DNA of 46,776 nt from contig SVRG01000005.1 of the NCBI GenBank assembly GCA_015064965.1, forward strand, positions 1-46,776, given 5' to 3'. Under the pieces are notes generated by a model that was given only the letters and a program-made list of their open reading frames with translations, was not told where the DNA came from and made no database searches. This document shows, one piece after another, positions 1-46,776 of the stretch; the first letter of the stretch is position 1; each line of letters begins with the position of its first letter. Made by a program: the position numbers and the translations under genes. This DNA comes from Oscillospiraceae bacterium. Lineage in GTDB: Bacteria > Bacillota > Clostridia > Oscillospirales > CAG-272.

Positions 1-2
1 TT

Positions 3-743
3 TCGCTTATCGGACCTAACGGCGCAGGAAAGACAACGGCTTTCAACGTTGTTACCGGTGTGTATGAGCCCACCAACGGCAGAGTTTCTTTTGACGGAAA
101 GACTATCGTTGAGAGTCACCCCCACGGTAAGATGAATCGCTTGTACGCAGGTGAAAACAAAGGCGTTTACAAAAAGCGTATTGTAAAAACTCCTGATAAA
201 ATCACAAAACTCGGCATTGCGCGTACATTCCAGAACATTCGTCTTTTCAAGTCGATGACTGTGTTTGAAAACGTACTTGTTGCAATGCATATGCGTAAAA
301 AGAGCAATCTTTTTACTGCTACTTTTATGCTCAACTATAAAGAAGAGCAAGCAAACAGAAAAAAGGCAACAGAGCTTCTTGAAAAAGTTGGACTTCTTGA
401 TGTTAAGGATGAGCTTGCTACAAGCTTGCCTTACGGAAAGCAGCGCCGTCTTGAAATTGCGCGTGCACTCGCAACCGAGCCGACCCTTTTGCTTCTCGAT
501 GAGCCTGCGGCGGGTATGAATCCTCAGGAAACTGCAGAACTCACACAGTTCATACACCAGATTCGCGAAGAGTTTGGTCTTACTATCTTTATGATTGAGC
601 ATCATATGGACCTGGTTATGGATATTTCCGACAGAATCTATGTTATCGACTTTGGTAAAATGATTGCAAATGGCATTCCTTCTGAGATTCAGTCCAACGA
701 ACTTGTTATTAAAGCATATCTGGGGGTAAGTGAAGATGAGTAA
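3..743 (+). CDS. livG: Branched-chain amino acid ABC transporter ATP-binding protein (LivG-like), 5' truncated by window edge
   Basis: Frame from nt 3 reads SLIGPNGAGKTTAFNVVTGVYEPTNG (Walker A), then LLLLDEPAAGMNPQE (Walker B). The ORF-track start at 60 is internal. Confidence 0.93.
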   Translation, partial: SLIGPNGAGKTTAFNVVTGVYEPTNGRVSFDGKTIVESHPHGKMNRLYAGENKGVYKKRIVKTPDKITKLGIARTFQNIRLFKSMTVFENVLVAMHMRKKSNLFTATFMLNYKEEQANRKKATELLEKVGLLDVKDELATSLPYGKQRRLEIARALATEPTLLLLDEPAAGMNPQETAELTQFIHQIREEFGLTIFMIEHHMDLVMDISDRIYVIDFGKMIANGIPSEIQSNELVIKAYLGVSEDE

Positions 744-1449
744 TATTCTTGAAATCAGAAACCTCAGTGTTGCTTATGGCGGTATTGAGGCAATCAAAGA
801 CATTTCTTTTGATGTAGAAGAGGGAAAGATTGTTACGCTTATCGGCTCAAACGGCGCAGGTAAGAGTTCAACTCTCCGTTCAATTGCCGGCATTGTCAAG
901 GCAAAGGCTGGCGAGGTGCTTTTTGAGGGTGAAAACATTCTTGGACTTTCTCCCGACCAGATCGTTAAGCGTGGCATCACTCTTGTTCCTGAGGGAAGAA
1001 GAGTGTTCCCAAACCTTACTGTACTTGAAAATCTCAAAATCGGCGCATATCTTCGCAAGGATAAGCTTGATAGTGATATTGAGTATGTATATTCATTGTT
1101 CCCGCGTTTGAAAGAGCGTTCATGGCAGCTTGCAGGTACACTTTCAGGCGGTGAGCAGCAGATGCTTGCTGTGGGCAGAGCGCTTATGGCGCGTCCTAAA
1201 CTTATCATGATGGATGAGCCGTCGCTTGGACTTGCTCCTCTTGTTGTACAGGGAATATTTGATATTATCCGCACAATTAACGAGCAGGGAATCACCGTGC
1301 TTTTGATTGAGCAGAATGCAAACATGGCACTTAAAGCTGCGCACAATGCGTTTGTTATGCAGACCGGGGAGATTACCATGAGCGGTACCGGCGCAGAACT
1401 TCTCGCAAATGACGATGTTAAAGAAGCTTACCTTGGTAAAAGCAAATAA
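736..1449 (+). CDS. livF: Branched-chain amino acid ABC transporter ATP-binding protein (LivF-like)
   Basis: GSNGAGKSST, LSGGEQQMLAVGRALMARPKLIMMDEPSLGLAP; overlaps the livG stop. ATG at 736 preferred over GTG at 730. Confidence 0.93.
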   Translation: MSNILEIRNLSVAYGGIEAIKDISFDVEEGKIVTLIGSNGAGKSSTLRSIAGIVKAKAGEVLFEGENILGLSPDQIVKRGITLVPEGRRVFPNLTVLENLKIGAYLRKDKLDSDIEYVYSLFPRLKERSWQLAGTLSGGEQQMLAVGRALMARPKLIMMDEPSLGLAPLVVQGIFDIIRTINEQGITVLLIEQNANMALKAAHNAFVMQTGEITMSGTGAELLANDDVKEAYLGKSK

Positions 1450-1452
1450 AAA

Positions 1453-1487
1453 AACAGTGTTGACTATAGGTCAACACTGTTTTTTTA
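1453..1487. terminator. Bidirectional intrinsic terminator between convergent livF and FNT genes
   Basis: AACAGTGTTGAC-tatag-GTCAACACTGTT stem with A-tract upstream and T-tract downstream. Confidence 0.85.
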
Positions 1488-1488
1488 T

Positions 1489-2271
1489 TTAAAACTGTTC
1501 GTCGCTGATGTTTTCGGCTATGTTTTCTTCTTCGCTGCTGCTTTGTTCATCATTTTGCGAGTCATCTTCGTGATGATGGTGTCTGTGCGAGTGACGGTGC
1601 TTGTGACGGTGTGATCTTTTTGAACTTGTCAAATCTTCGTTTTTGAATTGATTGAGTGCAGAAAAGATCAGCGTACCGATGAGGTTGCCGAGTGCCACAA
1701 AAATGACCAATAAGAGGATTTCGCCTATTTTTGTTCCGTACAACTGGATATTGTTGAATGCTGCACCGACATAGAACACATTTGCTATTGCGTAGTCAAA
1801 TCCGCACAAAGGGATTATAGCAGAAGCGACAACTAAAACTGCACATCCGGTAAAGCCACTGCCGGCTTTGCGGAATCCGTGCATTGCTATGTAAATAAGT
1901 ATGCCGCAAAGAATGGAACTAAGACAGATGCTTTCAAATGATTCTTCAAATTTTGCCATTAAAAAGGCTTTAGCGATGGGCTGAAGTTTTGGTATGAGCG
2001 CAATACCTGTGAGCAGAGAACCAAAGATGTTGCCGAGGTATATAATCAATAGTTTGTTGGCATGCTTTGCGGCATTTCCTTTCTTAAAAATGGCACCGAG
2101 ATTGTCCGTAAAAATGCTGAGTTCAAAAACGCCTATAGCGAGAAATCCTGCGCTGAAGAATACTGCCCCGACAAGCACTGATTCTGTGTTGAGAACGAGC
2201 GAAGCCGCACATCCAAGCGCAATGGCTATACCGCCGAGAAAAGCCGATATAAATGTTTGAAAAGTTTTCAT
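1489..2271 (-). CDS. Formate/nitrite transporter (FNT) family protein with His-rich C-terminal tail
   Basis: MKTFQTFISAFLGGIAIALGCAASLVL...FTDNLGAIF resembles FNT channels; C-terminus SHRHKHRHSHRHHHHEDDSQ. Start at MKTF (ATG 2269-2271). Confidence 0.8.
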   Translation of the reverse strand: MKTFQTFISAFLGGIAIALGCAASLVLNTESVLVGAVFFSAGFLAIGVFELSIFTDNLGAIFKKGNAAKHANKLLIIYLGNIFGSLLTGIALIPKLQPIAKAFLMAKFEESFESICLSSILCGILIYIAMHGFRKAGSGFTGCAVLVVASAIIPLCGFDYAIANVFYVGAAFNNIQLYGTKIGEILLLVIFVALGNLIGTLIFSALNQFKNEDLTSSKRSHRHKHRHSHRHHHHEDDSQNDEQSSSEEENIAENISDEQF

Positions 2272-2304
2272 AATTACTCCTATTGTTTTTATTGCATACA
2301 AACT

Positions 2305-2333
2305 AATTTAACACATTTATGTTAAATTTGCAA
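2305..2333 (-). promoter_or_regulatory. Putative FNT-gene promoter containing a perfect inverted repeat
   Basis: Minus strand TTGCAA-17 nt-TAAATT; AATTTAACA-N6-TGTTAAATT spans -10 to -35. Confidence 0.5.
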
Positions 2334-2356
2334 TGGTAATTTGAAAAATCAAAGAG

Positions 2357-2382
2357 AAAACTCCGCTTTTGCGGAGTTTTTT
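2357..2382 (-). terminator. Intrinsic terminator downstream of pfp
   Basis: AAAACTCCGC-TTTT-GCGGAGTTTT hairpin just past the pfp stop. Confidence 0.75.
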
Positions 2383-2385
2383 GCC

Positions 2386-3612
2386 TCAGATTTTGAAATG
2401 GACAGGGAGTCCTGCCTCGTGACGGTATTTAACCTCGCCTTCGATGAGAGGACGGAGGTATTCAAGACATTTGTCGGTTACGTTGTTGCCGGAAGGAACT
2501 ATGAATTCATCCGGAACCTTTTTAACAGCATTTGCAACGGATTCGGCAGGTACGCTGCTGATTGTGATTTTGTATCCAACCTTTGAACGTACAAAAATCA
2601 TAACATGACCGGTGATACCCTTAAGTGCAAATTCTACTGCTTTTTTACCGATAGCAACAGACTCTTTAATGTCGGTTTTTGATGCGATGTGAGCGGCGCA
2701 TCTTTGAGAAGTGTTGAACTCCACTGCGCGAGTCTTGCAGCCGACCTCTTCTCGGAGCGCTTCTGCGAGGACAGTGCCGGTACCTGAAAGCTGCTTGTGT
2801 CCAAAAGCGTCAACCTTGCCGTTTTCGCTGACATATTTGCCGTCTGCAAATCGGATTCCCTCGGAAACTGCGATAACAACATTGGGATGCGCTTTAAGTG
2901 CAGTACGGATATCCGAGAAAAAGCTGTTCATGTCAAAATCTCTCTCGGGGAGATAGATATAGTCGGGGCCAACACCGCCGCTAAGACGAGTGAGACCGGC
3001 TGATGCGGTGAGCCAGCCGGCATCGCGTCCCATAATTTCGGTAATTGTAACTGCTTTTGTGGTGTAAACCGCGCAGTCGCAGATGATTTCTTTAACCGAT
3101 GTGGCTATGTATTTTGCGGCAGAGCCAAACCCGGGAGTGTGATCGGTACCTGTTAGGTCATTGTCAATGGTCTTGGGCACTCCGATTATGCGCATTTCGT
3201 AGTCGATTGATGCGACATATTCGCTGAGCTTCATTACAGTGTCCATCGAGTCATTACCGCCGATGTAGAAAAAGTAGCGGATGTCATACTTTTTGAAAAT
3301 ATCAACAATATACTCAAATGCCACGGGGTTTTCCTTGGGATTCGGGAGCTTTTTGCGGCAGGAGCCGAGCGCTGCAGCAGGGGTGTGCTCAAGATCGGTG
3401 AAATGCTGCTCCGATGTAAAGATTTTGCCAAGGTCAACAAGTCTTTCTTCGGTGAGACCTTCAATACCGTTTCTCATGCCGTATACTTTGCCGATTATGC
3501 CTTTTTCTACGCCGGAAAGCGCACCGCGGATAACACCCGAAAGGGTAGCATTAATAGCAGCGGTGGGACCGCCGGACTGACCGACTACGGCGTTGCCATA
3601 TAGTTTCTCCAT
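2386..3612 (-). CDS. pfp: Diphosphate (PPi)-dependent 6-phosphofructokinase
   Basis: GQSGGPTAAINATLSGV, YIGGNDSMDTVMKL, GVPKTIDNDLTGTDHTPGFGSAAK. Confidence 0.93.
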   Translation of the reverse strand: MEKLYGNAVVGQSGGPTAAINATLSGVIRGALSGVEKGIIGKVYGMRNGIEGLTEERLVDLGKIFTSEQHFTDLEHTPAAALGSCRKKLPNPKENPVAFEYIVDIFKKYDIRYFFYIGGNDSMDTVMKLSEYVASIDYEMRIIGVPKTIDNDLTGTDHTPGFGSAAKYIATSVKEIICDCAVYTTKAVTITEIMGRDAGWLTASAGLTRLSGGVGPDYIYLPERDFDMNSFFSDIRTALKAHPNVVIAVSEGIRFADGKYVSENGKVDAFGHKQLSGTGTVLAEALREEVGCKTRAVEFNTSQRCAAHIASKTDIKESVAIGKKAVEFALKGITGHVMIFVRSKVGYKITISSVPAESVANAVKKVPDEFIVPSGNNVTDKCLEYLRPLIEGEVKYRHEAGLPVHFKI

Positions 3613-3650
3613 TTAAGTTTTCTCCGTTTCTTATATTTATTAACAATATA

Positions 3651-3679
3651 ATTGTACCATAGATTACCATATCGGTCAA
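3651..3679 (-). promoter_or_regulatory. Putative sigma-A-type promoter for pfp
   Basis: Minus strand TTGACC-17-TACAAT. Confidence 0.65.
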
Positions 3680-3739
3680 TGCAAGTTTTAAAACTTCTGC
3701 AATTCGGTTTTTCGCACAGAAACTTGTTTTATATTCGCA

Positions 3740-3768
3740 TTGACTAAAAAGCAAAAAAATGGTATAAT
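3740..3768 (+). promoter_or_regulatory. Putative sigma-A-type promoter for the glycosyltransferase gene
   Basis: TTGACT-17-TATAAT. Confidence 0.75.
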
Positions 3769-3798
3769 CCGTATATTACAAATACTTCGGAGGCGGCA

Positions 3799-4551
3799 AT
3801 GGCAAACTACGAAAAAATTAATATCCGCGGAGTGAATTTTCTCAATGTAACTCTTGATGAGGCTGCCAAGGTTGGCGAGGAGATGCTTCGCGGTGACAAG
3901 GTGTGTACAGTCTTTACTCCTAATGCAGAGATTGTGCAGCTTTGTATCGAGCAGAACGAATACTATGACCTTTATAATAGCGGCGATATGGTTGTTGCGG
4001 ACGGTGCAGGTGTTGTAAAGGCGGCTAAAATATTAAAAACTCCTGTAAAAGGTAAGGTTGCCGGTGTAGAACTTGGCGAAAAAATGCTTGCCCACTGTGC
4101 AAATAGCGGAGATGGGGTGTTCTTTCTTGGCGCAAAACCGGGCGTGGCTGACGAGGCTGCTAAAAAGATGGCAGAAAAGTATAAAGGATTGCGCGTGGTA
4201 GGAACAAATGACGGCTATTTCAAAAAAGAAGGCGAAGAGAGCGATGCAGTTATCGCTAAGATAAACGAAAGTGGTGCAAAGCTTTTGTTTGTATGCCTTG
4301 GTGTTCCTGTTCAGGAAAAGTGGATAACCGATAACAAGGAAAAACTAACTTCAGCGCGTATGTGTATGTGTCTTGGAGGAAGCCTTGATGTATATGCCGG
4401 AACTGCAAAGCGCGCACCGAAAATATTTATTAAACTTTCGTGCGAATGGCTCTACCGACTCCTCAAAGAGCCGTGGCGTCTTGGCAGAATGATGAAACTG
4501 CCAAAATTCCTTTTCGGCACTTATGCATATAAGTTTAAAAAGAAGAAATAA
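3799..4551 (+). CDS. WecG/TagA/CpsF family glycosyltransferase
   Basis: FTPNAEIVQLC, VVADGAGVVKAAK, FFLGAKPGVADEAA, VCLGVPVQEKWI, GGSLDVYAGTAKRAP. Confidence 0.92.
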   Translation: MANYEKINIRGVNFLNVTLDEAAKVGEEMLRGDKVCTVFTPNAEIVQLCIEQNEYYDLYNSGDMVVADGAGVVKAAKILKTPVKGKVAGVELGEKMLAHCANSGDGVFFLGAKPGVADEAAKKMAEKYKGLRVVGTNDGYFKKEGEESDAVIAKINESGAKLLFVCLGVPVQEKWITDNKEKLTSARMCMCLGGSLDVYAGTAKRAPKIFIKLSCEWLYRLLKEPWRLGRMMKLPKFLFGTYAYKFKKKK

Positions 4552-4635
4552 CTGTGTAATTTTCATAAAAACGCAGTACTATGATGTAAACTGTGTTAGT
4601 ATTTTAACAAAATTGAGATTTTTTGCAAATAATAC

Positions 4636-4663
4636 TTGTATATTTCAAAATTTGTGGTACAAT
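4636..4663 (+). promoter_or_regulatory. Putative gap promoter
   Basis: TTGTAT-16-TACAAT with TG upstream of the -10. Confidence 0.55.
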
Positions 4664-4736
4664 ATATTAGGATATGTAGGTTTACATATCGGAAAAAAGT
4701 TTTCAAAATTTTTTATATATTCGGAGGACTAAAAAA

Positions 4737-5774
4737 ATGGCAGTAAAAGTTGCTATTAACGGTTTCGGCAGAATCGGTCGTCTTGCTTTCAGACAGATGT
4801 TCGGCGCAGAGGGTTATGAGGTAGTTGCAATCAACGACCTTACCAAGCCTTCCATGCTCGCTCACCTTCTCAAGTATGACACCGCACAGAAGGGTTACTG
4901 CGGCACCATCGGTCAGGATCTTCACACTGTAACTTCTGACGATGAAGCAGGCACCATCACAGTAGACGGCAAGACTCTCAAAATCTACGCAGAGAAGGAC
5001 GCAAAGGATCTTCCTTGGGGCGAGCTCGATGTAGACGTTGTTCTTGAGTGCACCGGTTTCTACTGCTCCAAGGAAAAGTCTCAGGCTCACATCGACGCTG
5101 GCGCAAAGAAGGTTGTTATCTCTGCTCCCGCAGGTAAGGATCTTCCCACTATCGTTTACAGCGTAAACGAGGGCATCCTCACTTCTGAAGACAATATCAT
5201 TTCTGCAGCTTCCTGCACCACCAACTGCCTTGCTCCTATGGCTAAGGCTCTCAATGACTATGCTCCTATCCAGAGCGGTATCATGACTACCGTTCACGCA
5301 TACACCGGCGACCAGATGATTCTTGACGGTCCTCACAGAAAGGGTGACCTCCGCCGTGCTCGTGCAGGCGCACAGAACATCGTTCCTAACTCCACCGGCG
5401 CTGCAAAGGCAATCGGTCTTGTTATTCCTGAACTTAACGGCAAGCTCATCGGCTCTGCTCAGCGTGTTCCTACCTGCACCGGTTCTACCACCATTCTCGT
5501 TGCAGTAGTTAAGGGCAAGGATGTTACTGTTGAAGGTATCAACGCAGCTATGAAGGCAGCAGCTTCTGATTCTTACGGCTACAACGAAGAAGCAATCGTT
5601 TCTTCCGACATCATCGGCATGACCTACGGTTCTCTCTTCGATGCTACCCAGACCATGGTTGCAAAGATTGACGATGACACCTATCAGGTACAGGTTGTTG
5701 CTTGGTACGACAACGAAAACTCCTACACCAGCCAGATGGTACGTACAATCAAGTACTTCGCTGAAAGAGTTTAA
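4737..5774 (+). CDS. gap: Glyceraldehyde-3-phosphate dehydrogenase, type I
   Basis: [50 protein letters not shown]. Confidence 0.98.
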
Positions 5775-5790
5775 TTTAAAACAAATAGAA

Positions 5791-5815
5791 ACCTCCGCTT
5801 TTGCGGAGGTTTTTT
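5791..5815 (+). terminator. Intrinsic terminator downstream of gap
   Basis: ACCTCCGC-TTTT-GCGGAGGTTTTTT. Confidence 0.88.
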
Positions 5816-5900
5816 ATATTTTTTTACAAAAATTGCGAAAAAATTAATGAATCTATGATATAATGTTACTATACCCCCAATCGGAAAGGAAATTACTCCT

Positions 5901-6254
5901 ATGAAAATATCTAAAATTGTTGAACTTCTTGATGCAAAGGTACTTTGCGGAGAGGAGCTGCTTGAAAACGAGGTTCACTCTGCATGCGGCAGTGACATGA
6001 TGAGCGACGTGCTTGCATTTGTAAAAGATCAGGCGGTGCTGCTTACCGGTCTTGTTAATTTGCAGGTTGTACGCACTGCAGCGATGATGGACATGCGCTG
6101 TGTTGTATTTGTGCGTGGCAAGAACCCCGGCGACGATATTGTTGAATTTGCTAAAGACAATGATATAGTGGTACTTGCAACTGCGGAGAGAATGTATCCC
6201 GCATGCGGTAAGCTTTATGCAAACGGACTTGTCGGCGGCTCACTTCACGCCTGA
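5901..6254 (+). CDS. DRTGG domain-like protein (hydrogenase locus)
   Basis: 117 aa, KISKIVELLDAKVLCGEELL...VLLTGLVNLQVVRTAAMMDMRCVVFVRGKNP; resembles the small DRTGG proteins found near clostridial hydrogenases. Confidence 0.75.
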   Translation: MKISKIVELLDAKVLCGEELLENEVHSACGSDMMSDVLAFVKDQAVLLTGLVNLQVVRTAAMMDMRCVVFVRGKNPGDDIVEFAKDNDIVVLATAERMYPACGKLYANGLVGGSLHA

Positions 6255-6265
6255 GGAGGTGCAAA

Positions 6266-6688
6266 ATGAGTACACCGTTAAAACTTCATTATGATGTAAA
6301 CGGCGAGGACTTTACATCTGCAGGTAATGCGTCCGTGCAGGCTAAAAAAGCACTTCGCCAGCTCGGTTATGATCCCGATATAATTCGCCGCGTTGCTATA
6401 GCAATGTATGAGGGCGAAATCAACATGGTTATTCACGCTGACGGCGGAGATGCCGATATTATCGTATATCCTGATTACATAGAGATTGTTTTAGCCGACA
6501 AAGGCCCTGGAATTCCCGATGTTTCAAAGGCAATGCAGGAGGGCTTTTCAACCGCTCCGGATAATATCCGTTCACTCGGATTTGGTGCCGGCATGGGACT
6601 TCCGAATATGAAAAAACATACTGATGATATGAAGATTGACACTGTAATAGGAGAGGGAACTACCATAACTATGCGTGTCAACACATAG
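6266..6688 (+). CDS. ATP-binding protein, RsbW/SpoIIAB-like HATPase
   Basis: YPDYIEIVLADKGPGIPDVSKAMQEGFSTA...SLGFGAGMGLPNMKKHTDDM carries GHKL N/G-box features. Confidence 0.85.
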   Translation: MSTPLKLHYDVNGEDFTSAGNASVQAKKALRQLGYDPDIIRRVAIAMYEGEINMVIHADGGDADIIVYPDYIEIVLADKGPGIPDVSKAMQEGFSTAPDNIRSLGFGAGMGLPNMKKHTDDMKIDTVIGEGTTITMRVNT

Positions 6689-6697
6689 GAGAAAGTG

Positions 6698-8008
6698 ATG
6701 ACAGAGAAAATAAATCACTCCGTATTGCTTGATGTAGATAAATGCAAGGGCTGCACATATTGCCTTAAGCGCTGTCCTACCGAAGCCATACGAATACGAA
6801 ACGGCCATGCCGTTATTCGTGCGGAAAGGTGTATAGACTGCGGCGAATGTATCAGAGTATGTCCTCATCAGGCAAAGACTGCGGATTTTGACCGTCTTGA
6901 AGATTTTAAAGACTATAAATGGAAAATTGCACTCCCAGCACCTGCGCTCTACGGTCAGTTTGATCGCCTTGATGACCTTGATTATGTTGTTTCCGGATTG
7001 CTTGAATGCGGTTTTGACGATGTGTTTGAGGTTGCACGCGCGGCAGAAATTGTTTCCGAATGTACACGTGAGTATCTCAAACGCGATGATATTCCAAAGC
7101 CGGTGATAAGCTCTGCCTGCCCTTCAGTAGTGCGTCTTATCAGCGTGCGTTTCCCATATTTGCTCGACAATGTGCTTCCCATTTTGCCGCCCGTGGAGGT
7201 TGCTGCGCGTATGGCAAAAGAGGAGGCTATGAAAAAGCATCCCGAACTCAAAGAAGAGGATATTTGCGCATTGTTTATTTCGCCTTGCCCTGCAAAAGTC
7301 AGCTACGTGAGAAATCCGCTTGGCACAGAGAAAAGCAAGGTTGACGGCGTGCTTGCGATCCGTGATATCTACTTTAAACTTGTCAGCGCTATGAATAAAA
7401 TTCAGTTCCCTGAAAGCGACTCCAAAACCGGTAGGATCGGCGTGAGCTGGGCGGGTACCGGCGGTGAAAGCTCGGCGCTTCTCAATGACAAGTATCTTGC
7501 CGCAGACGGAATTGAAAACGTTATTAAAGTGCTTGATGAGATTGAAAAAGAAAACTTCGCAGGCCTTGAGTTTATTGAACTCAATTCTTGCAACGGCGGA
7601 TGTGTTGGCGGTGCGCTCAATGTTGAAAATCCGTATATCGCCCGCGCAAGACTGCACATTATGCGCCGTTATCTCCCTGTTACAAAGACAAAAAGTGAAA
7701 ATAGCGATACAGACTCTCTGCTTTGGGATGCCGAGGTTGAGTACAATCCTGTATTAAAGCTCGATAGTGACCGAGCAGAGGCCATGCGCAAGATGCAAAA
7801 GATTCAGACCATAACAAAGTGCTTTCCGCAGATTGACTGCGGCTCGTGCGGCGCGCCTACGTGTGCGGCACTTGCCGAGGATATTGTTCGCGGCGAGGCA
7901 CATGAGGATGACTGCATTATCGAGATGCGCCGACAGATTCATTCAATCTATGACCATCTTGGCAAGATAGTGCATGAAACTTATAATCCCCCGGAGGATA
8001 AAGAATGA
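6698..8008 (+). CDS. [FeFe]-hydrogenase-like protein with 4Fe-4S ferredoxin domain and C-terminal 4-Cys Fe-S domain (putative sensory type)
   Basis: CKGCTYCLKRCP and CIDCGECIRVCP; divergent H-cluster motifs SSACPSV, SPCPAK, SCNGGCVGG; C-terminal DCGSCGAPTCAALAEDI. ATG at 6698 or upstream at 6695. Confidence 0.85.
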   Translation: MTEKINHSVLLDVDKCKGCTYCLKRCPTEAIRIRNGHAVIRAERCIDCGECIRVCPHQAKTADFDRLEDFKDYKWKIALPAPALYGQFDRLDDLDYVVSGLLECGFDDVFEVARAAEIVSECTREYLKRDDIPKPVISSACPSVVRLISVRFPYLLDNVLPILPPVEVAARMAKEEAMKKHPELKEEDICALFISPCPAKVSYVRNPLGTEKSKVDGVLAIRDIYFKLVSAMNKIQFPESDSKTGRIGVSWAGTGGESSALLNDKYLAADGIENVIKVLDEIEKENFAGLEFIELNSCNGGCVGGALNVENPYIARARLHIMRRYLPVTKTKSENSDTDSLLWDAEVEYNPVLKLDSDRAEAMRKMQKIQTITKCFPQIDCGSCGAPTCAALAEDIVRGEAHEDDCIIEMRRQIHSIYDHLGKIVHETYNPPEDKE

Positions 8009-8331
8009 CAGTAAAAGAATTTGCAGAAAAACTTGGTTTGAAAGTGCTTACAATGCCTGACGGCGACAGGGAAGTGACCTGTGGCTACGCGGGCGACCTG
8101 CTTAGCTGGGTAATGGGCAAAGCGCCGAGCGATGCTGCGTGGTTTACAATTATGTCCAACGTCAATATCGTGGCGGTTGCAATGCTGCGTGATGTTGCGG
8201 CGATCGTTGTTTGTGAAGGTGCGGAAATCGGCGAAGATGTAATTGCACGCGCCGCCGAGCAGGACGTAAACCTGCTCCTCAGTGATAAAGGTATATACGA
8301 AAACTGCACTGAACTTGCAAAGATGATATAA
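8005..8331 (+). CDS. DRTGG domain-like protein, second copy
   Basis: 108 aa, overlaps the upstream stop; KEFAEKLGLKVLTMPDGDREVTCGYAGDLLSWVMGKAPSDAAWFTIMSNVNIVAVAMLRDVAAIVV. Confidence 0.78.
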   Translation: MTVKEFAEKLGLKVLTMPDGDREVTCGYAGDLLSWVMGKAPSDAAWFTIMSNVNIVAVAMLRDVAAIVVCEGAEIGEDVIARAAEQDVNLLLSDKGIYENCTELAKMI

Positions 8332-8341
8332 CTAAACTATC

Positions 8342-8448
8342 TGTCATCCTGAGCGAATGCGAAGGATCTGCGTGCGTAGCGAGTCTTATGCAAGAAAAAT
8401 CTCGATTTTATCGAGATTTTCGGATTCTTCACCGCGTTCGGAATGACA
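8342..8448. repeat. Short palindromic dispersed-repeat-like element (MITE/REP type)
   Basis: Ends TGTCATCCTGAGCGAA... and ...TTCGGAATGACA are imperfect terminal inverted repeats; internal AAAATCTCGA-ttttа-free loop (TTTTA)-TCGAGATTTT stem. Sequence resembles a GTCATCCTGAGCGAA repeat common in bacterial intergenic regions. Confidence 0.65.
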
Positions 8449-8469
8449 AAAATGAAGGAGGGAATACAT

Positions 8470-9207
8470 ATGCCAAAATTCTACTATGATCTACATATGC
8501 ATTCCTGCCTTTCGCCGTGTGCAGACGATGATATGACACCTGTGACAATGGCAGGAATTGCCGCGCTCAACGGGCTTAACATAGCGGCGCTTACCGACCA
8601 TAATTCCTGCGGAAACTTGCCTGCATTTTTTGCGGCTTGTCGCGCATACGGAGTAACTCCGATTGCAGGAATGGAGCTTGAAACTGCAGAAAGCGTACAT
8701 GTTGTATGCCTTTTTGAGGAATATGACAACGCAATGAGGTTTTGGCAGACGGTAAAAGATAACTACATGATGCCGTTTAAAAATGACGTTGCAATGTTTG
8801 GCGGTCAGTATTATATGAATGAGGATGACGAGGTAACGGGCACCGAGGAGATTTTGCTTATAAACTCCACAACGCTTTCGCTTGACGAGGGTGTTGCTCT
8901 TGCGCGTGAGCATGGTGCATTTGTTTTTCCTGCGCATATCGACCGAACATCAAACGGAATAATTGCCGTGCTTGGCGATATTCCGCCGGAACCCGGCTTT
9001 ACCGCGGTGGAATTCAATGACAGTGCAAACGTTGATGAGTACCGTGAAAAGTATTCCGAGGTGAAAAATGCACTTGTGCTTGTAGACTCGGATGCACACC
9101 GTGTAACAAGTATAAATGAGGCGGTGAACTTCATTGAGCTTGATGCTGACCCCACTGATGAAGATGCCGTAAGAAAAGCATTTTTTGAATACTTGAGAAA
9201 AGGATGA
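8470..9207 (+). CDS. PHP domain-containing protein
   Basis: YYDLHMHSCLSPCADDDMTPVTM, ALTDHNSCGNLPAF, FPAHIDR, VDSDAHRV; RBS AAGGAGGG precedes ATG 8470. Confidence 0.9.
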   Translation: MPKFYYDLHMHSCLSPCADDDMTPVTMAGIAALNGLNIAALTDHNSCGNLPAFFAACRAYGVTPIAGMELETAESVHVVCLFEEYDNAMRFWQTVKDNYMMPFKNDVAMFGGQYYMNEDDEVTGTEEILLINSTTLSLDEGVALAREHGAFVFPAHIDRTSNGIIAVLGDIPPEPGFTAVEFNDSANVDEYREKYSEVKNALVLVDSDAHRVTSINEAVNFIELDADPTDEDAVRKAFFEYLRKG

Positions 9208-9212
9208 AAAAT

Positions 9213-10241
9213 ATGAAAAAGTTTTTTGTAATATTTTTAGCGGGGTTGTTATTAGTTTTTTTATGTGCATGTAACAATGATATCGCCATAGAAGGAACAG
9301 CAGAAAACGCTGAAACAACAGCACACACAACCGAGGTTACCACAGCGCCTATTATCGTTGATTTTTCGCAGAGATTTGATGAACTGTTTGACTATGGAGA
9401 TTTTGAAGTTTCAATCTATGACGGTTATGCTTCGGTAGGATACTATGGAGATGCCACATCTGTGACTATCCCTGCTGAGATTAGAGGATATAAGGTAATC
9501 GCTGTTAGAGGCTTTGGAGTGGGTGTAAATAACATAACCAATATAGAATTACCAGATACAATAACAACAATCAGAGATGAAGCGTTCTGCAATTGCAAGG
9601 CTCTTACAAGCATAACAATTCCAGATAGCGTAGTTGTTATTGAAGAAGATGCATTTAGGGGATGCAGATCGCTTACAAATATAACCATACCTGACAGTGT
9701 AACTATTATAGAGAGCAATGCGTTCCGTGATTGTACTTCTCTTACAGATGTTAAACTTTCGAACAATTTATCAACAATTGAATATGCTACATTTAGAGAT
9801 TGTACATCGCTTGAAAATGTAGATTTTTCAGGCGGTGTAGAAACAATTGGAGATAGCGCATTTGAAAATTGTACATCTCTTGCAAGTATAGTGCTTTCAA
9901 AGAGTACGACAACGATTGCAGAACACGCATTTGAGAATTGCACATCTCTAAAAAGTGTAAAGTTTTCAGATAGTGTAACAACGATAGGTTTAGAAGCGTT
10001 TTCGAATTGCACATCGCTTGAAAATGTAGAACTTTCAAATGGTGTGACGACAATAGGGCGAAATTCGTTTACAAACTGTCCGTCGCTTAAGTGGATTAAG
10101 ATTCCTGACAGCGTGACGACGATAGGCGATGTGATTTCTGGCGCTTTTGATAATGACATTGTTACATTTAAGTGTAAAGCAGGTTCTTATGCAGAAGAAT
10201 ATGCCAAGAACAATAATATAAAATACGAGATATACAAGTAA
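9213..10241 (+). CDS. BspA-type leucine-rich repeat lipoprotein
   Basis: Lipoprotein signal MKKFFVIFLAGLLLVFLCAC; tandem about 23-aa repeats of the form LTSITIPDSVVVIEEDAFRGCRS. Confidence 0.9.
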   Translation: MKKFFVIFLAGLLLVFLCACNNDIAIEGTAENAETTAHTTEVTTAPIIVDFSQRFDELFDYGDFEVSIYDGYASVGYYGDATSVTIPAEIRGYKVIAVRGFGVGVNNITNIELPDTITTIRDEAFCNCKALTSITIPDSVVVIEEDAFRGCRSLTNITIPDSVTIIESNAFRDCTSLTDVKLSNNLSTIEYATFRDCTSLENVDFSGGVETIGDSAFENCTSLASIVLSKSTTTIAEHAFENCTSLKSVKFSDSVTTIGLEAFSNCTSLENVELSNGVTTIGRNSFTNCPSLKWIKIPDSVTTIGDVISGAFDNDIVTFKCKAGSYAEEYAKNNNIKYEIYK

Positions 10242-10248
10242 ACACATA

Positions 10249-10276
10249 AAAAGGACAGCCGTAAGGCTGTCCTTTT
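10249..10276 (+). terminator. Intrinsic terminator after the LRR lipoprotein
   Basis: AAAAGGACAGCC-gtaa-GGCTGTCCTTTT. Confidence 0.8.
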
Positions 10277-10482
10277 GGTATAATCATACAAAAAAACTTC
10301 GTTAAAATTTCGACATTTTTAAGAAAAAAATCGCAGAAACTATAGATTTTTTTGAAAATATATAGTATAATGTTTTTGTATGCGGGGAAGTACGCTTTTT
10401 TCGCGTTGCCATCGCGCTAATAACGGATTAAATAAAATGAAATATATTTATTTAATGAATTTACAGGAGGTAGGTTCGAACT

Positions 10483-10977
10483 ATGAAAAAGCAATTGACT
10501 CAGGTCGAATTTCGCGGCACAAAAGAGCAGGAAGCAAAGCTCCTCGAAATTATCGACGCTCACAAGAATGAGAGAGGCGCAATGATGCCTATTCTTCAGC
10601 AGGCTCAGGAAGTCTACGGTTATCTTCCCGTAGAGGTTATGCAGATTATTGCAAAACACACCGGCAAGCCCGTTGAGGAGATTTTCGGTATCGCAACATT
10701 CTACTCTCAGTTTGCACTCAACCCTAAGGGTGAGGTTGCAGTGGCAGTATGTCTTGGTACTGCTTGCTACGTTAAGGGTAGCGGTGACATTTATGAAAAG
10801 TTTGGCGAAGAACTCGGTCTTGTAGGCGGCGGCACAACTCCCGATGGCAAGTGGTCTCTCGAAGCAACACGTTGCATCGGTGCATGTGGTCTTGCACCTG
10901 TTCTGACTGTTAACGGCAACGTTTACGGCAGACTTACTACAAAAGACGTTCCTAACATTATCGCAGAGTATAAATAA
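10483..10977 (+). CDS. NuoE-like 2Fe-2S hydrogenase subunit (HndA/HydC-like)
   Basis: GYLPVEVMQIIAKHTGKPVEEIFGIATFYSQF, VCLGTACYVKGS, EATRCIGACGLAPVLTVNGNVYG. Confidence 0.93.
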   Translation: MKKQLTQVEFRGTKEQEAKLLEIIDAHKNERGAMMPILQQAQEVYGYLPVEVMQIIAKHTGKPVEEIFGIATFYSQFALNPKGEVAVAVCLGTACYVKGSGDIYEKFGEELGLVGGGTTPDGKWSLEATRCIGACGLAPVLTVNGNVYGRLTTKDVPNIIAEYK

Positions 10978-10983
10978 TTCTTT

Positions 10984-11538
10984 ATGAAAGAGTTATCGCT
11001 GAATATTCTCGATATCACTCAGAACTCTATTACGGCGCGTGCAAAAAACATTCTCATTTCGCTTGTTGAAAACGATGACGGCTGGCTCACGCTCACCATC
11101 ACCGATGACGGCTGCGGCATGAGCGAGGAAACACTGCGCACAGTAATGGATCCGTTTTATACAACGCGTACTACAAGAAAGGTTGGTATGGGCATTCCGC
11201 TTTTGAAACTCGCATGTGAGCAGACGGGCGGTGCGCTTAACATTGTTTCAAAGGATGAAAAGAATTATCCCGATGAACATGGCACTACAGTGTGTGCCAC
11301 CTTTGATACAAAGCACATAGACATGACGCCGGTTGGCGATATGATATCCACAATAGAGGTGCTTTTACAAGGGCATCCCGAGGTTGATTACCTTTATGTG
11401 CATAAAACTCCGCGCTTTAACGTGGAGATGGACACAAAAGAGCTTCGCGCAGTGCTTGGCGATATTTCGCTTGGCGAGCCGGAGATCTTGCAGTGGGTAC
11501 GCGGCTTCTTAGGCGAACAATATGATTTATCTGAATAA
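10984..11538 (+). CDS. ATP-binding (HATPase) protein within hydrogenase operon
   Basis: LSLNILDITQNSITARAKNI, ITDDGCGMSEETLRTVMDPFYTTRTTRKVGMGIPLLK. Confidence 0.88.
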   Translation: MKELSLNILDITQNSITARAKNILISLVENDDGWLTLTITDDGCGMSEETLRTVMDPFYTTRTTRKVGMGIPLLKLACEQTGGALNIVSKDEKNYPDEHGTTVCATFDTKHIDMTPVGDMISTIEVLLQGHPEVDYLYVHKTPRFNVEMDTKELRAVLGDISLGEPEILQWVRGFLGEQYDLSE

Positions 11539-11555
11539 TTTTGGAGGTGTAAACC

Positions 11556-11921
11556 ATGAAATCTTTAGCAGAACTTGCAGCAATTAAAGCAAAAATGCAG
11601 GATAAGGTTGCTATGCGTGAGGGCAGCGGTAATGTAAGAGTAGTTGTTGGTATGGCTACTTGCGGTATCGCAGCAGGTGCACGTCCCGTACTCTCCGCTT
11701 TCGTTGAAGCGGTTAGCGCAGCAGGCCTTTCCGAAAAGGTTACCGTTACACAGACAGGCTGTATCGGTATTTGTCAGTACGAGCCCGTTGTAGAGATTTT
11801 CGAAGACGGCAAGGAAAAGGTTACATACGTTAAGATGGATGCAGACAAGGCAAAGCGCGTTGTTGAAGAACACATCAAGGGCGGCAAGATTGTAACCGAT
11901 TATGTTATTGGTAATAAATAA
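11556..11921 (+). CDS. (2Fe-2S) ferredoxin domain-containing protein (HndB-like)
   Basis: VVVGMATCGIAAGARPVLSAF, VTQTGCIGICQYEPVVEI. Confidence 0.9.
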   Translation: MKSLAELAAIKAKMQDKVAMREGSGNVRVVVGMATCGIAAGARPVLSAFVEAVSAAGLSEKVTVTQTGCIGICQYEPVVEIFEDGKEKVTYVKMDADKAKRVVEEHIKGGKIVTDYVIGNK

Positions 11922-11939
11922 TTAAACGGAGGAAATAAA

Positions 11940-13751
11940 ATGATTCGCACACATGTATTGATTTGCGGCGGTACCGGTTGTACTTCCTCCGGAAGTTTGG
12001 CTCTCAAAGAGACTCTTGAAAAAGAGCTCGCAGCAAAGGGCCTTACCGAAGAAGTAAAAATCGTTATCACAGGTTGTTTCGGTCTTTGTGCTCTCGGTCC
12101 GGTTATGATCGTATACCCCGACGGCACATTCTATAGCATGGTTAAGCCCGAGGATATTCCCGAGATCGTTGATGAGCACCTTCTCAAGGGCCGTCCCGTA
12201 GCTCGTCTTGAGTATCACGAGGCAGGCGAGAAGGAAGCTGTTTCTTCTCTCTCAGAAACCAAGTTCTATTCCAAGCAGAAGCGCGTTGCGCTCCGCAACT
12301 GCGGTGTTATCAACCCTGAAAACATCGAAGAGTATATCGCAAGAGACGGTTATGCAGCTCTCGGTAAGGCTCTCACAGAGATGACCCCTGAAGCTGTAAT
12401 TCAGACCGTTCTTGATTCCGGTCTCCGCGGACGCGGCGGCGGCGGATTCCCCACCGGCAGAAAGTGGGACCTCGCTCGCAAGCTCGTTCAGGGCGGTCAG
12501 AAGTATGTTGCATGTAACGCAGACGAGGGCGACCCCGGCGCGTTCATGGACCGTTCCATTCTTGAAGGTGACCCCCATGCACTTATCGAAGCAATGGCTA
12601 TCGCAGGCTATGCTATCGGCGCAAGTGAGGGTTATGTATATGTTCGTGCAGAGTATCCTATTGCTGTACAGCGTCTCCAGATCGCTATTGATCAGGCTCG
12701 CGAATACGGTCTCCTCGGCAAGGACATCTTTGGCACCGGCTTTGAATTTGATATGTTTATCCGTCTCGGCGCAGGCGCATTTGTATGCGGCGAAGAGACT
12801 GCTCTTATGACCTCTATTGAAGGTAACCGCGGCGAGCCTCGTCCCCGTCCTCCGTTCCCTGCAGAAAAGGGTCTTTACGGTAAACCTACCGTTCTTAACA
12901 ACGTAGAAACATATGCAAACATTCCTCAGATCATCCTCAACGGTTCTGATTGGTTTGCTTCCATGGGTACTGAAAAGTCCAAGGGTACCAAGGTATTTGC
13001 TCTCGGCGGTAAGATCACCAATACCGGTCTTGTTGAGATTCCTATGGGTACCACTCTCCGCGAAGTTATCGAGGATATCGGCGGCGGCATTCCCAACGGT
13101 AAGAAGTTCAAGGCTGCACAGACCGGTGGTCCTTCCGGCGGATGTATCCCTGCTCACCTTATCGACACTCCCATCGACTACGACAACCTTATCGCTCTCG
13201 GCTCCATGATGGGCTCCGGCGGACTTATCGTTATGGACGAGGACAACTGTATGGTTGACATCGCAAGATTCTTCCTTGATTTCACAGTTGATGAATCTTG
13301 CGGTAAGTGCACACCTTGCCGTATCGGTACCAAGCGTATGCTTGAAATTCTTGACAAAATTATCGCAGGTAAGGGCGAACTCGAAGATATCGACAGACTT
13401 GAAGAACTTGCACAGTATATCAAGGCAGGTTCTCTCTGCGGTCTCGGACAGACTGCTCCTAACCCTGTTCTTTCCACTCTCCAGTACTTCCGCGACGAGT
13501 ACATTGCACACGTTGTGGATAAGAAGTGTCCTGCAGGCGTATGTAAGAGCCTCCTCAGCTTCACTATCGACAAGGATAAGTGTATCGGTTGCGGACTCTG
13601 TGCAAAGAACTGCCCTGTTAACGCTATCGAAAGAACTGATTACATCGCTCCCGGCCACAAGCTCGCATCCTTTACTATTGATGCAGCTAAGTGCGTAAAG
13701 TGCGGCGTATGTATGAGCAACTGCCGTCCTAAGGCAATTGAGAAGAAATAA
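11940..13751 (+). CDS. NuoF-like hydrogenase subunit (HndC/HydB-like)
   Basis: GLRGRGGGGFPTGRKWDLA, NADEGDPGAFMDRSILE, ESCGKCTPCRIGTKRM, plus C-terminal 2x[4Fe-4S] CIGCGLCAKNCP and CVKCGVCMSNC. Confidence 0.97.
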   Translation: MIRTHVLICGGTGCTSSGSLALKETLEKELAAKGLTEEVKIVITGCFGLCALGPVMIVYPDGTFYSMVKPEDIPEIVDEHLLKGRPVARLEYHEAGEKEAVSSLSETKFYSKQKRVALRNCGVINPENIEEYIARDGYAALGKALTEMTPEAVIQTVLDSGLRGRGGGGFPTGRKWDLARKLVQGGQKYVACNADEGDPGAFMDRSILEGDPHALIEAMAIAGYAIGASEGYVYVRAEYPIAVQRLQIAIDQAREYGLLGKDIFGTGFEFDMFIRLGAGAFVCGEETALMTSIEGNRGEPRPRPPFPAEKGLYGKPTVLNNVETYANIPQIILNGSDWFASMGTEKSKGTKVFALGGKITNTGLVEIPMGTTLREVIEDIGGGIPNGKKFKAAQTGGPSGGCIPAHLIDTPIDYDNLIALGSMMGSGGLIVMDEDNCMVDIARFFLDFTVDESCGKCTPCRIGTKRMLEILDKIIAGKGELEDIDRLEELAQYIKAGSLCGLGQTAPNPVLSTLQYFRDEYIAHVVDKKCPAGVCKSLLSFTIDKDKCIGCGLCAKNCPVNAIERTDYIAPGHKLASFTIDAAKCVKCGVCMSNCRPKAIEKK

Positions 13752-13772
13752 GTGAAAGGAGAAAGAGAAATA

Positions 13773-15509
13773 ATGGAAACTGTAAACATTAAAATTAACG
13801 GCAGAGACTATGCAGTTGAGAAGGGCATGACCGTTCTTGAAGCTTGTCGTTATGCCGGCATTGATATCCCGACACTTTGCTATCTCAAGGATATTAACGA
13901 AATCGGCGCATGCCGTCTTTGCCTTGTTGAGGTAAAGGGCGCTCGCGGACTTGTTACCGCTTGCGTATACCCTGTAAATGAGGGTATGGAAATTACCACC
14001 AACTCCAAGAAGATTCGCGATTCCAGAAAGATGAACCTCGAGCTTCTTCTTTCCAACCATAAGAAGGACTGTCTCTCCTGCGTGCGCAGCACCACTTGTG
14101 AGCTTCAGAAGCTCTGCAACGAGTACGGTGTTGATGAGCATCACTTCGGCGGTGAGAGAACCGAGTATGAAATTGATGATTCTTCTGTATCCATCATCCG
14201 CGACAACAACAAGTGTATCCTCTGCCGTCGTTGCGTAGCTGCTTGTAAGACTATGCAGGGCATTGGTGTTATCGGCGCAAATGACCGTGGTTTCGACACT
14301 TCTATCGGTTCTGCATTCGGTCTTAACCTCGCTGACACTTCTTGTATCAACTGCGGTCAGTGCGTAGTTGCATGTCCTGTAGGCGCTCTTTATGAAAGAG
14401 ATGACACTGCAAAGGTATTTGACGCTATCGCAGATCCTGAAATGCATGTTGCAATCTGTGCTGCTCCTTCTGTTCGTGCACAGATCGGCGAGTGCTTCGG
14501 CTACGAGCCCGGCACCGACACTGAAGGCCAGATGGTTGCTGCTATGAAGCGCCTCGGCTTTGACGGTGTATATGACATGAACCTCACTGCAGACCTTACC
14601 ATTATGGAAGAAGCAACCGAGTTCCTCGGCAGAGTTAAGAATGGCGGCGCACTCCCCATGATTACCTCTTGTTCTCCCGGATGGATCAAGTTCTGCGAGC
14701 ACTATTTCCCTGAAATGACTGAAAACCTTTCTACTTGCAAGTCTCCTCAGCAGATGTTCGGTGCAACTTACAAGACTTACTATGCACAGAAGATGGGTCT
14801 TGACCCCAAGAAGATCTTCTTTGTATCTGTAATTCCTTGTACCGCTAAGAAGTTTGAGGTTGGCCGTCCCGACCAGTCCGCTGCAGGCGTTCCGGACGTT
14901 GACGTTGCTATTACCACAAGAGAACTTGCAAAGATGATTCAGGTTGCAGGTATTGACTTCCGCGGCCTCGCTGATGAAAAGTTTGACGTTCCGTTCGATA
15001 TCGGTTCGGGCGCAGGCGCAATCTTCGGTGCTACCGGTGGTGTTATGGAGGCTGCTCTCCGTACCGCTGCTGAAGTTATCGAAGGCAAGCCTCTCGAAAA
15101 ACTCGAGTTTGAGGATGTTCGTGGTACTGACGGTATCAAGCGCGCAACCTACAAGCTTGGCGACATTGAACTCAAGGTTGCTGTAGTTAGCGGCACTGCT
15201 AACGCAAAGGAACTTCTCACCAGAGTTCAGAATGGCGAAGAAGACGTACACTTTATCGAAGTTATGGCATGCCCCGGTGGTTGTGTAAACGGCGGCGGTC
15301 AGCCTTATCAGCCTGCAAAGGTTCGCAACAATGTAGACCTTCGCGCAGTTAGAGCAGCAGTTCTCTACACCGCTGATAAGAACATGGATCTCCGCAAGTC
15401 TCACGAGAACAGCGCGGTTAAGAAGCTCTATGATGAATTCTTCGGCGAGCCCAATAGCCACAAGGCTCATGAGATTCTCCACACTTCCTACATCAAGCGT
15501 GGTCTTTAA
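13773..15509 (+). CDS. NADH-dependent [FeFe] hydrogenase catalytic subunit (HndD/HydA-like)
   Basis: N-terminal 2Fe-2S ferredoxin; HKKDCLSCVRSTTC; 2x[4Fe-4S]; H-domain motifs TSCSPGW, IPCTAKKFE, EVMACPGGCVNGGGQP. ATG at 13773 preferred over GTG 13752. Confidence 0.96.
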   Translation: METVNIKINGRDYAVEKGMTVLEACRYAGIDIPTLCYLKDINEIGACRLCLVEVKGARGLVTACVYPVNEGMEITTNSKKIRDSRKMNLELLLSNHKKDCLSCVRSTTCELQKLCNEYGVDEHHFGGERTEYEIDDSSVSIIRDNNKCILCRRCVAACKTMQGIGVIGANDRGFDTSIGSAFGLNLADTSCINCGQCVVACPVGALYERDDTAKVFDAIADPEMHVAICAAPSVRAQIGECFGYEPGTDTEGQMVAAMKRLGFDGVYDMNLTADLTIMEEATEFLGRVKNGGALPMITSCSPGWIKFCEHYFPEMTENLSTCKSPQQMFGATYKTYYAQKMGLDPKKIFFVSVIPCTAKKFEVGRPDQSAAGVPDVDVAITTRELAKMIQVAGIDFRGLADEKFDVPFDIGSGAGAIFGATGGVMEAALRTAAEVIEGKPLEKLEFEDVRGTDGIKRATYKLGDIELKVAVVSGTANAKELLTRVQNGEEDVHFIEVMACPGGCVNGGGQPYQPAKVRNNVDLRAVRAAVLYTADKNMDLRKSHENSAVKKLYDEFFGEPNSHKAHEILHTSYIKRGL

Positions 15510-15515
15510 TATAAG

Positions 15516-15623
15516 CAATCGAAAAATCCTTTTTCGATTGGAGCGGAATGCATGTCTTGCGACTCGCTCACCGCTCCCATTCCTTAAGGAGTTTTAAAGC
15601 CGGCGCATGTCCGTCTTTAAAAC
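15516..15623. other. Cluster of three successive perfect or near-perfect stem-loops (structured-RNA or repeat candidate)
   Basis: CAATCGAAAAA-tcc-TTTTTCGATTG; GGAGCGG-N24-CCGCTCC; GTTTTAAAG-c-CGG-N7-CCG-t-CTTTAAAAC. Confidence 0.55.
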
Positions 15624-15637
15624 AAAAATACAGCTAT

Positions 15638-15667
15638 AAAAAGGCGTTGCGAAAGCAGCGCCTTTTT
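15638..15667 (+). terminator. Intrinsic terminator downstream of hydA
   Basis: AAAAGGCGTTGC-gaaa-GCAGCGCCTTTTTT. Confidence 0.85.
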
Positions 15668-15762
15668 TGTCGTGGTTACTGAAATAAAAATTCACCATTC
15701 TGTGGAATTTCGTGCGTATTTGTGTTATACTTATACTATAAAACCCACAACGGAGGTCGCAC

Positions 15763-17751
15763 ATGAGTTACAGAATTTTTGACTATGATCCATATTTAAA
15801 GCCTTTTGAATCGGATATAGAACTTAGGGTTGCAAATTACAACCGCAAGAAAAAAGAGATTCTTGGCAAGGGCACCTCTCTTTCTGATTTTGCCAACGCG
15901 CATGAGTATTTTGGTTTTCACAAGGATAATGGCGGCTGGTACTACCGCGAGTGGGCACCGGGGGCTGATGCTGTTTATATCATGGGCGAGATGAACGGTT
16001 GGAATCCAACCGAGCTTAAGCTTACAAACATCGGTAACGGTGTGCATGAGATTTATCTTTCCGGTGACCGCAGCCTTTATGGCGGTTGCAAAGTAAAAAC
16101 TGTTGTTGAAAAGGACGGACAGTTCCTTGAGCGAATCCCGCTTTATGCAAAGAGGGTAGTGCAGGACCCGGAAACTCGCGTATGGGCATGTGAAATTGTG
16201 GATGAAAAGCCGTACAAATGGAAGAAAAAGACCTTTAAACCTGCTAAAAATCTCTACATCTACGAGTGCCATATCGGTATGGCGCAGGAGGAAGAAAAGG
16301 TTGGAAGCTATAAGGAGTTTGCAGAAAAGATACTTCCGCGTATAAAGGAGCTTGGTTATAACACAATTCAGATAATGGCGATAATGGAGCATCCCTATTA
16401 TGGCTCATTTGGCTATCAGGTTTCTTCATTTTTTGCTGCTTCATCGAGATTCGGTATGCCTTCGGATTTAAAGGAACTCATTGATACCGCACACGAAATG
16501 GGCATAGCGGTACTGCTTGATGTTATTCATTCCCACGCGGTAAAGAATACCGCTGAAGGTATCAATCAGTTTGACGGCACGGATTATCAGTTTTTCCATG
16601 TAGGGCAGCGCGGAGACCATCCCGCCTGGGGCACAAGACTTTTTAACTACGAGAAAAACGAAGTAATACATTTTCTTCTCTCCAATCTCAAATTCTGGAT
16701 GAATGAGTACCACTTTGACGGCTTCCGTTTTGACGGAGTTACCTCGATGATTTACCATGATCACGGGCTTGGTACCGCATTTACCGATTATTCAAAGTAT
16801 TTTTCGCTCAATACTGATACAGAGGCTATAACTTATTTGCAACTCGCAAATGAGCTTATCCGAGAAGTTAATAAAAACGCGGTTACAATAGCCGAGGATA
16901 TGTCGGGTATGCCCGGTATGTGCTTACCCATAGAAGACGGCGGTATCGGATTTGATTACCGACTTTCCATGGGCGTGCCGGATATGTGGATAAAACTGCT
17001 TAAAACTACCAGTGACGAGCATTGGAACATGTGGCAGATCTGGCATGAACTTTCAAGCCACCGCCCCATGGAAAAGACCATCGGTTATGCCGAGTCGCAT
17101 GATCAGGCGCTTGTCGGTGATAAGACGATAATTTTCTGGCTTTGCGATAGCGCAATGTATACCCATATGTCAAAGCTCAGTGAGCCAAGCGCGGTTGTTG
17201 ACCGCGGAATTGCGTTGCACAAGATGATAAGACTTGTAACAATGTCGCTTGCAGGCGAGGGATATCTCAATTTTATGGGCAACGAGTTCGGACATCCCGA
17301 ATGGATCGACTTTCCGCGCGAGGGCAACGGCTGGAGCCACTACTATTGCCGTCGTCAATGGCATCTTGCAGATGATAAACTCCTTAAATACGAGTGGCTT
17401 GAGGAGTTTGATAAGGCAATGCTTGCATTCTCAAAGGATAATAAGATATTTAATAAAGATGCAAAGGCACTCTTCATCGACGAGGTTGCACAGGTGCTTG
17501 TTTATGAGAGAAACGGCGCAGTATTTGCGTTCAATTTCAGCCCATACAACTCATATGACGGATATTTTGTAAATACTCCATCTGCCGGCGAGTATGTTCC
17601 CACACTTTCCACAGACGATGAAATCTTTGGTGGATTTAACCGTATTTCAACAGATATAGTTTATACTGCCGAGAGAGTTGGCAAAAAACAGTATGGATTT
17701 AAGATATATCTTCCTTCACGCACGGCAGTTTGCCTCACAAAGAAAAAATAG
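15763..17751 (+). CDS. glgB: 1,4-alpha-glucan branching enzyme
   Basis: YREWAPGADAVYIMGEMNGWN, DGFRFDGVTSMIYHDHG, AEDMSGMPG, GYAESHDQALVGDKT, FMGNEFGHPEWIDFPREGN. Confidence 0.95.
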   Translation: MSYRIFDYDPYLKPFESDIELRVANYNRKKKEILGKGTSLSDFANAHEYFGFHKDNGGWYYREWAPGADAVYIMGEMNGWNPTELKLTNIGNGVHEIYLSGDRSLYGGCKVKTVVEKDGQFLERIPLYAKRVVQDPETRVWACEIVDEKPYKWKKKTFKPAKNLYIYECHIGMAQEEEKVGSYKEFAEKILPRIKELGYNTIQIMAIMEHPYYGSFGYQVSSFFAASSRFGMPSDLKELIDTAHEMGIAVLLDVIHSHAVKNTAEGINQFDGTDYQFFHVGQRGDHPAWGTRLFNYEKNEVIHFLLSNLKFWMNEYHFDGFRFDGVTSMIYHDHGLGTAFTDYSKYFSLNTDTEAITYLQLANELIREVNKNAVTIAEDMSGMPGMCLPIEDGGIGFDYRLSMGVPDMWIKLLKTTSDEHWNMWQIWHELSSHRPMEKTIGYAESHDQALVGDKTIIFWLCDSAMYTHMSKLSEPSAVVDRGIALHKMIRLVTMSLAGEGYLNFMGNEFGHPEWIDFPREGNGWSHYYCRRQWHLADDKLLKYEWLEEFDKAMLAFSKDNKIFNKDAKALFIDEVAQVLVYERNGAVFAFNFSPYNSYDGYFVNTPSAGEYVPTLSTDDEIFGGFNRISTDIVYTAERVGKKQYGFKIYLPSRTAVCLTKKK

Positions 17752-17752
17752 T

Positions 17753-17778
17753 AAAAAGTCCGCGAAAGCGGACTTTTT
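17753..17778 (+). terminator. Intrinsic terminator after glgB
   Basis: AAAAAGTCCGC-gaaa-GCGGACTTTTT. Confidence 0.85.
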
Positions 17779-17844
17779 ATATTGACTGGAGTATATATGT
17801 GTGCTACAATATATACAGATGAATACATCAAAGGGGGCACAATT

Positions 17845-18720
17845 ATGCCGCGAAAGTTTCCAATATCAGGACTGATTTTTGCTGCAATAGCTTTATTGAT
17901 AGGGCTTTTGGGGATTTTTGTTCATGAATATGTAGGCGGTATCTTGTATGTGTTCATTTATCTGTTTTGCGGTATAGAGTTTTCTGAAAATATAGATGTT
18001 TACTACTCCGATTTTATGCCAATTGCATTTGTGGCGCTTTACACTTTAGCTTCTGTTTTGTCGCTATTGTTTTGGATATTTGCAAGTGAGAGAGTATATA
18101 CTGCCACTAAAGCAGTTCGAAATGTGCTTGCAACCTTGATAATTGCACCGTGGGCTCTGTTTGTTTTGTTTGTACCGCTGACTGTTATTTATATGTATAC
18201 GGATCACTGGTGCAGATATCATAGTGATATGCAGCTGTTTGCGTTGCTTTTTCTTGTTCCTGTATTATTTGTATTCTTTTCCGAACTAAAGTTTAAAATC
18301 AATCCAATAGTTGGAGATGTAACTGTTGCACTTACTTTGAGCTCTTTTATGGTACATTCATATATAATTGTAAAGTATTTTTTGATACGTGAGTACAATA
18401 CTTATGATGATTTTATAAATGCAGTTTTGATACACGAGTATCTGCCGGTTTTCTGTGCTGTTTCTTTTGTTATTCTATGGGTGTTTGAACAAATGTTAAG
18501 GGGCGATGACGGTAAGTTAAAGCCGCTCTCACGCGTCCTTATGACTGCACTTGCTGCACTTTCAGCAGTTACGGTAATTGTTGTTAGCATCGCAAAATTT
18601 AATGCTTTTAAATGGCTGCTGCCAAGTATTCTCATTTTATCAATCCCAATATTTGCTATGTTTGTGGCATACATAGTAAAGGTAAATAAAAAGATTAATC
18701 GCTTCAAGGAGATATCATGA
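17845..18720 (+). CDS. Hypothetical multi-pass membrane protein
   Basis: About eight hydrophobic segments; RBS AAGGGGG precedes ATG 17845; stop overlaps the next start (ATGA). Confidence 0.8.
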   Translation: MPRKFPISGLIFAAIALLIGLLGIFVHEYVGGILYVFIYLFCGIEFSENIDVYYSDFMPIAFVALYTLASVLSLLFWIFASERVYTATKAVRNVLATLIIAPWALFVLFVPLTVIYMYTDHWCRYHSDMQLFALLFLVPVLFVFFSELKFKINPIVGDVTVALTLSSFMVHSYIIVKYFLIREYNTYDDFINAVLIHEYLPVFCAVSFVILWVFEQMLRGDDGKLKPLSRVLMTALAALSAVTVIVVSIAKFNAFKWLLPSILILSIPIFAMFVAYIVKVNKKINRFKEIS

Positions 18721-21566
18721 AAAAACTCATAACGATACTTCTGCTTGTTTTGTTTTTGACATCCTGTGAGGAGGTGGTGGGCGAAAACACCACCGCTACA
18801 CATACAACCACAGCCGAAACTACTGTGGGAGAAACTACCACTGCTGAAACAACAGTTGAAACTACAGCCGAAACTACCGAAGAGATTGTTATATCGGATA
18901 TACCGCTTGAAAGCGTAACACTCCCCATACATGATGGGGTATGGTATACAAGACACCGCTTTAATGACAGATATGTTATATTTTTGAGGTATACAGATGG
19001 TATTGTTAGCAGCATACGCAATATAAACATATCTGTTTTAGACTTGGAAAAGCGCGAGTTTGTTTATGATGTACCGATAGATACAAACCATAGCATTTTT
19101 AACCTTGAATACCTGGACGGAAAACGTGTATTGGTTGCCTCGGAGTATGATGACATAACCGGTATGATTGTCACCGAGGAAAACGGATTGTTTTCTCATA
19201 CAATGGTGAATAATATTACCGACTATCCGTTTACATATGAAGATTTAGCATCACCGGACGGAAAATACAGTGTTTATCAAATCATTGAAGACGGTGATAA
19301 TATCGGCGTTGATGTAAAATATCCCGACGGAAGAGTTAAGCGTGTCCTTACCGGCGCACGCGACGGCGATTTGGCATCCCACCGCGGTTACGGCCCATGC
19401 GAATTTATCGATGACACCAGATTTGTTTACTGGATCTCGGGATACGAATGGATCGCGGGCTATGGAATATACAATGTAGAAACTGACGAGAGAATTGAGG
19501 TGCTTGAAGGGCAGGATCCACTCGCATTTTTTGACGGAGGATTTTTTACTAACACTTCAAAGGACTACATTGTATGGGAAATATACAGGCATGATTTAAA
19601 CGGTAACAATACCTTGATTGCTTCACGCGAGAAAATAGACGGAACGTTTACACTAAAGGAAGATTGCTATTATTTTTATGATGGTGGCCTTTGGTTTGAA
19701 GTTCAGGGAAATCCGGAATACATAAAGTACAACGGTGATGATGACGAAGCCGTTGCCTATAGTGCGGATTTTGAAAAATGTTTTGGAAAAATCCAAAACA
19801 TGAGTGGCTTGAACAAGCATATGTTTGTGTATGATGGAAATATTGTAGCTATAGAGTATAAAACAGTAGAAGAGAATCTCATCCCCGAAGTAAGCAAAGA
19901 ACGCTATGCCCAAACGCTTACGCAGCACATAATTGAGCATGCCGTTTCAAAAGAATTCTGTCTTCCGGGATACGACTTGGGAAATCCGGAACTGTTTTAT
20001 GACTTTCTTGTTTCGTTATCTCTTTATGACGAACATCTGGGACATCCATACAGCGATATGATTTCTCTTTCTGCAGACGGAAACTCTTATGAGATTTCGA
20101 TTCAAGATGTGCACTCTATGAATCTGCATACATACAAAATTTATGACTGGACATGGAATAAGAAGTATTACGAAGAAATATTCGACCAGGAGAAAGAATG
20201 TTATCGCATACCTAAAGAAACAAATATCAAAAGAACAGCATATACTCCGATAAATATACAAACATATCGCGAAGACGGTAAAATCTTTGTGGAGTTTGAT
20301 CTTGCTTACGGATATAGCGGCTTTGATGACAAAGACTATACGGATTTGGGCAGATGTTATTTTGCTTTTTCTGAAGAGGATTTAATATTTCTTGACTACG
20401 AATTCGCAGAACTTCCTGTAAAGGACAATCCATATGTAATGTGCAGAAAGGATTGCTCGAACGCATTTATCACATACAACTTTACCGAAGATGGCGGAAT
20501 GCTTGTTTGCAATACTCATAGTAAAGGTAAAACCGAGGATTATTACAACGGCGACGGATTGCTCTACAAATCAATGGAGTATGCTAAAAACCGAAACTTT
20601 ACGTCAAAGCGGTTTTACACCTATGATGAAAACGGCTTGCTTGCAAAAACCGAAGAATATGATGCAAGCGGCAAACTTACCTGCAAGGAAACATATATTG
20701 AGGGAAAGCCGTTATATACGGAGCGCCTTGACGGCTGGAGCAAATGGGAATATAATGAGAACGGTTTGCTTATAAAAGAATCGTTCCATACTGATGAAGT
20801 AGATGCAAAGCATACTGATGAAGTTACAGAATACTTCTATGATGAAGCCGGAAAAAAGATTAGAACGGTCTCTACATACAACGGTCATGACACTGTAGAA
20901 GTAGATTATTTCTATGATGAAAACGGATATGAAACGCACAACAGTTATTATGAACAAAATGTTTGTACATATTATCCCGACGGAACACTGAAAAGCAAAA
21001 GGAGAAATTCCCGACAGGTGTTTGAGTTTATGCTTGACGAGTATCTGCCTGACGGAAAACTTTGGCGGTTTTCGTTGTTAGAATCTGCGGAGTTTGATGA
21101 AACAAAGCCGTATGAGTATGTTCAAACATATTCGTTTTATGACGATGGCAGAATAAAGGGTGCCATAAAAGAGCGGTATGATTTACAATCCGGCAAGTAC
21201 AAAAAAGAGGAGGAAGTATTTGTTAGCTATAGCTGCGGCGGACGTATCCGCAAGGATTTATATCAGCGCTTTGATGAAAATGGCGAAGTTGAATTCTCTA
21301 GCGAACTTATTCTCACATATGATAAATATGGAAGACTTTCAACATGCGATACAGTGCTTGCAGGCGATATGGCAAAACTTGGATTCCATCCTTTTAGCGG
21401 AGAGTATTTCGATTATCATCCGATGAGGTATATATATGACGAATACGGCAGAGTTGAGTGTTGGCTTAGGGGCGACTTTGTTGCAGAAAGATATTCTTAC
21501 ATGGACTGCACCGCTGAGCAGTATAAACTATATCAAAAGGTAATTGCAAACAGAGCGCAGGATTAG
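18717..21566 (+). CDS. Lipoprotein with Thr-rich linker, unique N-terminal module and C-terminal YD/MORN-like repeats
   Basis: Signal and lipobox MKKLITILLLVLFLTSCE; linker TTATHTTTAETTVGETTTAETTVETTAETTEE; repeats such as FYTYDENGLLAKTEEYDASGKL, EYFYDEAGKKI, DYFYDENGYET. Confidence 0.88.
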   Translation: MKKLITILLLVLFLTSCEEVVGENTTATHTTTAETTVGETTTAETTVETTAETTEEIVISDIPLESVTLPIHDGVWYTRHRFNDRYVIFLRYTDGIVSSIRNINISVLDLEKREFVYDVPIDTNHSIFNLEYLDGKRVLVASEYDDITGMIVTEENGLFSHTMVNNITDYPFTYEDLASPDGKYSVYQIIEDGDNIGVDVKYPDGRVKRVLTGARDGDLASHRGYGPCEFIDDTRFVYWISGYEWIAGYGIYNVETDERIEVLEGQDPLAFFDGGFFTNTSKDYIVWEIYRHDLNGNNTLIASREKIDGTFTLKEDCYYFYDGGLWFEVQGNPEYIKYNGDDDEAVAYSADFEKCFGKIQNMSGLNKHMFVYDGNIVAIEYKTVEENLIPEVSKERYAQTLTQHIIEHAVSKEFCLPGYDLGNPELFYDFLVSLSLYDEHLGHPYSDMISLSADGNSYEISIQDVHSMNLHTYKIYDWTWNKKYYEEIFDQEKECYRIPKETNIKRTAYTPINIQTYREDGKIFVEFDLAYGYSGFDDKDYTDLGRCYFAFSEEDLIFLDYEFAELPVKDNPYVMCRKDCSNAFITYNFTEDGGMLVCNTHSKGKTEDYYNGDGLLYKSMEYAKNRNFTSKRFYTYDENGLLAKTEEYDASGKLTCKETYIEGKPLYTERLDGWSKWEYNENGLLIKESFHTDEVDAKHTDEVTEYFYDEAGKKIRTVSTYNGHDTVEVDYFYDENGYETHNSYYEQNVCTYYPDGTLKSKRRNSRQVFEFMLDEYLPDGKLWRFSLLESAEFDETKPYEYVQTYSFYDDGRIKGAIKERYDLQSGKYKKEEEVFVSYSCGGRIRKDLYQRFDENGEVEFSSELILTYDKYGRLSTCDTVLAGDMAKLGFHPFSGEYFDYHPMRYIYDEYGRVECWLRGDFVAERYSYMDCTAEQYKLYQKVIANRAQD

Positions 21567-21574
21567 GAGGTATT

Positions 21575-23461
21575 ATGAAAAAACTTATATCAATACTTTT
21601 GCTTGTTTTGTTTTTGACATCTTGTGAGGTTACTTGGGGTTTAAACACTACGGAAAGCACCACTGCGCACGTAACCTTAGATGAGAAGACAACTGCGGCA
21701 GAAACCTCTTTTAAGCCCCAGGAAACAACTAAAATTGATGAGCCTATTACACTTGAAGTAAGCAAAGAGCGTAAAGCTGAGCTGCTTGCAGAGCATATTG
21801 TGGAATATGTTATTGCAAACGATTTTGAGGTGTGGCGCAATACCTATAGCGGTCATGAGTTGTTTTATTTTCTTGTATCTCTTGGTCTTTATGACGAAAA
21901 TCCAGAGCATCCGTATAGCGACATGATATCGCGCTCCGAGGACGGCAGATTTTTTGAAATTTTGCCTGAAGATGCTCACTTTATAAATTTACATACGTTC
22001 AGAATCAGCGGTTGGGAATCCTCAGCGCATTATAAAGAGTTGCTTGATGTAAATGTTGGGATGCTTCGCGTACCAAGTGAAATCGGCATCCGCCGTTCTT
22101 CGTTTGCGTGTGTAGACACAAAAACCCGAACAGAAAACGGACAGATAGTTGTGGAATTCAATCTCGTAGACGGATATAGCGGATTTGAAGAAGAAGTACA
22201 TGAAGATTTTGGCAGACACTATATCTCATTTTCAGAAGATGAGTTGATATTGCTTGACTTTGATCAAGTAAAGAAGGCTGTAAAGGATACTCCGTATGTA
22301 ATCTCTGAAAGAGGAAACTATGGTAGCCTTGTCAAATACGAGTTTACCGAAGACGGCGGAATTCTTGCAAAGTATAACAATACCACCGATGAGTATTACA
22401 ACAGTGACGGATTGATTTATAAATCCGTGCACTATGATGAAAACGGCATTTTAGCATCAAAAAGATTATATACCTACGATGAAAACGGCTTGATTGCAAA
22501 GACCGAGGATTATAATGCAGACGGCGAATTGACTGCTAAAAAGACGTATATTGACGGCAAGCCCTTGTATTTTGAAAGCAGCAACTATTATGAATCGCTG
22601 GGCTTTGACGATAGCTACTATGAAAAATGGGAATATAACGAGCAGGGACTTCTAATAAAAAACTCGTTTTTCACAACTGCAGAGGTAAGATATACTGAGG
22701 GCGTTACCGAATACACCTATGATGAAGCAGGTCGCCTCATCAGCTCATGCTCAGTGGACAATGAGGCGCAGCAAGTATATAAGTATACCTATGATGAAAA
22801 CGGCAATATGGTATTGATACAGCGTAACTATGATAACAGAGCTATGGTTGACGATACTGTTTGCACCTATTATCCCGACGGAACTCTAAAAACAAAACTG
22901 GTATATCCCGATTGGTATTCTTACCAGATCACTTTTTACGAATATCTTCCAAACGGAGTGCTTTGGCGTGTATCGGATATATATGATCCTGAAATTGAAA
23001 AAGCAGGAGCGTATGAAAATGTTGAAACCTATCTTTTCCATGATGACGGCAGAATAAAAGGTGCTACTGTAGAGAAGTATGACCTTGAGGCGGGCAAGTA
23101 TATAAAGGAGCACGAAGCATTTGTAAGCTATGATGCAAGTGGATGTGTACGAACTGATACACATTACCGTATTGATGAAAACGGCGATATGGCATTTCTA
23201 TGTGAGCTTATGCTTGTATACGATAAAAACGGCAAACTTATTTCTTGCGAAACTGTGCAAGGGGATAAAAAGAAACTTGAATATCCTTTTGGCAACAATG
23301 AAAATTTCTTTTACTACCCGAATTCGTATATATATGATGAATATGGCAGAGTGGTTTATGTAGCCCGTGACGGTTATATGGCAGAAAGCTATGAATATAT
23401 GGACTGCACCACAGAGCAGTATGAACTCTATCAAAAGGTAATTGCAAACAAAACACAGTAA
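21575..23461 (+). CDS. Paralogous lipoprotein with YD/MORN-like repeats
   Basis: MKKLISILLLVLFLTSCE start and C-terminus MDCTTEQYELYQKVIANKTQ closely match the upstream gene (MDCTAEQYKLYQKVIANRAQD). Confidence 0.88.
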   Translation: MKKLISILLLVLFLTSCEVTWGLNTTESTTAHVTLDEKTTAAETSFKPQETTKIDEPITLEVSKERKAELLAEHIVEYVIANDFEVWRNTYSGHELFYFLVSLGLYDENPEHPYSDMISRSEDGRFFEILPEDAHFINLHTFRISGWESSAHYKELLDVNVGMLRVPSEIGIRRSSFACVDTKTRTENGQIVVEFNLVDGYSGFEEEVHEDFGRHYISFSEDELILLDFDQVKKAVKDTPYVISERGNYGSLVKYEFTEDGGILAKYNNTTDEYYNSDGLIYKSVHYDENGILASKRLYTYDENGLIAKTEDYNADGELTAKKTYIDGKPLYFESSNYYESLGFDDSYYEKWEYNEQGLLIKNSFFTTAEVRYTEGVTEYTYDEAGRLISSCSVDNEAQQVYKYTYDENGNMVLIQRNYDNRAMVDDTVCTYYPDGTLKTKLVYPDWYSYQITFYEYLPNGVLWRVSDIYDPEIEKAGAYENVETYLFHDDGRIKGATVEKYDLEAGKYIKEHEAFVSYDASGCVRTDTHYRIDENGDMAFLCELMLVYDKNGKLISCETVQGDKKKLEYPFGNNENFFYYPNSYIYDEYGRVVYVARDGYMAESYEYMDCTTEQYELYQKVIANKTQ

Positions 23462-23490
23462 AAAAAGGAAGCCTTATGGCTTCCTTTTTT
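23461..23490. terminator. Bidirectional intrinsic terminator
   Basis: AAAAAAGGAAGCC-ttat-GGCTTCCTTTTTT between convergent genes. Confidence 0.88.
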
Positions 23491-24943
23491 ACTGTTCACT
23501 TGCTTTCCTTAATAAATCGTGTTTAATGTCCCAGAGCTTTTGTGAAAGGTCAACATAGTAGTTGTGCGGATTTTGAAAACGCTTAACCTCGTCCCAGAGA
23601 GTATCAACTTCTTTTAAGCAATAATCTCTGATTTCTGCAACCGATGGGGAAGTGTAAACACATTCACCGCCAATGAAAACCGGCACCTGAAGCTCGCGCA
23701 CTGTAAAGTTTGTGATAGTCTTGCGTTTCCAGGTGTGTTCGGGGTCAAAGAGTTCAAGAGGCTCGTTTTCGTCGATGACTTCATCGTAGAGCGCGATGTA
23801 GTCGGCAATTGCTTTGCCGTTTTCTTTGTCATAAAGGCGGTAAACCTTTTTGTAATGCGGATTTGTAATCTTTGCCGCGTTTTCGCTGATTTTGATTTTC
23901 GGCTGAATTGTACCGTCCGGCATTTCTCGTGCGCAAAGCTTGTACACACCGCCGAAAACAGGAGTGCTTTTTGATGTAATCAAGCGCTCACCCACGCCAA
24001 AGGAGTCGATTTCTGCACCTTGACGAATAAGTGCAAGGATGATTTCCTCATCAAGCGAGTTGGATGCAACAATTTTGCACTCGGTAAGTCCGGCTTCGTC
24101 AAGCATCTGGCGCGCTTTTTTGGAAATATATGCAATGTCACCGGAGTCAAGACGTATTGCGCATTTTGTAATACCTTTTGGCAAAAGTACCTCTTTGAAT
24201 ACCTTTATTGCGTTGGGAACACCGCTTTTAAGAGTATTGTAGGTGTCAACAAGCAGAGTTGCGTTGGTGGGATAGATCTCACAGTATGTCTTAAACGCTT
24301 CGTACTCGCTGTCAAACATCTGTACCCATGCATGTGCCATAGTCCCCGTTGCAGGAACACCAAAGTCACGGTCCGAGATAGTGCAGGCTGTAGCATTTAC
24401 GCCGCCTATATATGCGGCTCTGGCTCCGAGATAGGCGCCATCAGCGCCTTGCGCACGGCGCGAACCAAATTCTGCAACGGCACGTCCCTTTGATGCACGT
24501 ACAATGCGGTTGGCTTTAGTAGCAATGAGGGATTGGTGATTGATTGCAAGGAGGAGATATGTTTCGATAAACTGCGCTTCTGCGGCAGGGGCGCGCACGG
24601 TGATTATCGGCTCACCCGGAAAAATGGGAGTACCCTCCTCAATTGCGTAGATGTCGCCGGTAAACTTGAAAGTTTTTAAGCCCTCAAGGAATTCTTCGTC
24701 AAAAATCCCTTTTGAGCGCAAGTACTCGATGTCTTCATCGGTGAATTTTAAGTTTTTGATATATTCTATAAGTTGCTCAAGCCCTGCACAAATTGCAAAT
24801 CCGCCGCCATCGGGAATATTGCGGAAAAACATATCAAAGTAGGTTATACCGTCCGCCATGCCCGCTTTAAAATAGCCGTTTGCCATTGTAAGCTCGTAGT
24901 AGTCGCAGAGCATGGTAAAATTCTGTCTTTTGCTTTCGCTCAT
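23489..24943 (-). CDS. pncB: Nicotinate phosphoribosyltransferase
   Basis: MLCDYYELTMANGYFKAGM, EFGSRRAQGADGAYLGARAAYIGG, GTMAHAWVQMF, IRLDSGDIAYIS. Confidence 0.94.
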   Translation of the reverse strand: MSESKRQNFTMLCDYYELTMANGYFKAGMADGITYFDMFFRNIPDGGGFAICAGLEQLIEYIKNLKFTDEDIEYLRSKGIFDEEFLEGLKTFKFTGDIYAIEEGTPIFPGEPIITVRAPAAEAQFIETYLLLAINHQSLIATKANRIVRASKGRAVAEFGSRRAQGADGAYLGARAAYIGGVNATACTISDRDFGVPATGTMAHAWVQMFDSEYEAFKTYCEIYPTNATLLVDTYNTLKSGVPNAIKVFKEVLLPKGITKCAIRLDSGDIAYISKKARQMLDEAGLTECKIVASNSLDEEIILALIRQGAEIDSFGVGERLITSKSTPVFGGVYKLCAREMPDGTIQPKIKISENAAKITNPHYKKVYRLYDKENGKAIADYIALYDEVIDENEPLELFDPEHTWKRKTITNFTVRELQVPVFIGGECVYTSPSVAEIRDYCLKEVDTLWDEVKRFQNPHNYYVDLSQKLWDIKHDLLRKASEQ

Positions 24944-24953
24944 TTTTTCTCCT

Positions 24954-26825
24954 TTAAAGCAGCTCCAAAATACGGAATGTATCGGGCGCGAGCATAATTG
25001 CCCCCTCGCCCGTTTCACCGCTTATTGCATCGCGCCATTTTCCGTCAATTTCATATTTTACAGGGAATGAAACGCGGCTGCATACGGTAAGTATCTTTTC
25101 TTTGTCGTTTCCGCGCACAAAGGCAAAAAGTCCGCCATCGTGCGACACAACTTTAAAGTCGCCGCCTGCATATGCGCTATGTTCTTTTCTGATTTTGCCA
25201 AGCGCTTTATAGTGCTCAACAAGCTCTTTGCACTCTCTGCCCCAAGGATAGGGCATGCGGCAGAATGGGTCGCGGTAGCCCTCCATGCCTGCCTCGTCGC
25301 CATAGAAAACGGAGGGGAAGCCGTAGAGCGTATACTGAATGGCGCTTGCCATTTTCAGCATTGCAATGCCGCGGCTTTTCTCGTCTGGGCTCATGCGCAT
25401 TTTTGAGAGTTCCTCATTTGAGAGCCCTTCTGCGCTTCTGCCAACGAGTGCGGTCATGATTCGCTCAGTGTCATGTGTGCCGAGAAGGTTCATAAGACAG
25501 TCGCAAACCGCTTTAGGGTAGCATGAGTAAAGCTCTGTCACCGTGTTGTAAAGCATTGCGCAGTCGCCGCTCTTTATAAAGTTGATTATCGCATTTTTTG
25601 TAGGGTAGTTCATTACGCTGTCAAGCTGCTTGCCGCGTAAATAACGGCGGCGCGTGCCGTAAGCAACCTTTTCAGCAGCGTTTTCCCAAACCTCGCCAAT
25701 GACAATTGCATCAGGATTGGCAGCTTTAACAACGTCACGGAGCGAGTCGAGAAAAACGTCGGAAAGCTCATCGGCAACATCAAGTCGCCAACCGTTAATG
25801 CCTTTATTTATATAGTTTTCGCAAACACCGTTTTTGCCCACAAAGTAGTTTCTGCATTCACGAGACGAATGGTTCAGGCGCGGTAATATTTCAATTCCCC
25901 ACCACGAATCGTATTTGTTAGGGAAGCGAAGAAAGTGATACCACTCCGCATATGGAGATTTTTCACTCTGATATGCGCCTACCGAAGGATATTTTCCGTA
26001 ACGGTTAAAGTAAATGCTGTCGTCGCCGGTATGGTTGAAAACGCCGTCGAGAATGACTTTTATGCCGCGCTTTTTGCACTCAGAAAGCAGCGCGTTAAAA
26101 GCCTCTTGGCCGCCAAACATTTCGTCAATTTCGAGATAGTTGCCGGTATCATACTTGTGGTTTGAATATGCTTTGAAAATCGGGCTCAAATACAGACAGT
26201 TTACCGAAAGGCTTTCCAGATAGTCAAGTTTTTCGATAATGCCCCAAAGACTGCCGCCGAAAAACTGATTGTTTTTGAGCGGAGCGCCGGGGTACGGCGC
26301 AAATTCCGGGATGCCGGTATCCCAATCTTCACGCAAAATTGCATCAGCGCGAAGCGGAAGCTTCTTTTCACTCTTTGCAAAACGGTCAACAAAAATATGG
26401 TACATGGTTGTACCGTAATAGTTTTCGGGAGTTTTGAAGCCGTCTTCGTAAACTAAAAGAATAAAGCGTCGCGCAGGGTGCTCGCTAAGATTAAAGTCAA
26501 CATTATTGATGCTTGATGTATATAAAGTTTTTCCGTTTTGTGCAAAGCGGAATTCATAGTAAAAAAGACCGTCGTCTTCCTCTTCACACAGCTTTTTAAG
26601 GTCGAGCGTGAAAGTGAATATATCGCTGCCAAGGTTCTCTCCGTCATATGTAGGGAGAACGGTTTTATCTCTTTGTCCGTCTTTGCATATTACCAGTGAC
26701 GGCTCAACGATATTTAGCGCTCGCGGGATGCGCAAAGTTATTTTCGGTGTCACGCTTACGGCAAAGGATGAGCTGAATGAAACATCCTTTCCGTCAACGG
26801 TCTTGACAATAGCAATTCGCTGCAT
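24954..26825 (-). CDS. GH13 family alpha-amylase/neopullulanase-like glycosidase
   Basis: YLSPIFKAYSNHKYDTGNY, VILDGVFNHTGDDS, GWRLDVADELSD, VIGEVWENA, LLGTHDTERI. Confidence 0.93.
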   Translation of the reverse strand: MQRIAIVKTVDGKDVSFSSSFAVSVTPKITLRIPRALNIVEPSLVICKDGQRDKTVLPTYDGENLGSDIFTFTLDLKKLCEEEDDGLFYYEFRFAQNGKTLYTSSINNVDFNLSEHPARRFILLVYEDGFKTPENYYGTTMYHIFVDRFAKSEKKLPLRADAILREDWDTGIPEFAPYPGAPLKNNQFFGGSLWGIIEKLDYLESLSVNCLYLSPIFKAYSNHKYDTGNYLEIDEMFGGQEAFNALLSECKKRGIKVILDGVFNHTGDDSIYFNRYGKYPSVGAYQSEKSPYAEWYHFLRFPNKYDSWWGIEILPRLNHSSRECRNYFVGKNGVCENYINKGINGWRLDVADELSDVFLDSLRDVVKAANPDAIVIGEVWENAAEKVAYGTRRRYLRGKQLDSVMNYPTKNAIINFIKSGDCAMLYNTVTELYSCYPKAVCDCLMNLLGTHDTERIMTALVGRSAEGLSNEELSKMRMSPDEKSRGIAMLKMASAIQYTLYGFPSVFYGDEAGMEGYRDPFCRMPYPWGRECKELVEHYKALGKIRKEHSAYAGGDFKVVSHDGGLFAFVRGNDKEKILTVCSRVSFPVKYEIDGKWRDAISGETGEGAIMLAPDTFRILELL

Positions 26826-26851
26826 AAAGTCCTCGTCGTAAAAATTATTTT

Positions 26852-26877
26852 ATGCGTGCCGCAAAAGCGGCACGCAT
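26852..26877 (-). other. Intercistronic 11-bp hairpin between glgP and GH13 gene
   Basis: ATGCGTGCCGC-aaaa-GCGGCACGCAT; no immediate T-tract on the minus strand. Confidence 0.7.
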
Positions 26878-26885
26878 AAGTCATA

Positions 26886-29324
26886 TTATTTGCCTTCTTT
26901 AACCATTCTTTCAAGATTCCAGATACGCTCTGCGTATTCGTTGATACTGCGGTCAGCGGCAAATTCACCTGCACCTGCAATATTGTTGATGGACATCTTG
27001 TTCCAGAGCTTCTGGTTGGGATAAATGGAGATAGCGCGATCGTGCTCTGCTTTGTAGGATTCAAAGTCAGCAAGGCACATATAGGGGTCCGCTACGCCGT
27101 TTGCAGAGATGAGGTAATTTGCGATATCTGCAAAGCTTTCTCCTGCAAAGCCTTGATAGAGACGGTCGATTGTGCGCTTGAGAGCTGCACTTGCGTGATA
27201 ATAATCCTGGGAGTGATAACCCTTAGTCCAGAGTTCGTCAACGCCGTCGCAGTCAAGACCAAAGATAAACATATTATCCTTGCCTGCTTCTTTGCGCATC
27301 TCAATGTTTGCACCGTCAAGGGTACCGATGGTAAGCGCACCGTTGATCATAAGCTTCATACAGCCTGTGCCGCTCGCCTCTTTACCTGCAAGGGAGATCT
27401 GTTCGCTGATTTCTGCGGAGGGAACAAGAGCTTCAGCCATGCTTACGCTGTAGTTTTCAAGGAATACAACGCGGAGCTTTTCGCGGATGATGGGATCTGC
27501 TTCAATCTCCTTGGAGATGTAGCAGATAAGCTTGATGATCTGCTTTGCCATTGCATAGCCGGGAGCGGCTTTTGCACCAAAGAGGTAAGTCTGCGGAACA
27601 ATGTCAAGATGGGGGTTCTCTTTGAGTTCAAGGTAGGTGTTGATGATGTTGAGTGCATTGAGAAGCTGGCGCTTGTACTCATGGAGACGCTTGATCTGGA
27701 CGTCAAAGATCGAGTCGGGATTGATGATTTGGCCGGATATACTCTTGAGCTTACTTGCAAAGGCAACTTTATTAGCGTGCTTGATTTCAGCAAGGCGCGC
27801 AAGAACGGTGTCATCATTTTCAAATTTGCGGAAGTCGTTGAGTGCTCTCGGGTTCTTCTTATAGTCTTCGCCGATGCATTCGTCAATGAGAGAGGTAAGA
27901 CCGGGGTTGGAATAGCAGAGCCAGCGGCGGTGAGCAATACCGTTTGTAACATTTGTGAAGCGTTCCGGATAGAGGCGGTAGAAGTCCTTGAATACAGAGT
28001 TTACAAGGATTTCGGAGTGGATCTTGGAAACACCGTTGATATGGTGGGAACCTATAACAGCGAGGTTAGCCATTCTTACTCTGCCGTTTGCAAGGATCGC
28101 AAGGCCGGAAATCTTATCCCAGTTTGCAGGGAGCTTTTCCCAGGCTTCTTTGCAGAAACGCTCGTTGATCTCTTTGATGATCATGTGCATACGGGGGAGA
28201 GTGAGTGCGAAAAGTTGTTCGTCCCATGTTTCAAGTGCTTCGGGGAGAACGGTGTGGTTTGTATAGGAAACGGTACGGCAAACGATATCCCATGCCTTAT
28301 TCCAGTCAAAACGGTGATCGTCAACGAGGATGCGCATAAGTTCGGGAATGCAAAGAGCAGGGTGGGTATCGTTAATGTGGATTGCAACCTTGTCAGGAAG
28401 GTTTTCAAGCGTGCCGTAAACCGCCATGTGGTCACGGAGAATACTCTGTACGGATGCGCTTACGAGGAAGTACTGCTGCTTTAAGCGGAGCAATTTGCCC
28501 TCAACGTGGTTGTCCGAGGGGTAAAGCACTTTGGAAATGGTTTCTGCATTTGTACTGTCAGCAAGTGCCTGCGCATACTGACCCTGGGTAAAGAGCGACA
28601 TGTTGAAGTTAACAATGTCGCGCGCCTTCCAGAGACGGAGTCTGCCAACACCTTCACTGTTCGCACCGGAAATCATCATATCATACGGAACAGCTTCGAT
28701 TTCGTCATAGTTTTCATAGCCGATTTCGCAATTGCCGTCAACCCACTTTTCGTTGATCTGACCGCCGAATTTTACTTTGAATGTGCGGTCAGTACGCGGA
28801 ACAAGCCACACATCACCGCCGGGGAGCCAGATGTCGGGAAGTTCGAGCTGATAGCCGTCAATTATCTTCTGTTTGAAAAGACCGTATTCATAGCAGATGG
28901 AAAAGCCTGTTGCCGGGTAGTCGAGAGAAGCGAGGGAGTCCATAAAGCAAGCTGCAAGACGGCCAAGACCGCCGTTGCCGAGGCCTGCATCAGGCTCAAG
29001 TTCATACAGGCTTTCGATATCAAAGCCGAGTTTTTTAAGCGCACCTTTATATGCGTCTACTACGCCGAGGTTGTGAAGGTTGGTTTTCAGAGAACGACCG
29101 AGGAGGAATTCCATGCACATATAATATACACGTTTGCCTTCAGCATTGTTTACTTTGTCTTTAAAGGTTTTGCGTTTTTCGGTAAGGATGTCCTTAACGG
29201 TCATAGCTGTCGCCTTGTACATCTGCTCGGGCGAAGCGTCTTTAGGTGTGCAGCCAAAATAGCGAGAGAGTTTAAGCTCAAGTTTTTCGGCTACAGCCTT
29301 GATTTCTGCGGGTTTGGTACTCAT
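26886..29324 (-). CDS. glgP: Glycogen/starch/alpha-glucan phosphorylase
   Basis: YYMCMEFLLGRSLKTNL, GLGNGGLGRLAACFMDSLA, IKRLHEYKRQLLNAL, SLAGKEASGTGCMKLMINGALTIGTLDGAN. Confidence 0.97.
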   Translation of the reverse strand: MSTKPAEIKAVAEKLELKLSRYFGCTPKDASPEQMYKATAMTVKDILTEKRKTFKDKVNNAEGKRVYYMCMEFLLGRSLKTNLHNLGVVDAYKGALKKLGFDIESLYELEPDAGLGNGGLGRLAACFMDSLASLDYPATGFSICYEYGLFKQKIIDGYQLELPDIWLPGGDVWLVPRTDRTFKVKFGGQINEKWVDGNCEIGYENYDEIEAVPYDMMISGANSEGVGRLRLWKARDIVNFNMSLFTQGQYAQALADSTNAETISKVLYPSDNHVEGKLLRLKQQYFLVSASVQSILRDHMAVYGTLENLPDKVAIHINDTHPALCIPELMRILVDDHRFDWNKAWDIVCRTVSYTNHTVLPEALETWDEQLFALTLPRMHMIIKEINERFCKEAWEKLPANWDKISGLAILANGRVRMANLAVIGSHHINGVSKIHSEILVNSVFKDFYRLYPERFTNVTNGIAHRRWLCYSNPGLTSLIDECIGEDYKKNPRALNDFRKFENDDTVLARLAEIKHANKVAFASKLKSISGQIINPDSIFDVQIKRLHEYKRQLLNALNIINTYLELKENPHLDIVPQTYLFGAKAAPGYAMAKQIIKLICYISKEIEADPIIREKLRVVFLENYSVSMAEALVPSAEISEQISLAGKEASGTGCMKLMINGALTIGTLDGANIEMRKEAGKDNMFIFGLDCDGVDELWTKGYHSQDYYHASAALKRTIDRLYQGFAGESFADIANYLISANGVADPYMCLADFESYKAEHDRAISIYPNQKLWNKMSINNIAGAGEFAADRSINEYAERIWNLERMVKEGK

Positions 29325-29370
29325 TTTTTGGGTATCTCCTTAAAATATAAAATGCATATTAAACAACTTT

Positions 29371-29400
29371 AGGAATTGCCGCATTTTTACGGCAATTCCT
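29371..29400 (-). other. Intercistronic 11-bp hairpin between glgA and glgP
   Basis: AGGAATTGCCG-N8-CGGCAATTCCT; no strong T-tract on the minus strand. Confidence 0.7.
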
Positions 29401-29419
29401 GGTAGTTTTATTATTAAGA

Positions 29420-30862
29420 TCAGAAAAGTTCATCGTACATCTGAAGATATTTTTCTGCAGATGCTCCCCAAGAAAAGTCGGTTTTCATAATCTTGGTTAC
29501 AAGCTTTTTGCGGCTTGCCTTGTCGCGCCAGAGTTCTATTGCAGCACCTGTACGTTCATAAAGTTCGCCGTAGTAGTAGTTTGCAAAGGTAAATCCGTTG
29601 CCGTAGATTTCGCCGTCTGCTTCGTAGTAAGGCTTAATGGAGTCATAAAGGCCACCGGTTTCACGAACTACGGGGATGGCGCCGTATCTTGAAGCAATCA
29701 TCTGCGAAAGTCCGCAGGGTTCACTCTTAGAAGGCATGAGGAAGATGTCGCACGCCGCATAAATCTTCTTTGAAGTGTCGCGGTTGTAGAGAATAAGTGC
29801 ACGCATCTTGTCGGGATGACGCTCCTCAAGAGAACGCATAAAGTCTTCATATACTTCATCGCCCATGCCGAGAACCACTATCTGAATATCGTCTTCAAGC
29901 AATTTGTCTGCTATGGGTGTGAAGAGGTCAAGTCCCTTGTGCGAAACAAGACGGGAAATGAGTGCAATCATAGGCACATCGTCGCGCACGGGGAGACCAA
30001 GTTCTTTTTGTAAAGCCTTCTTGTTAGCAGCTTTTTTGGAAAGTGCTTTGGCAGTAAAGGGAGAAGCGATTACCGGGTCGGTTTCGGGATTGTACAAGTC
30101 ATAGTCAATGCCGTTTAAGATGCCGCGAACCTTGAGGTGCTCTTTGATAAGCTGATAATGAAGTCCGTGTGCGTAGGTGGGATCCATTATTTCGGTTGCG
30201 TATCTTGGGCTAACAGTGGAAACAAGGTCGCACGATTCAATAGCCGCCTTCATAAGGTTGATGCAACCGTCATAGCACATAAGGCCGAGGTGTTCGTTGC
30301 CGAGTCCGAATGTACCGCCGAGAATATACGGATCGTATTTACCCTGGTACTCTATATTATGGATTGTAAACACGCTTCTTACTCTGTCATAACGCCAATC
30401 GTGCTGATATTTTACTTTCAGGTAAACTACAGCGAGTGCAGCCTGCCAGTCATGAGCGTGGAGCACATCGGGAACAAAGTCAATATAAGGCAGACAACTG
30501 AGCACGGCTTCGCAGAAATATGCATATCTTTCTGCATCGTCATAATGGCCGTAAAGTTTTCCTTCTCTGCCAAAATATTGCTCGTTGTCAACAAAGTAAT
30601 AGATTACGCCTTTGTATTTAAGCTTGCGTATTCCTACATAAAGCTGACGCCAGCCAAGATACACAGTGCTTTCATAAACAGTTTCCATCTGCGCGCGCCA
30701 TGTGTCGGAAACTGCTTTGTAAAGGGGCATGATAACGCGAACGTCAACGTTTTCTCCACCTGCTTTTTGAATTTCAGCAGGAAGGGAGCCCATTACGTCG
30801 CCAAGACCGCCGGTAGCAGCAAACGGAAGCGCCTCGGCGCCTACAAAAAGTATTTTTCTCAT
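29420..30862 (-). CDS. glgA: Glycogen synthase
   Basis: KILFVGAEALPFAATGGLGDVMGSLP, VFTIHNIEYQGKYD, PSKSEPCGLSQMIASRYGAIPVVRETGGL. Confidence 0.97.
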   Translation of the reverse strand: MRKILFVGAEALPFAATGGLGDVMGSLPAEIQKAGGENVDVRVIMPLYKAVSDTWRAQMETVYESTVYLGWRQLYVGIRKLKYKGVIYYFVDNEQYFGREGKLYGHYDDAERYAYFCEAVLSCLPYIDFVPDVLHAHDWQAALAVVYLKVKYQHDWRYDRVRSVFTIHNIEYQGKYDPYILGGTFGLGNEHLGLMCYDGCINLMKAAIESCDLVSTVSPRYATEIMDPTYAHGLHYQLIKEHLKVRGILNGIDYDLYNPETDPVIASPFTAKALSKKAANKKALQKELGLPVRDDVPMIALISRLVSHKGLDLFTPIADKLLEDDIQIVVLGMGDEVYEDFMRSLEERHPDKMRALILYNRDTSKKIYAACDIFLMPSKSEPCGLSQMIASRYGAIPVVRETGGLYDSIKPYYEADGEIYGNGFTFANYYYGELYERTGAAIELWRDKASRKKLVTKIMKTDFSWGASAEKYLQMYDELF

Positions 30863-31992
30863 ATTATAACTCCTTTGTCAATAAAGAAGGGGAGCGTTTC
30901 GTGTCCGGAGAGCTTTCTGCCGTCGCGGATAACGGTATTCTTGTCTGCAATCACGCAGTTGAGAGCAACATCTTTGCCGATGATGGAGTCCTGCATAACA
31001 ATGGAGTTTTTAATAACTGCACCGCGTGCAATTGTAACACCGCGGAAGATGATTGAGTTTTCAACAGTTCCTTCAATTACGCAACCGTCTGCAATGAGAG
31101 AGTTGGAAACCATTGCGCCTGCACGGTACTTGGTAGGAGCAGAGCTGCGTACCTTTGTGTAAACAGGGTGGTACGGGGTCTCAAACAGGGAAGCGCGAAC
31201 CTCCGGCTTTAGAAGGTCCATGTTAGAAGCAAAGAACGATGCAAGCGAATTTACAGTCGCGGAGTAACCCTCGAAGTTGTAGATGTAATACTCGGAGTGC
31301 ATGGTGTTTTTACCGATAATGTCATGATAAAAACTCTTATAGCCGTGAGCCATTGCATCTCTGATGATGTTGAGGAGATACAAACGCTTCATAACAAAGA
31401 TGTTCATGGATACGTTGTGATATCCGTCATCGGCAGCAGTGTGCTCGGAAATATCTTCGATTCTGCCAAGCATGTCTGCATCAATAAGAATTTCTTTGCC
31501 GATTCCTTCATCTGTCACCTTTTTGCGGTGGGTAACAATGGTGATGTCTGCGCGTGACTCGATATGGCGGTCCATTATTTTTTGATAATCAATGGTGCAT
31601 ACTCTGTCGCAGTCGGTCATAACAACATACTCTTCCTTGGAGTGCTCAATAAAATTGAGCGCGCCCTTGATAAGCTCAAGACGTGCAGTGTGAAGAGCAT
31701 CGCCTTTTGTACTGTCATAAGAAGAAATGAAAGGTGGGAGAAGCTTTATACCGCCGCTGCGGCGAGCAAGGTCCCAGTCCTTACCGGTGCCGATGTGGTC
31801 CATAAGCGACTGGTAGTTGTAGTTTGTAATAACGCCCACTTTTGTGATGTCGGAGTTGACCATGTTTGAAAGTTCAAAGTCAATCATGCGATATCTGCCG
31901 CCAAAAGGAATAGAAGCGATAGCGCGGTGGCGTGTAAGCTCCGGAACTACATAGTCATGAATATTAGAAAAAATCAATCCAATAGCATTCAT
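30859..31992 (-). CDS. glgD: Glucose-1-phosphate adenylyltransferase subunit GlgD
   Basis: MNAIGLIFSNIHDYVVPELTRHRAIASIPFGGRYRMIDFELSNMVNS; ATGA overlap with glgA. Confidence 0.95.
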   Translation of the reverse strand: MNAIGLIFSNIHDYVVPELTRHRAIASIPFGGRYRMIDFELSNMVNSDITKVGVITNYNYQSLMDHIGTGKDWDLARRSGGIKLLPPFISSYDSTKGDALHTARLELIKGALNFIEHSKEEYVVMTDCDRVCTIDYQKIMDRHIESRADITIVTHRKKVTDEGIGKEILIDADMLGRIEDISEHTAADDGYHNVSMNIFVMKRLYLLNIIRDAMAHGYKSFYHDIIGKNTMHSEYYIYNFEGYSATVNSLASFFASNMDLLKPEVRASLFETPYHPVYTKVRSSAPTKYRAGAMVSNSLIADGCVIEGTVENSIIFRGVTIARGAVIKNSIVMQDSIIGKDVALNCVIADKNTVIRDGRKLSGHETLPFFIDKGVII

Positions 31993-32005
31993 CGTCAAAT
32001 CCTCC

Positions 32006-33193
32006 TTATTCCTGAATCATAGCGCCGGCTTCAACGGTTGTACCCGCAGCAACTGTAATGCCGTTGCCGATAACCGCAATACCCTTGGCGCTTTCTTTTG
32101 ACTCGCCGACTTTAGCATCAGCTTCAACGGTAATATTCTCGTCGAGGATGGAGTAATCAACGGTTGCATCCTTGCCGATATAGGTATTTGCCATGATAAC
32201 ACTGTCTTTTACAACTGCGCCGGCTTCAACGGTTACGCCGCTTGAAAGCACAGAGTTGATAACTGTACCGTTGATCTTACAACCGTCTGTGATGATCGAG
32301 TTGAGTATCATAGCGCCCTTGCCGACAAACTGGGGAGGAGAAACGGTAGTACGCGAAAAGATTTTGCCCTTGGATTCTTCATTCATGGAGAATTCGGGGT
32401 TGTCACCCAAAAGGTCCATGTTTGCCTGCCAGAGAGAGTCAATGGTTCCAACGTCCTTCCAATATCCCTCAAATGGGAATGCAAACATTCTCTCGCCCGC
32501 ATTCAGCATATTGGGGATAATGTTTTTGCCAAAGTCGTTGGAAGAGTTTTCGTCAGCTTCATCGGCGATGAGATACTGCTCAAGTGCCTTTTTGTTAAAG
32601 ATATAGATACCCATGGATGCCTTAGTGGAATCGGGTTCCTTGGGCTTTTCGGTGAACTTGTAAATCTGACCGTCATCATGGGTGGTCAGAATACCAAAGC
32701 GGCTTGCCTCTTCAATCGGAACTTCAAGCACAGCTATGGTGCAGGCTGCATCTTTTTTCTTGTGGTAACGGAGCATTGCATCATAGTCCATACGGTAGAT
32801 GTGGTCACCCGAAAGGATGATAACATATTCCGGGTCATACTGGTTGATAAATGCGAGGTTCTGGTATATCGCATTTGCAGTACCTTTATACCAGTCAGCC
32901 TTTTTCTGTCCCTGATATGGGGGGAGAATTTTTACACCGCCGTATGTACGGTCAAGATCCCAGGGGAGACCGTTGCCTACATAGTCGTTGAGCACAAGCG
33001 GTTGATACTGGGTAAGAACACCAACGGTGTCAATACCCGAGTTGATACAGTTTGAGAGGGGGAAGTCAATAATGCGGTACTTACCGCCAAAGGTTACCGC
33101 AGGCTTTGCGGTGGACTTGGTTAGTGCGTACAAGCGAGAGCCCTGGCCGCCGGCAAGCAGCATGGCGACACATTCTTTTCTCTTCTGGTTCAT
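32006..33193 (-). CDS. glgC: Glucose-1-phosphate adenylyltransferase
   Basis: [63 protein letters not shown]. Confidence 0.97.
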
Positions 33194-33252
33194 AATCCTT
33201 ACCTCCACGATTTTATATAAATTTATTATTTTGAAATATGGTGCACTGAAGT

Positions 33253-33705
33253 TTATTCAAGTTGCCCTATCTGGACATTTTTAAGTGCTTTGTTCAAAGT
33301 GTTTGCCATTTCTTTTCTCGTACAGTTGGGGCGGAGTTCAAATACTTTGTCAAGCATTACAAATCCCTTTTTTGCAACATTTTCAGTGGGTGTAAATGCA
33401 AATCCCTCACCCTCGGAGTAAAAGCCTACAAGCAAACCGAGATTTTTAATAGCTTCGCTGTATGAGCGCGCTTTCAGATAGGTCTGGATGCTTGGCGGCA
33501 TATCGTCTCTTGCGTCTTCGCTGTCGCATTTGTCAAACAGACGGTTTACAAAGTCGCAAAGCATTTCGTCCGAGTAGCCGGGCATCAACAAAAACAAGCG
33601 GTCGATCGGACGTTTGCCGTACTTCTCCGAAGGCCCGAAAGGTGCGCCATACAAGGCTTTATTTTTGTCAATATAAATATTGATAATCTTATAATCCTGT
33701 GCCAT
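33253..33705 (-). CDS. Hypothetical protein upstream of glgC, 150 aa
   Basis: Complete ORF with RBS-like CTAGGAG upstream and same orientation as the glg operon; no family recognised. Confidence 0.75.
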
Positions 33706-33934
33706 GATAAACTCCTAGTTAGTTTACATTATATTATAACATATATATTATATCATAAAAAGATATAAAATGTTGTAAAATTTTGAAAATATTTATGTAT
33801 CGGTTTGTTTTTATGTATAAAACTTGCAAGCGAGGGTGTTTTTTGCTGCTTTTTGCGATGTTTTTTGTTGTGCAAGCATTGTTAATGCAAAAAACGTCAA
33901 AAAATAACAAGAAAGGTGAAAATAGCAAAAAAGG

Positions 33935-33962
33935 TTGCTTTTTTGGAAATCTATGGTACAAT
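33935..33962 (+). promoter_or_regulatory. Putative promoter for AGCS symporter
   Basis: TTGCTT-16-TACAAT; lies inside the overextended ORF-track call. Confidence 0.55.
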
Positions 33963-34003
33963 ATCAATGGCTTAATGCTAAAAAACAAAAGGAAACAGTG
34001 GCT

Positions 34004-35404
34004 ATGATTGAAAAGATAGTTAATTTTATCAACAATATTTTCAGCGGACCCGCATTGACCATTCCGTTAGGGAATGTAACTCTTGAACTTTCTGTGTTAG
34101 TAATTCTACTCATTTTTATGGGCATTTACTTCACGATCGGACTTAGGTTTTTCCCGGCACGTCTTTTTCCGGAAATGCTTCGCGTTGTTACAAGCAAACA
34201 AAAGAAAAATGAAAAAGGTGCGCTTTCCGGATGGCAGGCGCTTGTAGTTTCAACAGCCACCCGTGTCGGTATGGGTAACCTTGCAGGCGTTGTTGCCGCT
34301 ATCACTGTCGGCGGAGCAGGTGCGGTATTCTGGATGTGGGTTACTGCGCTAGTAGGTGCTTCGTCTTCGTTTGTTGAGTCTGTTTTGGCTCAGAAGTATA
34401 AAGTAGAGGATCCACTCTACGGCGGTTACAAGGGCGGCCCTGCATACTATATCCATACTCTTGCTGAAAGAGTGGCACAACGCAAATTCCGTTATTCGAT
34501 AATAGCAGTGCTTTTTGCGATTTCTGCACTTATTTGCTGGAGCGGTATCAGCCAGGTTGTAGGCAACTCTGTTACCGAGGCGTTTGAAAACGCTTTCCAC
34601 ATCAAGCCCCTTTATACAATAATTGTACTTGTGGCTGTATCTGCAGTAATCGTGCTTCGCAAAAAGGCGACAGTAAAGGTGCTTGACATTGTAGTTCCGA
34701 TAATGGCGGCATGTTATTTTGTAATAACCATTTTGATTATGGTTAAAAATTTTGCGCTTATTCCCGGAGTGTTCGGCAGAATTTTTGCAGAAGCTTTCGG
34801 TATTCGCAAATTTGCCGGCGGTACTCTTGGCACCGTTGTAATGATGGGTGTTCAGCGCGGTCTTTTCTCAAATGAGGCTGGTTCCGGCTCTGCTCCCTGT
34901 GCGGCGGCAACCGCAGAAACTGATGACCCTGCAAAGATTGGTCTCACCCAGTCCCTCGGTGTATTTATTGACACTATTATTATTTGCAGCTGCACCGCAT
35001 TTATTGTACTTCTTGTCCCTGAAACTGTAACAGCAGGACTCAGCGGCATGACGCTCCTTTATAATGTTATGGTTTACCATCTCGGAGAATTTGGCGGAGT
35101 TTTCATTGCGATTACGCTTTGGCTCTTTGCTTTTTCAACATTTATCGGTGTGCTTTTCTATGCTCGCTCAAATGTTTCCTATCTGTTTGGTGACAAGATG
35201 CTTCCGCAGACATTGTTCAAGATTTTTGCACTTGCGATGCTTTTTGTAGGCGGTCTCGCTTCATATAAGCTTGTTTGGACGATTGGCGATATCGGTATCG
35301 CGCTTATGACGGTATTCAACGCCATGGCGCTCTTCCCGCTCTTTGGCGAGGCAAGGCAAATTCTTAAAGATTACGAACAAAAGAAAAAACTCAATAAGAA
35401 ATAA
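34004..35404 (+). CDS. Sodium:alanine symporter family (AGCS) protein
   Basis: STATRVGMGNLAGVVAAITVGGAGAVFWMWVTALVGASSSFVE, GVQRGLFSNEAGSGSAPCAAATAETDDPAKIGLTQSLGVFIDT. Confidence 0.95.
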   Translation: MIEKIVNFINNIFSGPALTIPLGNVTLELSVLVILLIFMGIYFTIGLRFFPARLFPEMLRVVTSKQKKNEKGALSGWQALVVSTATRVGMGNLAGVVAAITVGGAGAVFWMWVTALVGASSSFVESVLAQKYKVEDPLYGGYKGGPAYYIHTLAERVAQRKFRYSIIAVLFAISALICWSGISQVVGNSVTEAFENAFHIKPLYTIIVLVAVSAVIVLRKKATVKVLDIVVPIMAACYFVITILIMVKNFALIPGVFGRIFAEAFGIRKFAGGTLGTVVMMGVQRGLFSNEAGSGSAPCAAATAETDDPAKIGLTQSLGVFIDTIIICSCTAFIVLLVPETVTAGLSGMTLLYNVMVYHLGEFGGVFIAITLWLFAFSTFIGVLFYARSNVSYLFGDKMLPQTLFKIFALAMLFVGGLASYKLVWTIGDIGIALMTVFNAMALFPLFGEARQILKDYEQKKKLNKK

Positions 35405-35481
35405 TATGATAAGGGGATATGTGAAAACCAACATATTCCCTTGTTTTTTGTTCAAAAAATTTGGATGTTTTGCAAAGAATA

Positions 35482-35510
35482 TTGCCAGTTGGCTTTTTAA
35501 GTGTTACAAT
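35482..35510 (+). promoter_or_regulatory. Putative promoter for the sialidase-like gene
   Basis: TTGCCA-17-TACAAT. Confidence 0.55.
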
Positions 35511-35548
35511 ATTTATATATTTTTATGTCTTTATAAAGGAGAATGAAT

Positions 35549-37342
35549 ATGCGTAAATTTTCACTTATTTTAACTCTTGTTATGCTTGTTTGTTGCCTTT
35601 GCCTTTCTGCTTTTGCAGCAGAGACAGTTATGCGCTGGGATGAGGTGGTTGCCACAAACGGCGGCGGCTATCCCCGTATGGCAGAGCGTGCTGACGGAAC
35701 ATTGATTCTCACCACCGGTTCGGGTGCTAACCTGCACAGTACTGACCGTGGCGTTACTTGGACAAAGCAGAGTAAGAGCGCACTTGCAAACGCTTCTAAA
35801 AGTGCAACATTCACCACAGCAGATGGCGATACATATGAGTTTACAACTGCAGCTTCCGGCGATACCACATCACCTAGCATTACACGCGCAAATCTTCAGC
35901 CGTTTGTTGTAAGCGACGGAACAGTACTTCTTGGCTACCGTTTTCACTCTGCAACCGGTGCAAGATACACCGATGGCGATCCTTTCTATACTTCTATCCG
36001 CGTAATATCTTCTGCTGATGGTGGCGTTACATTTAATAACGATAAGAACGAAGTGGTTCTTATTGAGAATGTTGCAACGGCATCTAACGGTTATTGGGAA
36101 CCTTTCTTTGTACAGGTTGATGAAGACACCGTTTATTGCTATTATGCAGATGACTTGTCTGACGGTAATCCTGCTACCCAGAGAATTGCCTATGTAAGAT
36201 ATGATGTTTCCGACAAAACTTGGGATACAGAAAACCATCATGTTGCGATTTACCGTGGTGATGAACTCAGCACTCGTGACGGAATGCCCATGGTTACCAA
36301 GCTTATTGACGGCACCTATGCTATGGTAGTTGAGGTTCAGGACTTTGCTTCCTGGAACAAAGCTGTAATTAAAGATGGCTTTTTCGGCATCGGCGCAGAA
36401 TACACCGATTCAACATTCGTTGTAGGTCTTTCGCTTTCCGATGACGGTGTTAATTGGGACGATCCTATTCCGGTTTTTGGTCCTACCGATCTTGCTGCAG
36501 GCAATCTTTGTGCAGCTCCTTCTATTGCCACACTCCCTGACGGTAGAGTTATCATTACCTGCCAGACTGAAGAAGGATATACCGGTGAGTATGGATATAC
36601 ATATGATGACGATGGCAATAGGGTTTCTAATGCTAATACACGTGTAATGGCAGCGGCTATTTCCGATGCTCCTATCACTAAGGACACCGTTATTACCGCT
36701 ATTGATCCCAAAAATCCAAAGGCTGACGGTGCAGCAGTAGGCTTTACAAGACTTGAAGGCGTGCTTTCATTTGAAGAAAACCAGTATTGCATTTGGAATG
36801 CGGCATTTGCGTCCGGAAATGATGTCTATATTTATGGTGGTGCCGCTACCAATACATCTGACGGAAAAACAACTGATGCCAAGACTCTCATTTGGCATCT
36901 CACCGCTTTTGCAAATGCAAACGAAGCTGCAAGCCACGACGATGTAACTGCTCGCGCAGGCGACAATACGCTCGCTACCGTTTATGGCACTGCCGAAAAC
37001 GGCACAGTAACTCTCGGCGTTCCTGCAGGTGCTACTGCAAGCGACGTTCATGTTTACCGCATGGATAACGGCGTATACCTCACCGAAATGGATACTGCTG
37101 TAGCAAACGGCAAGATTACCTTTACAGATAACGGCGGTTATTACGCGGTTTCGGATACTGCACTTGTTACCTACGGCGATGCCAACGATGACGGCACTGT
37201 TTCGCTCAAGGACGTGCTTCGCATTGTAAGACAGAGCGTTAGTGCTGTTGACGGTACTGATGTTGCTGCATGTGATGTAGACAGCTCGCTTACTGTTGAC
37301 GTTCAGGATGCAATGGCTGTTATCCGCAGCATTCTCGGTTAA
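35549..37342 (+). CDS. Secreted sialidase-fold protein with C-terminal type I dockerin-like domain
   Basis: Signal peptide MRKFSLILTLVMLVCCLCLSAFA; Asp-box-like STDRGVTWT, SADGGVTFN, SDDGVNWDD; dockerin-like GDANDDGTVSLKDVLRIVRQSV...CDVDSSLTVDVQDAMAVIRSILG. Confidence 0.88.
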   Translation: MRKFSLILTLVMLVCCLCLSAFAAETVMRWDEVVATNGGGYPRMAERADGTLILTTGSGANLHSTDRGVTWTKQSKSALANASKSATFTTADGDTYEFTTAASGDTTSPSITRANLQPFVVSDGTVLLGYRFHSATGARYTDGDPFYTSIRVISSADGGVTFNNDKNEVVLIENVATASNGYWEPFFVQVDEDTVYCYYADDLSDGNPATQRIAYVRYDVSDKTWDTENHHVAIYRGDELSTRDGMPMVTKLIDGTYAMVVEVQDFASWNKAVIKDGFFGIGAEYTDSTFVVGLSLSDDGVNWDDPIPVFGPTDLAAGNLCAAPSIATLPDGRVIITCQTEEGYTGEYGYTYDDDGNRVSNANTRVMAAAISDAPITKDTVITAIDPKNPKADGAAVGFTRLEGVLSFEENQYCIWNAAFASGNDVYIYGGAATNTSDGKTTDAKTLIWHLTAFANANEAASHDDVTARAGDNTLATVYGTAENGTVTLGVPAGATASDVHVYRMDNGVYLTEMDTAVANGKITFTDNGGYYAVSDTALVTYGDANDDGTVSLKDVLRIVRQSVSAVDGTDVAACDVDSSLTVDVQDAMAVIRSILG

Positions 37343-37352
37343 TATATTCCTT

Positions 37353-37380
37353 AAAAGCAAGCCGAAAGGCTTGCTTTTTT
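37353..37380 (+). terminator. Intrinsic terminator after the sialidase-like gene
   Basis: AAAAGCAAGCC-gaaa-GGCTTGCTTTTTT. Confidence 0.87.
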
Positions 37381-37399
37381 TATGCTATAATGGTATAAT
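37371..37399 (+). promoter_or_regulatory. Putative MATE gene promoter overlapping the preceding terminator
   Basis: TTGCTT-17-TATAAT; the -35 lies in the 3' arm and T-tract of the terminator. Confidence 0.55.
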
Positions 37400-37421
37400 A
37401 CCAACGCTTTGGAGGTGCAAT

Positions 37422-38750
37422 ATGCGTATACAGTTATCCGATAGCTTTGGTTATAAAAAACTATTGCTATTCACCTTGCCGTCGATAGCAATGATGATTT
37501 TTACATCTATTTACGGTGTTGTTGACGGCTATTTTGTTTCTAATTACGCTGGCAAGACAGAATTTGCTGCGCTTAATTTTATAATGCCGTTTTTGATGAT
37601 ACTCGGTGCGGTAGGCTTTATGTTCGGCGCCGGCGGCAGCGCACTTGTTGCGAAAACTCTCGGTGAGGGCGATAAGCAAAAAGCAAGCAGTTTGTTTTCG
37701 CTTTTTGTATATGTCACCGTTATTTGCGGTGTAGTGTTTGCGGTATTTGGAGTTGCTTTTATCCGTCCGATTGCGGCATTGCTCGGAGCTGAGGGCGATA
37801 TGCTTGACATGTGTGTGATTTACGGCAGGATAATACTTTATGCACTACCTGCGTTTATGTTGCAAATGGAGTTTCAGACATTTTTTATAACTGCCGAAAA
37901 GCCGCAGCTTGGACTTACCGTTACCGTGGTTTCGGGTGTTGCCAACATGGTGCTTGACTGGCTGTTTTTGGCGGTGTTTGAGTGGGGGCTTGTAGGGGCG
38001 GCATGGGCAACTTCTGTGAGTCAGATTATAGGCGGCACGATTCCGATTTTTTATTTTGCAAGTGATAATGACAGTCTGCTTCACCTGACAAAATTCAAAT
38101 ATGACGGAAGAGCCTTGTTGCATGCTTGCACAAACGGCTCATCGGAATTACTTGGAAACATTTCAATGTCGCTTGTTGGTATGCTTTACAATATTCAACT
38201 TATAAATGCAGCAGGCGAAGACGGCGTATCGGCATATGGCGTACTGATGTATGTAAACTTTATTTTTCTTGCTACATTTATTGGGTACTCTACCGGAATT
38301 GCACCCGTTATCGGATATCACTATGGCGCGGGTAATCGCTCTGAACTTAAGAGTTTGCTTAGAAAGAGTGTGATGCTGATTTCTGTTTGCTCAGTGTGCA
38401 TGCTTGCTCTTTCCGAGGTGCTTGCAAAGCCGTTGTCATTATTGTTTGTAGGCTATGATAAGGATCTTTATGAACTTACATTGCGCGGATTTGTAATTTA
38501 TTCTTTCTCGTTTTTGTTTTCGGGAATTGCCATTTACGGCTCGGCATTTTTTACTGCACTCAACAATGGGCTTGTATCTGCGATTCTCTCGTCTTTGCGA
38601 ACTCTTGTTTTTCAAATCGTGGCGGTTGTCCTTTTCCCGATTTTCTGGGGAATAGACGGTATCTGGCTTTCTATAGTAGTAGCCGAACTCCTCGCGGCAG
38701 CTGTGACAGTGTGCTTTATAGTTGCAAATAAAAAGAAATACGGTTATTAA
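37422..38750 (+). CDS. MATE family efflux transporter
   Basis: SLPSIAMMIFTSIYGVVDGYFVSNYAG-type start, FGAGGSALVAKTLGEGDKQKA, VVSGVANMVLDWLFLAVFEWGLVGAAWAT. Confidence 0.94.
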   Translation: MRIQLSDSFGYKKLLLFTLPSIAMMIFTSIYGVVDGYFVSNYAGKTEFAALNFIMPFLMILGAVGFMFGAGGSALVAKTLGEGDKQKASSLFSLFVYVTVICGVVFAVFGVAFIRPIAALLGAEGDMLDMCVIYGRIILYALPAFMLQMEFQTFFITAEKPQLGLTVTVVSGVANMVLDWLFLAVFEWGLVGAAWATSVSQIIGGTIPIFYFASDNDSLLHLTKFKYDGRALLHACTNGSSELLGNISMSLVGMLYNIQLINAAGEDGVSAYGVLMYVNFIFLATFIGYSTGIAPVIGYHYGAGNRSELKSLLRKSVMLISVCSVCMLALSEVLAKPLSLLFVGYDKDLYELTLRGFVIYSFSFLFSGIAIYGSAFFTALNNGLVSAILSSLRTLVFQIVAVVLFPIFWGIDGIWLSIVVAELLAAAVTVCFIVANKKKYGY

Positions 38751-38752
38751 AT

Positions 38753-38780
38753 AAAAAGGCGGGTTAAACCTGCCTTTTTT
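38753..38780 (+). terminator. Intrinsic terminator after the MATE gene
   Basis: AAAAAGGCGGGTTaAACCTGCCTTTTTT. Confidence 0.8.
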
Positions 38781-38791
38781 CTGTTTTAATC

Positions 38792-38820
38792 TTTACATTT
38801 TTTGCAAAATAAATTATACT
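38792..38820 (+). promoter_or_regulatory. Putative larA promoter
   Basis: TTTACA-17-TATACT. Confidence 0.55.
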
Positions 38821-38852
38821 TAATATAATATATGATTTTAGGAGGAATACTT

Positions 38853-40130
38853 ATGGCAAAGGTTGTTTTTCCATTCGGAAAAGAGAAGATAGCATACGAT
38901 TTTGATGAGGTAAGACTCAACGGTATTCTCACCTCGTCACTTCATAGTTATAAATCAACTGACACCGAGGAAAACCTTGTAAAGGCGGCTATGGCAGCTC
39001 CCTTTGGCACAGAAAAGCTTTCTGCGCTTGCCAAAGGAAAGAATAAAGTTGTTATTATAGCAAGTGACCATACCCGTCCGGTTCCTTCAAAAGTAATTAT
39101 TCCGTTCATGCTTTCCGAAATCCGCGAGGGCAATCCCAACGCTGACATTACAATTCTTATTGCTACCGGATGCCACAGAGGAACAACGCGTGACGAACTT
39201 GTGGCAAAATTCGGCGAGGAGATCGTTGCAAATGAAAAGATATACGTGCATGACTGCGAAGAAACTGATATGCTTGTTAATATCGGCACACTTCCGTCAG
39301 GCGGTGAGTGTATTGTAAACCGTCTTGCTGTAGAGGCGGATTTGCTTGTATCCGAGGGATTTATAGAGCCGCACTTTTTTGCAGGCTATTCGGGCGGACG
39401 CAAGAGCGTACTCCCCGGAGTTTGTTCAAAGCAGACCGTGCTTGCCAACCATTGTGCCGAGTTTATCCACAGCAAATATGCACGTACAGGTATTATTGAA
39501 AACAACCCCATTCATATTGATATGGTTTGGGCGGCACGCGCTGCAAAACTTGCGTATATCGTAAATGTTGTAATCAATGAAGAAAAAAAGGTAGTTTATG
39601 CGGTAGCGGGCGATGTTGAACGTGCGCATGAGGCAGGATGCGCTTTTCTCTCGCAGTATTGCGGCGCCAAAACGGTTGAAAGTGATATTGTAATATCTAC
39701 AAACGGCGGTTATCCGCTCGACCAGAACATATACCAGTCTGTTAAAGGAATGACCGCAGCAGAAGCGGCAGTCAGACAAGGCGGTGTTATAATAATGCTT
39801 GCCGCGGCGAATGATGGCACCGGTGGTGAAGAGTTTTACAGATGTATGAACGTTGATAAAACTCCAAAGGAGATTTACGACGAGGTTATGACACGCGGCA
39901 GAAATGAAACCGTTGGCGACCAGTGGATGACACAGATTTTGTCGCGAATTCTGATGCGCGCAAGTGTGATCTATGTTTCAACTGCTCCCGATGAGCTTGT
40001 TAAAGGCTATCACATGATACCTGCAAAATCGCTCGGTGAAGCAATGGCAAAAGCCGAAGAGATTTTAGGCGACAAAAATGCTAAAATTACCGCTATCCCC
40101 GACGGCGTTTCGGTAATGGTAACGAAATAA
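38853..40130 (+). CDS. larA: LarA-like nickel-dependent lactate racemase family protein
   Basis: IIASDHTRPVPSKVIIPFML, ILIATGCHRGTTRDEL, GFIEPHFFAGYSGGRKSVLPGV. Confidence 0.9.
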   Translation: MAKVVFPFGKEKIAYDFDEVRLNGILTSSLHSYKSTDTEENLVKAAMAAPFGTEKLSALAKGKNKVVIIASDHTRPVPSKVIIPFMLSEIREGNPNADITILIATGCHRGTTRDELVAKFGEEIVANEKIYVHDCEETDMLVNIGTLPSGGECIVNRLAVEADLLVSEGFIEPHFFAGYSGGRKSVLPGVCSKQTVLANHCAEFIHSKYARTGIIENNPIHIDMVWAARAAKLAYIVNVVINEEKKVVYAVAGDVERAHEAGCAFLSQYCGAKTVESDIVISTNGGYPLDQNIYQSVKGMTAAEAAVRQGGVIIMLAAANDGTGGEEFYRCMNVDKTPKEIYDEVMTRGRNETVGDQWMTQILSRILMRASVIYVSTAPDELVKGYHMIPAKSLGEAMAKAEEILGDKNAKITAIPDGVSVMVTK

Positions 40131-40215
40131 GATACGAGGGGCATTCTTTCTTAATTTTTCACAAAAAGGTTTGGAGGTGTCAAAACCTTTCCTTAAAAGG
40201 TTCTGACGATTTTAC

Positions 40216-41343
40216 ATGAAAATTATAGTAGCAACAGATTCATTTAAAGGGACAATAAGCGCAAGTGAAGCAACCGAGATTATTGCCGATGCGCTTTCCG
40301 AGAAGCTTCCCACATCAAAAATAATAAAAATGCCAATTGCCGACGGCGGAGAGGGCAGCACAGACTGCTTTGTTGACGCACTTGGCGGCGGCTATGTAGT
40401 AACTACGGTCAAGAACTGCTTTTTTGAGGATGTTCAGGTTAAAATCGGCATAGTTGAAGCCGGTGAAACTGCCATTGTAGAAATGGCGCAGGCGGCAGGG
40501 CTTGCCTTTGCAGAGGGACGCAAAAATCCTTTGCTTACAACGACCTACGGCGTAGGTCAAATGATTAGTGTCGCTGCAGGACTTGGTGTAAAGCGGATAT
40601 TGCTATGCCTTGGCGGAAGCGCGACTAATGATCTTGGTTGCGGTGCGGCTGCGGCACTTGGCGTGCGCTTTCTTGATGCAAACGGAGAGGATACGCTTCC
40701 GCTCGGCGGAACTTTGGACGAAGTTGTGGCAATTGACACTTCTTTTGTGCCGCAGAGTATTCGCGATGTGGAATTCATCTGCCTTTGCGATGTAAAGTCC
40801 ACACTTACCGGTGAGAGCGGTGCCGCAAGAATGTTTGCGCCGCAAAAAGGTGCATCGGAAAAAGCAGTTGAACTGCTTGAAGCAAACGCGATTCACATGC
40901 AGGATGTGATTTTGCGTGACCTTGGTGTTGATTTGTCAAATCTTGAGGGCGGCGGAGCTGCAGGCGGCTTCGGAGCAGGCGCAGTTGCATTTTTAGGCGC
41001 AACGATCCGCGGCGGAATAGATGAAATCCTCTTTAGGATCGGCTTTGAAAACGCGCTTGAGGATGCTGACGCGGTTATCACCGGAGAGGGCAGAGCAGAC
41101 GAGCAAAGCTCAAAGGGTAAGGCTGTAAGCGGCGTTATAAATGTTGCAAAAAAGCATGATATTCCAACAATAGTCGTTGCAGGCAGCGTTGGCAATGCAG
41201 ATGCACTCGGTGCTGATGCTGTGTTTTCAACCGTCAGCGATTTTTGCACATTTGATGATGTTAAAGCCAACGCAAAAGACAGCCTTTGCCGCACTGCAAA
41301 AAATATAGCGGCAGTGCTTGCGCTTGGTACAAACAAAGTGTAA
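40216..41343 (+). CDS. Glycerate kinase
   Basis: IIVATDSFKGTISASEATEIIADAL, PIADGGEGSTDCFVDALGG, LCLGGSATNDLGCGAAAALG, VITGEGRADEQSSKGKAVSGV. Confidence 0.96.
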   Translation: MKIIVATDSFKGTISASEATEIIADALSEKLPTSKIIKMPIADGGEGSTDCFVDALGGGYVVTTVKNCFFEDVQVKIGIVEAGETAIVEMAQAAGLAFAEGRKNPLLTTTYGVGQMISVAAGLGVKRILLCLGGSATNDLGCGAAAALGVRFLDANGEDTLPLGGTLDEVVAIDTSFVPQSIRDVEFICLCDVKSTLTGESGAARMFAPQKGASEKAVELLEANAIHMQDVILRDLGVDLSNLEGGGAAGGFGAGAVAFLGATIRGGIDEILFRIGFENALEDADAVITGEGRADEQSSKGKAVSGVINVAKKHDIPTIVVAGSVGNADALGADAVFSTVSDFCTFDDVKANAKDSLCRTAKNIAAVLALGTNKV

Positions 41344-41364
41344 AAAACACACGCATTTTCTACA

Positions 41365-41393
41365 TTGACTTTATATTAAACCTATACTATTAT
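41365..41393 (+). promoter_or_regulatory. Putative galM-galT promoter
   Basis: TTGACT-17-TATTAT. Confidence 0.6.
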
Positions 41394-41429
41394 TATATTA
41401 GTTAAGTAATAAACATTGGAGGTTATATC

Positions 41430-42449
41430 ATGAAAACTCTTTTCGGAAAAATGCCTGATGGCAGAGAAGTGTATGCTTATACCATTGAAAACGGCGATGT
41501 AAGCGCAACCATTATCAGCTATGGTGCAACTCTTCAAAAACTCGTTCATAAGGGCGATGACCTTGTGTGCGGTTATGACACTCTTGATGAATACAGAACC
41601 AACGGCGGCTATCACGGCGCAATTGTCGGCAGATACGCAAACCGTATCAGTGGCGGCAAGATTACTCTTGACGGTGTTGATTATCCCATTGCTCGCAACA
41701 ATGGCGAAGCGCACCTCCACGGCGGCAAGGTTGGCTTTGATAAGTATGTTTGGGATATTGAAGAGACCACATGCAAAAAATGCGGCGCACCCAAACTTGT
41801 GTGCACCATGACTTCTCCCGACGGAGATGAAGGCTATCCCGGTACTCTCAAAGTTACTGTGACTTATGCTATCCGCGATAACGCACTTGTTATCAAGTAC
41901 CGTGCAACTACTGATAAACCCACATATATCAATCTTACAAATCACGCATACTTCAATCTTCACGGCATTGCAAACGGAAATAATCTTGACCACATGGTAC
42001 AGATCAACTGCGATGAAGTTACCGATGTTGATGCAAAGACACTTCTCCCCACCGGAAAGCGTCTTGATGTTACCGGCACTGCGTTTGACTTTCGCACTGA
42101 AAAGCCCCTCGGTCAGGACCATGAAAACACCGGTCTTGGCATTGTCGGTTATGACAACAACTTTGTTATTAACGGCAAGGTTAAGGAAAACTTCTGTGAT
42201 ATGGAACTGAATGTTGCTGCAACCTGTCGCACGGCAGAGCGCACAATGACCATTCTTACCACAAAGCCCTGTATGCAGATTTACTCTGCAATAGGTCCCG
42301 GCGGATGTCCGTTCAAAGGTGTTGAAAGAAGACAGAACATGTCAGTTGCGTTTGAAACACAGTTTGAGCCCGACAGCCCCACTAAGGGCGAAGCGCGCCT
42401 CAATCCCGGTGAAGAATATAATCACGTAACCATTTACAAGTTCAACTAA
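41430..42449 (+). CDS. galM: Aldose 1-epimerase / galactose mutarotase
   Basis: GRYANRISGGKITLDGVDYPIARNNGEAHLHGG, LTNHAYFNLHG, NNFVINGK. Confidence 0.95.
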   Translation: MKTLFGKMPDGREVYAYTIENGDVSATIISYGATLQKLVHKGDDLVCGYDTLDEYRTNGGYHGAIVGRYANRISGGKITLDGVDYPIARNNGEAHLHGGKVGFDKYVWDIEETTCKKCGAPKLVCTMTSPDGDEGYPGTLKVTVTYAIRDNALVIKYRATTDKPTYINLTNHAYFNLHGIANGNNLDHMVQINCDEVTDVDAKTLLPTGKRLDVTGTAFDFRTEKPLGQDHENTGLGIVGYDNNFVINGKVKENFCDMELNVAATCRTAERTMTILTTKPCMQIYSAIGPGGCPFKGVERRQNMSVAFETQFEPDSPTKGEARLNPGEEYNHVTIYKFN

Positions 42450-42461
42450 AAGAGGAAAACC

Positions 42462-43958
42462 ATGATATTTGACAGTATTAAAAAACTTGTTACCTATGCC
42501 GAGGAAAAATTCCTTATCACTCCTGTTGACCGCGCATGGGCAACTAACCGAATTCTTGAAGCGCTCAATCTTCAGGAATATATTGAGCCTGAAACAGAGT
42601 ACAGTGATGTTGATATCGAAGAAACTCTCGGCGAGCTTTTGGATTATGCCGCAGAAAACGGGCTTATTGAGGAAAACAGTGTTGCATACCGCGACCTCTT
42701 CGATACAAAACTCATGGGACTTCTCACTCCTGCGCCCCGAGAAGTTATTGATATGTTTACAGCGCTTTATGCAGAGTCGCCCGAGGCTGCAACTGATTAT
42801 TACTACAAATTAAGCCGCGATACTGACTATATCCGTACATACCGCGTAAAGAAAGACCTTCGTTGGGTATATGCAAGCGAGTTTGGCGATCTTGACATCA
42901 CGGTCAACCTCTCAAAGCCTGAAAAGGATCCCAAGGCTATCGCTGCTGCAAGAAATGCTGTAAAGAGTTCATATCCCAAGTGCGCACTTTGCCATGAGAA
43001 TGAAGGCTATGCAGGACATCTCAACGCTGCCGCGCGCCAGAATCACCGCACCATTCCGATTATTATAAATAATTCACAGTGGTATATGCAGTATTCTCCG
43101 TATGTTTATTACAACGAGCATTGCATCGCGTTCAATGGCGAGCATACCCCCATGAAGATTGACCGTGCCGCATTTGGAAAACTGCTCGACTTTGTTACAC
43201 TGTTCCCGCACTACTTCCTTGGCTCAAATGCCGATCTCCCGATAGTTGGCGGCTCCATTCTCAGCCATGACCACTTCCAGGGCGGCAAATATGAGTTTGC
43301 AATGACCAAAGCACCTATTGAGAAGCAGCTCAGCTTCAAGGGCTTTGACGATATCGAGGCGGGTATTGTAAAGTGGCCGCTTTCCACAATCCGTCTTAAG
43401 GGCGCGGATAAAGATAGACTCGTAGAGCTTGCAGATAAAATCCTTATTGCATGGCGCGGTTATACTGATGAGGATGCATTTGTGTTTGCCGAAACTGACG
43501 GTGAGCCTCACAATACCATCACTCCCATTGCGCGCCGCCGCGGCGATAAGTACGAGCTTGATCTTGTGCTCCGCAACAATATTACTACTGAGGAACATCC
43601 TTTTGGTGTATATCATCCCCATGCCGAGCTTCACCACATCAAGAAAGAGAATATCGGTCTTATCGAGGTAATGGGACTTGCAGTTCTTCCTGCAAGACTT
43701 AAAGCTGAAATGGATATGCTCAAGAAAGCAATCCTTGCAGGCGAAAACCTCTATGAAAACGAAACTCTTTCCAAGCATGCAGATTGGGCAAACGCTTTCC
43801 TTGCAAAAGAAAAGGTTACTGCTGACAACATTGATGCAGTGGTTGAAAGAGAAATCGGTCGCGTATTTGCCGAGGTGCTTGTACATGCAGGCGTGTATAA
43901 GTGCACTGAAGAGGGCAGAGCCGCATTTATGAAGTTTGTTGATACTGTAAACAAATAA
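42462..43958 (+). CDS. galT: UDP-glucose--hexose-1-phosphate uridylyltransferase
   Basis: CALCHENEGYAGHLNAAARQNHRTIPIIINNSQWYMQYSPYVYYNEHCI, GGSILSHDHFQGG, HPFGVYHPHAELHHIKKENIGLIEVMGLAVLPARL. Confidence 0.95.
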   Translation: MIFDSIKKLVTYAEEKFLITPVDRAWATNRILEALNLQEYIEPETEYSDVDIEETLGELLDYAAENGLIEENSVAYRDLFDTKLMGLLTPAPREVIDMFTALYAESPEAATDYYYKLSRDTDYIRTYRVKKDLRWVYASEFGDLDITVNLSKPEKDPKAIAAARNAVKSSYPKCALCHENEGYAGHLNAAARQNHRTIPIIINNSQWYMQYSPYVYYNEHCIAFNGEHTPMKIDRAAFGKLLDFVTLFPHYFLGSNADLPIVGGSILSHDHFQGGKYEFAMTKAPIEKQLSFKGFDDIEAGIVKWPLSTIRLKGADKDRLVELADKILIAWRGYTDEDAFVFAETDGEPHNTITPIARRRGDKYELDLVLRNNITTEEHPFGVYHPHAELHHIKKENIGLIEVMGLAVLPARLKAEMDMLKKAILAGENLYENETLSKHADWANAFLAKEKVTADNIDAVVEREIGRVFAEVLVHAGVYKCTEEGRAAFMKFVDTVNK

Positions 43959-43992
43959 AAAAAACAACCGCCGTATGGCGGTTGTTTTTTTT
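43958..43992. terminator. Bidirectional intrinsic terminator
   Basis: AAAACAACCGCC-gtat-GGCGGTTGTTTT between convergent genes. Confidence 0.9.
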
Positions 43993-43997
43993 TATAC

Positions 43998-46151
43998 TTA
44001 CTTTACAAGTGTTGCAGTACTTGTTGCGCCGTCCCAAACTATGTTGTCGTTGGAAACGCCGAGTGCGTTTGCAATTGCACGAACAGGGAGGTAGGTGCGA
44101 TTGCTTTCGATAATCGCAGGTGAGTCAAGCGCGACAGACTGACCGTTTACAGTCATGCTCGGCTTATCAATTGTAATAACGATAGTGGTGCTTGAATTTG
44201 TAAGTGTTGCGGTTCTTGTTGCCGCATCCCACTTGATACCGTCATTGGAAACACCAAACGCATTTGCAAGAAATCTTACAGGGAGCATGGTACGGTTGTT
44301 ACGGTTAATGGGTGCTGCATCAAGTTTGGTTGAAACGCCGTTAACAAAGGCGGTTGCATTGCCAATGGTAAGCTCAACGATTGTGCTTGCACCGAGGTGC
44401 TTGTCAAAGAGTTCGCTATAACCGTCGGTGTAGGTAAGAATTGTACCTTCGCCGCTTATTACAAACTGTTTTTGTGCTTCTGCAGAAAGAATTGCAGTTG
44501 CACCCTTTTCAACCACAAGGCTATAGTGCTTGCCGTCAGCAGCAAGTGACTTAAAGGTGGTTGTATCTGCAACTGTGAGAGTTGCACCGTTTGTTACTTT
44601 AACGGTATTTGCGCCTTTTTCTCTGAGAAGACAAATGTTTTCAAATTTAACATCGCTTGCAATTGTTAAATATGCGTTGTCAGCAAGGCAGAACTGACAT
44701 TCTTCTTCGCCACGGTAGTCAACACCATTGTAAACCGATGTGAATGTTACGGGTTTTACAAGAATGGGCATATCATAGTTGCCACCGATTGAAGATTTGC
44801 CGCTAACAACAACAGTGCCGCCGACAGCCATACGCTTGAATACGCCATCGCTGTATGTCTTCACCGCTTTATCTGCGCTTTCGCCCATATTTGCGTTGTT
44901 GCCGTTGTTATAGTCTACAAAACAAGCAATTATCTCGCGCTTGGGAGGTTCTTCTTTAACAACTTCCTGCGCTTCGCCCAGAACTTTTGCCTTGGCGCCG
45001 ATTACGATTTCACCGTCGCCGCTTACAGAGGAGAAAGTACCGCCGTTGATAACGGCTTTACCGCCCTTTGCAACAACAACATTCATGAAATGCTCTTTAT
45101 TTGACATTGTGATGACATTTTCATTTACAGTAAATGTAGCACCGCTTGCAACAACTATTGTGCACTGTGCATTTTCCTGGAAGAGAATCATGTCATCAAG
45201 TGTGATGTCGCTTGCAACTGTAAAGGTTGAGGCGGGTTTAAGTTTCATAACACCGCTTGCAGGGTTGTTTGCGGGTTCTGTGTTTTTATAGTCCTTACCG
45301 CCATAGTTTGCGGTAATAGTAACCTTGCCCTTAGTGTTCCATGTGTAGCTTGAGCCTACATACATTTTGCCACTGATTACAAGGGTGCCACCATTTTTAA
45401 GGATGCCTACAACACCGTTGCCGTCAACTGCGCCAAGGCCCTGCTTGGGACTTGCATCAGAAAGGCCGTCATTTGAGTTGTTGCCTGCGTTGTAGGAAAT
45501 ATATGCGTATGCGCCGGTATTTTCCATGAGTGACTGTTTGCTGACAGTTACATTCTTGCCGGTGATGATTTCTCCGTTACCTGTTATCGAAGAGTAAGTA
45601 CCGCCGTTGATAACTGCTTTTGCACCGCTTTCAACTACGATGTTGAAATTATAGGTGCTCTTTGACATAGTTACGATTTTGTCGGTGATTGTGAGAGTAG
45701 CACCGTTTGTAACTACGATGGTGTCCTTTGAACCCTCGGAAAAGAGAATCAGGTCATCAAGTGTAAGGTCGCTCTTTACTGTGAGGGTGCAGCCGGGTTT
45801 AATTTTCAAAACGCCGCTTGCGGGATTGCTTGCAGGCGATGCATTTTTATAATCCTTGCCGCCGTAGTTTGCTGTGAGTGTAGTAGCAGCGGTTGCATTC
45901 CATGTGTAGTTGTCGCCAAAATAAAGTTTTTCACTAATTACCATTGTGCCGCCGTCCGAGATAACGCCGAATGCGCCGTTACTGCTTGCAGCGCCGAGGC
46001 TCTTTTTGGGCGTAGCATCAGAAAGACCGTCATTTGAGTTGTTACCTTTATTATAGGAGATATATACAACGTCATCGCTTGCAAAAGTCACAATTGACAG
46101 AGCGGACAACGCAAGTAATACCGCGAGGAGTGAACAAATTATTCTTTTCAT
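43998..46151 (-). CDS. Secreted three-module repeat protein with two C-terminal copper-amine-oxidase-N-like domains
   Basis: Signal peptide MKRIICSLLAVLLALSALSIVTFA; modules beginning YISYNKGNNSNDGLSDATPKK, YISYNAGNNSNDGLSDASPKQ and FVDYNNGNNANMGESADKAVK; C-terminal NNRTMLPVRFLANAFGVSNDGIKWDAATRTATL and SNRTYLPVRAIANALGVSNDNIVWDGATSTATLVK. Confidence 0.88.
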   Translation of the reverse strand: MKRIICSLLAVLLALSALSIVTFASDDVVYISYNKGNNSNDGLSDATPKKSLGAASSNGAFGVISDGGTMVISEKLYFGDNYTWNATAATTLTANYGGKDYKNASPASNPASGVLKIKPGCTLTVKSDLTLDDLILFSEGSKDTIVVTNGATLTITDKIVTMSKSTYNFNIVVESGAKAVINGGTYSSITGNGEIITGKNVTVSKQSLMENTGAYAYISYNAGNNSNDGLSDASPKQGLGAVDGNGVVGILKNGGTLVISGKMYVGSSYTWNTKGKVTITANYGGKDYKNTEPANNPASGVMKLKPASTFTVASDITLDDMILFQENAQCTIVVASGATFTVNENVITMSNKEHFMNVVVAKGGKAVINGGTFSSVSGDGEIVIGAKAKVLGEAQEVVKEEPPKREIIACFVDYNNGNNANMGESADKAVKTYSDGVFKRMAVGGTVVVSGKSSIGGNYDMPILVKPVTFTSVYNGVDYRGEEECQFCLADNAYLTIASDVKFENICLLREKGANTVKVTNGATLTVADTTTFKSLAADGKHYSLVVEKGATAILSAEAQKQFVISGEGTILTYTDGYSELFDKHLGASTIVELTIGNATAFVNGVSTKLDAAPINRNNRTMLPVRFLANAFGVSNDGIKWDAATRTATLTNSSTTIVITIDKPSMTVNGQSVALDSPAIIESNRTYLPVRAIANALGVSNDNIVWDGATSTATLVK

Positions 46152-46164
46152 TGTTATTTCTCCT

Positions 46165-46776
46165 TTACTTTATCTTTTCAAGTATAGCGGAAACGTCGCC
46201 CATACCGATAGAGCCGTTTGCATCTACATCGTAGAAGCCGCTGTAATCTGCAGAAGAATGAACTTGCTTAAGTACGACCAAAGCATCCGCAATCGTTACT
46301 TTGCCGTCGCGGTTTACATCAAAGCGGTACTTGTTGGATGGCATCTTCTGCGGTGTGCTTGAGGGACCGTTTACTACAAGAATGTCAGGTCCGCCGTCGG
46401 GATCTTTTACAAATTCCATAAGTGCGATACAAGTGTCTCTCTTGCTACCGCCGTTGTCGGGAGTTCTGTGACGGTGGTGAACCATGTAAAGCTCTTCTCC
46501 GTCAGGGGATGGAATAATAAGTGAATCTCCGGGACCGTCGATGATGTAGTTCCAGTTGAGAATCGGGTTGTAGTCATACTTTTCGTAAGGACCAAGGGGA
46601 TTCTTGGAAACTGCAACTGCCTCGCCGTAGTGACGCGAATATGAACCTGAAGCATAAATGAGGTAGTAATAGCCGTCATGCTTCCATACAAAGCCGCCTT
46701 CGCAAAGGCGAAGCGCACCGTCATTGTCCCATTCACGGTCGGAAACAACAACTCTTGTAGCAGTTTCGGGCTTTGC
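46165..46776 (-). CDS. GH43-like beta-propeller glycosidase with C-terminal dockerin-like domain, truncated by window edge
   Basis: Minus frame open to the window end: AKPETATRVVVSDREWDNDGALRLCEGGFVWKHDGYYYLIYASGSYSRHYGEAVAVSKNPLGPYEKYDYNPIL...GPGDSLIIPSPDGEELYMVHHRHRTP; dockerin-like DVNRDGKVTIADALVVLKQV and DVDANGSIGMGDVSAILEKI. Confidence 0.85.
   Translation of the reverse strand, partial: AKPETATRVVVSDREWDNDGALRLCEGGFVWKHDGYYYLIYASGSYSRHYGEAVAVSKNPLGPYEKYDYNPILNWNYIIDGPGDSLIIPSPDGEELYMVHHRHRTPDNGGSKRDTCIALMEFVKDPDGGPDILVVNGPSSTPQKMPSNKYRFDVNRDGKVTIADALVVLKQVHSSADYSGFYDVDANGSIGMGDVSAILEKIK

Follow-up and report, generated by a model that had tools for sequence, protein, structure and literature searches.

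The window, meaning the whole stretch of 46,776 nucleotides analysed here, comes from a draft genome of 2.06 Mb that is split over 148 contigs. Positions 5901-9207 hold five open reading frames, all on the + strand, which encode two DRTGG proteins (DRT1 and DRT2), a HATPase (HAT1), a hydrogenase (HydS) and a PHP-family protein (PHP). The original prediction, that a cluster of these five genes lies next to catalytic hydrogenase genes, was borne out for every frame, coordinates included, and hydC-HAT2-Fd-hydB-hydA were found just downstream. The features are as follows.

5901..6254, + strand: DRT1, stand-alone DRTGG protein, 117 aa (PF07085, 8.8e-8)
6266..6688, + strand: HAT1, SpoIIAB/RsbW-like HATPase, 140 aa (HATPase_c_2, PF13581, 1.2e-10)
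6695..8008, + strand: HydS, [FeFe] hydrogenase with the marks of group D (M2e), 437 aa, GTG start (from Pfam, motifs and model)
8005..8331, + strand: DRT2, second DRTGG protein, 108 aa, start overlapping the HydS stop
8341..8450, no strand assigned: dispersed repeat of MITE/REP-like type, an insertion that separates DRT2 from PHP and does not belong to the module
8470..9207, + strand: PHP, PHP-family metal-dependent phosphoesterase-like protein, 245 aa (PF02811, 1.2e-11)
9204-10241: BspA-type LRR lipoprotein-like gene, between PHP and hydC in the source genome
10483..15509, + strand: hyd operon for a bifurcating hydrogenase, recurrent neighbour of the module
10483-10977, + strand: hydC
10984..11538, + strand: HAT2, histidine-kinase-type HATPase, 184 aa (PF02518, 1.5e-14)
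11556-11921, + strand: 2Fe-2S protein (Fd)
11940-13751, + strand: hydB
13752-15509, + strand: hydA, group A6

Four of the five module proteins matched Pfam above threshold, the exception being DRT2, whose PF07085 score (23.4 of 25.2 bits) fell just under the cut-off; a profile comparison with hhalign showed that DRT2 is homologous to DRT1 (99.6%, E=1.5e-23). The PHP start was corrected to an ATG at 8470 with GGAGG upstream, as the start of the open frame at 8443 falls inside the repeat of ~109 bp, which has ~20 copies of that length in its own genome. A promoter scan of the window gave 14 promoter-like sites against 10.5 expected, which is no clear excess, and terminator-like sites numbered 12 against 5.0 expected, with one at 5787-5814, 3' of the preceding gene.

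HydS showed Pfam matches to Fe_hyd_lg_C (8.1e-31), to Fer4 domains and to an FeS domain (PF04060), arranged as a pair of [4Fe-4S] motifs at the N-terminus, then an H-domain and, at the C-terminus, a Cx2Cx4Cx16C FeS domain, and its predicted model (pLDDT 88) matched [FeFe] hydrogenases. The Pfam search of the HydS chain gave no match to PAS, the domain that would mark group C. Another residue stands in for the proton-relay Cys (C299; SSACP), and Ser takes the place of M353 (FISPC); most HydS relatives likewise have SSACP together with FITPC or FISPC. Judged by published sequence marks (a layout without PAS, replacement of C299 and a change of M353 to Ser/Thr; PMC8163306) rather than by a reference tree, HydS has the marks of a group D (M2e) hydrogenase, so that what had been described as a divergent hydrogenase-like protein would belong to a putatively sensory group. 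All 16 HydS Cys, namely 4 H-cluster ligands and 12 accessory residues, are shared by 200 or all 201 of the relatives.

Group D hydrogenases encoded upstream of bifurcating hydrogenases and near a kinase have been proposed as sensors (PMC3561251, PMC3608648, PMC8163306), and a 2026 paper describes the identification of partners of such hydrogenases as critical. The group D/M2e representative TamHydS from Thermoanaerobacter mathranii, which is H2-active in vitro, resembles HydS in having no PAS in its layout, in the loss of the proton-relay Cys and in the Ser at M353, and its locus also has a HATPase neighbour and a bifurcating hydrogenase downstream (PMC8163306). The published account of that locus, however, names an AraC regulator, whereas the source locus has no AraC gene, and it makes no mention of a DRTGG pair, PHP or HAT2 (PMC8163306). 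Group C (M2f) enzymes such as TmHydS share with HydS the H-domain, the C-terminal FeS domain and an altered proton relay but carry a PAS domain, in place of which HydS has separate partner genes.

The two DRTGG proteins share a D-x-x-S motif at homologous positions, with D32 and S35 of DRT1 present in 184/184 relatives and D31 and S34 of DRT2 invariant in 183 sequences; T48 and N54 of DRT2 are invariant as well. The motif is a candidate site for phosphate acceptance or ligand binding; the best matches of the DRTGG profiles to solved structures fall outside this region. In HAT1, residues E49, N53, D78, G80, G82 and G107-G111 are invariant in 193 relatives, and E49 corresponds, in the alignment to the SpoIIAB structure 1TIL (1.2e-7), to the catalytic Glu of SpoIIAB. 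The retention of SpoIIAB-type kinase residues (the catalytic Glu, the Asn of the N-box and the glycines that bind ATP) is consistent with the RsbW-like HATPase proposed at the outset. SpoIIAB is the closest to HAT1 among solved structures and is also its best NCBIfam match (8.3e-14), although at 51.7 bits against a 135-bit cut-off HAT1 is not a member of that family, and its score with the RsbW family model (22.7 of 145 bits) is below the cut-off as well. HAT2, the sixth gene associated with the five-gene module, encodes a protein with no HisKA domain and a conserved C-terminal tail; the HAT1 and HAT2 profiles cross-match, and the label was given by the better score.

The predicted model of PHP (pLDDT 97) matches the PHP folds of EndoQ, BAD_1165 and RNase AM. 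Its metal-type His/Asp/Glu ligands, where checked, are essentially invariant, and an invariant SPC follows the HxH motif; the expected metal site being retained, the earlier assignment as a phosphatase or phosphoesterase appears plausible. RNase AM/YciV, the PHP domain of EndoQ and BAD_1165 share the fold and most metal ligands with PHP but only 14-19% identity, and PHP differs from them in the invariant SPC and in the tie of its gene to HydS.

A gene-neighbourhood survey, which had been put forward as the check on the proposed cluster, found conserved co-occurrence, and an absence of co-occurrence can be set aside as a refutation. In the class (148 genomes), HydS and PHP occurred together in 69 genomes, HydS only in 4, PHP only in 0 and neither in 75, so that PHP was present in 69/73 HydS-positive and 0/75 HydS-negative genomes (Fisher 6.5e-38, kinship ignored). 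One of the four HydS-only genomes (G066) had a weak HydS match (4.6e-41) that is probably not group D. Across the phylum, HydS matches were found in 121/300 genomes searched, with 113 having HydS and PHP, 8 HydS only, 3 PHP only and 176 neither; PHP was thus present in 113/121 HydS-positive against 3/179 HydS-negative genomes (Fisher 2e-68, kinship again ignored). In the loci collected around HydS from the class, named and phylum sets (n=69, 80 and 57, respectively, with contig ends lowering the neighbour counts), HAT1 was near HydS in 67/69, 79/80 and 55/57 loci, DRT1 in 66/69, 78/80 and 48/57, DRT2 in 66/69, 78/80 and 52/57, PHP in 63/69, 77/80 and 47/57, and HAT2 in 53/69, 72/80 and 48/57. 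The order DRT1-HAT1-HydS-DRT2-PHP recurs in ~200 loci and is kept in most, and the clustering of the module genes is far beyond chance; gene order may be partly a product of common descent. Together with this co-occurrence, the recurrent order identifies the module as a unit that is conserved and linked to the bifurcating hydrogenase. In some families (L038, L053 and L090) the whole module lies inside the hyd operon as hydC-[module]-HAT2-Fd-hydB-hydA. In other loci (L040, L077 and L089) the module is separate from hydABC, and some genomes have one module gene absent beside HydS. PHP can lie on another contig than HydS or away from it (G010, G015 and G021), and in these three genomes it is found a few kb upstream of hydA. 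In a mirror-tree comparison the highest correlation within the module was for DRT1-HAT1 (0.75), which is weak evidence for partnership as the hyd operon genes correlate similarly.

Gene fusions in relatives were searched for among all open reading frames of the collected loci as chains carrying two module domains, and are counted here by genome. DRT1~HAT1 fusions of 267-270 aa were found in 8 genomes of families f98 and f150, HydS~DRT2 fusions of 563 and 570 aa in 2 genomes of f94, a HAT1~HydS fusion of 626 aa in 1 genome only and PHP~HAT2 fusions of 428 and 436 aa in 2 genomes of f73. In five further f73 genomes the open frame of PHP measures 380-435 aa, and fusion was judged from this length. 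Both domains were independently detected by Pfam in one example of each fusion type. The fusions suggest a chain DRT1-HAT1-HydS-DRT2 and a tie between PHP and HAT2, and name HAT1, DRT1, DRT2, PHP and HAT2 as candidate signal partners of HydS.

The transcription regulators that adjoin the module in some families are Rex and response regulators of OmpR or NtrC type. A Rex-like gene was nearby in 12/57 phylum loci; in L211 and its relatives it lies directly upstream of the fused DRT1~HAT1 gene, and the L211 product matches CoA_binding and Put_DNA-bind_N in Pfam, as in Rex. In the source genome, a Rex homologue is encoded elsewhere, and the window held 6 matches to Rex operators (<=3 mismatches) against 4.9 expected, with none between 5775 and 5901; with no operator excess, direct Rex control is not supported at the source locus. 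In f137 only HAT1-HydS are found at the locus, PHP being elsewhere in those genomes, and the pair is preceded by a histidine kinase, which in L262 has dCache, GAF and PAS domains, and by a regulator of OmpR type, as checked in L216. In f94 the module has beside it genes for a fused chain of 778 aa (hydrogenase-FeS-PAS-HisKA-HATPase) and for a sigma-54 regulator of NtrC type. Rnf-like gene runs, recognized from gene lengths and labels, adjoin the module in L055, L059, L068 and L241. The regulator neighbours support a signalling role and leave its output unfixed.

From the conservation, co-occurrence, fusions and intact catalytic and metal sites observed, we infer a complex together with its signal, its kinase and phosphatase reactions, its target and its output. 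We lean somewhat towards H2 or redox sensing by a complex that would control HydABC through the DRTGG proteins, whose state would be set by HAT1 and PHP. The products of the five genes and HAT2 would form a soluble signalling complex centred on HydS, which would read H2 and/or the redox state of ferredoxin and pass a conformational signal to HAT1, probably by direct contact. HAT1 as a kinase and PHP as a phosphoesterase would set opposing states of both DRTGG proteins, perhaps the phosphorylation of their shared invariant serine, and the DRTGG proteins and HAT2 would then act on the HydABC encoded alongside, adjusting either its activity or its expression. This proposal draws on the conserved order and co-occurrence, the fusions, the invariant HAT1, PHP and DRTGG residues, the group D marks of HydS with the published sensory proposal, and the position of the module inside the hyd operon or beside Rex, OmpR-type or NtrC-type regulators, each in some families. 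According to a published finding, H2 does not reduce the C-terminal cluster (PMC13104023), as would be expected if the signal reached bound partners through a change of conformation. Against such a complex stand the modules apart from hydABC, the missing genes, the f137 loci with HAT1-HydS alone and 14 HydS genomes in which maturases were not detected. As to the level of control, the position inside hyd operons and a core without a DNA-binding protein lean towards the enzyme, and the regulator neighbours towards transcription.

A partner-switching arrangement is possible, if doubtful: HydS would be the sensor, the D-x-x-S serines of the DRTGG proteins would be phospho-acceptors of a SpoIIAB-like kinase and PHP would be the opposing phosphatase, together controlling the bifurcating hydrogenase according to H2 or ferredoxin. 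HAT1 shares the catalytic Glu and the ATP/Mg residues with the SpoIIAB/RsbW partner-switching kinases, but these work with STAS antagonists and PP2C phosphatases, neither gene having been seen among the partly annotated neighbours of the HydS module, and their places would be taken by DRTGG and PHP. The ATP-lid region of HAT1 is also 5 residues longer in the alignment than that of SpoIIAB.

It is rather unlikely that HydS senses ferredoxin or redox state and not H2, reading the redox state of its clusters through an H-domain that may often lack the full cofactor, with an output that tunes the ferredoxin/NADH partition (HydABC, Rnf). The Rnf-like runs and the nearby genes for the NADH sensor Rex would fit this, as would the result that none of HydE, HydF and HydG scored above family cut-offs in 14/73 HydS genomes of the class, including a single-contig assembly (G063) and several that are >95% complete. 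However, the H-cluster ligands are invariant, and all were kept in the 13 HydS sequences aligned from these maturase-less genomes. The HydA proteins of eleven of these genomes keep the second ligand motif and most keep the third (by a simple pattern check), hinting at undetected maturation, and the H2 activity of TamHydS also argues against a pure redox sensor. In those 14 genomes, either the maturation genes have diverged beyond detection or the sensor can do without the complete cofactor. The source genome has HydF and HydG, and HydS could therefore be matured there. For the H2/redox sensing first proposed, the group D marks speak in favour; H2 as the signal is unproven given the maturase-less genomes.

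A role of the module in assembling or repairing HydA or its cofactor, in which the HATPases would be chaperone-like ATPases, would account for the constant link to hydABC and for HAT2 inside the hyd operon, but is improbable in view of the full conservation of the HydS H-domain itself and of regulator neighbours that point to signalling. Nor is the module enriched where maturases are missing, as 35 genomes with a group A match and without HydF and HydG (a few matches being weak) had HydS in 12 cases and lacked it in 23, and the module was rejected as a substitute for missing maturases. Equally improbable is HAT1 as an anti-sigma factor that binds and releases a sigma factor under HydS control, as the original 'anti-sigma-type' label implied. 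Its closeness to SpoIIAB speaks for this role, but HAT1 scores under both family cut-offs, its fusions are to DRT1 or HydS, and no sigma-factor or STAS gene was seen among the partly annotated genes beside the module.

Sensing by group D hydrogenases has already been proposed in the literature, to which the gene fusions add new evidence. Three things did not turn up in the literature searched, which was mostly without subscription papers, so that their priority is not certain: the constant partnership with PHP, HAT2 and a DRTGG pair, the fusions, and the associations with Rex and response regulators. Group D hydrogenases occur widely among anaerobic genomes of the Bacillota type. From the co-occurrence and the fusions, direct contacts are predicted, and the fusions offer single-chain constructs made by nature, with which the partners can be tested through co-expression. 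Should HydABC be under the control of the module, H2 output could be controlled at this point in fermentations, both in the gut and in industry.

A recurrent upstream gene of ~290 aa was considered as a possible regulator and rejected, as it encodes a SPOR-domain protein in the cases checked. The nearest named relatives of HydS are from uncultured Clostridia/Oscillospiraceae, many of which originate from ruminant guts.

Among the class genomes searched, no HydE, HydF or HydG maturase scored above the family cut-offs in 14 genomes carrying HydS, the group D (M2e) [FeFe] hydrogenase of the module (G011, G015, G020, G023, G056, G063, G083, G084, G098, G101, G111, G128, G134 and G140), and a group A HydA match was present in 12 of these. 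Either the maturases escaped detection in the 14 genomes or the hydrogenases there are unmatured. The HydA encoded in the window (13752-15509) carries TSCSPGW as its L1 motif, in common with Acetobacterium woodii HydA1 (7Q4V); serine thus spelled in the motif occupies the position of the second cysteine of CpI.

In two of the HydS loci collected from relatives, the group D module adjoins a gene for a single-chain hydrogenase-kinase fusion, and the gene after the fusion encodes an NtrC-type sigma-54 response regulator:
L240:13645-15978, hydrogenase-kinase fusion
L283:13468-15771, hydrogenase-kinase fusion
Pfam analysis of the L240 chain gave hydrogenase H-domain, FeS, PAS, HisKA and HATPase domains.

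Other genes also flank the module. Upstream of DRT1, loci from several families (L033, L036, L037, L044, L057, L061 and L254) have a similar gene for a membrane-type protein ahead of the module, with a SPOR domain confirmed in L033, L254 and L249. Judged solely by the lengths of the genes and their profile labels, Rnf-like gene runs adjoin the module in some loci (L055, L059, L060, L063, L066, L068, L238, L241 and L272).

Two features of the window lie on either side of PHP:
8341-8450, dispersed ~109-bp repeat between DRT2 and PHP
9204-10241, lipoprotein-like gene with BspA-type leucine-rich repeats, located between PHP and hydC
The latter overlaps the PHP stop, and no BspA-type leucine-rich-repeat gene was seen at this position in the other loci drawn. 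The repeat, whose sequence runs TGTCATCCTGAGCGAA...TTCGGAATGACA, has about 20 copies within its own genome and makes the PHP ORF seem to begin further upstream than it does.
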